Shown: piece by piece, positions 1-64,000 of the stretch
Numbering within the stretch: position 1 is the stretch's first letter
Layout: each line of letters begins with the position of its first letter
Source of the DNA: Pseudorhodobacter wandonensis
Lineage (GTDB): Bacteria > Pseudomonadota > Alphaproteobacteria > Rhodobacterales > Rhodobacteraceae
Assembly: GCF_001202035.1 (NCBI RefSeq)
Contig: NZ_LGHT01000031.1
Coordinates: 124,001 to 188,000 of the forward strand
Length of the DNA stretch: 64,000 nucleotides
Reading direction: 5' to 3'
Program-made: the position numbers and the translations under genes
Notes under the pieces: generated by a model
The model's input: only the letters and a program-made list of their open reading frames with translations
What the model was told of the DNA's origin: nothing
The model's database searches: none

Positions 1-1
1 G

Positions 2-1141
2 CCGCTTTTGGTCTTTATTTTGCTGACATTTGCTGTGCCTATCGGGCAGATGCTGTCGCGTTCCTTTACCGATGATAAATTCTCGGCCAATATGGTGGAA
101 CTGGGCAAATGGTTTGATGCCAATGGCAAAGCGGCACCAGATGAGGCCGCCTATGCCGCCCTTGCGGCCGATCTGAAAACCTCGGCCGAAGACCGTAGCG
201 CCGGCAACGTCGGTACGCGCATCAACTACGAACTTCCCGGCACGCGGTCACTGTTTACATCCGCGGCCCGCAAAGCCAGAAACCTTGAGCCCCCCTTTAA
301 AGAGGCCATCCTTGCGCTAGACCCGCAATGGGCGCGCGCCGATCTTTGGGCGGCCATGCGCTCGGCCTCGGCCCCGGCGACGCTTAACTTTTATCAAGCG
401 GCATTGGATCGCCAGATCGGCGCCGATGGTGAATTTGAAGCAGCCCCCGAAAACACCCAGATTTACGTAAAGCTGTTCATCCGTACTTTTGTGATGTCGA
501 TTGTCATCACCGGTTTGTGCCTGCTTTTGGGCTTTCCTATCGCGCATTTGCTGGCGATCTTGCCGCTGCGCCATGCCAGCTTGCTGATGATCCTTGTACT
601 CTTGCCATTCTGGACCTCGCTTTTGGTGCGGACGACAAGCTGGATGGTTTTGCTGCAAACCCAAGGGGTTATTAACGATCTTCTGGTCTGGCTGCATATC
701 GTGTCTGATGGCGGCCGTCTGGAGATGATGTATAACCAGACCGGTACGATCATTGCGATGACACATATTCTGCTGCCGTTCATGATCTTGCCGCTCTATT
801 CGGTGATGAAGACCATTCCGCCATCTTATGCCCGCGCTGCGCGCAGCCTGGGTGCCACCAGCTGGACCACCTTCCGCCGTATTTACCTGCCGCAAACCAT
901 TTCGGGCATCGGGGCAGGGGGCATTTTGTGTTTTATTCTGGCCGTTGGCTATTACATCACGCCGGCCTTGGTTGGTGGTGCAGATGGTACGCTGATTTCC
1001 AACCAGATCGCCTTCCACATGCAAAAATCGCTGAACTGGTCGCTGGCTGCCGCATTGGCAGGGATGCTCCTGGTTGCCGTGCTCATCCTTTACTGGGCTT
1101 ACGACCGGATCATCGGCATCGACAATATGAAGTTGGGGTAA
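2..1141 (+). CDS. Polyamine-type ABC transporter permease (PotB-like), 5' end cut by window
   Basis: Inner-membrane permease of a spermidine/putrescine-type ABC importer (PotB/HtuB family). The frame is open to the first base, so the true start lies upstream and the protein is partial at its N-terminus. After the first membrane segment comes a long polar stretch of about 125 residues, then five hydrophobic segments typical of binding-protein-dependent permeases. The EAA-loop region is recognisable near residues 270-300 (ARAARSLGAT, followed by a conserved RIYLPQT). It ends 6 bases before the second permease, so the two form one operon, with the ATPase and binding protein expected upstream. 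The family call is firm. The substrate (polyamine or another cationic amine) is inferred from family only. Confidence 0.9.
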   Translation, partial: PLLVFILLTFAVPIGQMLSRSFTDDKFSANMVELGKWFDANGKAAPDEAAYAALAADLKTSAEDRSAGNVGTRINYELPGTRSLFTSAARKARNLEPPFKEAILALDPQWARADLWAAMRSASAPATLNFYQAALDRQIGADGEFEAAPENTQIYVKLFIRTFVMSIVITGLCLLLGFPIAHLLAILPLRHASLLMILVLLPFWTSLLVRTTSWMVLLQTQGVINDLLVWLHIVSDGGRLEMMYNQTGTIIAMTHILLPFMILPLYSVMKTIPPSYARAARSLGATSWTTFRRIYLPQTISGIGAGGILCFILAVGYYITPALVGGADGTLISNQIAFHMQKSLNWSLAAALAGMLLVAVLILYWAYDRIIGIDNMKLG

Positions 1142-1147
1142 CTATAT

Positions 1148-2059
1148 ATGGCACTTCCTATTTACGCAGACCCGCTTGAGCGCGCATGGTACTACTCATA
1201 CCGCGTGATCTGTGCGCTGATCTTTATCTTTCTGATTGCGCCTATCCTGATCATCATGCCGCTGTCGTTCAACTATCAGCCGTATTTTACCTTTAGCCCC
1301 GAAATGCTGCGGCTAGACCCTGACGCCTATTCGTTGCGCTGGTATGACAACCTGCTGACCTTTGGCATGTCAGCCCCCGATGCCTTGCGTGATAGCAGCT
1401 GGTGGTCGGATGTGTGGCACAATGCGAAATGGGTGCAGGCGGCGAAAAATTCGATCATCGTCGGGTTCTTTGCGACAATCGTTGCCACGGTTTTGGGCAC
1501 CATCGCCGCGATGGGCCTGTCGCGCCCTGAAATGCCGTTTCGCAAGCTGATCATGGCGATCCTCATTTCGCCTATGATCGTGCCGATCATCATTACCGCT
1601 ACGGGCCTGTTTTTCTTTTACTCGGACATCGGGCTGTCGGGCACCTATTTCGGCCTGATCATGGCGCATGCGACATTGGGTATTCCCTTTGTTATCATCA
1701 CGGTAACGGCCACGATGATGGGGTTTGACCGCAGCCTGATCCGTGCCGCGCAAAACATGGGTGCGGGGCCTGTAACCACCTTCTTTAAAGTGCAACTGCC
1801 GCTAATCACCCCCGGCGTTGTTTCGGGTGGCTTGTTCGCCTTTGTGACCTCATTTGACGAGGTTGTTGTGGTGCTGTTCGTTGGTAGCCACGAACAACAA
1901 ACCATTCCGCGCCAGATGTGGAACGGTATCCGCGAGCAAATCAGCCCCTCGATTCTGGCTGTGGCGACGATCCTTGTGATCTTCTCTATCTGCTTGTTGA
2001 CTGTGGTCGAATTGCTGCGCCGCCGGTCTGAACGTCTGCGCGGGGTTACGCCGTCATAA
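1148..2059 (+). CDS. Polyamine-type ABC transporter permease (PotC-like)
   Basis: Second permease of the importer, 303 residues and the usual PotC length. Hydrophobic segments lie near residues 15-40, 95-120, 130-160, 170-195, 225-245 and 270-290. The EAA loop is seen around residues 195-215 (RAAQNMGAGPVTTFFKVQLP). It starts 6 bases after the PotB-like gene and is the last gene of the operon, followed at once by a strong intrinsic terminator. Between the first and second segments there is an insert of roughly 50 polar residues (30-80), matching the enlarged periplasmic loop of its partner. The substrate cannot be read from the sequence. Confidence 0.9.
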   Translation: MALPIYADPLERAWYYSYRVICALIFIFLIAPILIIMPLSFNYQPYFTFSPEMLRLDPDAYSLRWYDNLLTFGMSAPDALRDSSWWSDVWHNAKWVQAAKNSIIVGFFATIVATVLGTIAAMGLSRPEMPFRKLIMAILISPMIVPIIITATGLFFFYSDIGLSGTYFGLIMAHATLGIPFVIITVTATMMGFDRSLIRAAQNMGAGPVTTFFKVQLPLITPGVVSGGLFAFVTSFDEVVVVLFVGSHEQQTIPRQMWNGIREQISPSILAVATILVIFSICLLTVVELLRRRSERLRGVTPS

Positions 2060-2084
2060 ACCGCGCTAAACATTCCAGAGATAG

Positions 2085-2116
2085 GGCCGGTGCAGCGTTC
2101 TGCCCCGGCCTTTTTT
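2085..2116 (+). terminator. Rho-independent terminator of the permease operon
   Basis: An 11-base-pair stem (GGCCGGTGCAG pairing with CTGCCCCGGCC, one mismatch) with a four-base loop CGTT is followed directly by six T. It lies 25 bases after the PotC-like stop codon and separates this operon from the convergent AEC gene. Confidence 0.88.
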
Positions 2117-2133
2117 AAGGCCCGTCCCGCCAA

Positions 2134-3069
2134 TTACGGCAAGACATGCAGCCAACCCCAAGCCGTGATGATCGTGCCCGCAGTGGCCAGCAAAACGGTC
2201 GAGGCCGCAACCCGTTTTGCCACGCCATACATATTGGCAAACAAAAACGCATTTACGCCCGGCGCCATTGCTGCCGTTATCACGGCCGAGCGCATCTGAT
2301 CGGTGTTCAGGCCCAATGCGTGGCCCAACCCAAAGGTGATCGCCGGGTGAATAATCAAGGTCAGCAGGCTAAGATAGGCGATGGTTTTCATATCGCCTTC
2401 GGGCCTGTAGCGCAGCAAAACGCCGCCCAACCCGAACAAGGCTGCAGGAATCGCCGCCTTGACCATCATATCCACCGCCGAGGTGACGACGCCCGGCAAA
2501 GGCAACCCTGTCAGGTTGACGGCAAAGCCGCACAAGATGCCGATTACCAAAGGTTGGGTAAAGATCGATTTCAGAACCCGCTGCGCCAATGCCGCCTTGG
2601 CAAGTCCTTCGCCACGGCTGCGCACGATTTCCATCAATGTGATCCCGATACCGTAAAGAACCGGCGAATGGATGGAAATAATCGCATAGTTTCCCGCCAA
2701 AGCCTCGGCGCCATAGGCGCGTTCGGTGATTGGCAGGCCTAGTAGCAACGAGTTGGAAAAGCTGGCGACGAAAGCAATCGCAACAGCATCGGCAGGTGAG
2801 CGGTCAAACAAAAGCCGCGCGCCGAAATACCCCAAGGCCCCCGCTGCCAAGGCGCCGCTATAAAAACTGATCAACAGCGCAGGGTCATAGCTTTGGGCCA
2901 GATCAAGCTTGCTAACCGATCGAAACAGCAAAACCGGCACGGCAAAATTCTGGGCAAAGCGCATGATGCCATTAACCGCTGCAGCGTCTACGATCTTGCG
3001 CCATGCTGCGAAATAGCCCGCACCGATAATCAGGAAAACCGGCAGGATGACGTCTAGCAGGGCATTCAT
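2134..3069 (-). CDS. AEC family transporter (auxin efflux carrier type)
   Basis: A 311-residue integral membrane protein with about ten hydrophobic segments in two halves, starting with an amphipathic segment plus the GAGYFAAWRKI stretch typical of the bacterial AEC/malonate-carrier family. A polar break in the middle (near residue 155) separates the five-helix halves. It is the last gene of the minus-strand chain and overlaps the metallo-hydrolase stop/start by four bases (ATGA), so it is translationally coupled to it. Members export or import small organic anions. The substrate here is unknown. Confidence 0.85.
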   Translation of the reverse strand: MNALLDVILPVFLIIGAGYFAAWRKIVDAAAVNGIMRFAQNFAVPVLLFRSVSKLDLAQSYDPALLISFYSGALAAGALGYFGARLLFDRSPADAVAIAFVASFSNSLLLGLPITERAYGAEALAGNYAIISIHSPVLYGIGITLMEIVRSRGEGLAKAALAQRVLKSIFTQPLVIGILCGFAVNLTGLPLPGVVTSAVDMMVKAAIPAALFGLGGVLLRYRPEGDMKTIAYLSLLTLIIHPAITFGLGHALGLNTDQMRSAVITAAMAPGVNAFLFANMYGVAKRVAASTVLLATAGTIITAWGWLHVLP

Positions 3070-3872
3070 ACGGGTGCGTCAATCTCTAGGATCATGCCAT
3101 CAAAGGCGGGGGTGATATGGGGCGGCGTCTCGGCCTCGACCGTCGCGTAATCAAGGTCGATATGCATATTCGTCAGCACCGCCTGTTTGGGGGCCGCACG
3201 GGCGATCCATTCCAGTGTAAGGTCAAGATGCGCGTGGGTTGGATGCGGCTTGCGGCGCAGGGCGTCAACCACCCAAACCTCTAGCCCATCCAGCATTTTC
3301 CACGCCTTATCCGGAATTGCCACGACATCGGGCACATACGCCAGGCCGCCAACCCGAAAGCCAAGCGCATCCATAGAGCCGTGATCAACAACGAAAGGCT
3401 GCAACACCAGATCGCCGCCTTTGCCTGTCACAGTGACCGGCCCGTCCAACAGGTGCAGATCAAGGATCGGGGGGTAGGGCGAACCGGGAAGCTGCGAAAA
3501 CACATATGCAAAGCGGTTGCGCAAGGCGGTTTGCGTGGATGTATCGGCCCAGACCGGCAAGCGCCCGTGCATGTTGAAAACAATCTGGCGCAGGTCATCG
3601 ATGCCATGCGTGTGGTCGGCATGGGCGTGGGTAAACAACACGCCGTCCAATGTACCAACACCCGCATCCAGCAATTGTTCGCGCATATCAGGCGAGCAAT
3701 CGATCAGCACGCGGGTGATGCCCGCATCGGTCACGCGTTCGACCAGCATGGAACAGCGGCGGCGGCGGTTTTTCGGGTTTTTCGGGTCACAGTCGCCCCA
3801 AAGCCCACCCAAGCGCGGCACCCCGCCGGAAGAGCCACAGCCAAGAATGGTAAAGCGGAGTTTCGCGGTCAT
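3066..3872 (-). CDS. MBL-fold metallo-hydrolase (PhnP-like)
   Basis: A 268-residue metallo-beta-lactamase-fold protein. The metal-binding motif THAHADH is at residues 81-87, and a later VDHGSMDALGF stretch supplies the next histidine. An N-terminal GCGSSGGVPR segment is typical of the PhnP/cyclic phosphodiesterase subgroup that follows tatD in many alphaproteobacteria. The start overlaps the tatD stop by four bases (3869-3872). The likely activity is phosphodiester hydrolysis on a small nucleotide-like substrate. The exact substrate is not known for this chromosomal subgroup. Confidence 0.88.
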   Translation of the reverse strand: MTAKLRFTILGCGSSGGVPRLGGLWGDCDPKNPKNRRRRCSMLVERVTDAGITRVLIDCSPDMREQLLDAGVGTLDGVLFTHAHADHTHGIDDLRQIVFNMHGRLPVWADTSTQTALRNRFAYVFSQLPGSPYPPILDLHLLDGPVTVTGKGGDLVLQPFVVDHGSMDALGFRVGGLAYVPDVVAIPDKAWKMLDGLEVWVVDALRRKPHPTHAHLDLTLEWIARAAPKQAVLTNMHIDLDYATVEAETPPHITPAFDGMILEIDAPV

Positions 3873-4663
3873 GCTGCTTTGGCTTTCCAGAACAAACGGT
3901 CGAAATTGGCGCAGGTGGCGGCCGCGAAATCGGGTAGCGCCATGCCAAAAACCTCGGCCCCGACCTTGGCAGTGTGGGCCGTGTAGGCGGGTTCATTGCG
4001 TCGGCCGCGATGGGGTGGGGGTGCAAGATAGGGGCTGTCGGTTTCCAGCAAAATCCGGTCCAGCGGGGCGGCGGCAAAGATGTCGCGCAGATCGCCCGAT
4101 TTGGGAAAGGCCGCGATGCCTGACATCGATAAGTAGAACCCTAAGTCGAGCGCCGCGCGCCCCAGTTCGGCGCTGGACGAAAAGCAGTGCATGACGCAGG
4201 TATAGGCGCCTTTGCGGTGCTCATCGGCCAAAATCTCGGCCATATCATCATCGGCGGCGCGGGCATGAATGATCAGCGGCAGTTTGGTTTCGCGCGCTGC
4301 GGTGATATGGATGCGCAGGCTTTCGCGCTGCATGGCTGCACTTTCGGCGGTATAGTGGTAATCAAGCCCGGACTCGCCAATGCCTATAAATTTCGGATGC
4401 TGGGCAAGGGCGACGAGCTGGTCGACGGTTGCCATCGGCTCGGTTGCCACGCTCATCGGGTGGGTGCCTGCGGCGTAAAACACCGACGGGTTTGCCTCGG
4501 CAATCGCGCGGACGGCGGGTTCGTTTTTCAACTTGGTGCAGATTGTGACCATGCGGGTCACGCCGGCGGCATGGGCGCGGGCGATAATCTCGGGCAGCTC
4601 GCCCTCAAAATCGGGGAAGTCGAGATGGCAGTGGCTGTCTACGATTTGCACAGGGTTGGTCAT
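3869..4663 (-). CDS. tatD: TatD family metal-dependent hydrolase (deoxyribonuclease)
   Basis: A 264-residue TIM-barrel metallo-hydrolase. The first metal motif HCH is at residues 11-13, the catalytic Glu lies in GIGESGLDYHY near residue 97, and ETDSPYLAP occurs towards the end. All are diagnostic of TatD/YcfH. It lies three bases after the holB stop and overlaps the metallo-hydrolase, so it belongs to the tmk-holB-tatD operon. TatD proteins are 3'-5' exonucleases linked to DNA repair and quality control. In many alphaproteobacteria a metG gene lies between holB and tatD. It is absent here. Confidence 0.92.
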   Translation of the reverse strand: MTNPVQIVDSHCHLDFPDFEGELPEIIARAHAAGVTRMVTICTKLKNEPAVRAIAEANPSVFYAAGTHPMSVATEPMATVDQLVALAQHPKFIGIGESGLDYHYTAESAAMQRESLRIHITAARETKLPLIIHARAADDDMAEILADEHRKGAYTCVMHCFSSSAELGRAALDLGFYLSMSGIAAFPKSGDLRDIFAAAPLDRILLETDSPYLAPPPHRGRRNEPAYTAHTAKVGAEVFGMALPDFAAATCANFDRLFWKAKAA

Positions 4664-4666
4664 GGC

Positions 4667-5806
4667 TCACCTCTGGGCGAGCATTCCCGCCGTCTGATCT
4701 ATCTGTAGAACCATATCCATGAGAAGCGCGGCAGGGTCAAGGTTTACGGCCCGGCCACGACGCGCGCGGTTGGCCAAACCTTGGGCCAGATCGGCCCAGC
4801 GGCGGGCGGCATCGGGGGTGGGTGACAGGCGGGCAATCAGTTCGGCCTCGCCCGGGGCGGCCTCGGGGGGGCAATAGCCAAGCGTGCCTGCGCGGGCAAG
4901 GCGGGCCAGAAACAGGTCGATCAGCATGAGCAGCAGGTCGAATTTTTCCTCATTGCCACGGCCTGCACCGATTTCGGCAAGGGCCTGCGCGCGGCCCCGG
5001 TCCAACCGTGGCATGGTGGCAAACAGCGAAACCAGCCCTGCATAAAGCTTCATCCCGTCAAGGCTCATAATCCGGATTGCTTCGCCCACAGACCCGCCCG
5101 AAAGCTCGGCCAAGGGCACGGGGTTTTCGGGGGCGTCACCCGTCACAGCCAAGGCTGTTGCCATATCAGCGGCATTCAAAGGGGCCAGTCGCAGCTCGCG
5201 GCAGCGCGAGCGGATGGTGGGCAGCAGTTTGGATGGCTGGTGGCTGATCAGCAGCAAGGTCACATTCGGCGGCGGTTCTTCCAGCAGTTTTAGCAGCGCG
5301 TTCGCGGCGGCGGTGTTCATTTCATCCACCGCGTCGATGATTGCCACGCGGCGGCCACCATCGGCCGAGGACAGCGAGAAATAGTTTTTCAGCTTGCGCA
5401 CCTCATCCACGGTGATCATGGATTTCAGCTTGCGGGCGGTATCATCCCAGGCACGGCGCAGCAAAAACAGGCGCGGCTCGGACAGTGCGGCAAGCCGGTG
5501 CGAGACTGGGTGATCGGCGGGAATATCAAGGGTTTCCGGCGGTTCGGGGGCGAACATGCCGCCGTCATCTTCGGGCGTGGCCAGCAGAAAGCGCGCGATT
5601 TTCCATGCCAGCGTTGCCTTGCCAAGCCCAAGCGGGCCAGTGATCATCCAGCCGTGGTGCAGCTTGCCCGCGCGGTAGGCATCAAGGAATGCGGCCTCGG
5701 CTTTGTGGCGGCCAATCAGGGTGGTGGTTTCGCGCGGATGCGGCGCACCTGTCACCCGGTCGGGTTCGGGGCGGTCCTCAAGGGCGACTTTGGGTGCGCG
5801 GCTCAT
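4667..5806 (-). CDS. holB: DNA polymerase III subunit delta'
   Basis: Clamp-loader subunit, 379 residues, AAA+ fold. The Walker A motif is GPLGLGKA (residues 57-64), a DEMNTAAANALLKLLEEPP block marks the Walker B/sensor region, and an SRC motif (TIRSRCREL) matches the clamp-loader arginine finger region. It lacks a clear long N-terminal zinc module, as is usual for delta'. Its ATG overlaps the tmk stop by four bases (5803-5806), placing both in one operon for DNA precursor supply and replication. The start is 5' of the conserved RHKAEAAFLDAYR segment, so the first 30 residues are less certain. Confidence 0.92.
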   Translation of the reverse strand: MSRAPKVALEDRPEPDRVTGAPHPRETTTLIGRHKAEAAFLDAYRAGKLHHGWMITGPLGLGKATLAWKIARFLLATPEDDGGMFAPEPPETLDIPADHPVSHRLAALSEPRLFLLRRAWDDTARKLKSMITVDEVRKLKNYFSLSSADGGRRVAIIDAVDEMNTAAANALLKLLEEPPPNVTLLLISHQPSKLLPTIRSRCRELRLAPLNAADMATALAVTGDAPENPVPLAELSGGSVGEAIRIMSLDGMKLYAGLVSLFATMPRLDRGRAQALAEIGAGRGNEEKFDLLLMLIDLFLARLARAGTLGYCPPEAAPGEAELIARLSPTPDAARRWADLAQGLANRARRGRAVNLDPAALLMDMVLQIDQTAGMLAQR

Positions 5807-6450
5807 GCCAGTTTGGCCATGGCTGCGGCCAAGACATCGGCGGCGATGGCGGCGGGGTCACCCGCGCCGTCGATCACGGCAAAGCGGGGGTGCGCGGCGG
5901 CGAGGGCAAGAAAGCCGTCGCGCATACGAGCCTGCATGGCGGTGCCCATATCTTCGAACCGCAATTCCGAGCCTGCACGCGCGATGGCGCGGGAATGTCC
6001 GGTTTCGGCGTCAATATCGATCAGGATCGTCAGGTCGGGTTCAACGCCAATCATGCGGCTGTGCAAGTCATCGACCATCGCCCTCAAATCGGCCCCTGTG
6101 CCACGGCGAATGCCTTGGTACATGCGGGTGCTATCGGCAAAGCGGTCGGTGATCACCACCTCGCCACGCGCAATGGCGGGGCGGATGGTTTTTTCCAGAT
6201 GGTCACGGCGGGCGGCGGTGAACAGCAATATCTCGGTTTCGGGCGACCAGCGATCAGGGTCGCCTTCCAGCACAAGACGGCGGATATCTTCGGCGCCCGG
6301 GCTGCCACCGGGTTCACGCGTCAGCAAAACGCTGTGACCCAGCCCGCGCAACGCCTCGGCCAGCAAACGCGCCTGCGTGCTTTTGCCCGAGCCGTCGATG
6401 CCTTCAAAGCTGATGAAAAGCCCCGCCTTGGTCAGATCAGTCGCAGCCAT
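5803..6450 (-). CDS. tmk: Thymidylate kinase
   Basis: Phosphorylates dTMP to dTDP. The P-loop GIDGSGKS is at residues 17-24 of the 215-residue product, and the DRFADSTRMYQG motif and an arginine-rich lid follow. The start at 6450 leaves one base after the dacC stop. An in-frame ATG at 6471 would add seven residues and overlap dacC. Neither start has a clear ribosome-binding site, so coupling to dacC translation is likely. Its neighbours dacC and holB are the standard alphaproteobacterial context. A second, unrelated thymidylate-kinase-like domain occurs in the polysaccharide locus at 13551-15425. Confidence 0.92.
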   Translation of the reverse strand: MAATDLTKAGLFISFEGIDGSGKSTQARLLAEALRGLGHSVLLTREPGGSPGAEDIRRLVLEGDPDRWSPETEILLFTAARRDHLEKTIRPAIARGEVVITDRFADSTRMYQGIRRGTGADLRAMVDDLHSRMIGVEPDLTILIDIDAETGHSRAIARAGSELRFEDMGTAMQARMRDGFLALAAAHPRFAVIDGAGDPAAIAADVLAAAMAKLA

Positions 6451-6451
6451 A

Positions 6452-7606
6452 TTATGTGGCCGGTTCGGCATCGGTTAGAAAGCGTTTTTGCAAAACCAGC
6501 GCCGCTTGTTGTAAATGCTGCAAAAAGCCGGCCTGGCCAACGGCGGATTGGGTCAGCAAGGGGATGCGGCGTTCGGGCAATTCGGGCACGGTGATGATCA
6601 ACTCGCCAACCTCGGCCCCTGCCGCAAAAGGGGCTTTCAGCGGGCCGGTATAGCGTACCTCGGCCTTAACCCCATCTTGCACAATCGCCGGGACCAGCAT
6701 TGCCACATCTTGCGACGCGACCAACCCTACGGATTTGACAGACCCCAGCCAAACGTCAGCCTCGGTGATCGGATCGCCGGCTTTAACCACCGTTTTCAAA
6801 ACGAACTGGCGAAAAGCCCAGCTCATCATACGGTCAGCTTCCTCGGCCCGTTCGTTTTCCGAGGCCATGCCGGACAGCACAAAGATCACGCGGCGGTCGC
6901 CTTGCTTGGCCGAGCCGACAAGGCCATAGCCTGCCTCTTCGGTGTGGCCGGTTTTCATGCCATCAGCGCCGCCGCCCAGTTTCAGCATTGGGTTGCGGTT
7001 GTGGCGGTTGGCGGGGGCGCGATCGGCGTAGTTGAATTCGGTCTCGGAGAAGATCGGGTAATATTCCGGGAATTCGGTAATCAGGCGCAGCGCCAGAATG
7101 CCAAGGTCGCGCATCGACATGCGCTGCCCCGGATCAGGCCAACCAGAGGCATTGGCGAATTGCGAGTTGGTCATTCCCAAAGCGCTGGCGCGTTCTGTCA
7201 TTTGGCGGGCAAAGGCCTCTTCTGTGCCGGCAAGCCCTTCGGCGACGACAACACAGGCGTCATTGCCCGAATTGATGATGATCCCATGGATCAGATCACG
7301 CACTGTGGGGCGGTCACGTTCGTTCAAGAACATGGTTGAGCCGGCCATATCCTTGGCGCGGGTCGAGACGTTGAACGTCGTTTCCATTGACACGCGCCCG
7401 TCGCGCAGCGCCTCAAACAGCATGTTCAGCGTCATCAGCTTGGACATCGACGCAGGCGGCAAGGATTCGTCGGCGTTTTTATCCATCAACACCGTTTGGG
7501 TTGCCATGTCATAGACCCAGGCAGCCTTGGCCCGCGTTTCAAAGGCCTGCGCCTGCCCGATGAACGGCAATAGGGCAAGCACGCATAAAAAGCGTTTGAA
7601 TAACAT
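6452..7606 (-). CDS. dacC: D-alanyl-D-alanine carboxypeptidase (penicillin-binding protein 5/6 family)
   Basis: A 384-residue serine DD-carboxypeptidase that trims peptidoglycan pentapeptides in the periplasm. A signal peptide ends near residue 21. The three active-site motifs are present: SMSK (53-56), SGN (113-115) and KTG (217-219). A C-terminal beta domain and a hydrophobic tail helix follow. The start at 7606 is preceded by AAGGAG six bases upstream, which is better than the TTG five codons earlier. It follows the SPOR lipoprotein gene, both dealing with the cell wall. Confidence 0.92.
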   Translation of the reverse strand: MLFKRFLCVLALLPFIGQAQAFETRAKAAWVYDMATQTVLMDKNADESLPPASMSKLMTLNMLFEALRDGRVSMETTFNVSTRAKDMAGSTMFLNERDRPTVRDLIHGIIINSGNDACVVVAEGLAGTEEAFARQMTERASALGMTNSQFANASGWPDPGQRMSMRDLGILALRLITEFPEYYPIFSETEFNYADRAPANRHNRNPMLKLGGGADGMKTGHTEEAGYGLVGSAKQGDRRVIFVLSGMASENERAEEADRMMSWAFRQFVLKTVVKAGDPITEADVWLGSVKSVGLVASQDVAMLVPAIVQDGVKAEVRYTGPLKAPFAAGAEVGELIITVPELPERRIPLLTQSAVGQAGFLQHLQQAALVLQKRFLTDAEPAT

Positions 7607-7678
7607 GGGTGGCTCCTTCAATTCTCAAATCCGCGAAGTTTCAGGGCGGCTATGTTTGGCGGCGGGTCCTTGGGGGGA

Positions 7679-8545
7679 TTAGCGCGAAAGATAATAGGCG
7701 TCAGTAAAGCCCAACCCTTTGACCTTGGTCAATGTCGCATCACGTGCATTTGACGGCGCGGGGCCTGCAGTGACACGCCAGAAGGTTTTGCCTTGGCTGC
7801 TGTCTTTGGTTACGCTGGCTGCGATGCCAGCCTTCGTCAACGTGCTGGCGGCGCGGTTGGCGTTGGCTTCGACGCTGAAAATGCCGATCTGGATCATGGC
7901 CTTTCCGCTTGCCGCAGCCGGCTGTTGCGCCGGTTTTGCTGCGGGCGTGGCCGTGGGGGTTGCCGAGGCGGTATTTGTTATAGGCTGTGCATCGACCTTA
8001 TCGAGCGCAGCCCCTGCCGCGGTAACCGCGCCCAATGACGATGTTTGCACGGCCTCATTGGCGTCAAGGATCGGGCGTGCGGCATCTGGCGTTTCGGCTT
8101 TGGCCTCTTCGCGGCGCAAGGCGGTTACGTTCAGCTTGGTCGGATTGCCTGCCAGAATATCCAAGGCGGCAGCGGCATCAGATGAAATCTGTAAGGCAGG
8201 ACCGGGGTTCAAACGTTCACGCCGGAACAGGGCACCGATCACAAATTTGCCATTTGTCGGGTTGCGCAGAATAACGCGCTCGGGGTCTTTGGCATCGGGT
8301 GATGCGACCCAAACGCCCCCAAGCGACGGTCGGCCATCCCAAAGCGCCTCATCCGTAACCTGAAAAACCTGCGGCGCCTCGACATCACGATCAACCAGCC
8401 GCACCGAGGTTTCGGCAGGGGCGCTGTCTTGGGTCGAGTCGGGATTATCGTTGCTTTTAAAGGGGTTCATGCCACTTTGGCACGCGGAAAGGCCAATAGT
8501 TGCGGCCGATACCAGTAAAATCGTCTTAAATGTTGCCCGTACCAT
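7679..8545 (-). CDS. SPOR-domain lipoprotein with degenerate RlpA-like region
   Basis: A 288-residue envelope protein. A lipoprotein signal with lipobox LSAC puts the lipidated Cys at residue 22. Residues about 65-145 resemble the double-psi barrel of RlpA in layout (NGKFVIGALF, SDAAAALDILAG, LNVTALR) but lack the RGPF-type catalytic region. An Ala/Pro/Thr-rich linker leads to a C-terminal SPOR domain (about 213-288), which binds denuded septal glycan. In related bacteria RlpA occupies this place before dacC and tmk, supporting a divergent RlpA homologue. The start has AAGGG six bases upstream. SPOR and lipobox calls are firm. The RlpA relationship is inference. Confidence 0.85.
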   Translation of the reverse strand: MVRATFKTILLVSAATIGLSACQSGMNPFKSNDNPDSTQDSAPAETSVRLVDRDVEAPQVFQVTDEALWDGRPSLGGVWVASPDAKDPERVILRNPTNGKFVIGALFRRERLNPGPALQISSDAAAALDILAGNPTKLNVTALRREEAKAETPDAARPILDANEAVQTSSLGAVTAAGAALDKVDAQPITNTASATPTATPAAKPAQQPAAASGKAMIQIGIFSVEANANRAASTLTKAGIAASVTKDSSQGKTFWRVTAGPAPSNARDATLTKVKGLGFTDAYYLSR

Positions 8546-8769
8546 TCTTAGCCCTTACTGCTGCGCGAATTCTGTGTCGCGCTTGTTTTTTTGCCATCAA
8601 ACTGATGGCCCGCTGCCCGAGAGGCGTAATTCTCTTTGTCGTATCATATAGTGGTGCTGCCCCGGTGGGAAGTGCCGGCCCGGCATTCGGCGGAAATTGG
8701 CAAGCAAAATGCCAAAGCGGGCGCGGGTGCCAATGGTGCACGTGCCGGAATGCCCGTGCTGCAGGTTGA

Positions 8770-10098
8770 TCAGACGACCGGCCGCTGTGTTCGGGCAGGC
8801 GTCAACAACGGCACATAGGCGATCCAGACGCCAAATTTACGCCTTAGGTAGCAAGCGCTGGCAAGGTTCCAGCAGGTCAGGCTTGCCGCATATGCAATGG
8901 CTGCGCCGGTGGCGCCCAGTGTCGGGATCAGCAGAATGCTGGAAATCGTCGCCAAAACTGCGCTAGGGATGATGATGTTGCGCAAGGGCTTTTGCATGCG
9001 GGCCATGTTCATCAAAAAATCCGAAGGGCCGGTGATCGTGTTCACCAACTGGCCCGACAGCATGATCACCATCGGCAGATAGGCCGGTGCAAACGCGGGG
9101 CCAAAGGCCAGCACTATCAGCGGGCGGCCAAAGGCGATAAGCGCAACAATCAGCGGCATCACGGCCCAAAACATCAAACAAGAGGTGCGGCGGGCTAAAC
9201 GCACCAGTTCATCCTGATCGCCTGCGGCATGCAGGCGGGCGAACATCGGGGTGGTGATAGCGTTGATCGACATCAGCACGAAAGAGGTCGTCGTGGCCAG
9301 CCGCAGCGCGATTGCCAACTGCCCTGTAGCTGCATGATCGGCCAAAATTGGGGTAATCAGCAGCCCAATACCGGTGACAACATAGGCGCCAATGGTGGAA
9401 AACAGCATCGGGGCCGAGTGGTGCAGAATTTCGGACGCGCTTGCGCCCGGCCGTTCGGGGGTGCCATCGGCGATGCGGCGCAGGTGGCGTTCAACCCAGG
9501 CAAAGCCCAGCAGCGCCGAAACGCCCAAGCCGCCAAGCAATGCCCAGAGTGCAACCATTGGCCCGCCCCCCAGTTGCACGCCGACCCCCAGCAAAGCAAG
9601 GTTCAGCACCGACGGCAGCACGATCAGGGCTGCGAAAGCGGGGATGTTTTCCAGCGCCCGCAGCGCCAACCCGGTCAATTCCGAAAACAGCCGCAGCGGT
9701 ACCCCGACAATCGCGATGCCTAGCAGCAACCACGTGGGCGTGCCTGCTATGCCGTCCCTTAGAATGTTGCCAATCGGGTCGGGGAAAAGCCAAAGGGCCA
9801 GCCCAATGACGCCAGAGCCACACAAGCAGATCCTGATTATGCGGTAATAGCTGCGCCGCGCCGCCAGAACCGAGCCATGTTGAAGCTGCGTCGCTACAAA
9901 GAAATTCAGGCTGCTTGTCGTGCCAAAACCCGCCAATATCCCGCCAAATGTCATGATCGCGGTCAGCGAGGCGACGATGCCCACAGTTGATGCGCCATAG
10001 GTCTGCGCGGTGATCGACGTAATGGCGAAACTGGCAATCGTAAACGCTACACGCGCCAGAAACGCCGCCGAGGCGCCTTTGATGATGGCGCGCATCAT
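8770..10098 (-). CDS. Polysaccharide flippase (Wzx/MATE-like oligosaccharide transporter)
   Basis: A 442-residue membrane protein with about 12-14 hydrophobic segments and the N-terminal pattern of the polysaccharide-export MOP superfamily (SAAFLARVAFTIASFAITS). It is expected to flip lipid-linked glycan repeat units across the inner membrane. It is the last gene of the eight-gene glycan operon, overlapping the ligase gene by four bases (10095-10098). The 224 bases after it hold no recognised gene. Confidence 0.85.
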   Translation of the reverse strand: MMRAIIKGASAAFLARVAFTIASFAITSITAQTYGASTVGIVASLTAIMTFGGILAGFGTTSSLNFFVATQLQHGSVLAARRSYYRIIRICLCGSGVIGLALWLFPDPIGNILRDGIAGTPTWLLLGIAIVGVPLRLFSELTGLALRALENIPAFAALIVLPSVLNLALLGVGVQLGGGPMVALWALLGGLGVSALLGFAWVERHLRRIADGTPERPGASASEILHHSAPMLFSTIGAYVVTGIGLLITPILADHAATGQLAIALRLATTTSFVLMSINAITTPMFARLHAAGDQDELVRLARRTSCLMFWAVMPLIVALIAFGRPLIVLAFGPAFAPAYLPMVIMLSGQLVNTITGPSDFLMNMARMQKPLRNIIIPSAVLATISSILLIPTLGATGAAIAYAASLTCWNLASACYLRRKFGVWIAYVPLLTPARTQRPVV

Positions 10099-11573
10099 TC
10101 GGCCCTTTCAGCAGGGCAGGATGTATCGGCCAGAACTGGTTTTACTGGCCAAGTGGTGGCATAGATCAGCGTGGTGGCAATAATCCAAACGCCGGCTTGG
10201 CGAAAGTTGATGAAAATCGCGGGGATATGCAGGCCCCAAACATAAAGCGCCACGATCAGGCCTGACATGCTGATGGTCAGCGGTACATAAGCCGTGTTGC
10301 CGCCCGCTTTGCCGGAACGCCAAAACGCCTTTAGCGCATGTACAAAAGGCAAACCGAACAGCAGCGCATAAAACCCCGCGCCAAACACGCCAAACCGCAC
10401 CCAGATGTGATAGATCGCATGGTGTATCGACAAGGATTCGGCCACGCCATAGGCCTGCGTGCGCAGCAGCGCAAGCTTGGTCGCCGCCCCCGATCCGAAC
10501 CAGAAATGCTCGGCTATATAAGCGCGGGCCTGTATCACATCGGTTTCGCGCCCAAAGTCTGAAACGGCAACTGTGCCTTGGCCCGCAAAACGCGCAAGCA
10601 GGGCCTCTGCCACGCCCGATTGCATGGCGAAAGCTGCAACAAAGGGCAGGGAAACAAACAGAAATGTCGCCATGCGCTGTTTGCTGCCAAAACCGGAAAG
10701 CGAAAACACAAAGAGCAGCAGGATCGTCGAGCCTAACACACCGCCGCGCCGCAGTGACGCAAGCAAGGCAAAGGTGGCCACGGCCGCCACCAGCCACCAA
10801 AACCAGCGACCAAAACGCGAAAGCTGCTTGGGCTGTTTTGACAAAATGACGCCCAAGGCAAGCGCCTGACCCAGCAGATACACCATCACGGATTCGTCTC
10901 CGCCAAAAAAGGCGGCGGTGCTGCCCGCGTAATTCGACGCATAGCTTTGCCAGAGAATAGAAAACCCAGCCCCCCAAGACAGCAGGCTTATGGCAAAATG
11001 CGCCAGCAACAGGCTGCCGATGGCATCACAGAAAAACTGCGGGTTCAGCCGCGCCAAGGGGGCAAGCAAAACCAAGCCAATAACCATGATTAGGGGCGAG
11101 CGGATCTCGGAAAAGGTCAGAATCTCGGCCAAAGCCGTGCCGTAGAACAGCGCAGTTGCGCCGCCAATCAAGATAAAAAGCATAAAGCCCGCGACGGCAA
11201 GCTTTATCGATTGCGGCAAGCCCTTGGGCAGGTCGCGCATGTGCAAAACCCGAATTGTCAGCGCGGCAAACAGCAGTTCAGGCGGTTTAATCCAGGCACC
11301 CGGCGACTCGTAAATCGTGTTGGTGATAAACGCGCCTTGGCGAAACCAAAGCGAAGCATCCAGAAATATTATCGCGGCAAGTACGGAAATGACCAGAAAA
11401 CGCAGTGGCAGAAACAGCGGTATCAGGAACAAGACCAGCAATTCCCACCCGAGTGTTATCGCGGCAGATCCCGAAAACGCGACCAGTTTCGCCGAAAAAG
11501 CCAGCGCGAGCGCCCAGCCAAAGGCCAAGCCATCAAACGCAAGGCGCTGGGCGGCTGCGGCAGGGTCAGTCAT
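10095..11573 (-). CDS. O-antigen ligase / polymerase-like membrane protein
   Basis: A 492-residue protein with about 11-12 membrane segments and a large hydrophilic loop near residues 325-390. That loop carries the arginine/histidine-containing region (HFWFGSGAATKLAL, then IHHAIYHIWVRFGVFGAGFY) expected in the Wzy/WaaL family (Wzy_C). It would either polymerise repeat units or ligate the glycan to its acceptor. Sequence alone cannot decide between the two. It overlaps the GT2 gene by eight bases and the flippase by four, consistent with coordinated production of a Wzx/Wzy-type surface polymer. Confidence 0.8.
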   Translation of the reverse strand: MTDPAAAAQRLAFDGLAFGWALALAFSAKLVAFSGSAAITLGWELLVLFLIPLFLPLRFLVISVLAAIIFLDASLWFRQGAFITNTIYESPGAWIKPPELLFAALTIRVLHMRDLPKGLPQSIKLAVAGFMLFILIGGATALFYGTALAEILTFSEIRSPLIMVIGLVLLAPLARLNPQFFCDAIGSLLLAHFAISLLSWGAGFSILWQSYASNYAGSTAAFFGGDESVMVYLLGQALALGVILSKQPKQLSRFGRWFWWLVAAVATFALLASLRRGGVLGSTILLLFVFSLSGFGSKQRMATFLFVSLPFVAAFAMQSGVAEALLARFAGQGTVAVSDFGRETDVIQARAYIAEHFWFGSGAATKLALLRTQAYGVAESLSIHHAIYHIWVRFGVFGAGFYALLFGLPFVHALKAFWRSGKAGGNTAYVPLTISMSGLIVALYVWGLHIPAIFINFRQAGVWIIATTLIYATTWPVKPVLADTSCPAERAE

Positions 11574-12456
11574 GGCCGGCTTGGGGTGGTTCGGCCATCA
11601 AACGCACAAAGCTGTTCGATCGCGATGGGCCACGTTCCAACCGGCTGCGCAGGCGCTTGATGACGCGCGCCACAAATAAAAGCCGCGCCAAAAGCCAGTT
11701 GCGCAAACTGCAGGGCAGGCGGGCCCATGCCGGATAATGGCGGGCCATGGCATCAAAATGTTCCAGCCGCATGGCCGCATGATTGACGACCGACATGTTG
11801 TCGCCCGTCACCTTGAATGCCGCAAGCCGCAGGCGGATTTGGGCCACATTGACTTTATGGCGCACCAGCCTGACCCAGAATTCATAATCAAGCGAAAAGC
11901 GCGTATCTTCGGCAATCGGGCCGATTTTGTCATGCAGACTGCGCCGCCAAAAACAGGCCGGGTCGGCAAACAGGTTGTGGCCGTAAAGCACAACAAAGGG
12001 CGAATAGGCGGGTTCCAGATGTTCGCCCGCGAACTGGCCTTTTGCGTTTAGAAACACGATGTCGCCATAGACGAAATCGGCGGCGGGCTGATCGTGAAAT
12101 GCGCGGTCAACGGCCTCTAGCGCGCCGGGCAGCAGGCGGTCATCGGCGTTTAGCCATTTGATGATTTCGCCGCCAACAAGGCCAAAGCCTTTGTTCACCG
12201 CGCCGGCCTGTTTGCGTTTATCGCCTTCAACCCAGCGAATGGCATCGCCGTAACCATCAAGCACCGCGCGGGTTTCGGGGTCGATATCATCGACCACCAC
12301 CATCACCGCCACATCGTTTGCGCCAGCTGCGTTCACGCGGCGGCCGTTGATCTCTTGGCTCAGAATGGAATCAATGGCGCCGGGCAACTCATCCGGCATC
12401 ATCCGCACCGGGATGACGATGCCAAAGCGCGGCTGTTCGGGGTTAGTTTTGTTCAT
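11566..12456 (-). CDS. Glycosyltransferase family 2
   Basis: A 296-residue GT-A-fold glycosyltransferase. The start FGIVIPVRM, the VVDDIDP stretch (54-60) and the donor/metal-binding ADD in KWLNADDRLLP (residues 104-106) are typical of GT2 enzymes, as is the FWRRSLHDKIG region. The ATG at 12456 is preceded by a G-rich box and overlaps the nucleotidyltransferase gene by 14 bases. A GTG/ATG-led extension further upstream would lie entirely inside that gene and is rejected. No membrane segment is evident, so it acts at the cytoplasmic face. Confidence 0.87.
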   Translation of the reverse strand: MNKTNPEQPRFGIVIPVRMMPDELPGAIDSILSQEINGRRVNAAGANDVAVMVVVDDIDPETRAVLDGYGDAIRWVEGDKRKQAGAVNKGFGLVGGEIIKWLNADDRLLPGALEAVDRAFHDQPAADFVYGDIVFLNAKGQFAGEHLEPAYSPFVVLYGHNLFADPACFWRRSLHDKIGPIAEDTRFSLDYEFWVRLVRHKVNVAQIRLRLAAFKVTGDNMSVVNHAAMRLEHFDAMARHYPAWARLPCSLRNWLLARLLFVARVIKRLRSRLERGPSRSNSFVRLMAEPPQAGHD

Positions 12457-13537
12457 AAACGCCCCCGCGGATCGTGCGGCGATAGACAATGCGCAGGACG
12501 TCGGCAAAAAAGATCGGGTTCAGCATATGGGCAAACTGTTTCAGCGTGGACAGAAACGAGGTGCGGTCGCGCTGCTTGGACAGAAAGGCCCACCAGAACA
12601 CCTTGGCTGGCAGCTCGTAAGGGAAAGCCCCCGCCGGATCAAAGCCTTGGACCACAAGATCAGCATGGCCCAGTTTTGCAAGAATGCGGGTGATGCGCGG
12701 GTCGGTTTGGCCGAATTGCGCCAGATCAATGCCGCGCGTTAGCACAAGATTAACCGCGCAGGCATATTCTACCTTTTGATCGCGGCACATATCGACAAAG
12801 GCATCCAGCGTGCCGCGCTCTTCCATCAGGTCAAGATAGCGTTTGACCAGATAATAGGCCTCGATGGTAAAGCTTTTTTCGGGGAAGACAGTGTGAAACA
12901 TCATCGCCGTCATTTCGGCATGTGGTTGCAAAATCGGGATTTTATAGCCTTCAATGTCGATGGTTTCCGTGAAATTGCGCATACGGCGGGGGTCAAGGTA
13001 GATGAAATAATCGGTAGAGGGCGCGACATAGCAGTCAATGTAATAGACGCCGCCCTTTTTGGTGGTGTCGGTCAGGCCGGTGCCGCCTTCTTCGATCAAG
13101 GTGGTTTGGCGGGGGGCGGTTTCCATCCACTTAAACCCGCCGTTTGGCGCGCAGAGGTGATCGACCAATTCCTGATGGCGGCGCGCCTCAAACGGGAACC
13201 AGTCGGTATCATTCGGGGTAGAGGCAAAAGGTTTGATCGATTTGAACAAAACCCAATCGCCTTTTGCCACCTCATCCAGCTTGCGGGCCAGTTTTACCAC
13301 AACGCGGTCGGTTTCACGCCGCCGCGCCATAAGCGAGCCGTGCAATTCCAACGCTTTGGGGCCAAGCGCCACGCCGCGATTGACGCATTCATCCAGAAAC
13401 AACAAACCAACGCGGCTTTTAAAGGCGAATTCGGTCGCATCCTCTAACATGTCAGCCTGCGGCGTCACTGTGCCTGCGCCGATCGGCCAGCCAATGGTTT
13501 GAAAGATAAGCCGCGAAGCTGCGGATTTTGTCATCAT
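12443..13537 (-). CDS. Nucleotidyltransferase family protein (NTP_transf_5-like)
   Basis: A 364-residue protein resembling the uncharacterised nucleotidyltransferase family PF14907 found in polysaccharide and peptide-modification clusters. The features are a helical N-terminal part, the SIKPFASTPNDTDWFPF region (acidic pair in the NDTDW core, where the nucleotidyltransferase active site is expected) and a beta-rich middle followed by a long helical tail. It sits 13 bases after the kinase-glycosyltransferase fusion. Two ATG codons in tandem (13537 and 13534) mark the start. The function in glycan assembly is unknown. The family assignment is from memory of the fold pattern. Confidence 0.68.
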   Translation of the reverse strand: MMTKSAASRLIFQTIGWPIGAGTVTPQADMLEDATEFAFKSRVGLLFLDECVNRGVALGPKALELHGSLMARRRETDRVVVKLARKLDEVAKGDWVLFKSIKPFASTPNDTDWFPFEARRHQELVDHLCAPNGGFKWMETAPRQTTLIEEGGTGLTDTTKKGGVYYIDCYVAPSTDYFIYLDPRRMRNFTETIDIEGYKIPILQPHAEMTAMMFHTVFPEKSFTIEAYYLVKRYLDLMEERGTLDAFVDMCRDQKVEYACAVNLVLTRGIDLAQFGQTDPRITRILAKLGHADLVVQGFDPAGAFPYELPAKVFWWAFLSKQRDRTSFLSTLKQFAHMLNPIFFADVLRIVYRRTIRGGVYEQN

Positions 13538-13550
13538 GTTGTATCGACTT

Positions 13551-15425
13551 TCAAGCTTTGCGGTCTCGTGCATTGTTCATGGCATTGCGGTAAGTGCTGT
13601 CTATGGCCGCATCAACGACCAGCGCGTCCACCAGTGATAGTGCGCGTTGTCGGGCGGTTGTGCCGAACCTTTGACGTGGGGTGTGCGGTGCGTCCAAAAG
13701 CTCTTTCAGGGCAAGGCTAAGGGCCGGGCCATCGCCTGGCGCGGTTAACAAGCCGTGGGTGCCATCCGTAATCATTTCAACCGCGCCGCCAGCCCGTGCG
13801 GCGATTGTTGCCGTGCCCGCAAGCAGGCTTTCGACAACGACGCCGGGAAAAGGGTCTGGCGTGACCGAGGCGTGAACCGAAATATCAGCCGCGCGCAGCA
13901 AATCGGGCACATCGCTGCGCACCCCCAGACATACGATGCCTGCGGCCCGTGCTGCCTCTGTCACCTGTTGCAGATAGGTTTCTTTGGCCTCTACCTTGCC
14001 GCCGACCAGCGCGAAAACCGTTGTCTCACGCAATGCACTCGGCAAGAGAGTGACGGCTTGAATGAACACATCCTGCCCTTTCCACGGCTCTATTCGGCCA
14101 ATCATCAGAACCAGCTTGTCGCTTGGGGCAAGGCCTGTGGGGCGGGGCGCACAAAGGGTCGGGTCGCGGTTGTCGGCGATCAGTTTGGCATTGCCGAGAT
14201 CATGGATCACCAACGCAGTGTGGCCCCGGATAGGGTATGGAAAGTAGTGGTCGCGCACCGCCTGCGAGACCGAGATGGACATAGTTGCAACTGCCCCAAC
14301 AACACGGGCAAAACCGCGCCGCATCCAGTTGCGGGCTACAATCATGCGCAGATGCCAAACAACCGGAATGCCCCGCATACGCGCTGCCAAGGCGGGCACG
14401 AAATCATAAAGGTCGTTCACATGCACAATCGCAGGGCGTTCCCGCCCAAAAAGACGCCAGAAAAACCAAAGGCTTGCAGGCGCTGCAAGGGCGAGCCACA
14501 GCAAGCCGACAACGCCTTTGCTGACTTGCGGGCGTACGAAAGGGTGGTGGATGACCGGAATGCCCGCGCGTATATATTCTTCAATAACAGAGGTTTGCAG
14601 GCGGAGCGCCACAACAACCCTATAGCCGCCATCAGGCCGACCAAAATCGCGCATGTGCTGCGCCATCATTGCCAAAACCTTATCGGCCCCGCCGATATCA
14701 GAGTTATTGGCATGGACATAGATCACCAGCGGGCGATTGGTTTCGGCGTCAATCCGGGCCAGCAGCCAATCACGGTTGGTCGCAATCGGCAGGGTGCCGT
14801 CACGGGTTTCAAAGCCGAAAGCCTGGGCAATCGCCTCGTAATAGCGAAAGCGCAGGCGCAGATAGTCGATGTCGAAAATATCATTCTTGCGCTGAACCGA
14901 GACCTCGGGGGCGACGCGCAAAAACACGCGGACCTGCGGTAGCGGCAGTTTGGCCAGCCAGCTTTGCGCAAGTGCCACAACTTTTTCAGGGGGCCACCCC
15001 AAAGTCAGCCCGACATTTATAACAACATCAAACAGATAGCGGTCTGCGACAATTGTGGTTGCGCCGCGCGACCGCCAGCGTTTTACCGCGATTTGCAGCC
15101 GGTAATCTGCCCAAACCAACGCCAGATACAGCTTTACCGCCCAAGCATATTTTGCCGCAAGCGCCGTTTTGCGGGCGATCTCGGCGGCGTAATCGACGCG
15201 CTGCGAGGCGGTCCCGGGCCTTGGCAGGCCTGTTTTGATTGCGCCGCGCCGTGCCCAAGCCAGTTTCAGTATTCTGCGCACCGGGGCCATCACAAAGCTT
15301 TCGGCGCCAAGCCAGACCATCCGGGCCGTGCCGCCGCGCGCGCCAAGGGCCGACACGACAGCCTCGGCAAGGCTGGTTTTGCCGCTGCCATCCGTCCCGA
15401 TGATGCAGATCAGATGCTGCGTCAT
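13551..15425 (-). CDS. Fusion protein: thymidylate-kinase-like P-loop domain + family 4 glycosyltransferase
   Basis: A 624-residue two-domain protein. Residues 1 to about 235 form a P-loop kinase domain with Walker A GTDGSGKT (10-17), a DRYLFDVVINVG motif like the DRY/DRF of thymidylate kinases and a late arginine-rich segment. Residues about 240-624 form a GT-B glycosyltransferase (GT4): a GGADKVLAMM acceptor-side glycine loop, MIGRIEPWKGQD, and a DPFPGVVVESLLAG nucleotide-sugar/E-x7-E region. The start overlaps the previous gene by four bases (ATGA, 15422-15425). Kinase domains of this type occur alone in polysaccharide clusters. A fusion suggests that phosphorylation and glycosyl transfer act on the same intermediate, which is inference. 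Confidence 0.85.
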   Translation of the reverse strand: MTQHLICIIGTDGSGKTSLAEAVVSALGARGGTARMVWLGAESFVMAPVRRILKLAWARRGAIKTGLPRPGTASQRVDYAAEIARKTALAAKYAWAVKLYLALVWADYRLQIAVKRWRSRGATTIVADRYLFDVVINVGLTLGWPPEKVVALAQSWLAKLPLPQVRVFLRVAPEVSVQRKNDIFDIDYLRLRFRYYEAIAQAFGFETRDGTLPIATNRDWLLARIDAETNRPLVIYVHANNSDIGGADKVLAMMAQHMRDFGRPDGGYRVVVALRLQTSVIEEYIRAGIPVIHHPFVRPQVSKGVVGLLWLALAAPASLWFFWRLFGRERPAIVHVNDLYDFVPALAARMRGIPVVWHLRMIVARNWMRRGFARVVGAVATMSISVSQAVRDHYFPYPIRGHTALVIHDLGNAKLIADNRDPTLCAPRPTGLAPSDKLVLMIGRIEPWKGQDVFIQAVTLLPSALRETTVFALVGGKVEAKETYLQQVTEAARAAGIVCLGVRSDVPDLLRAADISVHASVTPDPFPGVVVESLLAGTATIAARAGGAVEMITDGTHGLLTAPGDGPALSLALKELLDAPHTPRQRFGTTARQRALSLVDALVVDAAIDSTYRNAMNNARDRKA

Positions 15426-16414
15426 CGGGTTTGCTCGAATGCAAGCAGGCGGGCAGTGATATGATGGGCGTTCAATCTGTCGGGCAGGCCTTGCGGGCGA
15501 TCGGTTAGGCCGCTGCAAATCACGTCCTCGACCGATTGTGCAAAGGCGTCGCCCTCTGCAAAATGTACCCCTGCAACCCCGGCCAGCGCCTCGGGCAGGG
15601 CGCCGAAAGGCGTTGTAACGACGGGCAGGCCACAAGAAACCGCCTCAAGCACGCTGAGCGGTAGTTCAATAGCGCCTTGCGACTGCGGCGGCGGTGGAAA
15701 CAGATAGAGGTCGGCAGAATGGTAAACCTCGGCGATAGAGGCGACAAACCCGCGATCAATCCAAATGCCCGCGGCTTGCAAGTCGTTGAGAAGGCTATCT
15801 TCGGGTTCAAAATAGGGGCTGGCGACGACGACAATTTCAATGCGGTCGCCCAGTTTGGCCTTGGCCTCGATTAACCGGTCAAGCCCGCGCGTTCGGCGCA
15901 AATGGCCGACATGCACCGCAATCGGCACTTTGCGCCCGGCAAGGTCTGGCGCCCGCAGCTCTGGCCATCTTGTCGCGCCTTTGCTTTTCAGGCGTTCGGG
16001 CGGAATGCCGATAGGTTGTTCGATCATTGCGGCGTCACAAGCAACGGTTTCCAGATCGGCGCGCAAGCGGTTGCAGATCACCGCATGGGCCGTGCGCCTA
16101 CCCATTAGCCAACGTGGGCAGCGTGCAAGATCGGGGCGCGTGGCCAGCCAAACGATACGGGTTGACGAGAAAATTCGCAGGATAAGGCTTGCCAACACGG
16201 TGCGCGGCCCCGGTCCGTGCGTAAAAACCGTCGTCGCGGTGGGGGACATCAGCAGTCGCGGCAGATGCAACAACAGATGTGACGGCGGCACTAACCGCAC
16301 TTTCCGCCCAGCCGCGCGCAAATCGTCGATCAAGGTTTTCGACACCACGTTGATACCCTCGGCGGGGGTCTCGTAATACTCGGCGACAACTGTGATCGGG
16401 GGGCTTTGGGTCAA
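15422..16414 (-). CDS. Glycosyltransferase family 4 (GT-B fold)
   Basis: A 330-residue retaining GT-B glycosyltransferase. An N-terminal acceptor domain starts at ITVVAEYYETPAEGI, followed by a VHVGHLRRTRGLDRLIEA donor-domain start and an ELPLSVLEAVSCGLPVVTT segment holding the E-x7-E-like catalytic/donor motif. No ATG precedes the conserved region. A TTG at 16414 overlaps the HAD stop as TTGA and has GAGG eight bases upstream, so it is preferred over the TTG at 16432. The four-base overlaps on both sides point to translational coupling. Confidence 0.82.
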   Translation of the reverse strand: MTQSPPITVVAEYYETPAEGINVVSKTLIDDLRAAGRKVRLVPPSHLLLHLPRLLMSPTATTVFTHGPGPRTVLASLILRIFSSTRIVWLATRPDLARCPRWLMGRRTAHAVICNRLRADLETVACDAAMIEQPIGIPPERLKSKGATRWPELRAPDLAGRKVPIAVHVGHLRRTRGLDRLIEAKAKLGDRIEIVVVASPYFEPEDSLLNDLQAAGIWIDRGFVASIAEVYHSADLYLFPPPPQSQGAIELPLSVLEAVSCGLPVVTTPFGALPEALAGVAGVHFAEGDAFAQSVEDVICSGLTDRPQGLPDRLNAHHITARLLAFEQTR

Positions 16415-17328
16415 TGAAATATCCTCAGCCAATCACGCCGAACGCGCCGGTTCATCTGAATCAACAGCCGTTGACGCGATGTGGGGGGGCGCGGGCAATC
16501 GCGCCGCTGCACAGCAGGCAATAGCGGCATGCCGGGGCCAATTCTGCGCCATTGGCCGTTGCCTTGGTAAATCCGGGCATAGCGGTGCTTGCTAAGAATG
16601 GTTCTGATTTCCCAATGGTCATGTGGGCCGCTCGGACGGTCATCAAACCAAAGCCAATAGCCGCCGTTGGTTTGGCCTGTATCTGTATCGATATGGTGCA
16701 ATATGACGGATTCGCTGGCCAAGAGCTTTTGAAACGCGCTGACCCCTGTGCTTGGTCCGACGATCACAGCCTCATCTGCAAGACGCAACAGCGCAAGGTC
16801 ATCTATGTGGTCCGTCAGCGCGATCACATAAGACGCTTGTGGTCCTAGCCAAGCCGAACAGGCCGCAGCTTTGCGCCCGGCAAGCAATTCCTGCCAATCG
16901 CGACCGGCGGGGAAAGGCGTGGCCAAACAATCGGTTGCGCCGATCTGTTCGGCCAAAGCGCGGGCATAGACATCGGGTGCGGCGGTGGCCAGAACGATCT
17001 GGGCGCCGCTGGCCCTATAGGCATCAAGGGCGGCCAGCACGGGCTGCGACAAGGTGGCATTCAGGCGGCAAAGCGTGGCCTGTACAACGCTGTCCTGCCA
17101 CGTTTGCGGCTGGCGCGAAAACCAGATCAGAACCCGCTTTTTCAGGCCCGCATGGCCGCCCGATAACCGCCCCGCGCTGCGTGCCAGAAACCGAAGGCCA
17201 AGCGAAATGCGCTGGCCAAGACTGCCCTTTGCCCAAGCAGTGACAAGGAAGACGTGAAACGAATTGTCCAGAACCAGCGTTCCGTCCAAATCGCAAAACA
17301 CGACTCTCTTGTGCAAGGCTGCTGCCAT
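16411..17328 (-). CDS. HAD superfamily hydrolase of the glycan operon
   Basis: A 305-residue protein. The HAD nucleophile motif DLDGT is at residues 13-17, a serine/threonine motif (VLATAAP) near 113 and a TDHIDDLALL acidic motif near 190 complete the phosphatase site. A C-terminal extension of about 85 residues rich in Arg has no match I recognise. It lies nine bases after the phosphoribosyltransferase gene and probably dephosphorylates a sugar- or lipid-phosphate intermediate. The ATG at 17328 is chosen over a TTG two codons upstream. Confidence 0.8.
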   Translation of the reverse strand: MAAALHKRVVFCDLDGTLVLDNSFHVFLVTAWAKGSLGQRISLGLRFLARSAGRLSGGHAGLKKRVLIWFSRQPQTWQDSVVQATLCRLNATLSQPVLAALDAYRASGAQIVLATAAPDVYARALAEQIGATDCLATPFPAGRDWQELLAGRKAAACSAWLGPQASYVIALTDHIDDLALLRLADEAVIVGPSTGVSAFQKLLASESVILHHIDTDTGQTNGGYWLWFDDRPSGPHDHWEIRTILSKHRYARIYQGNGQWRRIGPGMPLLPAVQRRDCPRPPTSRQRLLIQMNRRVRRDWLRIFH

Positions 17329-17337
17329 ATTCAAAAG

Positions 17338-17988
17338 TCAGACTCCGCGAAAATCCAGGGACCAAGGAAAGCGACACAATGTGTCGCGAAACAGAATAAC
17401 ATCGGGATAAAATGCGGGGCTGGGCCGGGTCTGCGTGATGACTGCGGTTGTGATCGACACATCTTGCGGCAAGGCGTTGCGCAGGCTGGTGTAAACACAG
17501 GCCAAGGTTGCGCCGCTATCGACCGCGTCATCCACGATTAGCACATGGCGCAGGCGCTGTGCCGCAACGGACTCGGCAACAAATGCCACATCGGCAAGCA
17601 GTTGGGCACTGGGTTGCCGAAGGGACGTCGGAGTCTTTGTCGCGCGGCGCGCAAGCTGTCGATCCTCGATCCGGCGAATGCAATTGGAAATGCTGTAAGG
17701 CATGGCCCGCAGCGCAGCTTGCAATACAATCTGCAATACAGGCAATCGTTTCGCCTCTGTGCCCGGGCGGCGCATGGCGCAGGAAAACACCGGCAGATTT
17801 AAGCTATCTTTAAGCTTTTCGGCGCATAAAAGGCCACCGCTGGCAATTCCAACAACGGCATCCGGCGCGGGGCGGCTCTGTGCGACTTGTTTCCACAGGG
17901 CCAACATGGCCCGTCCAAGCTCACCATCGTCAAAGGTGATGACCGGTTTGATAAATGGCGCGCGCGGGTGGTCGACCACAGTAAGCAT
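17338..17988 (-). CDS. Phosphoribosyltransferase-fold protein of the glycan operon
   Basis: A 216-residue protein with a type I phosphoribosyltransferase fold. The PRPP-binding motif VLIVDDAVDSGATL is at residues 149-162 and the pyrophosphate loop VVGIASGG at 45-52. An RFPWSLDF tail is seen. It is the first gene of the glycan operon, transcribed away from the GTA-type spike gene, so 17989-18195 is a divergent promoter region. Whether it salvages a base or builds a ribosyl-phosphate precursor of the polysaccharide cannot be told. Confidence 0.8.
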   Translation of the reverse strand: MLTVVDHPRAPFIKPVITFDDGELGRAMLALWKQVAQSRPAPDAVVGIASGGLLCAEKLKDSLNLPVFSCAMRRPGTEAKRLPVLQIVLQAALRAMPYSISNCIRRIEDRQLARRATKTPTSLRQPSAQLLADVAFVAESVAAQRLRHVLIVDDAVDSGATLACVYTSLRNALPQDVSITTAVITQTRPSPAFYPDVILFRDTLCRFPWSLDFRGV

Positions 17989-18195
17989 GCCTCTTTAATA
18001 AAGAAATCAGTACAACCCTTAATGGCATTCACTTGGGTGCTGTGCAACTGAAAAGAGTGTTTGCGCGGATGGGCCGCTAACGGAGCGTCCGGTGCTGTCG
18101 GCATAAATTAAGGGATGGGCATTAGACATTTTGCGAGGCGCTGTCGGGGGGTATCCGCGGCAGCCCTTTGCAGTTGAATTCATCGGAGAACTGAC
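17989..18195. promoter_or_regulatory. Divergent intergenic region between glycan operon and spike genes
   Basis: A 207-base region must hold promoters for both the glycan operon (minus) and the spike pair (plus). It contains an inverted pair of octamers, CCCTTAAT at 18016-18023 and ATTAAGGG at 18107-18114, each followed or flanked by a GGCATT or GGGCATT stretch. GGAG seven bases before the ATG at 18196 is the spike-base ribosome-binding site. No confident -35/-10 pair was identified. Confidence 0.4.
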
Positions 18196-18462
18196 ATGTC
18201 AAACCCTTTTGCAAACCGTACACTTTCGCTGAGCGGCCCCGCCACCGACATCATGCCGGTAACGCCGAACAATAGCGTCGATCTGGTCCATGTCGCCCTT
18301 GCGCTCTATGTCGAAACCGGTGGTGCGCTTAGCTTTGTTACCGTTGCCGGGGCAACCAGAACGGTTGTTGTCGCCAATAATTCCATTCTTCCTGTCGGTG
18401 CCAGCCGCGTCCTTAGCACGGGCACGACTGCCACAGGCATTCACGCTTTGGTTCTCGCATGA
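18196..18462 (+). CDS. GTA-type head spike base protein (RCAP_rcc01079 family)
   Basis: An 88-residue protein that I recognise as the spike-base family named after R. capsulatus rcc01079 (ghsA). The layout is SNPF near the start, LSGPATDIMPVTP at about 11-24, a VALALYVETGGALSFVTVAG core at about 34-53 and a C-terminal ATGIHALVLA. In RcGTA this protein anchors head spikes that bind the recipient capsule. It has a good ribosome-binding site (GGAG, seven bases). It overlaps the next gene by four bases (ATGA), forming a two-gene operon. It lies inside the surface-glycan locus on the opposite strand. No other GTA structural gene is in this window, so the rest of the particle would be encoded elsewhere. 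Confidence 0.82.
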   Translation: MSNPFANRTLSLSGPATDIMPVTPNNSVDLVHVALALYVETGGALSFVTVAGATRTVVVANNSILPVGASRVLSTGTTATGIHALVLA

Positions 18463-19235
18463 GGGTGGATTATTCCATCGGGGTAACGACCCCGGCAAAA
18501 AGCCGCCTGAACGGCCCGCCAACAGCGCTTTTCACCGCGGGCGTCACGGGTTTCCTATTCGACCCGTCGCAGATTTCGACACTGTTTCAGGATGCGGCCG
18601 GCACGATTCCGGTGACGGCCACAAACCAGCCGGTCGGGCGCATCAATGATATTTCGGGCAAAGGAAATCACGCGGTGCAGGCCACCGCATCGGCACGCCC
18701 CTTGTACAAAAACGATGGCAGCAAGCATTGGTTGGAATTTGATGGCATCAACGATCATCTGACAACACCGGCCATAAACTGGGCCAGTCTTCAGGCGACA
18801 ATCGGCACCGGCCTGCGCAAAAACGCAGATACACGTGCAACAGTCATCGATGGTGAGGGCGCACCGCGCCTTACCATTGAGGCACCGGGTCCGTCAGGCA
18901 CCGACTTTGCGGCGTTCCTGTGGTCGTCTTTATCGGTGAATGCGACCGTTCGCCATATTGCCGCAGCCCCGGTATCGGGTGTTCTGGTTGCCGATTTCGA
19001 CATGTCAAACCGCAAGGTCCGGATGTCCGCAAATGGAGGAACAGCGCTTTCGGCGACGGCGGCCAGTGGCAGTGATACCTTTTCCACGGGTGTCGTCTCA
19101 ATTGGCCGCCGCACTGGATCGGCGCAATATCTGAATGCCAGAGTTTACGGGCTGGTCGGTATCGGCCGACTGCTGACACCGGCAGAAACGACGCAGATCA
19201 CCGCGTTTTTGAACGCAAAAACCGGCGCATTCTAA
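18459..19235 (+). CDS. Putative GTA head spike fibre, LamG-like fold
   Basis: A 258-residue protein coupled to the spike-base gene by a four-base overlap. A short N-terminal part (to about 30) is followed by GFLFDPSQISTLFQD. From about residue 60 comes a concanavalin-A/LamG-like jellyroll signature: DISGKGNHAVQATASARPLY, then WLEFDGINDHL, then regular beta-strand blocks to the end. Such folds occur in phage tail and spike proteins and bind carbohydrate. By position it corresponds to R. capsulatus ghsB (rcc01080), the spike fibre. The sequence similarity to ghsB itself was not tested. It ends seven bases before the convergent fcl gene. Confidence 0.7.
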   Translation: MRVDYSIGVTTPAKSRLNGPPTALFTAGVTGFLFDPSQISTLFQDAAGTIPVTATNQPVGRINDISGKGNHAVQATASARPLYKNDGSKHWLEFDGINDHLTTPAINWASLQATIGTGLRKNADTRATVIDGEGAPRLTIEAPGPSGTDFAAFLWSSLSVNATVRHIAAAPVSGVLVADFDMSNRKVRMSANGGTALSATAASGSDTFSTGVVSIGRRTGSAQYLNARVYGLVGIGRLLTPAETTQITAFLNAKTGAF

Positions 19236-19242
19236 CGCAAAA

Positions 19243-20214
19243 CTATGATCGAAAGGCGTTCTGATTTTCAACAAACCAGCGCAGAGTCTGTTTGATTCCA
19301 ACATCCAGCGGGGTCTGCGCGCGCCAGCCCATTTTTGCAAGCCGCGTTATATCCATCAGTTTTTGGGGTGTGCCGTCGGGCTTTGACACATCAAACCGGA
19401 TCGTCCCTTTAAAACCCGTGGCCTCGGCGATCATACCCGCCAATTCGGCAATGGTGATGTCCGTGCCTGTCCCGATATTGATATGGCTCAGCATAGGTGC
19501 GGTATTCGCCTGAAAGACCGCATCGGGCAATTCATGTACGAACATGCTGGCGCGGGCCATATCATCCACATGCAAAAACTCGCGCCGTGGGGTGCCAGTG
19601 CCCCAAACCACAACCTCGCTTTGCCCCGATACCGCAGCCTCATGAAACCGGCGGATCAGACCGGGAAAAACATGCGAGTTTTGCGGGTGAAAATTGTCAT
19701 GTGGCCCGTACAGATTGGAAGGCATGACAGCACGGAAATCAGTGCCATATTGCCGGTTATAACTTTCGCACAGCTTGATGCCGGCAATTTTGGCCAAGGC
19801 ATAGGGCTCGTTCGTCGGCTCTAAGGTGCCGGTCATCAGCATGTTTTCGCGAATTGGCTGCGTGGTTATTCTGGGGTAAATGCAATTCGAGCCCAAAAAC
19901 AGCAGCTTTTGCACGCCCGCCTTATAGGCCTGATGAATGACATTGGTTTGTATCATCAGGTTTTCATAAATAAAGTCAGCCGGTTGGCTGCTATTTGCGA
20001 CAATCCCGCCGACGCGCGCTGCGGCAAGGATCACCTCATGCGGCCGCGCCCTTTGCATGAAATCACGCACGGCCAGTTGATCGGTAAGGTCCAGCTCGGC
20101 ATGGGTCCGTGTTACCAGCTCCAGCCGCTCGCCGCTGTTTTGCCGCGCAGTCAGCAGGCGCAAAATCGCGCCGCCAACCAAACCCCGATGACCTGCAATG
20201 AAAATCTTGCGCAT
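19243..20214 (-). CDS. fcl: GDP-L-fucose synthase
   Basis: A 323-residue short-chain dehydrogenase of the extended type (GDP-4-keto-6-deoxymannose 3,5-epimerase-4-reductase). The NADP-binding GHRGLVGGA motif is at residues 8-16 and the catalytic YALAK lies near residue 137. FLGSNCIYP and [19 protein letters not shown] are hallmark segments of Fcl/WcaG. It follows gmd by nine bases and uses its product, giving GDP-L-fucose for the surface polysaccharide. It converges on the spike genes. Confidence 0.93.
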
Positions 20215-20223
20215 GGCCGCCCC

Positions 20224-21339
20224 TTACACGCTGCAAATGGTTTTGCGATAGCCGTGCCGCCCCAGCAAGGCTTGCTCGCACGCGGCATCAAGATCGGACG
20301 CAACCATTTCGGCGCACATCTCGCGCGCTGAAATCTCGGGGCGCCAGCCCAGTTTTTCATGGGCTTTGCTTGGGTCGCCCAGCAGCGTTTCCACCTCGGC
20401 CGGGCGAAAATATTTGGGGTCGATCCGCAGCACCACATCGCCCACAGTCAGGGCAGGGGCCTTATCGCCGTGCAGCGCCACAACCCGCGCCGTCTCGGTC
20501 AGCCCTTCGCCTTCAAATGCCAGCGTGATGCCCAGATCCTCGGCTGCCCAGCGGATAAAGTCGCGCACAGAATATTGCTTGCCGGTGGCGATGACAAAAT
20601 CATCCGCCACCTCTTGTTGCAGCATCATCCACTGCATGCGCACATAATCCTTGGCATGGCCCCAATCGCGCAAGCTGTCGATATTACCCATATACAGGCA
20701 GCGCTCTAACCCTTGGGCAATATTGGCCAAGCCGCGGGTGATTTTGCGGGTGACAAAAGTTTCACTGCGCCGGGGGGACTCATGGTTGAACAAAATCCCG
20801 TTGCAAGCATACATGCCGTAAGCCTCGCGGTAGTTTACGGTAATCCAATAAGCGTACATTTTGGCCACCGCATAGGGGCTGCGCGGGTGGAACGGTGTGG
20901 TTTCGCGCTGCGGGGTTTCCTGCACCAAACCATAAAGCTCCGAGGTCGAGGCCTGATAAAACCGTGTCGTCTTTTCCATGCCCAGAAAGCGAATAGCCTC
21001 TAGCAGCCGCAAAGTGCCAAGCGCATCAACATCGGCCGTGTATTCCGGCGCCTCAAAGCTGACGGCAACATGGCTTTGCGCGCCAAGGTTATACACCTCG
21101 TCCGGCCGCACCTGCGCCAAAATCCGCGTCAGGTTAGAGCTGTCAGACAGGTCGCCATAGTGCAAAAAGAAATTGGCATTCGTCGTATGGGGGTCTTGGT
21201 AAATATGGTCGATGCGTTGGGTGTTGAATGATGAGGCCCGCCGCTTGATGCCATGTACCTCATACCCCTTTTCCAACAAGAACTCGGCCAGATAGGAACC
21301 ATCCTGTCCCGTAACCCCGGTGATCAATGCTTTCTTCAC
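20224..21339 (-). CDS. gmd: GDP-mannose 4,6-dehydratase
   Basis: A 371-residue extended SDR with [20 protein letters not shown] at residues 7-26 (NADP-binding glycine motif) and the catalytic S/T...YAVAK triad (ASTSELYG near 130-137, YAVAK near 155-159). The [19 protein letters not shown] segment is typical of Gmd. It makes GDP-4-keto-6-deoxy-D-mannose from GDP-mannose, the substrate of Fcl, which follows nine bases later. GDP-mannose itself must come from genes outside this window. Confidence 0.95.
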
Positions 21340-21649
21340 GCCTTACCCCTGCGGTTCGTTTTGCCATAGGTCTTGCAGCACGCGATGCGCGGCTGAAATT
21401 CCCTCAGCTTTCAAGGCCGCAACACGCTGTGATTGCACAGATAGAGCAACAACCTGTGATTGAAAAGCAGTGATTTGAATCGCTCATAAGGTTCAGCTTG
21501 TGCAATATCGGCCAAGCAACGCCCAAAGCGCGATCAGTCCCTTTGGTTCGCAGCGCGCACCAAACCGGCCAATTCCCTTTCAAAAAACCCCACGTGCCCC
21601 GCGTTTGCGCTGTATTGCCAAGGCATAAACTATCGGCAATGCTATCCCC
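21340..21649. other. Non-coding region upstream of gmd and the M20 hydrolase
   Basis: This divergent 310-base gap separates gmd (minus) from the M20 hydrolase (plus). It must hold both promoters, but no clear -35/-10 pair was recognised. It contains short repeated TGTGATTG words. An 84-codon minus-strand ORF across it has no recognisable features. Confidence 0.5.
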
Positions 21650-22951
21650 ATGAAACACAGCCCAGCCTTATCGCCGCTTCTTTTGAATGCTATCGCAGAT
21701 CGCCGCGATGACCTTGTGGCGCTGACCCAGGATCTGATCCGCATCCCGACCCTGAACCCGCCGGGCGACAATTATCTTGAGATATGCGAATACCTTGACC
21801 GGCGGTTGCGCGGCGCAGGGTTTGAAACACAGCTGATCCGCGCCCATGGCACCCCCGGCGATAGCGATGCCTATCCGCGCTGGAATGTCGTCGCGCGGCG
21901 CGAGGGGCGGGCAGGCGGCCCTTGCGTGCATTTCACCAGCCATATTGATGTGGTTGAGGTGGGCAAAGGCTGGACGGTCGATCCCTTTGGCGGGCTGCTG
22001 CGTGATGGCAAAATCTATGGCCGTGGCGCCTGCGATATGAAGGGCGGGCTTGCCGCATCCATCATCGCGGTTGAGGCGTTTATTGCCACTTACCCCGATT
22101 TCAACGGCGCCATAGAAATTTCCGGCACGGCAGATGAGGAATCCGGTGGTTACGGCGGCGTGGCCTATCTGGCCGAAAAGGGGTTCTTTTCACCTGCGCG
22201 GGTGCAGCATGTCATTATCCCCGAACCGCTGCAAAAAGACCGTGTTTGCCTTGGCCATCGCGGCGGCTGGTGGGCCGAGATTGAAACCTTTGGCGAAATT
22301 GCCCATGGCTCGATGCCGTTTCTGGGCGATTGCGCGGTGCGGCATATGGGGGCGGTGATCAATGCCTTTGAAACCTCGCTTTATCCCGCAATGGCCGCGC
22401 GCCGCACCGATATGCCGGTGGTACCCGAAGGGGCGCGATCGTCAACGATGAACATCAACTCTATCCACGGCGGCCAGCCCGAACAGCCGGCGGCCTCTAC
22501 CGCGCTGCCCTCGCATTGCGTGCCCGACAGCTGCCGTATCGTCATCGACCGCCGCTATCTGCTTGAGGAAAGCAAAGAGTCAGTATCCGGTGAAATCCTG
22601 GACCTGCTCGAAGGCCTGAAACGCAACCGTCCAAATTTTGACTATGCGATCAAAGAGTTAAACCATGTCATCCCTTCGATGACCGACCGCGATTCTCCTG
22701 TCGCCCGAACTGTGGCCGATGCGATCAGGGCCGTTTTGGGCAAAGAGCCGGAATTCGTCGCCTCGCCCGGCAGTTATGACCAAAAACACATTGATCGGAT
22801 CGGAAAACTGAAAAATTGTGTAGCATATGGCCCCGGTTTGCTTGAACTTGCCCACAAGCCGGATGAATATGTCGGCGTCGCAGATATGAGTGATAGCGCC
22901 GCGGTCATGGCACAAAGCCTTGCCTCATTGCTGCTTGATAAAACGACTTAG
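21650..22951 (+). CDS. M20 family amidohydrolase (ArgE/DapE-like deacylase)
   Basis: A 433-residue zinc-dependent amidohydrolase of the acetylornithine deacetylase / succinyl-diaminopimelate desuccinylase group. The first metal His is in HFTSHIDVVE, the bridging Asp in GRGACDMKGGLA and the catalytic Glu in GTADEESGG. A lid dimerisation domain (about 200-310) is present. It is the first gene of an operon with a dipeptide-type ABC importer 11 bases downstream of it, so it probably cleaves an N-acyl or peptide-like substrate brought in by that importer. It is not necessarily the arginine- or lysine-pathway enzyme. Confidence 0.87.
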   Translation: MKHSPALSPLLLNAIADRRDDLVALTQDLIRIPTLNPPGDNYLEICEYLDRRLRGAGFETQLIRAHGTPGDSDAYPRWNVVARREGRAGGPCVHFTSHIDVVEVGKGWTVDPFGGLLRDGKIYGRGACDMKGGLAASIIAVEAFIATYPDFNGAIEISGTADEESGGYGGVAYLAEKGFFSPARVQHVIIPEPLQKDRVCLGHRGGWWAEIETFGEIAHGSMPFLGDCAVRHMGAVINAFETSLYPAMAARRTDMPVVPEGARSSTMNINSIHGGQPEQPAASTALPSHCVPDSCRIVIDRRYLLEESKESVSGEILDLLEGLKRNRPNFDYAIKELNHVIPSMTDRDSPVARTVADAIRAVLGKEPEFVASPGSYDQKHIDRIGKLKNCVAYGPGLLELAHKPDEYVGVADMSDSAAVMAQSLASLLLDKTT

Positions 22952-22962
22952 GGGGACCACAA

Positions 22963-24438
22963 ATGAATAAGTTCGTCACACTTGCACTGGCAGGGGCCAC
23001 GGCCGCATTTGCCAGCGCGGCCTATGCGCAGCACACCGACATCCGCGTCGCCATGCAGCTAGAGCCGCCAAACCTTGACCCAACAGGCGGCGCAGCCCAA
23101 GCCATTGACTCGGTTGTCTATTCAAACATCTTCGAAGGCCTGACCCGTTTTATGTCGGATGGGTCTGTCGTACCCGGTCTGGCCAAAAGCTGGGAGATTT
23201 CCGAGGATGGCACGATTTACACCTTTCACCTGCATGAGGGTGTGAAATTCCATGACGGCACCACAATGGACGCCGAAGATGTGAAATTCAGCCTTGACCG
23301 CGCGCGCGCCGAAGGCAGCACCAACGCCCAAAAGGGCCTGTTCTCGGGCATCACCGATGTGACGGTCGTTGATCCGCTGACGGTACAGGTCACGCTGAAG
23401 GCGGCGAATGGCTCTTTCCTGTTCAATATGGCTTGGGGTGATGCGGTGATCGTGGCCCCCGAAAGCATTGCCGATATCGCGTCGAAACCCATCGGTACCG
23501 GCGCGTTCAAATTTGACAACTGGGTGCAGGGCGACCATCTGACGCTGGTCAAAAACCCCGACTACTGGGGCACGCCTGCCGCGCTTGAAACCGCAACTTT
23601 CCGCTTTATCTCGGACCCGACAGCCGCCTTTGCGGCGATGATGGCCGAAGATATTGACGTTTATGTCGGCTTTCCCGCCCCCGAAAACCTGCCGCAGTTT
23701 GAATCCGATCCGCGGTTCCAGGTGCTCGTTGGCAACTCCGAGGGCGAGACAATTCTGGCGATGAACAACAAGCTGCCGCCGTTTGATAACAAACTGGTGC
23801 GCGAGGCGGTTGCCCATGCCATTGATCGCAAAGCGGTTATTGACGGCGCAATGTATGGCCTTGGTACGCCGATCGGCACGCATTTTGCCCCGCATAACCC
23901 CGATTACGTCGATCTGACCGCACTTTCGGGCTATGATCCCGAACTGTCCAAAAAGCTGTTGGCCGAGGCAGGCTTTCCCGATGGCTTTACCACCACGCTG
24001 AAACTGCCGCCGCCATCCTATGCGCGGCGCGGGGGTGAAATTATCGCGGCCGAATTGCGGGCCGTGGGGATTAACGCCGAGATTGAAAATCAGGAATGGG
24101 CGCAGTGGTTGGAAACCACCTTCAAAGGCAAGGATTTCGGCATGACCATCGTCAGCCATACCGAGCCGATGGATATCGGTATCTACGCCAATCCCGATTA
24201 CTATTTTCAATATGACAACCCCGCCTTCCAAGAGCTGATGAAAACGCTTGAGGCAACAACCGACCCCGCCAAGCGGTCCGAGCTGTTGAAACAAGCACAG
24301 CAGATCATCGCCGAGGATTACGTGAACGCCTATTTGTTTGAGCTGGCAGTGCCGACTGTGGCCCGCGCCGGTATCACAGGGCTGTGGCTGAACCAGCCTA
24401 CTGCGGCCATTGATCTGACAGGCGTTACCTGGCCATAA
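22963..24438 (+). CDS. ABC transporter substrate-binding protein (dipeptide/oligopeptide type, SBP family 5)
   Basis: A 491-residue periplasmic binding protein with a signal peptide (Lys at residue 3, hydrophobic core, cleavage near AYAQ at residue 23). The family-5 pattern is clear: LEPPNLDPTGG near the start, VYSNIFEGLTRF, YTFHLHEGVKFHDGT, VREAVAHAIDRKAVIDG and a C-terminal NAYLFELAVPTV. An intrinsic hairpin follows its stop, so it is probably made in excess over the membrane subunits. Its ligand is a small peptide or peptide-like compound by family. Confidence 0.9.
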   Translation: MNKFVTLALAGATAAFASAAYAQHTDIRVAMQLEPPNLDPTGGAAQAIDSVVYSNIFEGLTRFMSDGSVVPGLAKSWEISEDGTIYTFHLHEGVKFHDGTTMDAEDVKFSLDRARAEGSTNAQKGLFSGITDVTVVDPLTVQVTLKAANGSFLFNMAWGDAVIVAPESIADIASKPIGTGAFKFDNWVQGDHLTLVKNPDYWGTPAALETATFRFISDPTAAFAAMMAEDIDVYVGFPAPENLPQFESDPRFQVLVGNSEGETILAMNNKLPPFDNKLVREAVAHAIDRKAVIDGAMYGLGTPIGTHFAPHNPDYVDLTALSGYDPELSKKLLAEAGFPDGFTTTLKLPPPSYARRGGEIIAAELRAVGINAEIENQEWAQWLETTFKGKDFGMTIVSHTEPMDIGIYANPDYYFQYDNPAFQELMKTLEATTDPAKRSELLKQAQQIIAEDYVNAYLFELAVPTVARAGITGLWLNQPTAAIDLTGVTWP

Positions 24439-24447
24439 TCTATCGGG

Positions 24448-24478
24448 CGGGCGGTGCAATCTGCGCCGCCCGTCGTTT
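24448..24478 (+). terminator. Hairpin after the binding-protein gene (partial terminator within operon)
   Basis: A stem of 11 base pairs (CGGGCGGTGCA with TGCGCCGCCCG, one G-T pair) with a three-base loop is followed by TCGTTTT. It lies between the binding-protein gene and the permease genes and would lower downstream transcription or protect the upstream mRNA. Confidence 0.7.
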
Positions 24479-24538
24479 TCCTGCTGTCAAAGGCCCGCCC
24501 ATGTTTCGCCCGCCGCCTTTCAACGCTGAACGCTGCAG

Positions 24539-25482
<944 letters not shown>

Positions 25483-25486
<4 letters not shown>

Positions 25487-26304
25487 AATACTCTCGCAGC
25501 CTGATCATTGGCGCCATTCTAACGCTTTTCTTTCTTGGCGCAGCGGCGGTGTCTTTTGTCTGGACGCCTTTTGACATCACGCTGCTGGATATTCCGGCCA
25601 AGCTGCAACCCCCAAGCCTTGCGCATTGGATGGGCACAGATCAGCTGGGCCGCGATATCCTGTCGATGGTGATGATGGGCGCACGCACCTCAATCGCGGT
25701 GGCGTTTCTGGCGGTGGGTATCGGCATGGGCCTTGGCATCCCGCTGGGCCTGCTGGCCGCCGCCCGCCACGGATCATGGCTGGATGAGGTCATCATGCGC
25801 GGCAACGATCTGGTCTTCGCCTTTCCCAGCCTTGTCATCGCCATTCTGATCACCGCCGTTTTCGGCCCCAGCGCTGTGAATGCGATCATCGCCATCGGCA
25901 TCTTTAACATTCCGGTCTTTGCGCGGCTGTCGCGGGCAGGGGCGCTGTCAATCTGGTCGCGCGATTTCATTCTGGCGGCGCGCGTTTCCGGCAAATCCTC
26001 GGCGCGAATTTCGGTTGAACATATCCTGCCCAATATCGGCAATCTGATGATCGTACAGGGCACCATCCAGTTCTCACTCGGCATTCTGGCCGAGGCGGCG
26101 CTGTCCTATATCGGGCTTGGCGCGCAGCCCCCGACCGCCAGTTGGGGCCGGATGCTGGCCGATGCGCAAACCTTGGCCGCAATCGCCCCGCATGTGGCGC
26201 TGGTGCCTGGGTTGGTGATTGTTTTCATGGTCTTGGGCCTGAACCTGCTGGGCGACGGCTTGCGCGATTTGCTGGACCCGCGTGTCCGCGTGGTGCGGGC
26301 ATGA
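25483..26304 (+). CDS. Dipeptide-type ABC transporter permease (DppC-like)
   Basis: A 273-residue permease with the N-terminal HWMGTDQLGRDILSMVMMGA signature of DppC/OppC, six hydrophobic segments and an EAA loop (ILAARVSGKSSARISVEHILPN). The start overlaps the DppB-like stop (ATGA) and its stop overlaps the ATPase start (26301-26304), so translation of the three genes is coupled. Confidence 0.92.
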
Positions 26305-27911
26305 CCTTGCTTGCAATCGAAAACCTGTCCTTGCAGATCGGAACCCTTCCGATATTGCACGATATCTCGCTGACTGTGAACGCGGGTGAAATCGTCGCCA
26401 TCACCGGCGAAAGCGGTTCTGGCAAATCAATGACGGCGCTGGCTGTGATGGGCCTTTGCCCTGACGGCATCCAAACCACGGGCCGGATAGTGCTGGATGG
26501 AACCGACATCCTGACCACCCCAGAACCCGCCCTTTGCGCCCTACGCGGCAATGAAATCGGCATGGTGTTCCAAGAGCCGATGACCGCGCTGAACCCCGTG
26601 CTGCCCATCGGCACCCAGGTCGCCGAAACCATCCGCATCCACCAATCTGTGCCCAAGGCCGAGGCCCTGCGCCGAGCGGCTGCCATGCTTGAACGCGTCG
26701 GCCTGCCGCCAGACCGCTTTCCCTTGAACCGCTACCCGCATCAGCTGTCCGGCGGGCAGCGCCAGCGCGTTGTCATCGCCATGGCCATTGCCCTGCGTCC
26801 TAAACTGCTGATCGCCGATGAACCCACAACGGCGCTTGATGTCACCACACAGGCGCATATTCTGACGCTGCTACAAGGGCTTGCACAAGAGTTCGGGATG
26901 GGCCTGTTGATGATCAGCCATGATCTGGCCGTTGTGGCCGACGTGGCCGACCGCATTGTCGTGATGCAGCAGGGGCGGGTGGTGGAATCCGGCCCCACCA
27001 TGGCCGTGCTGCGTGACCAGACCCACCCTTACACCCGCGCATTGTTCGCGGCCTCATCCCATCAGGTCAATCTGCCCGCGCCGCCCGCGCCCGCACCGCT
27101 GCTGCGCGTGCAAAACGTCAGCCGCAGCTATGCCCAACCACGCCGCAGCCTGTTTGGCCCGCGCGGGCAAACGCTGGCTGTGCGCGATGTGTCGTTTACC
27201 CTGAACCACGGCGAACGCCTTGGGCTTGTGGGCGAATCCGGTTGCGGCAAATCTACCCTGACCCGTGCCATTCTGGGGCTGGAACCCGTGCAAGCCGGTG
27301 AGATTACCCTGAACGGCGCCCCCGTCTGGACCGACCGCCACGCCAACCTGACTGTGCGGCGCCAGATGCAGGTTGTGTTTCAGGACCCCTATAGCAGCTT
27401 TAACCCCCGCCACCGCGTTGACCGCCTGATCACCGAGCCGTTTCACTTGCTCGACACGCCCCCCCAAGGCGCAGAGCGCTGGGCGAAAATCGCATCGGCC
27501 CTTGCAGATGTCGGCTTGCACCCCTCGGACGCCCATAAATACATCCACCAGTTTTCCGGTGGCCAGCGCCAGCGTATCGCCATCGCCCGCGCGCTGATCA
27601 ACGACCCCGCGCTGATCGTGTTTGATGAGGCGGTCTCGGCGCTCGATGTATCCGTCCGCGCGCAAGTGCTTGATCTGTTGGCCGATCTTTGCCGCAAGCG
27701 CCCTTTGGCCTATCTGTTTATCAGCCATGATCTGGCCGTCGTGCGCAGCATCACCGACCGCGTCCTGGTGATGCAGGCGGGCCAGATTGTTGAACTAGGG
27801 CCAACCGCGCAGGTGTTTGACGCGCCCTCGCACCCCTATACCCGAACGCTTTTGGCCGCCTCGCCCAAACTGCCCGATTTTTCTGATAGGAGCCTGACCC
27901 ATGCCCCTTAG
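26301..27911 (+). CDS. Fused dipeptide ABC transporter ATPase (DppD-DppF type)
   Basis: A 536-residue protein with two complete ABC domains. The first has Walker A GESGSGKS near residue 36 and signature LSGGQRQR near 152. The second has Walker A GESGCGKS near 313 and signature FSGGQRQR near 417. Walker B segments [12 protein letters not shown] and [12 protein letters not shown] precede the switch histidines (SHD). One polypeptide replaces the separate D and F ATPases. The ATG at 26301 overlaps the permease stop by four bases. A longer upstream frame lies inside the permease and is rejected. Confidence 0.92.
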
Positions 27912-29349
27912 CGGCTTTGCAATCCCCCAAGCCTGCCATCTGATCGCAGGCGAATGGACCCGCGCCGAGGCTACACTCACGCTTTCCAACCCCTCGGATG
28001 GCACGGAAATCACCACCATCGGGCGCGGCACGGCTGCCGATATTGATGCCGCCGTCACCGCCGCCCGCAGCGCCCTGACCGGCGCTTGGGGCCAAATGAC
28101 CGCAACCGAACGTGGTCGCATCCTTACCCGTCTTGGCCAGCTTATCCTGACCCGCACCGAGGAATTGGCCCAGCTAGAGGCCCGCGATGTCGGCAAACCG
28201 ATTACCCAAGCCCGCGCCGATGCCGTGGCCCTTGCCCGCTATATGGAATTTTACGGTGGCGCGGCCGATAAAATCATGGGTGAAACCATCCCTTATTTGC
28301 AGGGCTACACCGTCTATACCCTGCGCGAACCGCATGGCGTGACGGGCCATATCATCCCGTGGAATTACCCGATGCAGATCATTGGCCGCTCGGTCGGCGC
28401 AGCCTTGGCAATGGGCAATGCCTGTGTGCTGAAACCGGCCGAGGAAGCCTGCCTGACCGCCCTTGCCTTTGCCGCCTTGGCGCATGAGGCAGGCCTGCCG
28501 GCAGGTGCGCTGAACGTGGTCACCGGCTTGGGGGCCGAGGCGGGGGCCGCACTGGCCGCGCATCCGAACGTTAACCATCTGTCCTTTACCGGCTCGGTCG
28601 GTGTGGGGCGGCTTATCCAGACGGCGGCGGCGCAAAACGTGGTACCAGTCACGCTGGAATTGGGCGGTAAATCCCCGCAAATCGTGTTTGACGATGCCGA
28701 TCTTGACCGCGCTTTGCCGTTTCTGGTGAATGCGGGCATCCAGAACGCAGGCCAAACCTGCTCGGCCTCCTCCCGCATTCTGGTGCAGCGCGGTGTTTAT
28801 ACCCTGGTGCGCGACCGCATGGCCGCAGCCTATACCGCGCTGACCGTTGGCCCAGCGCCCAGCGACCCATCGGTTGGCCCGCTGATCTCGGCGCGGCAAA
28901 AGCAAATTGTGGCGGGGTTTCGGGACCAAGGCCGCGATTTGACCATCGCCGCCCAAGGTAAAATCATGGCGGATGCGCCATCTGCGGGCCATTACATCGC
29001 GCCGACCCTGTTTGATAACGTGCCGCCAAATCACCCCTTGGCCCAGCAAGAAATCTTTGGCCCAGTGCAGGTTCTTATCCCCTTTGACACCGAGGCAGAC
29101 GCGCTGGCCATCGCCAACGGCACCGAATACGGCCTCGTCGCCGCCGTCTGGACGCGCGACGGTGGCCGCCAGATGCGGCTGTCCAAGGCGCTTCACGCGG
29201 GTCAGGTTTTCGTTAACAATTACGGCGCGGGCGGCGGGGTAGAGCTGCCATTTGGTGGCACCGGCAAATCCGGCCATGGCCGCGAAAAGGGGTTTGAGGC
29301 GCTCTACGGCTTTTCCACCCTGAAAACAGTTGCAACTTGGCACGGGTAA
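27901..29349 (+). CDS. Aldehyde dehydrogenase family protein
   Basis: A 482-residue NAD(P)-dependent aldehyde dehydrogenase. The oxyanion Asn region (IIPWNYP), the general-base Glu in LELGGKSPQ (near 254) and the catalytic Cys in NAGQTCSASSRI (near 288) are all present. It overlaps the ATPase gene by 11 bases and has GGAG eight bases before its ATG. It would oxidise an aldehyde released during breakdown of the imported substrate. The substrate is not deducible. Confidence 0.9.
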   Translation: MPLSGFAIPQACHLIAGEWTRAEATLTLSNPSDGTEITTIGRGTAADIDAAVTAARSALTGAWGQMTATERGRILTRLGQLILTRTEELAQLEARDVGKPITQARADAVALARYMEFYGGAADKIMGETIPYLQGYTVYTLREPHGVTGHIIPWNYPMQIIGRSVGAALAMGNACVLKPAEEACLTALAFAALAHEAGLPAGALNVVTGLGAEAGAALAAHPNVNHLSFTGSVGVGRLIQTAAAQNVVPVTLELGGKSPQIVFDDADLDRALPFLVNAGIQNAGQTCSASSRILVQRGVYTLVRDRMAAAYTALTVGPAPSDPSVGPLISARQKQIVAGFRDQGRDLTIAAQGKIMADAPSAGHYIAPTLFDNVPPNHPLAQQEIFGPVQVLIPFDTEADALAIANGTEYGLVAAVWTRDGGRQMRLSKALHAGQVFVNNYGAGGGVELPFGGTGKSGHGREKGFEALYGFSTLKTVATWHG

Positions 29350-29353
29350 GCAC

Positions 29354-30091
29354 ATGAGATTGAAAAACAAAATCGCAGTCGTCACCGGCGCAGGGTCGGG
29401 CTTTGGCGCAGGTATCGCTGCCAAATTCGCCGCCGAGGGCGCGCATGTTATCGTCGCCGACATCAACGCCGCCGCCGCCGAGGCCGTGGCAAAATCCATC
29501 AACGGCACCGCCTTCGCCTGCGATATTTCCAGCCGCGACCAAGTGACCGCGCTGTTCGATATGGCCGAGGCCATCGGCCCCGTTGATATCGTCGTCAATA
29601 ACGCAGGCGTCACCCATCTGCCCGCGCCAACCGAAACCGTCTCGGACGCCGATTTTGACCGTATTCTCGCCATCAATATCAAGGCGATCTATCTGACAAC
29701 ACAGGCTTTTGTGCCCGCCTTCAAGGCGCGGCGCGCAGGCAATATCCTGAACATCGCCTCTACCGCAGGTGTCTCGCCGCGCCCCAACCTCAGCTGGTAC
29801 AACGCCTCCAAAGGCTGGGTCATCACCGCCACCCGTTCGCTCGCGGTTGAACTTGCCCCCTTTGGCATCCGCGTGAATGCGCTGAACCCCGTCGCGGGCG
29901 AAACGCCTCTGCTCAAATCTTTCATGGGCCAAGATACCCCTGAAATCCGCGCCAAATTCCTGTCGACCATCCCTTTAGGCCGGTTTTCCACCCCCGAAGA
30001 TATGGGCAACGCCGCCTGTTTTCTCTGCTCGGATGAGGCGTCTATGATCACCGGCATCGCGATGGAGGTGGACGGTGGTCGCTGCATATAA
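29354..30091 (+). CDS. SDR family oxidoreductase
   Basis: A 245-residue classical short-chain dehydrogenase. The cofactor motif TGAGSGFG is near residues 11-18, NNAG near 84, the catalytic Ser in IASTAG and the YNASK tetrad near 149-153, with the MEVDGGRCI C-terminus of the FabG-like group. An acidic residue (VADIN) after the second strand suggests NAD preference. The ATG at 29354 follows the ALDH stop by four bases. It overlaps the P1 peptidase gene by 17 bases, so all are one operon. Confidence 0.88.
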   Translation: MRLKNKIAVVTGAGSGFGAGIAAKFAAEGAHVIVADINAAAAEAVAKSINGTAFACDISSRDQVTALFDMAEAIGPVDIVVNNAGVTHLPAPTETVSDADFDRILAINIKAIYLTTQAFVPAFKARRAGNILNIASTAGVSPRPNLSWYNASKGWVITATRSLAVELAPFGIRVNALNPVAGETPLLKSFMGQDTPEIRAKFLSTIPLGRFSTPEDMGNAACFLCSDEASMITGIAMEVDGGRCI

Positions 30092-31106
30092 ATCCGGCCC
30101 GCGCAACCTGATTACCGATGTGGCGGGGCTAAAGGTCGGCAACGCCCAAGATCCGGTGTTGAAATCCGGTACCACGGTGCTGCTTGGCGATGCGCCCTTT
30201 ACTGCCAGCGTGCATGTGATGGGCGGCGCGCCCGGCACCCGTGAAACCGATCTTTTGGCCCCTGATAAAACCGTGGCCCAAGTTGATGCGCTGGTGCTCT
30301 CGGGCGGGTCGAGCTTTGGCCTTGATGCCTGTTCCGGCGTCACCGCAGGCCTGCGCGATGCGGGGCGGGGGCTGCGCATCGGTGCGGCGCTTATCCCCTT
30401 GGTTCCGGGTGCAATTCTGTTCGATCTGCTGAATGGCGGCGAAAAGGATTGGGTCGAAAACCCCTATGCCGCCCTTGGCCGCCGCGCCTTGGATGCGGCC
30501 ACCACCCGCTTTGATCTGGGCTCGGTCGGGGCGGGCACAGGGGCGCTGACGGCGATGCACAAAGGCGGGCTCGGCTCGTCCTCATTGGTGCTGACGGATG
30601 GCGTCACGGTCGGCGCATTGGTCGCCGCCAACCCCGTGGGCCATGTAACGACCCCCGGCGGCCGCCACTTCTGGGCCGCACCGTTTGAGCTGAATGATGA
30701 ATTCGGCGGGCTTGGCCCCGACCCTGCGGCAGGGCAGTGCGGCCCGCTGGTATCGGATAAGATCGCGGCAATGCTGGGGCCGCGCGCCAATACCACAATC
30801 GCCATTGTCGCCACCGATGCCACGCTGACCAAGGCGCAATGCCATCGCCTGTCGGTCGCCGCCCATGACGGTATCGCGCGCGCGGTTGTGCCCGCCCACA
30901 GCCCGCATGACGGCGATCTGGTCTTTGCCCTCTCTACCGGAAACGGCCCGCCTGCAAGCGATGCGGATCTGGCGCAAATCGGCCATGCCGCAGCCCTGTG
31001 CCTGTCACGTGCCATCGCCCGTGCGGTCTATGCGGCAACCCCTGCGGACGGCGATATTTTGCCCTGTTATCAACCGGTTAAAAGCGCGTCGGCAAACAAG
31101 GCCTAA
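30075..31106 (+). CDS. P1 family peptidase (DmpA/BapA-like beta-peptidyl aminopeptidase)
   Basis: A 343-residue Ntn-type hydrolase of the DmpA family. The N-terminal ITDVAGLKVGNAQD motif, the LSGGSSFGLDACSGV block (75-89) and the GLGSSS segment (165-170), near which autocatalytic cleavage exposes the nucleophilic Ser, are typical. It starts at GTG with GGAGG six bases upstream, inside the SDR gene. Family members release N-terminal L-, D- or beta-amino acids from peptides, amides or esters. Next to a peptide importer and an M20 hydrolase this suggests use of unusual peptides. Its end overlaps the convergent DadA-like gene by 29 bases. Confidence 0.87.
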   Translation: MVAAYKSGPRNLITDVAGLKVGNAQDPVLKSGTTVLLGDAPFTASVHVMGGAPGTRETDLLAPDKTVAQVDALVLSGGSSFGLDACSGVTAGLRDAGRGLRIGAALIPLVPGAILFDLLNGGEKDWVENPYAALGRRALDAATTRFDLGSVGAGTGALTAMHKGGLGSSSLVLTDGVTVGALVAANPVGHVTTPGGRHFWAAPFELNDEFGGLGPDPAAGQCGPLVSDKIAAMLGPRANTTIAIVATDATLTKAQCHRLSVAAHDGIARAVVPAHSPHDGDLVFALSTGNGPPASDADLAQIGHAAALCLSRAIARAVYAATPADGDILPCYQPVKSASANKA

Positions 31107-32316
31107 TCGCTGCATCCGGTGTGCGCCCGCCCAGCAAATCGGCCACAATCTGTGCCGTCACCGGCGCCAGCGTCAGCCCGACGTGGCCGTGACCATAGGC
31201 GTGGATTACCTCATCCCCGCCACGGCTTGCCCCGATAACCGGCAGGCTGTCGGGCATCGACGGGCGAAAGCCCAGCCACTCACGGTCAGGCACCCCAAGG
31301 TCGGGGAAAAACGCCCGTGCGCCCTCTACCAGCTTGGCAATCCGGTGGGCTGAGGCCGGGGCCTCGGTGCCACCCAATTCAACCGTGCCCGCCACGCGCA
31401 AACGCCCCTGCATCGGGCAAAAGTAAAACCCGCGCGCGGTGGGGCAGCAGGGCCGCGTCAGGCGCGGGCTGTCCATATCCCATTCCACATGATAGCCGCG
31501 CTCGGTTTCCAGCGGTATGCGGTCGCCCGCCATGCGCGCCAGCGGTTTGGAATGTGCGCCGGCCGCAATCACCACCCGTCGCGCCGTCATTTCCAGCCCG
31601 GTTCCGGTCAGCCGCACCTGACCCGCATTCCGCGCCAAGCCGTCAACCTTTGCCGTGACAAACCGCACGCCTGCGGCCCGCGCGGCTGCCTCTAACCGGC
31701 CAACCATCGCGCCCGGATCAGCGAAAAACACTGCCCTCGGAAAATAGGCTGCACCACCGGCCACAGGCGGCAAGCCCGGCTCCATCGCGGCCAATTCATC
31801 TGCGGTCAGCATCTCGACCGACACCCCCAGATCGCGCCGAAAGGCCAGATCGTTTTGTGCGCCCTTATATCCCGCCTCGGTTTCAAACAGATACATGCAG
31901 CCCCGCCGCCGCATCAAATCCTCGCCGCCAATCTCGGCGGCCAGCGCATCCCAACCGGGCAGGGCGCCCGCCATCAAACCGGCAATCGCCACCGCATTGC
32001 GCCGCGCCGCATCGGGCAGCGACTGCCGCGCAAAACGTAGCAACCACGGTGCCAATGTCGGCAGCGCTGCATGGCGGATGGACAAGGGCGAGTTGCGATC
32101 AAACAGCAACGAGGGCAGATTGCGCAGCACATCGGGCGTGCCAACCGGCTGGATCGCATAATCCGCAATCGTGCCCGCATTGCCGTAGGATGCACCCGAA
32201 CCGGGCGGGGCAGGGTCGATCACCACCACCTCATGCCCCGCATGCGCAAGGCGATGGGCAATCGCCAGCCCGATCACCCCTGCGCCAATCACTGCAATTT
32301 CGCTGCTCACCTCCAT
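31078..32316 (-). CDS. FAD-dependent oxidoreductase, DadA-like (D-amino acid dehydrogenase/oxidase family)
   Basis: A 412-residue DAO-family flavoprotein. The FAD-binding GAGVIGLAIAHRL is at residues 11-23, the YGNAG motif follows, and GFRPSMPDSLPVIG and GHGHVGLTLAPVTA mark the C-terminal FAD contact typical of DadA. It is the last gene of the GS-ALDH-FeADH operon, three bases after the Fe-ADH stop. In that company it may oxidise a gamma-glutamylated amine (PuuB-like role) rather than D-alanine. The family is clear, the substrate is inference. Confidence 0.85.
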   Translation of the reverse strand: MEVSSEIAVIGAGVIGLAIAHRLAHAGHEVVVIDPAPPGSGASYGNAGTIADYAIQPVGTPDVLRNLPSLLFDRNSPLSIRHAALPTLAPWLLRFARQSLPDAARRNAVAIAGLMAGALPGWDALAAEIGGEDLMRRRGCMYLFETEAGYKGAQNDLAFRRDLGVSVEMLTADELAAMEPGLPPVAGGAAYFPRAVFFADPGAMVGRLEAAARAAGVRFVTAKVDGLARNAGQVRLTGTGLEMTARRVVIAAGAHSKPLARMAGDRIPLETERGYHVEWDMDSPRLTRPCCPTARGFYFCPMQGRLRVAGTVELGGTEAPASAHRIAKLVEGARAFFPDLGVPDREWLGFRPSMPDSLPVIGASRGGDEVIHAYGHGHVGLTLAPVTAQIVADLLGGRTPDAAIRPCLPTRF

Positions 32317-32319
32317 GGC

Positions 32320-33480
32320 TTACATGCAGGCATCAAACAACTTGCGGGTATTTTCGCGCGTCATTTCAACAGGGTTACCACCACAAGACGGGTCTTCCAG
32401 CGCCATTTCGGTCAGCTCGTCCAGACGCGCGGCCTCAACCCCCATCGCACCAAGGTTTTCAGGGATGCCAAGGGTTTCGCGCAGGTCCATCACGGCTGCC
32501 AAAAACCCGTCAAACCCGCCACGAATGCCCAGATACCGCGCCGCCGCCTCGATTTTATCCTCAATCGCGTGGCGGTTAAATTCCAGCACCATCGGCATTA
32601 CCACCGCATTGGTCGTGCCGTGATGCGTGCCATACACCGCGCCAATCGGGTGGCTCAGGCTGTGAATCGCCCCCAACCCCTTTTGGAAGGCAACCGCCCC
32701 CATTGCTGCCGCCGACATCATATGCGCGCGCGCATCAAGGTTGTTCGGGTCGGCATAGACCAGCGGCAGGTTTTTAAACACCAAGCGCATACCTTCCAGC
32801 GCAATGCCTTGGCCCATCGGGTGGTAATGCGGGCTGCAATAGGCCTCAAGGCAATGCGCCAGCGCGTCCATACCCGTGCCTGCGGTGATGAATTTCGGCA
32901 TGCCCACCGTCAGCGCAGGGTCGCAAATCACAGCCTTCGCCATCAATCCGGGGTGCCAGATGATCTTTTTCTTATGCGTGGCCGAGTTGGTCAGCACGCT
33001 TGCCGCCCCCACCTCGGACCCCGTTCCCGCAGTCGTCGGCACAGCGATTGTGGGGTAGATTTTGCTGGCATCGGCGCGGGTCCACCAATCGCCGATATCC
33101 TCCATCTCCCACACTTCCAGCCCGTCACGCTGATCAGCCATCAGCGCAATCATCTTGCCCAGATCCAGCGCCGAGCCGCCGCCAAAGCCGATAATCCCGT
33201 CATGGCCACCGGCTTTGAACACGGCAATCCCTGCCGCCAAATTCGCCTCATTCGGGTTGGCATCAACATCAGAAAATACCGCACGGCCCAACCCGCCAGC
33301 GTCAAGAATATCCAGCGCCTGTGCCGTAATCGGCAGGCTTGCCAATGCGCGGTCGGTCACCAGCAGCGGCTTTTTGATGCCAACAGCTTTGCAATGCTGC
33401 GCCAGCTCTGCAATCCGGCCCACGCCGAACTTGATAGCGGTCGGGTAAGACCAGTTACGATTGGGGACAGAGTGGCTCAT
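32320..33480 (-). CDS. Iron-containing alcohol dehydrogenase
   Basis: A 386-residue group III (Fe-type) alcohol dehydrogenase. The nucleotide-binding GFGGGSALDLGK region is near residues 100-111 and a TTAGTGSEVG block near 150. The metal-binding histidines lie in HCLEAYCSPHYHP, HSLSHPIGAVYGTHHG and later segments. It overlaps the aldehyde dehydrogenase gene by four bases. It probably interconverts an alcohol and the aldehyde handled by that neighbour. Confidence 0.9.
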   Translation of the reverse strand: MSHSVPNRNWSYPTAIKFGVGRIAELAQHCKAVGIKKPLLVTDRALASLPITAQALDILDAGGLGRAVFSDVDANPNEANLAAGIAVFKAGGHDGIIGFGGGSALDLGKMIALMADQRDGLEVWEMEDIGDWWTRADASKIYPTIAVPTTAGTGSEVGAASVLTNSATHKKKIIWHPGLMAKAVICDPALTVGMPKFITAGTGMDALAHCLEAYCSPHYHPMGQGIALEGMRLVFKNLPLVYADPNNLDARAHMMSAAAMGAVAFQKGLGAIHSLSHPIGAVYGTHHGTTNAVVMPMVLEFNRHAIEDKIEAAARYLGIRGGFDGFLAAVMDLRETLGIPENLGAMGVEAARLDELTEMALEDPSCGGNPVEMTRENTRKLFDACM

Positions 33481-34865
33481 TTCGTCACCTTCTTAAGATG
33501 GTAGGATTTAGGGCGGGTTACAGAATAGAACCCGAGATAAGACAGCGATCCGCCGCGGCCGGTATCTTTGCACCCGGTCCAGCACAGCGCGGGGTCAAGG
33601 TAGTCGCAGCGGTTCATGAACACCGTGCCGGTTTCAACCTGCGCGCCAATCGCGGCGGCGGCCTCGGCATCTTTTGTCCAAATCGAACATGTCAGGCCGT
33701 AAGGGCTGTCATTCATAAGGGTTATCGCCTCGTCGTCGCCGGAAACTTTCATAATTCCAACTACGGGGCCAAAACTTTCCTCTTTCATCACCCGCATCGA
33801 GTGATCAACATTTACCAAAATCTGCGGCGCCAGATAGGCCCCGCCATCATCAGCCGGAAACAGCGCAGGGTCGATCAGCGGCTTGGCCCCTGCGGCCACA
33901 GCCTCGGCCACTTGGTCGCGCACCACAGCGGCAAAGCGTTTGTTGGCCATTGGCCCGATTGTGCTGCCTGCCTCAAACGGGTTGCCCAGAGTCAGGCCTT
34001 TTACCCAAGCCACCGACTTTTCGACAAAGGCATCATACAGGCTTTCATGCACGTAAATCCGCTCAATCCCGCAGCAGCACTGGCCCGCGTTGAACATCGC
34101 GCCGTCCATCAGGCTATCCACCGCCGCATCCAGATCGGCATCGGCCCGCACATAGCCCGGATCTTTGCCGCCCAGTTCCAGCCCGAGGCCGGTAAACGTA
34201 CCCGCAGCCGCCTTTTCCATCGCCACACCGCCGCCAACCGAACCGGTGAAATTGACAAAATTGAACGCGCGGGTCGCGATCAGATGTTCGGTCGTGGCAT
34301 GGTCCAGCACCACATTCTGGAACACGTCTTCCGGCACACCCGCCGCATGAAAGGCCTGCGCCAGACGCTCGCCCACCAACAGGGTCTGGCTGGCATGTTT
34401 CAACACAACCGTGTTGCCCGCGATTAGGGCAGGGGCCAAAGTGTTGATCGTGGTCAGATACGGATAGTTCCACGGGGCGACGATAAACACCACGCCTACA
34501 GCCTCACGTGCCAGCATCCGTTTGAAACCGGCACTGTCCTCGATCACCTCGGGCGCCAAGGTTTTTTCTGCAATATCAGCCATATAGTTCGTGCGGTCAT
34601 GCACGCCGCCAAACTCGCCACCATAGCGGGTGGGACGGCCCATTTGCCATGCCAGTTCCTCAACCAGCGTATCCTTGATCTTGTCCAGCTCGGCCACGCC
34701 CGCTTTGACCAAGGCGATCCGTTCCACCAGCGGTCGCGCCGCCCACGCCTTTTGGGCAGCCCGCGCGCGGGCCGCTGCGGCCACGGCCTGCTCTTGGGTC
34801 AGGGGCGTGCGGCTGGCGTAAGTGCTGCCATCCACAGGGGAAATCAAGGAAATCGCTTTGGTCAT
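33477..34865 (-). CDS. Aldehyde dehydrogenase family protein
   Basis: A 462-residue aldehyde dehydrogenase with APWNYP (cofactor/oxyanion Asn), LELGGKDPGYV (general-base Glu) and NAGQCCCGIERI, in which a run of three cysteines covers the catalytic position. It shares the amine-catabolism operon with the glutamine-synthetase-like gene 84 bases upstream and the Fe-ADH gene that it overlaps by four bases. By analogy with PuuC it would oxidise an aminoaldehyde. Confidence 0.9.
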   Translation of the reverse strand: MTKAISLISPVDGSTYASRTPLTQEQAVAAAARARAAQKAWAARPLVERIALVKAGVAELDKIKDTLVEELAWQMGRPTRYGGEFGGVHDRTNYMADIAEKTLAPEVIEDSAGFKRMLAREAVGVVFIVAPWNYPYLTTINTLAPALIAGNTVVLKHASQTLLVGERLAQAFHAAGVPEDVFQNVVLDHATTEHLIATRAFNFVNFTGSVGGGVAMEKAAAGTFTGLGLELGGKDPGYVRADADLDAAVDSLMDGAMFNAGQCCCGIERIYVHESLYDAFVEKSVAWVKGLTLGNPFEAGSTIGPMANKRFAAVVRDQVAEAVAAGAKPLIDPALFPADDGGAYLAPQILVNVDHSMRVMKEESFGPVVGIMKVSGDDEAITLMNDSPYGLTCSIWTKDAEAAAAIGAQVETGTVFMNRCDYLDPALCWTGCKDTGRGGSLSYLGFYSVTRPKSYHLKKVTK

Positions 34866-34949
34866 TTCATCCTCATCAAAAACGTAGGTCTTGTGGCCAT
34901 TTGGCCAGATATCTGCGCCGCGCGGCAGGCTTTGGCAATGCCGAAACGC

Positions 34950-36329
34950 TTAGGCGCGTTCCATCAGGCGCGCGAGTTCAATGTCGGTCACCACGCGGTT
35001 ATGCTCGGATACTTCCCACATTGCTGCATGGTGGTAATGGTCGATCACATCATCGCCAAAGGCCGCGCGCAGCATGGTCGATTTGTGCATCCGTTTGGCC
35101 GCCTCGTCCAACGTCGCGGGCAGGGTGCGCACATTTTCCGCCTGATACATATCGCCGGTCAGTTCGGGTTCCAGCGGCAGCTTGCGCTCTATCCCGTCCA
35201 GCCCCGCAGCCAACAGCGCGGCCATCGCCAAATAGGGGTTCAGGTCGGCCCCGCCAATCCGGCATTCGACACGCACGCCTTTGGTGCCTTCGCCGCAAAC
35301 ACGGAAACCGGCAGTGCGGTTATCGCGGCTCCACACGGCCTTTGTGGGCGCAAACATGCCCACGGTAAACCGCTTGTAGCTGTTCACATAGGGCGCCAGA
35401 AACGCGGTAATATCGCCGATATGTTCCAACTGCCCCGCCAGAAAATGCTTCATCAGGTCAGACATGCCATGCGCGTCGGAACTATCCTGAAACGCGGGCG
35501 TAGATCCGGCCCAAAGCGACTGATGCACATGGCTGGATGACCCCGCGCGGCGATGGTTATATTTCGCCATGAATGTCACCGAATGGCCCTTGGCCCAAGC
35601 GATTTCTTTGGTCGCCTGTTTGGTAATCACATGATTGTCGGCCGTATCCAGCGCGTCGGAATAGCGGATGTTGATCTCTTCTTGCCCCGCATCGGCCTCA
35701 CCTTTGGAACATTCCACCGGAATGCCCGCGCCATACAGCCCGTTGCGCAAGGCCCGCATCACGGCCTCTTCCTTGGTGGTCTGAAACAGCTGGTAATCCT
35801 CGTTATGCGGCGAGATTACCTGCAAATCGCGGATCTGGCCCGTTTTCTGATACCCATCGCGCAAGGAATCGTAAGAGTTTTCAAATAGATAAAACTCCAA
35901 TTCAGTCGCCATCATCGCGTCAAAGCCCATCGCCTTGGCCCGCGCGACCTGCGCCTGCAATATGGCGCGCGGCGAATGCGGCACGGGCGCGTGGGTGTGA
36001 TGATCCAGCAGATCGCATAGCACCAGCGCTGTACCCTCCAGCCACGGCACAACGCGCAGCGTGGCCATATCGGCCTTCATCACATAATCGCCATAACCCG
36101 CCTGCCACGAGGTCGATTTATACCCCTGAACGGTATTCATCTCCATATCGGTGGCAATCAGATAGTTGCAGCAATGGGTTTCCTGCCAGGCACTGTCGAT
36201 AAAATTCTGCACATGAAAGCGCTTGCCAACCAAACGGCCTTGCATGTCAATTGCGGCCACCATCACGGTGTCGATGTCACCTTTTGTGGCCGCGGCTTTC
36301 AACGCGTCTAAGGTCAAATTTCCCGGCAT
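34950..36329 (-). CDS. Glutamine synthetase family protein (gamma-glutamyl-amine ligase type, PuuA-like)
   Basis: A 459-residue member of the glutamine synthetase superfamily: N-terminal beta-grasp domain, then catalytic domain with MMATELEFYLF (metal-binding Glu), KYNHRRAGSSSHVHQSLW (equivalent of the NGSGMHxH loop) and NRTAGFRVCG. The sequence departs from canonical GlnA at the last loop, as in PuuA-type enzymes that join glutamate to amines. The ATG at 36329 has a G-rich box 6-10 bases upstream. It heads the operon with ALDH, Fe-ADH and a DadA-like oxidase, a set resembling gamma-glutamylated amine breakdown. Confidence 0.85.
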   Translation of the reverse strand: MPGNLTLDALKAAATKGDIDTVMVAAIDMQGRLVGKRFHVQNFIDSAWQETHCCNYLIATDMEMNTVQGYKSTSWQAGYGDYVMKADMATLRVVPWLEGTALVLCDLLDHHTHAPVPHSPRAILQAQVARAKAMGFDAMMATELEFYLFENSYDSLRDGYQKTGQIRDLQVISPHNEDYQLFQTTKEEAVMRALRNGLYGAGIPVECSKGEADAGQEEINIRYSDALDTADNHVITKQATKEIAWAKGHSVTFMAKYNHRRAGSSSHVHQSLWAGSTPAFQDSSDAHGMSDLMKHFLAGQLEHIGDITAFLAPYVNSYKRFTVGMFAPTKAVWSRDNRTAGFRVCGEGTKGVRVECRIGGADLNPYLAMAALLAAGLDGIERKLPLEPELTGDMYQAENVRTLPATLDEAAKRMHKSTMLRAAFGDDVIDHYHHAAMWEVSEHNRVVTDIELARLMERA

Positions 36330-36475
36330 GTCGCACCCCCAATTGGTCCAAATCTGAAAGTTAGGCGGCAAACCTGCCCATGCCTTAAAGGCACGAACCT
36401 AACCAGTTGGTCAAAAAGCTAGCGCGGCGCCAACAGCAAGGCTAGCCCCCAATTTCACCTACAGTGCGAATTCGG

Positions 36476-37408
36476 TCAATAACCAAGGCTCCGGTCAACC
36501 AAATGCACAAATGGCAGGCCCGCCTCACCGCGCCTGATGTTTTCGACAACCACCCGCGAGGCCGAATTGGGGCGGGTCTCGGCTGCGACATGCGGCGTAA
36601 CTGTCACGCGGGGATGCGCCCAGAACGGGTGGCCCGCCGGCAAAGGCTCTTGTCGAAACACATCCAGCGTCGCATGGCCAATCGCGCCCGTGTCCAAGGC
36701 CGCAAGCAGCGCCGCATCGTCAATCAAATGCCCGCGGCCGGGGTTCAGGATCGCGGCCCCACGCGCAGGCCAAGCCAGACTTTCGGCGTTCAATATGTTC
36801 TCGGTCTCGGGCGTTTTGGGCAAAAGCAACACGACAATCTCGGCCCCCGTCAAAGCGGATTGCAGGCCTTGGTCACCGTGAAACGTCTCTAGCCCCGCCA
36901 CTGCTTTGGCAGTCCGGCTCCAGCCCCGAACCTTGAACCCGATGCCTTGCAGTGCCACAGCACAGGCCTGACCCAAAGCACCCAAACCCAGCACCGTCAC
37001 CGCGCGTTCGGCGGCAATCGGCGGGCAGGTTGGGTCCCATTTATGCGTGGGGTTGATGATGTGGCGGTCCATCCCCAAATGATGGCGCAAACTGTGGCCA
37101 AGCACCCATTCAACCATCCCGGCAGTCAACGCAGGGTCAACCATGCGGCACAGCGGTTGGGTTAGGGTTTGGTTGGTCACAATCCTCTCAACCCCTGCCC
37201 ACAGGTTCAAAACCGCTTTGCAACGCGTGAAAGGGGTGAAATCCTGTATCTCGCCGCCGGGGGCAAAAACGATGTAATCGACCAAATCGGGGGCAGGGCA
37301 ATCGGCCCCTACATCGGCCTGAAGGCCTGCCTCGGCCAAGGCCGCGCGCAAGGGCCCCTCATATTTGGGCCAAAGTGCCTGACCAGCCGCAAAATAAACA
37401 TTGATCAT
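36476..37408 (-). CDS. ghrA: Glyoxylate/hydroxypyruvate reductase A
   Basis: A 310-residue D-2-hydroxyacid dehydrogenase. The NAD(P)-binding GLGALGQACA lies near residue 140, LLPKTPETENILN follows, and the catalytic Arg, Glu and His (LNPGRGHLID, FRQEPLPAGHPFWAHPRV) are present. Length and the IVFAPGGEIQDF N-terminal part match GhrA. The ATG at 37408 has AGGG upstream. A GTG three codons earlier is possible. It appears to be a single-gene unit between the amine operon and the rod-shape operon. Confidence 0.9.
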   Translation of the reverse strand: MINVYFAAGQALWPKYEGPLRAALAEAGLQADVGADCPAPDLVDYIVFAPGGEIQDFTPFTRCKAVLNLWAGVERIVTNQTLTQPLCRMVDPALTAGMVEWVLGHSLRHHLGMDRHIINPTHKWDPTCPPIAAERAVTVLGLGALGQACAVALQGIGFKVRGWSRTAKAVAGLETFHGDQGLQSALTGAEIVVLLLPKTPETENILNAESLAWPARGAAILNPGRGHLIDDAALLAALDTGAIGHATLDVFRQEPLPAGHPFWAHPRVTVTPHVAAETRPNSASRVVVENIRRGEAGLPFVHLVDRSLGY

Positions 37409-37448
37409 CGCGTTCACCCTTAGCCTGTTCTTTGCCAGACCGCCGTAT

Positions 37449-37506
37449 AGGTATTTAGACCAAGATGAAATAGAGCCGTCTGCGCTTCATCTTGGTCCAA
37501 ATACCT
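37449..37506. repeat. Long palindrome / hairpin downstream of the rod-shape operon
   Basis: Two 21-base arms (37449-37469 and 37486-37506) are complementary with one mismatch (T-A replaced by C), enclosing a 16-base spacer. The arms contain GACCAAGATGAA and TTCATCTTGGTC. It lies 18 bases beyond the rodA stop and 40 bases before ghrA. There is no T-run, so it may be a processing or stabilising hairpin, a terminator of unusual form, or a member of a dispersed palindrome family. No second copy was noticed in this window. Confidence 0.75.
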
Positions 37507-37524
37507 AAATCCCGATGGCTTCAC

Positions 37525-38664
37525 CTAGCGCGGGCGGTGGATATGCGCGCTTTGCACCAAACCAAAGGCGGCAAGCAGCACCAGCATCGACGACCCGCCA
37601 TAAGAAACCAGAGGCAGCGGCACGCCGACGACAGGGGCAAGGCCCATCACCATCAACATATTGATCGCAAAGTAGAAAAAGAACGTGGCAGCGATGCCGA
37701 GTGTGACAAGGCTGGCAAAGCGGTCTTTGTTCTGGATGGCGCTTGAAATGCAAAAGGTCAGCACCAGCGCATATAGAATTAGAAGGGAAAAAGCGCCGAT
37801 AAAGCCGAATTCCTCGGCCAGGGTGGTAAAGATGAAATCGGTGTGCTTTTCGGGCAAAAAGTTTAGGCGGCTTTGCGTGCCTTGCATAAATCCACGCCCG
37901 GCCCAACCACCCGAGCCAAGCGCGATCTTGGCCTGCGAAATATGGTAGCCTGCGCCCAAAGGGTCGCTCGACGGGTCAAGGAATGTATCGATCCGGCGGT
38001 ATTGGTAATCTTTCAGCAACTGCCAGCTGGTCCCGCGCGAGGTAAACACCGCCGCAATCGCCCCCCCAAGCATCGCCGCAACCGCGCCGAAATAATACCA
38101 GCTGACACCTGCGCAGAACATCACCACCGCGCCGCCCATCATCAGCAGCAAGGCCGTCCCAAGGTCGGGCTGCACCAAAACCAGCGCGGTTGGAAGCATG
38201 ATCAGGATCACCGGAATCAGCACCCAGATCGGGCGAGAGGTTTTGCGGATATCCAGCCAGTCGTAATAGGCTGCCAGCAGCATCACCAAGGTGATTTTCG
38301 ACAGTTCCGAGGGCTGCAAGCGCAGTGGCCCCAGTTCGATCCAGCGTTGCGCTCCCATCCCGATCGAGCCGAACAGCTCGACCGCGACCAGCAGCATCAA
38401 TGAGCCGGCATAGGCCAGCCCCGCCATGTTGCGCCAAAACCAGATCGGCACAAAGCCAACCATCAGCATGACGCCGACGCCCGCCACAAAGCGTTTGATC
38501 TGCGGTTCGGCCCAAACCTCCATCCGGCCGCCGGCCACCGAATACAGCATCAAAAACCCGACCGAGGCGATTGCCGTCAGCAACATCACCAAAGCCCAGT
38601 TCACATGCAGGATTTTCGCAGCCCCTGTCGGAACCGTCTTTAGCCGATATTCTAAAAAGCTCAT
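37525..38664 (-). CDS. rodA: Rod shape-determining protein RodA (SEDS glycosyltransferase)
   Basis: A 379-residue SEDS-family peptidoglycan polymerase with ten hydrophobic segments. QPDLGTALLLMMGG, the essential loop region (AKIALGSGGWAGRGFMQGTQSRLNFLPE, with the conserved FxPExHTDFIF that follows) and VPLPLVSYGGSSML near the end are family hallmarks. Its start overlaps the mrdA stop by four bases. It works with PBP2 and the MreBCD scaffold in lateral wall growth. Confidence 0.95.
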   Translation of the reverse strand: MSFLEYRLKTVPTGAAKILHVNWALVMLLTAIASVGFLMLYSVAGGRMEVWAEPQIKRFVAGVGVMLMVGFVPIWFWRNMAGLAYAGSLMLLVAVELFGSIGMGAQRWIELGPLRLQPSELSKITLVMLLAAYYDWLDIRKTSRPIWVLIPVILIMLPTALVLVQPDLGTALLLMMGGAVVMFCAGVSWYYFGAVAAMLGGAIAAVFTSRGTSWQLLKDYQYRRIDTFLDPSSDPLGAGYHISQAKIALGSGGWAGRGFMQGTQSRLNFLPEKHTDFIFTTLAEEFGFIGAFSLLILYALVLTFCISSAIQNKDRFASLVTLGIAATFFFYFAINMLMVMGLAPVVGVPLPLVSYGGSSMLVLLAAFGLVQSAHIHRPR

Positions 38665-40601
38665 GCGCGGGTGCTCTCGGGTAGGTTGCCTTCGGCATCA
38701 CGCAAGATCAAACCGCGTTGCTGGGTGTCGATCCGGTTGCGCTGTGACGCTGGATAGGCCGAAAGTGGCGGCAAGCCATCGCTCATCGCGCGCAACAAAG
38801 CATCGCGCACAATCGGGCCTGCTACGGTAGAGCCGCCGCCGCCATGTTCCACCACCACCGCCGCCGCATAGCGGGGCGCGTCAAACGGCGCAAAGCCGAC
38901 AAACAGTGCGTGGTCGCGGCGAATCCATGGCAGGTCGTTGTTGCTGATAACCCCGCTTGCCCGCTCGGCCGCGCTGATGTTGCGCACCTGGCTCGTGCCC
39001 GACTTGCCCGCCAGACGCATCGATTTGTCATCAATACGCGCAGAATAGCCGGTGCCACGCTGGCTGTTGCAAACGGCAAACATGCCTTGCCGCACAGAGT
39101 TCAGCAAATTGGCATCCAATCCCAGGCTCGGGCCAGCAGGCGCGGGTTGTGCCACGCCGTCAATGCTGTGAATAAGCCGCGGCGAAACCGCCCGCCCGCT
39201 GGCAATCCGTGACGTCATCACCGCCAGTTGCAAAGGCGACGACAAAACATAGCCCTGCCCAATTGACGCGTTGACAGTGTCGCCGATCACCCACTCTTTC
39301 TTATAGCGCTCTTGCTTCCATGCCTTGTTCGGCATCAAACCATCGGTAATCGCCGACATCGGCAGGTCATGCCGCTCGCCCAAGCCCAATCTGCGGCCCA
39401 TTTCGGCGATTTTATCAATGCCGACCTTCATCGCAATGTCATAGAAAAACACATCGCAGCTTTCGCCCAAGGCGCGATCAAGGCTTACCTTGCCATGGCC
39501 ACTGGACCGCCAGCAGTGAAACTTGCGCCCGCCCACCTCATAATGGCCGGGGCAATATACCGTGGTCGAGGTGGTGATCGCCCCCGCCTCAAGCGCCGCC
39601 AAGGCTGTGACCATCTTAAAGGTCGAGCCGGGCGGATAAGCCCCCGCCACCGTTTTGTTTGCCAAAGGCCGGTGGTCGTTTTCGGTCAAGGCGTTGTAAT
39701 CGGCGTGTGAAATCCCGCGCACAAACAGATTCGGGTCAAAAGACGGGGCCGAGGCTATCGCCAGAATGTCGCCGTTCTGCACATCCATAACCACTGCCGC
39801 CGCCGACTCGTCGCCCAGCCGCGCCTGCACAAAGTTCTGCACATCGGCATCAATCGTCAGGCGAATATCGGCGCCTGCCACACCTTCCTGCCGCCCCAAC
39901 TCGCGCATCACGCGGCCAACCGCATTCACCTCGACACGGCGATTGCCCGCCTTGCCGCGCAACGTGTCTTCCATCCAGGTTTCAACCCCGATCTTGCCGA
40001 TCTGAAACTTGGGCGTCTGCAACAGCGGGTCCGGCTCATCCAGCTTGGCCAAATCGCGGTCGCTCACCGGGCCAACATAACCGATGATATGCGCAAAATC
40101 GAAATCGCGCGGATAAATCCGGCTCAGCCCCACCTCGGGCGATACGCCGGGCAGGGCAGGGGCATTGATTGCCACTTTCGACACATCATCCCAGCTAATG
40201 CGATCCGACACGATAATCGGCAAAGGGCTGCGCTTGCGGGCCTCTTTCAGCGCGCGTTCGAAATCTTCCTCCGAGATCGGCAAAATCCCGGTCAGGCGGT
40301 TCAGCACATCCTCGACATTGCCCGCATCATCGCGGCTGATCACCACGCGATAGTTTTGTTCATTGCCCGCCAACAGCTTGCCGTTGCGATCATGGATCAG
40401 GCCACGCGCAGGCGGAATAAGCCGGATCGAAATGCGGTTATCCTCGGCCAGCAGTCTAAATTCTTCGGCTTGGTCAACCTGCATATGCCGCATCCGCGCG
40501 CCCAGAACGGCAACCACAGCCGCCATAGAGCCGCCCAGAAACAGCCCCCGTCGGGTAACTTTGGCCGCACTTTCATCGGTGTCGCGGGCTGAGCGTCTCA
40601 T
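38661..40601 (-). CDS. mrdA: Penicillin-binding protein 2 (peptidoglycan transpeptidase)
   Basis: A 646-residue class B PBP. An N-terminal membrane anchor follows the RRGLFLGG segment (about 20-45), then the pedestal domain and the transpeptidase domain with the active-site GSTFK motif in YPPGSTFKMVTAL, an SCDVFFYD SxN-type region and a KSGTSQ motif. It overlaps mreD and rodA by four bases each. It is the cross-linking partner of RodA in rod elongation. Confidence 0.95.
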   Translation of the reverse strand: MRRSARDTDESAAKVTRRGLFLGGSMAAVVAVLGARMRHMQVDQAEEFRLLAEDNRISIRLIPPARGLIHDRNGKLLAGNEQNYRVVISRDDAGNVEDVLNRLTGILPISEEDFERALKEARKRSPLPIIVSDRISWDDVSKVAINAPALPGVSPEVGLSRIYPRDFDFAHIIGYVGPVSDRDLAKLDEPDPLLQTPKFQIGKIGVETWMEDTLRGKAGNRRVEVNAVGRVMRELGRQEGVAGADIRLTIDADVQNFVQARLGDESAAAVVMDVQNGDILAIASAPSFDPNLFVRGISHADYNALTENDHRPLANKTVAGAYPPGSTFKMVTALAALEAGAITTSTTVYCPGHYEVGGRKFHCWRSSGHGKVSLDRALGESCDVFFYDIAMKVGIDKIAEMGRRLGLGERHDLPMSAITDGLMPNKAWKQERYKKEWVIGDTVNASIGQGYVLSSPLQLAVMTSRIASGRAVSPRLIHSIDGVAQPAPAGPSLGLDANLLNSVRQGMFAVCNSQRGTGYSARIDDKSMRLAGKSGTSQVRNISAAERASGVISNNDLPWIRRDHALFVGFAPFDAPRYAAAVVVEHGGGGSTVAGPIVRDALLRAMSDGLPPLSAYPASQRNRIDTQQRGLILRDAEGNLPESTRA

Positions 40602-41140
40602 ATGCGTCTCCCTTTCGCGTCAACTTCTCCGGCGCCGGGTTTGCGCAGATGCAACAGAACGCGCATTCCCCAAACAACCGCAGGATACATCAAAATCGAC
40701 CCGATTGTCTGGGCAAATGCAAACCCGAACCCCGGTTGCGCCAAAAACGCGATGGCGAAAACCAAACGATAGGCCAAAAGCATCGCAACCATCACAACCG
40801 AAAGCAGCAACCATTCGGTGACAAAGCCCAATTCCCGCGTCAGCGCCGAACGCGCGCGCAAAAACTCGGTCGCCAGCACCACAATCGCAGCCCATAGGCC
40901 GGGCGGGCGCATCAAAACCATGTCCTCAACCAAAACCACCAGCGCGATCAACCAAGTCGGTAACTGGTCGGGCCGCTGCGTCACCCATGCCAACATCAGG
41001 CACAGCAGAAAATCAGGGCGCGGCCAGTCGCCCGCCACGCTGCCCAACGGCAGCAGGCGCAAAAACAACAAGACCAGCGCAATGGCGACAAACCCTGCAC
41101 GGTACAGCCAAACGCTGTTGCGAATCCCTGTCACCATCAC
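40598..41140 (-). CDS. mreD: Rod shape-determining protein MreD
   Basis: A 180-residue inner-membrane protein with about five hydrophobic segments, poorly conserved as usual for MreD but clear from size, RPDFLLCLMLAWVTQRP and ILMYPAVVW segments and its place between mreC and mrdA. It overlaps both neighbours by four bases. Confidence 0.88.
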   Translation of the reverse strand: MMVTGIRNSVWLYRAGFVAIALVLLFLRLLPLGSVAGDWPRPDFLLCLMLAWVTQRPDQLPTWLIALVVLVEDMVLMRPPGLWAAIVVLATEFLRARSALTRELGFVTEWLLLSVVMVAMLLAYRLVFAIAFLAQPGFGFAFAQTIGSILMYPAVVWGMRVLLHLRKPGAGEVDAKGRRI

Positions 41141-42051
41141 TGCCCCACCGCAGCGGGCGCTTCGGTTTGCACCGATGGCGCTTGGGTTGCAGGCACAGCA
41201 ATCAGATTGCCCGCATCGGTAATCGGCTCTTGCGGGTGGCTGCGCAAGACGCGCAAAAATTCCAACCGCTCATAATCGGCCGAAAGCGAAACCCGCAGGC
41301 GGCGGTCGTTGCCTTGCACCACAGTTCCCACCAACAGCCCCGCCGGAAACACGCCGCCATCGCCCGAGGTGACAACCTGATCGCCGGGCCGCACCAAATC
41401 CGGTTTTTCAACAAAATCCAGCGGCGGGCGCGCAGAGTTATCGCCAGAAAGCAAGCCGCGCTGCCCCGAAGGCTGCGCCGTGACCGGAATGCGGCTGTTG
41501 CTGTCGGTCAGCAGAATAACCCGTGCCGTGCGTTGCCCCACGCCCGAGATTCGCCCGACCAGACCAATGCCATCCATCGTGGCCCAGCCGTCCTGAATAC
41601 CGTCGCGCGAGCCCACGTTCAGCAAAACCGATTGCCGGAACGGGCTGCCGCTATCGGCCATCACAACGCCGGTCACATGGGTCAGCTTGGGGTCAAGTCG
41701 AACCTGATTAAGGTCCATCAGGCGCGCGTTCTTTTGCTCCAACTGCAAAGCCGCTTCTTTCCAGGCCTTCATTTGCTGCAACTCGCGGCGCAGCTCTTGG
41801 TTCTGGTCGTACAGATTGCCGTAGGATTGAAAGCTTTTGACCATATCGACGGTTTTGGTCACCGGCACCAAAGCCCATTCAAAGCTGGGTACAAATGTGT
41901 CAACCAGCGCGGTCCGGAACCGTTCGACCCGCGGGCTGTCAATGCGCCAAAGCAGGAACAATGCCAGCAAGGCAAACACCAAAACCCCCACCAGAATGCG
42001 GCGGAGGGGGCGGGTGTATTCATCCGGTGATGTGCGGTTTCTTGCCACCAC
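41137..42051 (-). CDS. mreC: Rod shape-determining protein MreC
   Basis: A 304-residue bitopic protein with one membrane segment (about 18-38), a coiled-coil region (about 70-110, QELRRELQQMKAWKE) and a periplasmic two-lobed beta domain with DGIQDGWATMDGIGLVG and GDQVVTSGDGGVFPAGLLVG, characteristic of MreC. It starts at GTG, with a second GTG next to it at 42048 that has better spacing to GAGG. It overlaps mreD by four bases and lies 58 bases after mreB. Confidence 0.92.
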   Translation of the reverse strand: MVARNRTSPDEYTRPLRRILVGVLVFALLALFLLWRIDSPRVERFRTALVDTFVPSFEWALVPVTKTVDMVKSFQSYGNLYDQNQELRRELQQMKAWKEAALQLEQKNARLMDLNQVRLDPKLTHVTGVVMADSGSPFRQSVLLNVGSRDGIQDGWATMDGIGLVGRISGVGQRTARVILLTDSNSRIPVTAQPSGQRGLLSGDNSARPPLDFVEKPDLVRPGDQVVTSGDGGVFPAGLLVGTVVQGNDRRLRVSLSADYERLEFLRVLRSHPQEPITDAGNLIAVPATQAPSVQTEAPAAVGQ

Positions 42052-42109
42052 TGCCTCGCATCAAAGGGCGGGCCGCAGATTGGCCCAATACTATGTAACC
42101 GGTTTGGTC

Positions 42110-43162
<1,053 letters not shown>

Positions 43163-43348
43163 TTAGTAAACCGAAAAACCCCGCGACTCAGACGGCTGAG
43201 GCAGGCGTCTTCTTATAGGGAGCCAACATAACAAGGGAAAGAGCCATGCCAACCGCTATGGGCGTCTTCCCGCCGCTTGGCCAAAGCAAGCACGACCCCG
43301 CGCAAACCCACATAGTTGCAATACTGCAAATATACCGCTTCAAAACGC

Positions 43349-43379
43349 ACAATGGCGGCGCAATATACGCCGCCATTGT
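43349..43379 (-). terminator. Rho-independent terminator of leuA
   Basis: A perfect 12-base-pair stem (ACAATGGCGGCG with CGCCGCCATTGT) and a seven-base loop, followed on the minus strand by GCGTTTT. It lies 40 bases after the leuA stop, between leuA and mreB. Confidence 0.82.
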
Positions 43380-43418
43380 TTGATTTCTGCAATTCCAACA
43401 AAACACAAAAAAGTGTGT

Positions 43419-44996
43419 TTACGATTGGTCGCGATAGCTGATTCCCTTGGTATCATAGCCCATTTCGGCCTTTTCGCGCCGCACGATCAGGCGGTTCAGC
43501 GCGTTCACATAGGCCCGCACCGATGCCACAATCGTATCTGTATCGGCCGATTGACCCGTAGAAATGTTGCCATCCTCTTCCAAACGCACCGAAACGGTCG
43601 CCTGCGCATCCGTGCCTTCGGTCACCGCCTGCACCTGATACAGCTGCAAACGCGCCTTATGCGGGTACAGCATTTTCACCGCGTTAAAGGCCGCATCCAC
43701 TGGCCCGTCACCCGTGGCATCAATCGAATGGTCCACGCCTTCGATCGACAGCGTCAGCTCGGCCTCTTGCGGGCCATCGGTGCCGCAGACCACGCGCAGG
43801 CGTTTTACTTGCAACGTGTCATGCGCCGCAGCCGTCGCACTATCATGGATCAACGCGATCAGATCGTCGTCAAACACTTCTTTCTTGCGGTCGGCCAGCG
43901 CCTTGAACCGCACAAAGGCATCGTTCAACTGGTTGTCGGCCATGTCATAGCCCAGATCTTTCAGCTTGGCCCGCAGCGCAGCCCGCCCCGAATGCTTGCC
44001 CAAAGGCAAAGACGTGCCCGACAGGCCCACATCTTCGGGGCGCATCACCTCAAAGGTCTCGCGGTTTTTCAGCATGCCGTCCTGATGAATACCGCTTTCA
44101 TGCGCAAAGGCGTTCTTGCCAACAATCGCCTTGTTGAACTGCACGGCAAAGCCCGAAACCGTGGCCACGCGGCGGCTGATCGCCATGATTTTCGTGGTGT
44201 CCACGCCGGTGCGGTAGGGCATGATGTCATTGCGCACTTTCAGCGCCATCACCACCTCTTCCAGCGCCGTGTTGCCCGCGCGTTCGCCCAAGCCGTTGAT
44301 CGTGCACTCAATCTGCCGCGCGCCAGCCTCAACTGCGGCCAGCGAGTTGGCGGTCGCCATGCCCAGATCGTTGTGGCAATGCGTGGCGAAAATGATGTTA
44401 TCCGCCCCCGGCACACGCTCCAGCAACATGCGGATCAGATCGGCACTTTCGCGCGGCGCGGTATAGCCCACCGTGTCGGGGATGTTGATCGTGGTCGCCC
44501 CGGCCTTGATCGCAATTTCAACCGTGCGGCACAGGTAATCATGCTCGGTCCGCGTTGCATCCATTGGCGACCACTGCACATTGTCGCACAGGTTGCGCGC
44601 ATGGGTCACGGTTTCATGGATACGCTCGGCCATCTGGTCCATGGTCAGGTTCGGAATGGCGCGGTGCAGCGGCGAGGTGCCGATAAACGTATGAATACGC
44701 GGGCGTTTTGCGTGTTTCACGGCTTCCCAGCAGCGGTCAATATCTTTGAAATTCGCCCGCGCCAAACCGCAAATCTGTGCCGATTTCGCCTGCCGTGCAA
44801 TTTCGGACACCGCCGCAAAATCGCCCTCGGACGCAATCGGAAACCCTGCCTCGATAATATCCACGCCCATTTCGTCCAGACTGGCCGCAATCTCCAGCTT
44901 TTCGTCATGGGTCATTGTCGCACCCGGGCTTTGCTCGCCATCGCGCAGCGTGGTGTCAAAAATCAGAACACGGGGTTGCGTGCTTTTGTCAGTCAT
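43419..44996 (-). CDS. leuA: 2-isopropylmalate synthase
   Basis: A 525-residue first enzyme of leucine synthesis. The N-terminal FDTTLRDGEQSPGATM motif, HCHNDLGMATANS metal-binding motif and GERAGNTALEEVV lie in the TIM barrel. The C-terminal part (about 400-510) is the leucine-binding regulatory domain (LYQVQAVTEGTDAQATVSV). So the enzyme itself should be feedback inhibited. Upstream lies a leader peptide with a leucine codon cluster, indicating attenuation control. The gene ends before a strong terminator. Confidence 0.95.
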   Translation of the reverse strand: MTDKSTQPRVLIFDTTLRDGEQSPGATMTHDEKLEIAASLDEMGVDIIEAGFPIASEGDFAAVSEIARQAKSAQICGLARANFKDIDRCWEAVKHAKRPRIHTFIGTSPLHRAIPNLTMDQMAERIHETVTHARNLCDNVQWSPMDATRTEHDYLCRTVEIAIKAGATTINIPDTVGYTAPRESADLIRMLLERVPGADNIIFATHCHNDLGMATANSLAAVEAGARQIECTINGLGERAGNTALEEVVMALKVRNDIMPYRTGVDTTKIMAISRRVATVSGFAVQFNKAIVGKNAFAHESGIHQDGMLKNRETFEVMRPEDVGLSGTSLPLGKHSGRAALRAKLKDLGYDMADNQLNDAFVRFKALADRKKEVFDDDLIALIHDSATAAAHDTLQVKRLRVVCGTDGPQEAELTLSIEGVDHSIDATGDGPVDAAFNAVKMLYPHKARLQLYQVQAVTEGTDAQATVSVRLEEDGNISTGQSADTDTIVASVRAYVNALNRLIVRREKAEMGYDTKGISYRDQS

Positions 44997-45019
44997 TTGA
45001 AAATCTCTCTGAAAGTTCC

Positions 45020-45093
45020 GTTAGCCTTTGCGTTCCGGGCGCTTGTCACCTCTGAGCGGTCGCACCCGAAGGCACGCTCAACGGAGGCTAAGA
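45020..45093 (-). promoter_or_regulatory. Leucine attenuator region of leuA (candidate)
   Basis: The minus-strand RNA between leader peptide and leuA can form competing pairs. TTAGCCT inside the leucine-codon run pairs with AGGCTAA about 60 bases on, while GAGCG with CGCTC forms an alternative hairpin around a TTCG loop (GTGCC/GGTGC). Such mutually exclusive pairing next to leucine codons is the layout of ribosome-dependent attenuation. No clear T-run terminator was found, so the exact mechanism (termination or masking of the leuA start) is open. Confidence 0.55.
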
Positions 45094-45164
45094 AGGAGAA
45101 GCGCACAGGAAAGAGGGGCGCAAGGCGCCTTGTGGGTCGTGGATATGATCGTTTCCTGTACCAT
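45078..45164 (-). CDS. leuA leader peptide with leucine codon cluster
   Basis: A 28-codon minus-strand ORF upstream of leuA. Its end reads Ala-Leu-Leu-Leu-Leu-Ser-Leu-Arg-stop (CTT CTC CTT CTT AGC CTC CGT TGA), with another Leu codon four residues earlier. The stop lies 81 bases before the leuA ATG. No ribosome-binding site precedes the ATG. Instead a TATAGT -10-like hexamer ends seven bases upstream, so the transcript may start at or next to the ATG (leaderless), as described for the trp leader of rhizobia. Recognised by codon content and position, not by similarity. Confidence 0.72.
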   Translation of the reverse strand: MVQETIISTTHKAPCAPLSCALLLLSLR

Positions 45165-45295
45165 GGGGGCGACTATACCCAAGCTTTTGCGAATGAAAAC
45201 CCTAAAATGCGGGTGCCTGCGCGTTTTCACCTGCGCTTTGGTCTGGTCACCGCCGCGCATCGCCCTAGGTCGCAGTTTGGCAAAGGGAGGGGATT

Positions 45296-45961
45296 ATGGC
45301 AAAAGCATTGGTTGTCGGCGCATCAGGCGGCATTGGCGCGGCATTGGTTGGCGCGCTTTCCGCCGAGGGGCATCAGGTCACGCCTTTGTCACGCAGCACG
45401 GATGGCCTGGACATCACAGATGAGGCCAGCGTTGCCGCGTGCATGGCGCGTCTGCAAGGCCCGTTTGATACGGTGTTCATCGCCACGGGCGCTTTGGAAA
45501 TCGGTCCGCATTCGCCTGAAAAATCCTTGCGGGCAGTTACCGCCGCCGGTTTGCTTGCGCAGTTTCAAACCAACGCAATAGGGCCGATGCTGGTTCTGAA
45601 ACACCTTATCCCGCATTTGCCACGTGACAGGCTTGTACGGGTGGGCATCTTGTCGGCGCGGGTTGGGTCAATCGGCGACAACGGTTTGGGCGGCTGGTAT
45701 TCTTACCGCAGCGCCAAGGCCGCGCTGAACCAACTGGTCCACACCGCCGCGATAGAGCTGTCGCGCAGTCACAAACAGGCCGTTCTGGCCCTGCTGCATC
45801 CCGGAACCGTGGAAACCAGCTTTACAGCCAAATACGCGGGCCATCACCCGACTGTCCCACCCGAGGCGGCGGCGCAAAACCTGCTTGCCGTGCTGTCTGC
45901 CCTTGGCCCCGCACAATCGGGCGGGTTTTATGATTGGGCAGGCAAGCCCGTGCCGTGGTAA
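45296..45961 (+). CDS. SDR family oxidoreductase (C-factor-like)
   Basis: A 221-residue short-chain dehydrogenase. The cofactor motif GASGGIG is at residues 8-14, a catalytic Ser lies in the LSARVGS segment and the YRSAK tetrad near residue 139-143. The short length and the HPGTVETSFTAKY stretch resemble the CsgA/C-factor-like group. It has GGGAGGGG six bases before its ATG. Divergent from the leuA leader, so 45165-45295 carries promoters for both. The substrate is unknown. Confidence 0.85.
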   Translation: MAKALVVGASGGIGAALVGALSAEGHQVTPLSRSTDGLDITDEASVAACMARLQGPFDTVFIATGALEIGPHSPEKSLRAVTAAGLLAQFQTNAIGPMLVLKHLIPHLPRDRLVRVGILSARVGSIGDNGLGGWYSYRSAKAALNQLVHTAAIELSRSHKQAVLALLHPGTVETSFTAKYAGHHPTVPPEAAAQNLLAVLSALGPAQSGGFYDWAGKPVPW

Positions 45962-46062
45962 AGGTTCGGGCGCGTTTCAAAGGTTAATATCGGGTAAACC
46001 GTTTTTGTTAATACTTTTGATATCAATTGGTTATGCAATTGTCCGCGCGCGGTCACGCAGCC

Positions 46063-47508
46063 CTAATTCCCTGCAACCGGCGCGGTCGGCGTGGCCTCTC
46101 CCGCGCCCTCGCTTGCCTTTGCTGGGCCGGTCAAGATTCCATTGGTCCACTCACCCGCCGTTTCCTGCCCCGAGCTATATTTCAAAACCCCTTGCCCTTG
46201 CCGTTTGCCCGCCACAAAGGCCCCCTGATAGGTGTCGCCATTCGGATAGGTCGCCAGCCCGATGCCTTCAATCTGGCCAGCCTTCCAGTCGCCCTCATAT
46301 TGAAAGCCGTCAGCCATCACGACCTTGCCTTTTCCGTCGCGCAGGCCTGCTTTGAAAGTGCCGGTATAAACGCTGCCATCCACATAATTCGCGACGCCTT
46401 CACCATCGCGCAGGCCGGCCTTCCAGCTGCCTTCATAACGATAGCCGTCAGGGTAGGTCATGATACCATTTCCCTGATATTGGGCGGCCACAAAGTCACC
46501 CTCATAGACCTGCCCGTTGGCATAGGTTGCGCGGCCATTTCCTTCAATCACGCCGCCCGCCCAAGCGCCGTTATAGGTAGAGCCGTCAGGGTAGGTTATC
46601 TTGCCTATCCCATCGGGTTGGTCATTTTTGAAACTGCCCGCATACACCGCCCCATCCGGATAGGTGACCGTGCCGCTGCCATCAATATGGCCGTTCACCC
46701 AGTCGCCGCTGTAAACATAGCCGTCGGGGCCATTGAAGATGCCTTTGCCATGCCGCTGGTCGTCGGCAAAGTCGCCTTCATAGCGGTCGCCATTTGCATA
46801 GATCACGCGGCCCTTTCCGACCCGCTGGCCATTCACAAAACTGCCCTCATAGACGTCGCCGTTCGATTGGGTCAGCTTGCCCGCGCCATTGATCTGCCCG
46901 TCCGCCCATTCGCCTGTATAGATCAGCCCGTCCGGCATCGTCAAAACACCCGTTCCTTGCCGCTGGCCTTGCACGAGGTCGCCGTCATAGATCGTGCCGT
47001 CCGGATAGGTCACCTTGCCACGGCCCTGCTTTTCACCCGCGACCCAATCCCCCTCATACCGGTATCCGCCCGCATCAACGAGCACACCTTTTCCGCTATG
47101 AACGGCATTGACAAAACTGCCGGTATAAACCGATCCGTCGGCATAGCGCGCGACGCCCTCGCCGGTCATGCTGCCCGCGGTCCAATCGCCCTCATAAGTG
47201 CCGCCATCGGGATAGGTGATCTTGCCTTTGCCTTCGGGCTTGCCCGCGACGAAATCGCCCTCATAGATAGACCCGTTGGGAAAATTCGCGATACCTTTAC
47301 CGCGAATTTCGCCGGCAACCCAATCACCGGTATAGGAATAGCCATTCGGCAAAGTATAGGTGCCGGTGCCATCCTGGCGGCCATCCTTGAACGTGCCTTC
47401 ATAAACCGAGCCATCGTCATATTGTTTGCTGATTACGCTGTCTTGCGCAAGGCTGGGGGCTGCAAGCATAGCCGCAGCGATGGCCCATCCAAAAACATTT
47501 GTGTTCAT
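46063..47508 (-). CDS. Secreted/periplasmic MORN-repeat protein
   Basis: A 481-residue protein. A signal peptide (cleavage near SLAQ at about residue 22) is followed by about 19 tandem MORN repeats of 23 residues (pattern YxGxW/FxxGxxxGxGxxxxxDG), the last degenerate, and a short Ala/Pro/Thr tail. The aromatic position after YxG alternates between Phe and Trp in nearly every repeat, giving a 46-residue super-period with one break between repeats 9 and 10. A good ribosome-binding site (GGAG, six bases) supports the start. MORN proteins of this type bind membranes or partner proteins. The exact role is not known. It stands alone between SDR and nadE. Confidence 0.88.
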   Translation of the reverse strand: MNTNVFGWAIAAAMLAAPSLAQDSVISKQYDDGSVYEGTFKDGRQDGTGTYTLPNGYSYTGDWVAGEIRGKGIANFPNGSIYEGDFVAGKPEGKGKITYPDGGTYEGDWTAGSMTGEGVARYADGSVYTGSFVNAVHSGKGVLVDAGGYRYEGDWVAGEKQGRGKVTYPDGTIYDGDLVQGQRQGTGVLTMPDGLIYTGEWADGQINGAGKLTQSNGDVYEGSFVNGQRVGKGRVIYANGDRYEGDFADDQRHGKGIFNGPDGYVYSGDWVNGHIDGSGTVTYPDGAVYAGSFKNDQPDGIGKITYPDGSTYNGAWAGGVIEGNGRATYANGQVYEGDFVAAQYQGNGIMTYPDGYRYEGSWKAGLRDGEGVANYVDGSVYTGTFKAGLRDGKGKVVMADGFQYEGDWKAGQIEGIGLATYPNGDTYQGAFVAGKRQGQGVLKYSSGQETAGEWTNGILTGPAKASEGAGEATPTAPVAGN

Positions 47509-47678
47509 GTTGCGCTCCTTTTTTCATTTGGGGACGCCACCGACGGCCTCTTTGGGCAAAGCCTAGCCTTCTGCCCAAGCCCTGACAAGTTGCCAAACAA
47601 ATGCTTTGGCGACAGATCCCCTTTCCCTCGCGCGTCAGTCTGCTAAACCGAAGCCATACAAAGGATAAGGGACCGCGC

Positions 47679-49337
47679 ATGGCCGATACTTTCCGCCTGA
47701 CTCTGGCACAGCTTAACCCGACCGTTGGCGCCATTGCCGCAAATGCCAAAGCTGCGCAGCAAGCATGGCAAGCGGGACGGGATGCAGGCGCGCAGATGGT
47801 CGCGCTGCCCGAGATGTTTATCACAGGGTACCAAATCCAAGATCTCGTGCAGCGCCCGCGGTTCATCGACGATTGCATCGCCGCGATTGAGGGGCTGGCA
47901 GTTGAATGTGCTGATGGGCCCGCACTGGGTATTGGTGGCCCGCTGTTTCAGGCGGGGCGGCTGTACAACGCCTATTTCATTCTGCAAGACGGTAGGATTT
48001 CGGCGACTGTGCTAAAGCATCACCTGCCAAATGACAGTGTTTTTGATGAAAAACGCCTGTATTCCTCGGCTGATGTGAATGGCCCATACCGTGTGGGGCC
48101 GCTGCGGATCGGCTCTCCGATATGCGAAGACAGCTGGTATGCAGACGTTGCCGAAACCCACGCGGAATCGGGGGCTGAGATTTTGCTGGTGCCAAATGGC
48201 TCGCCCTATTACCGCGATAAGCTGGCGGTGCGGCAGACTATCATGGTCGCCCGTGTGGTGGAAACCGGTCTGCCGCTGGTCTATCTGAACATGGTTGGCG
48301 GGCAGGATGATCAGGTGTTTGATGGCGCGTCTTTTGTGCTGAACCAAGGGGGCAAACTGGCTGTGCAGATGCCGGCGTTTGAAACCGCGATCACGCATGT
48401 CGATTTCGTCAAGACGTCCGATGGCTGGCGCGCCGAGCAGGGTGAGCGGGTAAAGCAACCCGACGCGTGGGAGGCAGACTATCACGCGATGGTGTTGTCT
48501 TTGCGCGATTATCTGGGGAAATCTGGTTTCAAGCGCGTGCTGCTGGGCATGTCGGGTGGGATCGATTCGGCACTTGTCGCCACAATCGCCGCTGATGCGA
48601 TTGGGCCCGAAAACGTGCGCTGTGTGATGCTGCCGTCGGAGTATACGTCCGAGGATAGCCTTGAAGATGCCAAGGATTGTGCTACCCGTTTGGGCTGCAC
48701 CTACGATTTCGTGCCAATCGCCGAGGGGCGGAACGCGATCACCAATACGCTTGCACCGCTGTTTGCAGGGCGTAAGGCCGATTTGACCGAGGAAAACATC
48801 CAGTCGCGTTTGCGCGGGCTGCTGCTGATGGCGATGTCGAACAAGTTTGGCGAAATGCTGTTGACCACGGGCAATAAATCCGAGGTCGCGGTTGGATATT
48901 GCACGATTTATGGCGATATGGCGGGCGGTTATAACCCGATCAAAGACCTTTATAAAACCCGCGTGTTTGAAACCTGCCGCTGGCGCAATGCCAATCACCG
49001 TGACTGGATGATGGGTGTCGCGGGCGAGGTGATCCCCCCGCGGATTATCGACAAACCGCCTTCGGCAGAGCTGCGCCCTGACCAGAAAGACGAAGACAGC
49101 CTGCCGCCGTACCCTGTATTGGATGCGATTTTAGAGGGCTTGGTCGATAATGACGTGTCGGTCAGCGATCTGGTTGCAGGCGGTTATGACCGTGACACTG
49201 TCAAAAAGGTCGAAAAGCTGGTCTATCTATCGGAATATAAACGCTTTCAGGCAGCCCCCGGTACGCGGCTGACACGTCGGGCCTTCTGGCTTGACCGGCG
49301 TTATCCGATTGTGAACCGTTGGCGGGATGAAAGCTAG
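47679..49337 (+). CDS. nadE: Glutamine-dependent NAD+ synthetase
   Basis: A 552-residue two-domain enzyme. The N-terminal nitrilase-fold amidase (about 1-270) has the Glu in ALPEMFITGY, the Lys in VLKHHLPN and the Cys in PICEDSWY. The C-terminal synthetase carries the pyrophosphate motif GMSGGIDSA near residue 289 and ends with YPIVNRWR. It converts deamido-NAD to NAD using glutamine. The ATG at 47679 follows AAGGATAAGGGA. A longer frame starting at 47601 has no support. A G+C-rich hairpin between its end and convergent pfkB may end both transcripts. Confidence 0.94.
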   Translation: MADTFRLTLAQLNPTVGAIAANAKAAQQAWQAGRDAGAQMVALPEMFITGYQIQDLVQRPRFIDDCIAAIEGLAVECADGPALGIGGPLFQAGRLYNAYFILQDGRISATVLKHHLPNDSVFDEKRLYSSADVNGPYRVGPLRIGSPICEDSWYADVAETHAESGAEILLVPNGSPYYRDKLAVRQTIMVARVVETGLPLVYLNMVGGQDDQVFDGASFVLNQGGKLAVQMPAFETAITHVDFVKTSDGWRAEQGERVKQPDAWEADYHAMVLSLRDYLGKSGFKRVLLGMSGGIDSALVATIAADAIGPENVRCVMLPSEYTSEDSLEDAKDCATRLGCTYDFVPIAEGRNAITNTLAPLFAGRKADLTEENIQSRLRGLLLMAMSNKFGEMLLTTGNKSEVAVGYCTIYGDMAGGYNPIKDLYKTRVFETCRWRNANHRDWMMGVAGEVIPPRIIDKPPSAELRPDQKDEDSLPPYPVLDAILEGLVDNDVSVSDLVAGGYDRDTVKKVEKLVYLSEYKRFQAAPGTRLTRRAFWLDRRYPIVNRWRDES

Positions 49338-49395
49338 GCATTAGCCGTAAATCAGCCGAAGTAGCACGGGCGCGGCCTTCGGGTGGCCAAGCGCC

Positions 49396-50352
49396 TTAGC
49401 ACCTTGTCACGCTGCATTGGTCAAGCAGGTCGATCACATCCGAGGCGCGGCAGAGTTCGGTTGCGGGGGTCATGACTGCCGCCGACGCTGCGGCAACCCC
49501 TTGGGCCAGCGCCTCGACATCAGATTGGCCGCGTGACATGGCCAGCACAAAGCCCGCGACGAAACTGTCGCCAGCGCCGATCTTGCTCACCACCGGTACC
49601 TTGGCCGCGGTACAAAACCAGCGTTCATCCGGTGTGGCCATAACCGAGCCATCTGCCCCGCGCGCGATGATGACGCGGTTTGCAACCCCGCGCAGTGCCA
49701 GTTTTTGCGCAAAATCTGCGCTGTCCTGACGGCTGGTCAAAGCGGTTTTTGCCACGGCTTCGGCCTCTTCGCTATCCATCCTTAGCACGTCGAGCCTGGC
49801 ATGGGTTGCGTTGGTGGCCGCCAGCAGCGGCCCACCGGAAGTATCAACGATCAACCGCGCCGAGTGGGGCAATGACGAGGAAAGTTTGGCGATGAAATCA
49901 TCAGGAAAGCCAGGGGGTTGGCTGCCACTGTAAACAACATAGCCCCCCGCTTGCATCGCCAGGGCAATTGCCTGTTGGGCCGCGTTGACCTGTATTTGCG
50001 ACCAGACCGGGCCCGGCATTACAAAGCGATATTGTGCGCCGCTGCCCTGATCGGTCACAGAAAAGCTGAGTCGGGTTTCGCCCGGAGCCGTCAGTTGGGA
50101 AAGTTGAATGCCTTGCTCGGTCAACAGGCTGGTCAGGCGCACCCCCATAACCCCGCCCAGTGCCACCAAAGCTGTGGATTGCCCGCCCATCGCGGCAATC
50201 GCGCGGCTGATATTGATCCCACCGCCACCTGGATCCAGATGGGGAGCGGCGCATCGCAGCTTAGGGCCGGCGCTTACCTGCGCAACTTCGGTGCTTAAAT
50301 CAAGCGCAGGATTCAGCGTTACGGTCAGAATAAGGGGGTGGATGTCGCCCAT
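49396..50352 (-). CDS. pfkB: PfkB-family phosphofructokinase (1-phosphofructokinase/6-phosphofructokinase II type)
   Basis: A 318-residue ribokinase-fold sugar kinase. TVTLNPALD at the start, GGGGINISRAIAAMGG (substrate-binding glycines), and KIGAGDSFVAGFVLAMS with the catalytic Asp match the PfkB/FruK/LacC group. The ATG at 50352 has AAAGG eight bases upstream. Twenty extra upstream codons in the open frame lack conserved residues. Stands alone, convergent with nadE. Whether it acts on fructose-6-phosphate, fructose-1-phosphate or tagatose-6-phosphate cannot be decided. Confidence 0.87.
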   Translation of the reverse strand: MGDIHPLILTVTLNPALDLSTEVAQVSAGPKLRCAAPHLDPGGGGINISRAIAAMGGQSTALVALGGVMGVRLTSLLTEQGIQLSQLTAPGETRLSFSVTDQGSGAQYRFVMPGPVWSQIQVNAAQQAIALAMQAGGYVVYSGSQPPGFPDDFIAKLSSSLPHSARLIVDTSGGPLLAATNATHARLDVLRMDSEEAEAVAKTALTSRQDSADFAQKLALRGVANRVIIARGADGSVMATPDERWFCTAAKVPVVSKIGAGDSFVAGFVLAMSRGQSDVEALAQGVAAASAAVMTPATELCRASDVIDLLDQCSVTRC

Positions 50353-50705
50353 TGGTTGGCCTTTTGTCTGCGACAGCAATAACTTAATAACATGGCAGAC
50401 TAAGGGCCGCATGGCAACGACTGGTCAAGAAGAAACTCGCGTATAAAGTGCATTTGCCCCGAAGGACGACCCCGACAGAGATAGCGCCATTCCCGCACAG
50501 AGCTTTTCAGGAAATTTTCTGATGTCTTTTATGCGCTTGTGGCTATGCAGGGCGTCGGGATGGGCCTTGATGGATATAGTGCGGGCGCAGTTCGCTGCCA
50601 TCAATGGCCCCCCAGGAAAACACATTCCTGCCGCCGGTTTTGGGGTGCGATATGGACAATCATAGGGCTATGTGACAGATCAGCGGAGATCAGGAGAGCA
50701 AAATT
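50353..50705. other. Divergent intergenic region pfkB / gltX
   Basis: This 353-base gap must carry promoters for both genes. AGGAG nine bases before the gltX ATG is visible. Short ORFs on the minus strand here have no recognisable features, and no hairpin with T-run was found. Confidence 0.5.
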
Positions 50706-52040
50706 ATGACCACGCGCCCCACAATTACACGTTTCGCCCCGTCGCCTACCGGATATATCCACGTGGGCAACCTTCGCACGGCTTTGATGAACTGGATGAT
50801 CGCCCGCAAATCGGGTGGCACTTTTATCTTGCGCCTCGACGATACCGATCAGGAACGCTCCAAGCAGGAATATGCTGACGGGCTGATGGAAGATCTGGAG
50901 TGGCTGGGCCTGACTTGGGACCGCGTTGAAAAGCAATCCTTGCGCATCGAGCGGTACCGCGAGGCCGCCGAAGAACTGAAATCAGCGAGCAGATTCTACG
51001 AGTGTTTTGAAAGCCCGACCGATCTGGACCTGAAGCGCAAGAAACTGCTGAACATGCACAAGCCGCCGGTTTACGACCGTGCTTCGATGCATTTGTCCGA
51101 GGCCGAAAAGGACAAGCTGCGCGAAACCAACCCCGGTTACTGGCGGTTCAAGCTGGATCTGGAGCGCATTGAATGGCCGGACGGTATTTTGGGGCCGGTG
51201 TCGATTGATGCGGCAAGCGTGTCCGACCCGGTTCTTATCCGCGCGGATGGGCAGGTTTTGTACACTTTTGCCTCTTCGGTTGATGATATCGATATGGGCG
51301 TGACCTTTATTGTGCGCGGGGCCGATCACGTGACGAACACGGCGACGCAAATTCAGATTATGAAAGCGATGGGTGGCACGCCCCCCGATTTCGCGCACCA
51401 TTCCTTGCTAACCGGCCCGCAGGGTGAGGCGCTTTCTAAACGTCTGGGCACGCTATCGCTGCGTGATTTGCGGGCGCAAGGGGTCGAGCCGCTGGCCTTG
51501 CTGTCATTGATGGCGCGGTTGGGTTCGTCGAAACCGGTCGAGATTGCGGGCAGCCATCAGGAATTGATGGACGGGTTTGATATCGGCAGCTTTGGCGCCG
51601 CGCCGACAAAGTTCGATAAAGAAGACCTGTTCCCGCTGACCCGTTCCTATGTTCAGGGCCTGCCTTTTGATGCGGTGGCCGAGCGGATCGCGGCACTTGG
51701 CGTGCCTGAAGGCCTGCGTGAAGGGTTCTGGCGGGTTGCCAAGGAAAATATCACGGTGCTGAACGATCTGGAGGGCTGGTGGCAGCTGTTCCGTGATGGG
51801 GCCGAGCCGCTGATTGATGATGAAGACCGCGAATTTATCGCGCAGGCGATGGGTCTGCTGCCTGAAATGCCGTTCGGGCCCGAGACGTGGAAAGACTGGA
51901 CCGCGGCGGTAAAAGAGGCGACGGGCCGCAAAGGCAAAGGCTTGTTCATGCCGCTTCGCAAGGCTTTGACAGGCCAGGCCCATGGCCCGGAAATGGCCGA
52001 TGTGATGCCTTTGCTGCAGGTTATCCGCGCGAAGGGATAA
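50706..52040 (+). CDS. gltX: Glutamyl-tRNA synthetase
   Basis: A 444-residue class I aminoacyl-tRNA synthetase. The HIGH-equivalent HVGN lies in RFAPSPTGYIHVGNLRT (residues about 8-24), and the KMSKS-equivalent ALSKRLG is near residue 243. The shorter C-terminal anticodon part suits the bacterial GluRS seen as one of two copies in many alphaproteobacteria, so it may charge tRNA-Gln as well or instead. It carries its own ribosome-binding site and is followed by a strong terminator. Confidence 0.95.
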   Translation: MTTRPTITRFAPSPTGYIHVGNLRTALMNWMIARKSGGTFILRLDDTDQERSKQEYADGLMEDLEWLGLTWDRVEKQSLRIERYREAAEELKSASRFYECFESPTDLDLKRKKLLNMHKPPVYDRASMHLSEAEKDKLRETNPGYWRFKLDLERIEWPDGILGPVSIDAASVSDPVLIRADGQVLYTFASSVDDIDMGVTFIVRGADHVTNTATQIQIMKAMGGTPPDFAHHSLLTGPQGEALSKRLGTLSLRDLRAQGVEPLALLSLMARLGSSKPVEIAGSHQELMDGFDIGSFGAAPTKFDKEDLFPLTRSYVQGLPFDAVAERIAALGVPEGLREGFWRVAKENITVLNDLEGWWQLFRDGAEPLIDDEDREFIAQAMGLLPEMPFGPETWKDWTAAVKEATGRKGKGLFMPLRKALTGQAHGPEMADVMPLLQVIRAKG

Positions 52041-52046
52041 GACAAG

Positions 52047-52089
52047 CGCGCGCGGTTTTGGCCAGATGACCGCGCGCGGACGTTCTTTT
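52047..52089 (+). terminator. Rho-independent terminator of gltX
   Basis: A perfect ten-base-pair stem (CGCGCGCGGT with ACCGCGCGCG) with a 12-base loop is followed by GACGTTCTTTT. It starts six bases after the gltX stop. Confidence 0.8.
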
Positions 52090-52529
52090 AAGTGACTGAC
52101 ATATAATATAAATCCTATTTTCGTTTACCAGATGTTAACGTTTGTACGCAGACAAACTGTGCAGGGGGCGGGTGGGATTGGTTCGCTGAAAGCTATCTTA
52201 CGTTTGCCGCTTGCTGGCCATTGAACAAGCTGTGGTTTTGGAGGCGCTGTGCGTGTGCCGCGAACGGCAGGTTAGAGTTTATTCTGTTGGATAATTCTGC
52301 CCCGCGAAAATTGCCTCGAAAACTTGGAGCGCTGTCCTCATCAAAGGCCCCTTCGTAACCGCTGTTTGCAAGAGTCCGTCTTTGAAGGAAGTTATGCTGC
52401 CAATCTGGCCCGTTTGCCGGAAGTGTTGAGTTTGTTCACAGAATAGGCTTGGTGCGACCAGTGCGATGGCACGCACAGACGCCCGCTTTGGGGATTGCCT
52501 GAGGGCCGCCACATTGGCATACTTTGCGC
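52090..52529. other. Gene-poor stretch before the DUF1993 gene
   Basis: A 440-base region, richer in A+T at its start (TGACATATAATATAAATCC) than its surroundings. A minus-strand frame ending at 52279 reads like a protein C-terminus but has no credible start or family, and may be a decayed gene. No RNA gene was recognised. Confidence 0.4.
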
Positions 52530-53060
52530 ATGACAACATCTCTTTTCGATTTGAGTGTGCCGACGTACTTGCAAACGGTGCGTGCAATCGGGCTGTGCCT
52601 CGATAAGGCAGTCGTGCATTGCTCTGAGGTCGGAATTGATCCGGATGACTTGGTGGAAGCACGTCTGGTGTCGGATATGGCGCCGTTCTGGTTTCAGATC
52701 GAATGCGTGGATAACTATTCTGTCTGGGGGCTGGACGCCATCAGGCAGGGAGCCTTCAACCCACCTGAGCTTGTTGGAGCGATCCCTTTCAGCGGTCTGC
52801 GGAGCAGGATCGCAAAGACGGAGGCCGCGTTGGCGGAGTTCGTGCCGGCCGAGGTTAATGCATGGTCAGGAAAGAAACTTGACATGCAAATACACACAAA
52901 TCCCCAGAGGTCTGCATTTAGATCTGAAACCTACCTTCTGTCATTTTTGCTGCCGAACTTTTACTTCCATGCGGTCACGGCCTACGACATATTGCGCACG
53001 CGCGGCGTGCCGATCGGGAAGGTCGATTTCTCGGGCCAACTGCGCGTAGATCTGCGGTAG
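52530..53060 (+). CDS. DUF1993 family protein
   Basis: A 176-residue protein that I recognise as DUF1993. An N-terminal FDLSVPTYLQTV with a helix is followed by the segment IDPDDLVEARLVSDMAPFWFQI, a middle GLRSRIAKTEAALAEF, and the C-terminal SFLLPNFYFHAVTAYDILRTRGVPIGKVDF with the conserved His. This is a DinB-like four-helix fold whose function is unknown. The ATG at 52530 is chosen over a TTG two codons earlier. It stands alone in the gene-poor stretch between gltX and the gcv operon. Confidence 0.82.
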   Translation: MTTSLFDLSVPTYLQTVRAIGLCLDKAVVHCSEVGIDPDDLVEARLVSDMAPFWFQIECVDNYSVWGLDAIRQGAFNPPELVGAIPFSGLRSRIAKTEAALAEFVPAEVNAWSGKKLDMQIHTNPQRSAFRSETYLLSFLLPNFYFHAVTAYDILRTRGVPIGKVDFSGQLRVDLR

Positions 53061-53556
53061 TTTGAATTTTACTTATCGCATGGCCTGCACTGCGAAACGC
53101 GTAAACACAAATCGCCGCCAGTCAGATCGGTCAATGGTATGGCGCACTTCGTCCCGCCAAGCTGTCCTTGCACAATAAATCCAAGCATGGCCGCATCAGA
53201 CCCAAAGCCAAGTTTGGCGTTGCAACGCAACTTTGGCTTGCCCCTGAAGGGCATGGTGGTGGTCAAATCCAGCATTTTGACTGAATGAAGGTTGGTTCTG
53301 CGGGCTTGGCGGCGCTTGGTTAGAACAGCTTGGCGGGCAAACTTCAGATATGCCTTGCGATACGCGCCAAGGCCGGAACGGGCCACGGCTTTGGGTGCCG
53401 TTCTTGGCCAATTGGGCTATAGTGCGCGGTTCGGCGTATGAAGCGTTGGGGCGGAGTATTGGTGCGTGATGGGAAATCGTCGGTTTCTCGCCCTATTACC
53501 GTCATTCTCTATCGGTAGGGAACCTGAATTCAGTTGAGTTAACGATAGGTGCCGAT
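53061..53556. other. Gene-poor stretch between DUF1993 and the unknown protein
   Basis: 496 bases without a gene I can support. A 105-codon minus-strand ORF (53069-53386) has a scrambled, Arg- and Cys-rich composition and no family. Possibly remnant DNA. No RNA gene or terminator with T-run was recognised. Confidence 0.4.
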
Positions 53557-54270
53557 GTGAAAGACGTTGCAATTCTACTCTTCCATCTTTTGGCGCTTCC
53601 TGCCGAGCAGACAGTTCCGGTAACGGCGGCAGAATTGCATCAATCGCTGCGTCAAGCGAAGTTTGATTTGAGGCCAGCGGCTATCGCGCCCAGCGTCACG
53701 ATGAACGACGTGAAAGAGAACTATAAGAAGCAAGACGCGGTGCTTTTTGAGAGTTGGCTTTGGAACAAAGCGGGCCGTTCAGAAATTGCGGATTATCGCG
53801 CGAATTTGCAGCGGTCATTTGAAGCCGTTGAAACGGCATACCCAAGCCTAAAAGATGTAAAGTTCTATCAGTACACCGACGAAGCGCGACAGTTGACGGT
53901 AAGCTATTTGCAACAAAAGCAAAACGTGTTGGTAGTTACGGCCCATATACCAAGTTTGGGTTTTAGAACGTCAAAAGATGGCCCGACTTTGGAGACCGTG
54001 ATCCGTGGCACAGCCGAAGCTTTTGAGGAGTTGAGCCAGACGCCGTTTACCACGTCGATTGAAGACGCCATGATGTTGGTAGATCAAATGGAAAAAGATC
54101 AGGATCCGCGGCTCGGCTATCCGATCGTGCTGGGTGACGGGAATGGCAGGGTCATGCTGTCGTCGGCTTTAATATTTGGCATCAATTTTGTGTATCTTCC
54201 ACGCGCGGACGTCAAAGGGTTGCCCGACATGAAGTATTGGTTTGGAGTTCATAGTGCCATGCCGTTCTAG
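53557..54270 (+). CDS. Hypothetical protein, unrecognised
   Basis: A 237-residue protein I do not recognise. It starts at GTG with AGG seven bases upstream. The frame is open for 29 further codons upstream but holds no better start. An N-terminal hydrophobic stretch (KDVAILLFHLLALPAEQ) may be a helix packed in the fold. The rest is mixed alpha/beta, with charged helices at about 45-110 and a strand-rich end (IVLGDGNGRVMLSSALIFG). Lower GC and codon choice unlike neighbours suggest transfer. It stands alone in a gene-poor region. Confidence 0.6.
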   Translation: MKDVAILLFHLLALPAEQTVPVTAAELHQSLRQAKFDLRPAAIAPSVTMNDVKENYKKQDAVLFESWLWNKAGRSEIADYRANLQRSFEAVETAYPSLKDVKFYQYTDEARQLTVSYLQQKQNVLVVTAHIPSLGFRTSKDGPTLETVIRGTAEAFEELSQTPFTTSIEDAMMLVDQMEKDQDPRLGYPIVLGDGNGRVMLSSALIFGINFVYLPRADVKGLPDMKYWFGVHSAMPF

Positions 54271-54413
54271 AAACGGTTTTTCCCAAAAGATGCGCGGCCC
54301 AGAGGCTGGAGGTTGGCCGCACTGCTGACCTTGGCCAATTTAGCATGAAAAAGCCCGTTTTGGCCGCGTGATGCGGCTGATTTTGTGGGCGGGGTGGCCA
54401 AGTTGATGAGGGA

Positions 54414-54980
54414 TCAAGTCATTAGGGTTGCGCCCAAGTTTGACAGGCCGGCATCGACCACGGCTGTTTCTGCATCGGTCAACCGCTGCGCTCTTGGGTA
54501 TTGCGGCGCGTTGCGGTCGTTGATGATGGGGGCATGCCAGCCTGTGGTGGTGGCGAAAAAATCCTCGGCGCCTTTTGCCCCGAATTCGCGCAAGAAGCCT
54601 TGGACCACCACGTCGATATAGCTGAGCAAGATCGGGTGGGCGGTATTATCGGTCTGCGTTTGCGGCACGGCATAGACCTGAATCGGGTGGGGGGTGTTGC
54701 AGGACAGGCGGGCCTCGGCCAAATGGCGGTTATAGCCATGCTCGCGGGCATCCAGCGCTGCCCAATCGCCGTTGGGCACATGGGCAATCAGGCCTTGAAT
54801 CGTGGTGTTGGGATCGGGTTCCACCGACAAAAAGGCGAGGGGGCGGACAGGGGTGTGGACCCATGTGCGGCGCCATCCGGCAAGGCTTGCCTGTGCGGCA
54901 TTCGGGTAGGTGTGGGTGGCGCGGTTCACGAGAGAGCCGTAGCCGAAGAAGTGTTTTGGCGCAAAGACCTGTTGCTGCAT
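54414..54980 (-). CDS. Gamma-glutamylcyclotransferase family protein
   Basis: A 188-residue GGCT-fold protein. The substrate-binding FFGYGSLVN motif is at residues 11-19 and the catalytic Glu lies in LDAREHGYNR near residue 80. Further segments (LAGWRRTWVH, VYAVPQ) fit the AIG2/GGCT fold. It releases 5-oxoproline from gamma-glutamyl peptides or amines by family. Transcribed away from the glycine riboswitch. Confidence 0.83.
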   Translation of the reverse strand: MQQQVFAPKHFFGYGSLVNRATHTYPNAAQASLAGWRRTWVHTPVRPLAFLSVEPDPNTTIQGLIAHVPNGDWAALDAREHGYNRHLAEARLSCNTPHPIQVYAVPQTQTDNTAHPILLSYIDVVVQGFLREFGAKGAEDFFATTTGWHAPIINDRNAPQYPRAQRLTDAETAVVDAGLSNLGATLMT

Positions 54981-55057
54981 GTCGGTTTCCGTATCTGTGC
55001 GGTCGGTTTGGTTTTCGGGCTTGCCACGTGGGGGGCAGGTCGGCTAGGTATTTGCCA

Positions 55058-55245
55058 TCAGGATCGGGAGAATCCGGTCTGGGCGCAAGCCCTGTTCTGG
55101 TGCCGAAGGAGCAACCGCCCCGGTAAACTCTCAGGCAAAAGGACCGGTTCTGGTGGTGGACTCTGGAGAGTGGTGTTTTTGCGAACACCCGCCGAAGGGA
55201 TAACGATCTCAGGCGCCCTTTGGTGGGCAAGGACAGAGGGGGCAT
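55058..55245 (+). ncRNA. Tandem glycine riboswitch upstream of gcvT
   Basis: Two successive glycine aptamers. The first (about 55061-55150) reads GGGAGAATCCGG ... GCCGAAGGAGCAACCGCC ... AAACTCTCAGGCAAAAGGACC. The second (about 55157-55245) reads GGACTCTGGAGAG ... CGCCGAAGGGATAACGATCTCAGGCGC ... GGGCAAGGACAGAGG. Both contain the GCCGAAGG and TCTCAGGC hallmarks of the gcvT RNA class. It lies 65 bases before the gcvT ATG and should switch the operon on when glycine is abundant. Confidence 0.93.
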
Positions 55246-55309
55246 TTTGCGGGTGGGATTGGCCTGTCCGCAGGGTGCCGGGGATTTCCGGCGTGGTTTT
55301 GGGGGTTGT

Positions 55310-56434
55310 ATGACCGAACTGGCGCGGACGGGGTTGTTTGATTTACATGTGGAATTGGGTGCCAAGATGGTGCCGTTTGCGGGTTATGAGATGCCCGTGC
55401 AATACCCGATGGGGGTGTTGAAAGAGCATTTGCATTGTCGCGCGCAGGCGGGCTTGTTTGATGTGAGCCATATGGGGCAGGTGATTTTGCGCCCCAAGGC
55501 GGGCATGGACGCGCTGGTAGCCGGGCTGGAGGCGATGATGCCGGTGGCCGTTGCGGGTCTGCCCGAAGGGCGGCAGCGCTATGGGTTGTTCACCACTGAC
55601 AGTGGCGGGATTATTGACGATCTGATGTTTGCCAATCGGGGCGATCATTGGTTTGTTGTGGTCAATGCGGGCTGCAAGGTGGGCGATATTGCGCATATGC
55701 GGGCCTGTTTGTCAGATGTGGCCGAGGTGGAAGAGCAGACAGACCGTGCGCTGATCGCGCTGCAGGGGCCTGCCGCCGAGACTGCGATTTCGGGGATGAT
55801 CCCTGCCGTGATGGCCATGCGGTTCATGGATGTGATCACCGCGCATTCGGTCTTTGGCGAGCTGTGGATTTCGCGCTCGGGCTATACCGGCGAGGACGGG
55901 TTCGAGATTTCGGTGCCGAACGCGGGTGCCGTCGGGTTGGTCAAGGCGCTGTTGGCGCATCCGGCTGTGGCGCCGATTGGTCTGGGCGCGCGCGACAGTT
56001 TGCGGCTGGAGGCGGGGCTGTGCCTTTACGGCCATGACATGGACACCACTGTGACACCGGTTGAGGCGGGGCTGACCTGGGCCATTCAGAAGGCGCGGCG
56101 CGAAGGCGCGCGCGCGGGCGGTTTTCCCGGCGCCGAGGTGATTTTGCCGCAACTGGCCGACGGGCCTGCGCGGCTGCGTGTGGGGTTGCGGCCTGACGGG
56201 CGGGCCCCGATGCGCGAGGGCGTTGAGCTGTTTGCTGCTGCCGAGGGCGGCACGGCTGTCGGGCGTGTAACCTCGGGCGGGTTCGGGCCATCGGTCGAGG
56301 CGCCGATTGCGATGGGTTATGTGCCAAGCGCGCTGTCGGCCGCAGGTACGCAGCTTTGGGGAGAGGTGCGGGGCAAGCGGTTGCCAGTTACGGTTGCGAC
56401 CCTGCCATTCCGTGTATCTACCTACAAACGTTGA
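55310..56434 (+). CDS. gcvT: Glycine cleavage system T protein (aminomethyltransferase)
   Basis: A 374-residue tetrahydrofolate-dependent aminomethyltransferase. PVQYPMGVLKEHLH, the substrate-contact DVSHMGQ segment, RSGYTGEDGFEIS and GLGARDSLRLEAGLCLYGHDM are typical of GcvT. The ATG at 55310 is chosen because the conserved FDLHVELGAKMVPFAGYEMP follows closely; GGGGG lies four bases upstream. The open frame from 55220 crosses the riboswitch and is rejected. First gene of the gcv operon controlled by the riboswitch. Confidence 0.94.
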   Translation: MTELARTGLFDLHVELGAKMVPFAGYEMPVQYPMGVLKEHLHCRAQAGLFDVSHMGQVILRPKAGMDALVAGLEAMMPVAVAGLPEGRQRYGLFTTDSGGIIDDLMFANRGDHWFVVVNAGCKVGDIAHMRACLSDVAEVEEQTDRALIALQGPAAETAISGMIPAVMAMRFMDVITAHSVFGELWISRSGYTGEDGFEISVPNAGAVGLVKALLAHPAVAPIGLGARDSLRLEAGLCLYGHDMDTTVTPVEAGLTWAIQKARREGARAGGFPGAEVILPQLADGPARLRVGLRPDGRAPMREGVELFAAAEGGTAVGRVTSGGFGPSVEAPIAMGYVPSALSAAGTQLWGEVRGKRLPVTVATLPFRVSTYKR

Positions 56435-56462
56435 TTATTTTTCACCAGGGAACGAAGCGATG

Positions 56463-56822
56463 ATGAAATATACTGAAGATCACGAGTGGCTGCGCGTTGA
56501 GGGCGACCTTGTTGTCGTTGGCATTACCGAGCATGCGGCGACGCAATTGGGCGATGTTGTCTTTGTCGAATTGCCCGAGATCGAGACCATGGTTGCCACG
56601 GGTGACGAAGTTGTGGTGATCGAATCTGTCAAGGCGGCCTCGGATATTCTGGCACCTATCGATGGCGAGATTGTCGCGGTGAATGACGCGCTGTCGGACA
56701 AGCCGGGTATGGTGAATGACGACCCGACGGGTGAGGCGTGGTTTTTCAAGCTGAAGGTTGATGACCTTTCTGTGCTTGATGATTTCATGACCGAAGATGA
56801 ATACAACGATTTGATCGGATGA
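56463..56822 (+). CDS. gcvH: Glycine cleavage system H protein
   Basis: A 119-residue lipoyl carrier protein. The start MKYTEDHEWLRVEGD and the lipoylated Lys in VIESVKAASDI (near residue 58) are family hallmarks. Two ATG codons in tandem occur (56460 and 56463), the second giving the usual N-terminus. It shuttles the aminomethyl group from P to T protein. Its stop overlaps the VOC gene start by four bases. Confidence 0.95.
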   Translation: MKYTEDHEWLRVEGDLVVVGITEHAATQLGDVVFVELPEIETMVATGDEVVVIESVKAASDILAPIDGEIVAVNDALSDKPGMVNDDPTGEAWFFKLKVDDLSVLDDFMTEDEYNDLIG

Positions 56823-57169
56823 CCGTTTTACGCATTGTTGCCAATCTTGCGGTGTACAAGCCGCAGGAGGTGGCCGCGTTCTATACGCAGCTATTGGGGC
56901 TGGAGGTGGCGATGGACCTTGGGTTTATCACCACCCTGACCGGAACCGGGCGGCAAACAGTGCAGGTGAGTTTCGCCTCGGAAGGCGGATCGGGAACCGA
57001 GGTTCCCACGTTTTCCATTGAGGTTGATGATTTGGACGCGGTCTTGGCAAAGGCCGAGGCCCTTGGTGCCACCCCGATTTACGGCCCTGTGACCGAGCCG
57101 TGGGGTGTGCGCCGTTTCTATTTGCGTGACCCTGTGGGGACCGTGATCAACATCTTGTGCCATGAGTGA
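56819..57169 (+). CDS. VOC (glyoxalase/bleomycin-resistance) superfamily protein within gcv operon
   Basis: A 116-residue protein with the paired beta-alpha-beta-beta-beta units of the vicinal-oxygen-chelate fold: [19 protein letters not shown] at the start, [20 protein letters not shown] in the middle and [19 protein letters not shown] at the end. The glutamate/histidine metal ligands typical of glyoxalase I are not obvious, so the role is open. It starts four bases inside gcvH and ends 14 bases before gcvP, so it is translated with the glycine cleavage genes. Its link to glycine metabolism is unexplained. Confidence 0.85.
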
Positions 57170-57183
57170 TCGGAGCGATCAAA

Positions 57184-60027
57184 ATGACCTATACGCCTGT
57201 TGCCTATAACACCTATGATTTTGCCAATCGCCGCCATATCGGCCCATCACCCGAAGAGATGGACGAGATGCTGCGGGTTGTCGGTGCCGCAAGTTTGGAT
57301 GCGTTGATGGATGAAACCATCCCCGCCTCGATCCAGCAAAAAACCCCTTTGGGTTGGGCGCCACTGGCCGAACATGAACTGCTTGCCAAAATGCGCGGCG
57401 TGGCGGCCAAGAACAAGGTGATGACCAGCCTGATCGGGCAGGGTTATTACGGTACAGTCACGCCGCCTGCCATTCAGCGCAATATCTTGGAGAATCCGGC
57501 GTGGTACACGGCCTATACGCCCTATCAGCCCGAAATCGCGCAGGGCCGGCTAGAGGCTTTGTTGAACTATCAAACCATGGTTGCCGATTTGACCGGCCTG
57601 CCCGTAGCCAATGCCAGCTTGTTGGATGAGGCGACGGCGGCGGCCGAGGCGATGACCATGGCCGAGCGCTCTGCCAAATCCAAGGCACGCGGCTTTTTCG
57701 TGGATCGCAACTGCCATCCGCAAACCATTGAGGTGATTAAAACCCGTGCCGCACCTTTGGGCATCAAGGTGATCGTCGGCGACCCGATGGCGATTGACGC
57801 AGGCGCGGTGTTTGGCGGGATTTTCCAATATCCCGGCACTTTCGGCCATGTGACGGATTATACCGACCAGATTGCGGCGCTGCACGCAGCCAAGGCGATT
57901 GCTGTTGTGGCGACCGATTTGCTGGCGCTGACGATGCTAAAGGAACCCGGAGCGATGGGGGCCGATATTGCCATCGGGTCCAGCCAGCGCTTTGGCGTGC
58001 CGATGGGGTATGGCGGGCCGCATGCGGCGTTTATGGCCTGTCAGGACGGGCTGAAGCGTTCGATGCCGGGGCGGATTGTTGGCGTATCTATCGATAGCCG
58101 CGGCAACACCGCCTATCGTTTGTCGCTGCAAACCCGCGAGCAGCATATTCGCCGTGAAAAGGCCACGTCCAACGTTTGCACAGCGCAGGCTTTGCTGGCT
58201 GTTATGGCGTCATTCTATGCAGTGTTTCATGGGCCAAAGGGCCTGCGTGCGATTGCCGAGCGTGTGCATTTTTCGGCTGTACGTCTGGGGCGCGCACTAA
58301 AGGCCGCGGGGGCCAAAGTGTCGCCCGATGCGTTTTTTGATACGATCACCGTCGAGGTGGGCGTGGGCCAAGCGGGTATTCTGGCCGCAGCCCGCCAAGA
58401 GGGCCTGAATTTCCGTAAAATCGGCACTGATCGCGTAGGGATTTCACTGGATGAAACCACGGATGAAAAGGTTTTGATTGCGGTTCTGCGGGCCTTTGGC
58501 ATCGAAGGCGTGCCGCCCCATCGGGCCGAGCTGGGCTTTCCCGATGCGATGGTGCGCGAAAGCGCCTATCTGACCCATCCGGTGTTTCATATGAACCGCG
58601 CGGAATCGGAAATGATGCGCTATATGCGCAGGCTTTCCGACCGTGACTTGGCGCTGGACCGCGCAATGATTCCGCTGGGCTCTTGCACGATGAAGCTGAA
58701 CGCGGCGGCGGAAATGATGCCGATCACTTGGCCCGAATTTGGCAGCTTGCACCCGTTTGTGCCGGCCGATCAGGCGCTGGGCTATAAAGAGGCGATTGAC
58801 GATCTGTCGGCCAAGCTGTGCGAGATTACCGGCTATGACGCGATGAGCATGCAGCCCAATTCGGGTGCGCAGGGCGAATATGCGGGGCTGTTGACCATTC
58901 AGGCCTATCACCGTGCGAATGGCGGGGCAGACCGCGATATTTGCCTGATCCCGACATCGGCGCACGGCACCAATCCGGCATCGGCGCAGATGGCGGGGAT
59001 GAAGGTTGTGGTGGTGAAATCGGCACCGAATGGGGATGTTGATCTGGATGATTTCCGCGATAAGGCGGCGGCGGCGGGTGACAAACTGGCGGCCTGCATG
59101 ATTACCTATCCTTCCACGCATGGGGTGTTTGAGGAAACCGTGCGCGAGGTGTGCAAGATTACGCATGACCACGGTGGGCAGGTTTACATCGACGGCGCGA
59201 ATATGAACGCGCTGGTGGGGTTGGTGAAACCGGGGCGGATTGGCGGCGATGTAAGCCATTTGAACCTGCACAAAACCTTTGCCATTCCGCATGGCGGCGG
59301 TGGGCCGGGCATGGGGCCGATCGGGGTTGGTGCGCATTTGGCGCCATACTTGCCGGGGCATACAGAGGTTGCGGGGCTGGAAGAGGGTGCAGTTTCGGCG
59401 GCGCCATACGGGTCGGCGTCTATCTTGCTGATTTCATGGGCCTATTGCCTGATGATGGGCGGCGAGGGGCTGACGCAGGCGACGAAGGTGGCGATTTTGA
59501 ATGCCAACTATATTGCGGCACGGCTGAACGGCGCTTATCCGATCTTGTTTATGGGTAACAAGGGGCGGGTGGCGCATGAGTGTATTCTGGATACACGTCC
59601 CTTTGGCGATTGCGGTGTGACGGTGGATGATATTGCCAAGCGTCTGATTGATAACGGCTTTCACGCGCCAACGATGTCTTGGCCCGTGGCGGGCACGCTG
59701 ATGGTTGAACCTACCGAGAGCGAGACAAAGGCCGAGATTGACCGCTTTATCACCGCGCTTTTGGCTATTCGGGCCGAGATCCAGTCAGTGCAAGACGGTG
59801 ATATTTCGGCCGAAGATAGCCCGCTGCGCCATGCGCCGCATACGGTGAACGATTTGGTTGCCGAATGGGACCGCAAGTATAGCCGCGAGGCTGCGTGCTT
59901 TCCGCCCGGTGCATTCCGCGTTGATAAATACTGGCCACCCGTGGGCCGTGTTGACAACGTGCATGGCGACCGCAATCTGATTTGCACCTGCCCGCCGCTT
60001 TCTGCCTATGAGGATGCTGCCGAGTAA
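57184..60027 (+). CDS. gcvP: Glycine dehydrogenase (aminomethyl-transferring), P protein, single chain
   Basis: A 947-residue PLP-dependent decarboxylase of the glycine cleavage system in the fused (homodimer) form, not split into subunits 1 and 2. The N-terminal [28 protein letters not shown] in the second half, and the PLP-binding Lys in [20 protein letters not shown] are diagnostic. The ATG at 57184 has GGAG eight bases upstream. A GTG at 57166 that overlaps the VOC stop is less likely. Last gene of the gcv operon. Confidence 0.96.
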
Positions 60028-60033
60028 ATAGGG

Positions 60034-60051
60034 GCCGGGGTTCGCCCCGGC
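60034..60051 (+). terminator. Stable hairpin after gcvP (terminator-like, no T-run)
   Basis: A perfect seven-base-pair stem GCCGGGG/CCCCGGC with a TTCG tetraloop lies six bases after the gcvP stop. Only two T follow, so it may be a weak terminator or an mRNA 3' end stabiliser. Confidence 0.5.
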
Positions 60052-60126
60052 TTGCCTGCCGTGCGGGCTTGAAAACCGGTTTGGGCGGGCTCATATATTC
60101 TGCAACTGGAATGTTTGGGGGTTGCT

Positions 60127-60576
60127 ATGGCGGATGCTGTAAAACTGTGTTGCACCACTTGTGGGCAGATGAACCGTGTGCCGGTGGCCAAGCTGGCGGA
60201 TGGGGCGAAATGCGGGTCTTGTGGTGATCCTTTGGTCACGGGCAAAGTGGCCGAGCTGGACGTGGCGGCGCATGACAAGGCCACGCGCGGCGATGAGCTG
60301 CCGCTGATCGTCGATTACTGGGCGCCGTGGTGTGGCCCGTGCCGGATGATGGCGCCAGAATTTGCCAAGGCGGCCAAAGCCTTGGAAGGGCGCGCGCGCT
60401 TTGCCAAGATCAACACACAAGATCACCCGAAAGTGTCGGAAAAGCTGCGGATTCAAGGGATTCCGTTGTTGATCCTGTACCATAAGGGGCGCGAGGTGGC
60501 GCGGTTGCCGGGCGCGCGGCCTGCGGCGGATATTGTAGCCTTTGTGGAAAGCAAGGTGCCTGCGCGGGCGGGTTAG
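60127..60576 (+). CDS. trxC: Thioredoxin 2 (zinc-binding)
   Basis: A 149-residue cytoplasmic thioredoxin. An N-terminal zinc module with two CxxC pairs (CTTC near 9-12 and CGSC near 29-32) precedes a thioredoxin domain with the active site WCGPCR near residue 69-74 and the cis-Pro in GIPLLIL. The zinc module separates TrxC from TrxA. The ATG at 60127 is chosen over a TTG four codons upstream. Single gene following the gcv operon. Confidence 0.93.
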   Translation: MADAVKLCCTTCGQMNRVPVAKLADGAKCGSCGDPLVTGKVAELDVAAHDKATRGDELPLIVDYWAPWCGPCRMMAPEFAKAAKALEGRARFAKINTQDHPKVSEKLRIQGIPLLILYHKGREVARLPGARPAADIVAFVESKVPARAG

Positions 60577-60637
60577 GGCTGGCGCAAGGTTTGATTGCGG
60601 TTAGTATCGGGGCGAGTTCCGGAAAGGATTGCCCCGA

Positions 60638-61261
60638 ATGCTGTTTGAGTTTGATAAAATCACGCCCGAGATTGGCTATAAGCTGCTGACCTCGACCATC
60701 ACACCGCGACCGATTGCGTGGATTTCGACGCTGGGTTTGAATGGTGTGGTCAATGCGGCCCCGTTCAGCTTTTTCAATGCGATGGGGCATACACCGCCGA
60801 CGGTGGCTGTCGGGTTGGTTAAGGATGGTGTGCGGGGGTGGAAAGATTCTGCGCGCAATATTCTGGATACGGGCGAGTTTGTCGTGAACCTTGTGCCCGA
60901 AGCGCTGGCCGAGGCGATGAATGCGACCAGTGCAGCCGTCGGGCCTGAAGTCAGCGAATTGGGGCTGGCGGGGTTGGAGGCGGCGGCGTCGCTGCATGTA
61001 AAGCCGCCCCGGATCGCGGCGGCCCCTGTGGCCTTTGAATGCGAGATGCTGTCATCGGTTGTGACAGGGCCAATGCAGACGGTTGTGATTGGCCGTGTGG
61101 TGGCCGCGCATATCGCCGATGCAGTGGTTCTGGACGCTGAGCGCGGGTATATCGATACGCCGGCGCTGGGGCTGATCGGGCGGATGCATGGCGCGGGATG
61201 GTATGCGCGCAGCACCGACCTGTTTCAGCTGGAGCGGCCCAAGGCCGGGTCTGGGGGGTAA
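60638..61261 (+). CDS. Flavin reductase family protein
   Basis: A 207-residue FMN-binding split-barrel protein. TPRPIAWISTLGLNGVVNAAPFSFFNAM is the flavin-binding signature of the flavin-reductase-like domain, followed by the DTGEFVVNLV segment. The ATG at 60638 has AGGA nine bases upstream. A TTG three codons earlier is less likely. May be a stand-alone oxidoreductase or the reductase component of an unknown two-component monooxygenase. Ends before two hairpins and a T-run. Confidence 0.85.
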   Translation: MLFEFDKITPEIGYKLLTSTITPRPIAWISTLGLNGVVNAAPFSFFNAMGHTPPTVAVGLVKDGVRGWKDSARNILDTGEFVVNLVPEALAEAMNATSAAVGPEVSELGLAGLEAAASLHVKPPRIAAAPVAFECEMLSSVVTGPMQTVVIGRVVAAHIADAVVLDAERGYIDTPALGLIGRMHGAGWYARSTDLFQLERPKAGSGG

Positions 61262-61302
61262 GGGGGCAGGGGGCGTTGCCCCCTGTTTGCCTGTAGGCCC
61301 AT

Positions 61303-61324
61303 TCGCCAAAGGCGATTTTTTTTT
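61303..61324 (+). terminator. Rho-independent terminator of the flavin reductase gene
   Basis: A five-base-pair stem TCGCC/GGCGA with an AAA loop is followed directly by nine T. An additional hairpin, CAGGGGGC/GCCCCCTG at 61267-61285, lies just before it. Confidence 0.8.
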
Positions 61325-61372
61325 GAAAAAAATGCGCCGGTTAGGATATTTTCGCCGAACAGAAAGCGTGGA

Positions 61373-61672
61373 CTAGATTGCAAGCTCGGCCAGTAGGGTT
61401 GACCATTGTGCGCCGTGCATGTCGCGGTCGGTGCGGTGGCCCTGGGTAACGGGGCGTGGGAACGAGAATTTGATCACGTTCAGGTCGGGGATGTCGAAAC
61501 GCTTTAGCAGTTGCGTGGGCTGGTGATAGAGGGCAGCGATTGCGTCTGTTTTCAAGGCATTGCGCAGCTGGTCATAGGCCTGCGTGCTGCCACAGAACAC
61601 ATCGATGGTGACCCAGAACGGGCCAGCGTTCTTGGATCGGACTTTCAGGGCGATGTCGGCGACTTTGGTCAT
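61373..61672 (-). CDS. DUF4387 domain-containing protein (AtuA-associated)
   Basis: A 99-residue protein recognised as DUF4387. KVRSKNAGPFWVTIDVF (residues about 10-26), a central helix and the C-terminal FSFPRPVTQG...DMHGAQ stretch are typical. It follows the AtuA-like gene with a four-base overlap, the usual partnership of these two families. The exact function is unknown. It may be the small subunit of a hydratase/acyl-CoA-processing complex with AtuA. Confidence 0.82.
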   Translation of the reverse strand: MTKVADIALKVRSKNAGPFWVTIDVFCGSTQAYDQLRNALKTDAIAALYHQPTQLLKRFDIPDLNVIKFSFPRPVTQGHRTDRDMHGAQWSTLLAELAI

Positions 61673-63027
61673 GGGTTTACCTCGGAGACCAATAGGCGGA
61701 AGGCGGACATCGGGTCGTCCAGTTCCAGCACATGGTTTAGGGCGAATTCATAGAGCGCGCCGCGGTCGGATTGGGCGGGCGAATAGGGAAAGGCGAAGGT
61801 CGGGAGTTCTTCGTTTTCCGTGAGCGGGTAATGCAGCATATGCGGGTTGGCGAGTTTGCCAATTTCAGACGCAAGCGCCTGGGTCTCGGCGGTGATGATC
61901 AGCAGCACGCCAACCTCAACCGGATCACCGCTGCGGTTTTCCATTGCGCCGAGGGCTGCGTTGACGCCGATCAGGCGAAAATCAAGCGCGTAGCTGGCCG
62001 CATCAAGCCCCATGCGCTTGGCGATGAGGGCGGTCAGGAAACCGTGCAGTTTATCGGCCCAAGCCTGTGCGTTGGCGACGTAATGGGCGTCGCGCAGCAC
62101 GGCGATGAGAGTTGTTTGAAAGCCTGCGGCGCGGGCGCCTTCGAGTTTGACTGTGTATTGACCCGGCACCCATTTTGAGCCTGTCGCGCGGGTGCGTGTG
62201 GCATCAAGTGCGGTGTATTTGGTTTGCGTCACGTCCAGATGGCCGCCCGGCTCATACAGGATAAACGGGTCAGAGTTTTCATAAAGCATATGGGCGGAAA
62301 CGGAGTGCGGCGTGCAGGTGGCACCCGTGGCAAGGGGTTCGACGGTGAAGCCTTCGCTATCGAAATCGACGAGGATGACGCCCGAGGTCGGGTTGGTGGA
62401 ACACAGCGCCCCGCATTCGGCCACTTTGGCACCGTGCCAAGCCGCCCCCGCATGATCGCCGCGCATCAGGGGCAAGGCTGCGATGATTGCGGTATCCGTA
62501 GTGCGGCCGGCGATGACGATGTCGGCACCGGTGTTCAGTGCGGCCTGGATTTGCTCGGCGCCGGCAAGGGCGACGATATTGGTCATTTGCGCCAAGGTTT
62601 CGGCGCTGATTTCGGGTGCGGGTGTCAGGGGCCTTATGCGGCCCGCTGCAAGGGCGTCGGTAATACGGGCGGCGGGTTGGCCCGAATAGAGGCGGGCGAC
62701 GCGCAGGGATTGGCTCAGCTCGGTGGCGATTTCCTGGGTGATGTCGAACATCCAGTCGACGCAGGCATCGGCGCCGCAGGTGCCTGCTGTGCCGATGACC
62801 AGTGGTACGCCAGCCTCGGCGCGTGCCAGCATCAGTTCGCGCCATTCCGATTTGGTGACGGAACGCGCGTATTTTGATTGCCCCGCGCCGAGAGAGAAGG
62901 GCCCACTGTCAGTGGACCCCCCGTCGATTGCGATCAGGTCTGGCTTGGCAGCCACACCGCGGGCCAAGGCGGCGCGGTCAAAGCCGAGGCAGAGCACGCC
63001 GGAAGGGATGAGTACGCGCGTTGGCAT
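61669..63027 (-). CDS. Acyclic terpene utilization AtuA family protein (DUF1446)
   Basis: A 452-residue DUF1446 protein. FDGGSTDSGPFSLG-like IDGGSTDSGPFSLGAGQSKY (residues 34-53), LVIGTAGTCGADACVDW and IVIAGRTTDTAIIAALPL are characteristic segments. AtuA was named for citronellol catabolism in Pseudomonas, but homologues beside TTT transporters are widespread and their substrates unknown. Its ATG overlaps the TctA stop by one base (TAATG). It probably processes the carboxylate or acyl compound brought in by that transporter. Confidence 0.85.
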   Translation of the reverse strand: MPTRVLIPSGVLCLGFDRAALARGVAAKPDLIAIDGGSTDSGPFSLGAGQSKYARSVTKSEWRELMLARAEAGVPLVIGTAGTCGADACVDWMFDITQEIATELSQSLRVARLYSGQPAARITDALAAGRIRPLTPAPEISAETLAQMTNIVALAGAEQIQAALNTGADIVIAGRTTDTAIIAALPLMRGDHAGAAWHGAKVAECGALCSTNPTSGVILVDFDSEGFTVEPLATGATCTPHSVSAHMLYENSDPFILYEPGGHLDVTQTKYTALDATRTRATGSKWVPGQYTVKLEGARAAGFQTTLIAVLRDAHYVANAQAWADKLHGFLTALIAKRMGLDAASYALDFRLIGVNAALGAMENRSGDPVEVGVLLIITAETQALASEIGKLANPHMLHYPLTENEELPTFAFPYSPAQSDRGALYEFALNHVLELDDPMSAFRLLVSEVNP

Positions 63028-64000
63028 TAATCTTCGTCCGTAGTTGGGAGAGGGGGCTTTTTCACGAATTGGCGCAGGAAGATCGGGGCGAGGAAGCCCA
63101 GAACCGCTGCAATCCAGAACCCGATCGCGATGGGTGACGAAAAGAGGTAGGTCCAGTCGCCATCCGACAGGATCATCGCGCGGCGCAGGTTATCCTCCAT
63201 CGCGTTGCCCAAGAGGATGCCGAGGATGATTGGAACGGTTGGAATGTCGATCTTGCGGCAGACATAGCCAAGCACACCAAAGCCGACCATCAGCATCATG
63301 TCAAAGCTGGAACCGGTCAGCGAGTAGATGCCGACAAAGGCGATCATCGTGACGCCCGGCAGCAGGATGTAGGACGGCACCGAGAGGATTTTGACGAACA
63401 CCTTGACCATCGGCACGTTCATGATCAGCAACATGACGTTGGCAATCAGAAGTGCGGCGATCAGCGACCAGACCACATCAGGCCGTTCGGTAAACAGCAG
63501 CGGGCCGGGGGTGATGTTCAGCGTCAGCAGCAGTGCCAGCAGAACGGCGGTGGTGCCGGAACCGGGTACGCCAAGGGTCAGCATTGGGATCAGCGCGCCG
63601 CCGGCGGCAGCGTTATTGCCGGCCTCAGGCGCGGCGACACCGCGCGGGTTGCCTTTGCCAAAGCTTGCCTTGTCATTCGAGATCGATTTTTCGCCCATAT
63701 AGGCAAGGAACGAGCCTAGGGACGCGCCCGCACCCGGCAGGATGCCTGCCAGAAACCCGATGCCAGAGCCGCGCAGCATGGCGCCTTTGGTGTCGTTCAG
63801 CATCTTCCACGGGATCAGCACTTTGCCCAGTTTCACGCCGATGGCGCTGTTTTTGCCGTGGGTTTCGATAAAGTGGAACACCTCGGATACAGCGAACAAC
63901 CCGACGATGGCGACAAGGAAATCGATACCGTCAAACAGGTGCAGGTTGCCAAAGGTAAAGCGCTGCATGTTGGTGGTTTTATCCAGCCCGATCATCGCGA
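63027..64000 (-). CDS. Tripartite tricarboxylate transporter permease TctA (C-terminal part, cut by window)
   Basis: The large membrane subunit of a TTT importer. About 324 residues of a normally 500-residue protein are present, the N-terminal part lying beyond the window end. Hallmark segments are GIGFLAGILPGAGASLGSFLAYMGEKS and FGKGNPRGVAAPEAGNNAAAGGALIPMLTLGVPGSGTTAVLL. The first ATG in the frame (63995) is internal. TctB and the TctC binding protein are expected upstream. Substrate is a carboxylate, identity unknown. Confidence 0.9.
   Translation of the reverse strand, partial: AMIGLDKTTNMQRFTFGNLHLFDGIDFLVAIVGLFAVSEVFHFIETHGKNSAIGVKLGKVLIPWKMLNDTKGAMLRGSGIGFLAGILPGAGASLGSFLAYMGEKSISNDKASFGKGNPRGVAAPEAGNNAAAGGALIPMLTLGVPGSGTTAVLLALLLTLNITPGPLLFTERPDVVWSLIAALLIANVMLLIMNVPMVKVFVKILSVPSYILLPGVTMIAFVGIYSLTGSSFDMMLMVGFGVLGYVCRKIDIPTVPIILGILLGNAMEDNLRRAMILSDGDWTYLFSSPIAIGFWIAAVLGFLAPIFLRQFVKKPPLPTTDED

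Follow-up and report, generated by a model that had tools for sequence, protein, structure and literature searches.

The window (the whole stretch of DNA analysed here, 64,000 nucleotides) contains leuA, the gene for 2-isopropylmalate synthase, at 43419-44996 on the minus strand, identified by TIGR00973 (669 bits) and NF002087 (847 bits), both above their cut-offs. The nearest relatives of this leuA that were found come from two Pseudorhodobacter loci (L001 and L002), which are 96 and 95% identical to it. A short-chain dehydrogenase gene (PF00106) lies divergent from the leader of leuA at 45296-45961 (+), and a glycine riboswitch (RF00504, 63.5 bits) is located at 55055-55156 (+).

All parts of the leuA leader described below are on the minus strand. 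A 28-codon upstream open reading frame (uORF) occupies 45164-45078, with its ATG starting at 45164 and its stop codon TGA at 45080-45078, and ends 81 nt 5' of the leuA ATG at 44996, exactly where the initial annotation had placed it. It encodes the peptide MVQETIISTTHKAPCAPLSCALLLLSLR by direct reading, and both its Leu codons and its frame are conserved. Four consecutive Leu codons (CTT CTC CTT CTT; 45090-45101), which are conserved and form the proposed stall site, encode residues 22-25, and together with the Leu at residue 27 they give the C-terminal end LLLLSLR. The -10 box TATAGT (45172-45177) ends 7 nt before the uORF ATG, a spacing (7-8 nt) that is conserved, and no Shine-Dalgarno-like word longer than 3 bases occurs just upstream of this ATG; both points had been noted before and can be read directly from the DNA. 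A -35-like hexamer TTTTCA (45194-45199) lies 16 nt upstream of the -10 box and is a consensus match only. Taken together, the two hexamers make a promoter candidate with 9 of 12 consensus matches, the one such site in the region (0.3 expected in shuffles).

Three helices can be drawn between the Leu codons and leuA. In P0 the Leu codons are base-paired to a stretch upstream of leuA: the 5' arm TTAGCCT (45091-45085), which covers the Leu-Ser-Leu codons, pairs with AGGCTAA (45027-45021), 24 nt 5' of the leuA ATG, and this helix was assessed by partner-swap tests. P1 is a hairpin holding the uORF stop, in which the 5' arm CCGTTGAGCG (45075-45084, containing the TGA) pairs with CGCTCAGAGG (45049-45058); it is known from the alignment of relatives, and in the window a single mismatch interrupts it, between 45082 and 45051. 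The pseudoknot PK joins TTCGGGTGC (45062-45070), within the P1 loop, to GCGCCCGGA (45034-45042) downstream. GGTG (45066-45063) of the PK 5' arm can instead pair with TGCC (45074-45071) to form an alternative hairpin. The best anti-Shine-Dalgarno site of leuA, CAGAGAGA (45004-45011; -15 to -8), is outside P0. The initial annotation had presented TTAGCCT/AGGCTAA and GAGCG (45079-45075)/CGCTC (45058-45054) as alternative pairings; both exist, yet they nest inside a single pseudoknotted fold and do not exclude each other, and the full P1 and the pseudoknot are additions of the present analysis.

The leader of the window folds mildly better than shuffled sequences (z -1.62; 13 of 200 shuffles fold equally well), which is unremarkable by itself, and the case therefore rests on comparison with relatives. 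We gathered 80 LeuA loci without regard to their leaders, one of which (L053) is truncated. A script reported a uORF with a stem in 69 of the 80; L063, L067, L070 and L072 were removed as false, and L018 (misassigned leuA start) and L064 (shifted stop codon) were also left out, so that the test set comprises 63 loci and the window (64 in total; 50 Rhodobacterales-like and 14 other). Further elements were found later, by covariance model in L010, L012 and L032 and by eye, where the stop was shifted or missed, in L055, L056, L069 and L071. By these means (script, covariance model, and some by eye), the element was found in 72 of 79 untruncated leuA upstream regions; the seven loci in which it was not seen are five Pelagibacteraceae (L063, L067, L068, L072 and L073), L050 and L070. 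A second set of 60 loci, one per genus, was hand-picked from the best 150 matches of covariance model R1 in the order scan (see below); two of them are leaders already present in the first set, and one, with a long tail, was left out of the swap test.

Leu is found at codons -7, -6, -5 and -4 before the stop in 42, 48, 47 and 50 of the 50 Rhodobacterales-like leaders (window included), and all four CTN codons are used at -7 to -5. CTN means Leu regardless of its third base; despite this degeneracy, the three-base periodicity and the frame speak for coding. Pairing does not account for the Leu codons at -7 and -6, because these are mostly outside P0. A run of Leu codons is also present in the 60 leaders of the second set, where Leu counts are biased because the selecting model R1 includes these codons. 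The leucine leader peptide suggested in the initial annotation, which conservation of the Leu codons in relatives was to decide, is thus strongly supported.

The start of the uORF is conserved as well. An ATG follows a -10-like box by 6-8 nt in 36 of 50 leaders, and all 36 of these ATGs share the reading frame of the Leu codons. Using a more stringent box (TANNNT, with 4 or more of the 6 positions matching), 20 and 10 of the 50 leaders have it 7 or 8 nt before an in-frame ATG, against 3 or fewer at any other distance from 0 to 39. Similarly, the second set (60 leaders from 60 genera; box ending in T or C) yields 31 box-ATG pairs at 7 nt and 17 at 8 nt, with no other distance from 0 to 24 giving more than 8 (in-frame ATGs); the frame count is 49 in frame and 1 out of frame. 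As far as sequence can tell, this is probably the geometry of a leaderless message, and the earlier proposal that transcription starts at the ATG, with promoter spacing and frame both conserved, is probably right. In addition, 25 of 48 leaders carry the word CATAT some 15 nt downstream of the uORF ATG (45147-45143 in the window), and it looks like a nucleotide signal, as it stands in another frame in the window. In the Caulobacteraceae loci L055, L064 and L069, the uORF stop is further downstream than in Rhodobacterales, with the Leu codons and P1 kept (by eye).

In most leaders, P1 consists of CCUCUGAGCG paired with CGCUCAGAGG, and the uORF stop is in the 5' arm. Alignment A1 combines the window with 44 Rhodobacterales-like loci out of 49, namely those in which no more than 115 nt separate the stop codon from leuA; in these 45 sequences 98% of the P1 cells are paired, and 85.3% of the PK cells, with alignment slippage in the latter. 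For the alternative hairpin in the P1 loop (TGCC/GGCG), 93.3% of the cells are paired. Alignment A2, with 37 chosen loci across Alphaproteobacteria and without the window, gives 95.9% paired cells for P1, and 6 of its 10 pairs changed on both sides. Paired cells, double-change cells and covariation score of P1 and PK in A1 beat all 500 shuffles; the number of further pair types barely beat them (52/500), and the tally of doubly changed base pairs failed to do so (67/500).

The 3' arms of P0 and PK align poorly, and a partner-swap test between species was therefore used for these two helices. With statistics that ignore the kinship of the sequences, the 50 leaders score 16.64 for P0 with their own partner and 13.06 with swapped partners (z 9.9; 0/5000 permutations), and 20.20 and 17.33 for PK (z 7.1; 0/5000), both still at 0/5000 when the row of the window is omitted. 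The second set (59 of the 60 loci) gives z 7.4 for P0 and z 6.8 for PK, both 0/5000. For the 14 other alphaproteobacterial leaders, P0 passes the test (2/2000) and PK is unsupported by it (607/2000). The P0 3' arm ends at a median of 19 nt before the leuA start codon in the first set (35 helices) and 18 nt in the second (43 helices); about 19 nt before a start codon is roughly the upstream edge of an initiating ribosome. AGGA, AAGG or GGAG is contained in this arm in 24 of 50 leaders.

Covariance model R1 has 62 positions and was built without the window; it covers the Leu codons and P1, and leaves out the promoter and the P0 and PK 3' arms. It finds a single site at E ≤ 10 in the genome of the window, which is the leuA leader (5.7e-8). 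Using Rfam release 15, no gathering match was found at this leader (at E ≤ 5 only a sub-threshold CRISPR-repeat match, E 0.091, 20.2 of 37 bits), and no Rfam match was found in five related loci. With strict filters that lose weak matches, R1 matches 185 of 196 genomes of the order (taken as Rhodobacterales; one genome with two matches), 87 of 289 genomes of the class (86 of the 87 preceding a LeuA relative), and 54 of 299 genomes of the phylum, all 54 in the class, the share of non-class genomes among the 299 not being given. Most of the missed genomes of the order (10 of 11) are in one genus, perhaps Paracoccus, in whose leaders (L021, L023, L026 and L190) P1 is different and R1 scores weakly, though at the right place.

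LeuA was found at E ≤ 1e-120 in 137 of the 289 genomes of the class, 79 of which have an R1 match, and each of these 79 matches lies 49-414 nt upstream of leuA in the same orientation. When 52 of the remaining 60 leuA places were scanned without filters, 12 more matches appeared at E ≤ 0.02 (12 of 12 on the gene strand), and 40 places were left without one. Eight R1 matches occur without LeuA at E ≤ 1e-120: three precede LeuA fragments, four (L126, L128, L129 and L130) precede a LeuA relative of 24-28% identity, and one (G266/L131), before no LeuA, is probably false. TIGR00970 was scanned in L126 and L128, and the downstream gene there is the other type of isopropylmalate synthase (811 and 813 bits; cut-off 697). 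By eye, the uORFs of L126, L128 and L129 end in RLTRP before the stop. In L010 (element at 994-1050), L012 (element at 1029-1084) and L032 (element at 993-1051), the element and leuA are separated by a small gene, a cupin in L010 (PF07883, scanned) and alike by eye in the other two, so that in these loci the element would act on a two-gene unit. Leu-run uORFs were also seen by eye before leuA of Sinorhizobium meliloti pSymB (L194), whose leader R1 matches weakly (E 0.24), and of Cupriavidus metallidurans (L195), at whose leader R1 has no match; they suggest a still wider spread of leucine leaders.

We propose that the transcript begins at the uORF ATG or right beside it, as spacing and frame suggest, so that the uORF would be translated without a Shine-Dalgarno site. 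When charged Leu-tRNA is ample, ribosomes would pass the Leu codons to the UGA and then leave, after which P0, P1 (around the stop codon) and PK would close and jointly repress leuA expression. When Leu-tRNA is short, a ribosome would stall on the Leu codons and mask the 5' strand of P0, keeping the region ahead of leuA open and letting leuA be expressed. The ribosome is the likely sensor because Leu codons, frame and promoter are all kept, and uORF translation is probably what detects charged leucine tRNA. The likeliest output, as yet unproven, is leuA translation rather than transcription; the stall and its direction we infer.

The expected effect of a stall was modelled with ViennaRNA, which does not include the pseudoknot. 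A stalled ribosome raises the openness of the P0 arm from 0.17 to 0.54, partly by construction (45 leaders; a rise in 40 of 45), and that of the -20 to -1 region barely, from 0.56 to 0.60, and leaves the start codon unchanged. A ribosome at the stop codon opens the P0 arm as much as the stall does. In the window, the arm opens when a ribosome stalls at -4 or sits at the stop, and not when it stalls at -7 or -6. Simple Shine-Dalgarno sequestration was tried as an explanation and rejected, the energy model giving this idea weak support. The P0 3' arm overlaps the best anti-Shine-Dalgarno site in only 13 of 50 leaders. As for the leuA leader peptide of Streptomyces coelicolor, mutations had some effect that is inconsistent with classical attenuation (Craster 1999, via the passages on this work in PMC1262725), and the same passages also state that leucine-codon mutations leave regulation uninfluenced. 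These mutants, the median of 19 nt between the P0 3' arm and the start codon, the overlap in 13 of 50 leaders, the modelling results, the lack of support for PK in the 14 other leaders, the tally of 67/500 for P1 and PK and the missing leader of the Streptomyces copy L191 (see below) are counted against the preferred mechanism.

Other explanations of the leader were weighed against the same data. The comparison with trp-type leaders in the initial annotation implied classical transcription attenuation, with a stalled ribosome toggling between an antiterminator and an intrinsic terminator. A leader peptide with end-product codons and an alternative hairpin would suit it, and the cysS leader of Rhodobacterales is of that kind according to the section of PMC8632094 that treats it. 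However, a U-rich run (T at least 5 of 8 within 12 nt after P1) was found in 1 of 50 leaders (L045) and in 0 of 60 of the second set, TTTTT between P1 and leuA in 0 of 50, and none of the terminator-like sites from a simple scan of the window follows P1; moreover, P0 and P1 are nested and not exclusive. This part of the initial annotation is not borne out, and attenuation of this type appears very improbable. Leucine-dependent Rho termination in the untranslated stretch between uORF and leuA, where the fold and the uORF ribosome would set the access of Rho, is a serious rival because the modelled opening at -20 to -1 is small and the output uncertain. A conserved uORF and a leader lacking an intrinsic terminator fit it, and Rho has been proposed for terminator-less cys leaders (PMC1262725), but from leader to leader the P0 3' arm sits at a similar short distance from the leuA start, pointing to the ribosome-binding region, and we hold Rho to be unlikely here, if far from negligible.

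The compact pseudoknot might also bind a regulatory protein or a small molecule, the uORF being incidental, and the S. coelicolor codon mutants, unlike classical attenuation in the account that PMC1262725 gives of them, lean the same way. Against this, codons -7 to -5 stay Leu while their third bases vary, and frame and leaderless promoter are preserved too, all of which speaks for translation; the candidate protein of 2005 was stated to lack close homologues outside Actinobacteria (PMC1262725), yet the element is also in Alphaproteobacteria; we find such a binding role improbable. A chance uORF with incidental complementarity would agree with the merely mild z of the fold in the window, but it is refuted by conservation (element in 72 of 79 loci, R1 in 185 of 196 genomes of the order, swap tests at 0/5000), and its likelihood is practically nil: recurrence in relatives puts the uORF, the Leu run and the pairings beyond chance at the level of sequence.

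Among known systems, the closest is the LEU element of Actinobacteria, which has a Leu-run uORF, a pseudoknot, a base stem of Leu codons and Shine-Dalgarno box, and an alternative hairpin (Seliverstov et al. 2005, PMC1262725). It is described only from Actinobacteria in that paper, whose authors set attenuation aside and favoured a regulatory protein. The element described here shares with it the site before leuA, the Leu-run uORF, the pseudoknot, the base stem with Leu codons and the alternative hairpin inside the stem, and neither is a classical attenuator. In Rhodobacterales, however, the P1 5' arm contains the stop codon, and the distance from the end of the P0 3' arm to the start codon has the median of 19 nt given above, whereas it is 8 and 5 nt in two of the four actinobacterial leaders that were examined. 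These come from five of ten listed records of actinobacterial leuA regions (Nocardia, Nonomuraea, Microbacterium, Tsukamurella and the Streptomyces copy). With anchors set by eye and without a shuffle control, P1 (11-12 pairs) and PK (5-7 pairs) were found in 4 of the 5, and no such leader was found in the leuA region of the Streptomyces copy L191. P0 joins the Leu codons to the segment ending 8 nt (Nonomuraea) and 5 nt (Microbacterium) before the start codon; the best P0 partner overlaps the PK arm in Nocardia and ends 22 nt away in Tsukamurella. R1, built from alphaproteobacterial sequences only, matches the leaders of Nonomuraea (E 0.0011) and Microbacterium (E 0.0015) and, weakly, Nocardia (0.85), and two of the five are unmatched.

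Common ancestry of the alphaproteobacterial and actinobacterial elements is plausible, the alternative being convergence. With moderate confidence, we regard the leader in the window as an alphaproteobacterial variant of the LEU element that would respond to leucine, sense it by ribosome stalling, and lower or raise leuA expression. It is called a variant rather than a plain LEU member because its base stem does not generally include the Shine-Dalgarno site. No report of the LEU element in Alphaproteobacteria was found among the papers listed in the literature search, and an earlier report is possible. A wider reading, which we offer tentatively as possible rather than probable, is that one ancient leucine switch is common to Alphaproteobacteria and Actinobacteria and stands before two types of isopropylmalate synthase, where a stalled leaderless ribosome would open a pseudoknotted leader and control leuA translation without a terminator. 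The mechanism of the LEU element has been open since 2005, and the alphaproteobacterial set adds hundreds of copies with covariation. The kept Leu codons, frame and leaderless promoter indicate the ribosome as sensor, and the question can be tested directly in easy laboratory bacteria. Nearly all searched Rhodobacterales, an abundant marine group, would gain a candidate leucine-controlled leader that has no Rfam family.

Several other leaders are comparable. LeuL1 of Streptomyces lividans (MRFGLLLLSCRGEGL) is leaderless and has no typical Rho-independent terminator in the description given in the relevant part of PMC8079986; it resembles the present leader in both respects and in its Leu run followed by Ser. 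The leuA leader peptides of Corynebacterium have four consecutive Leu, as stated in excerpts of PMC4046766 and PMC5784534. LeuL1 and the Corynebacterium leaders differ from the present one in belonging to another phylum, and their mechanism is likewise unproven. The uORFC-8-2 motif before cysS is likewise from Rhodobacterales and has tandem regulatory codons in a uORF before the matching gene; the model of this motif closes with a U run that is interpreted as an intrinsic terminator, and a pseudoknot is not described in the section of PMC8632094 on this motif. Finally, trpL/rnTrpL of Sinorhizobium meliloti is a transcription attenuator (PMC10117765), whereas the leuA leader has no terminator; the two share a leaderless uORF with regulatory codons in an alphaproteobacterium.
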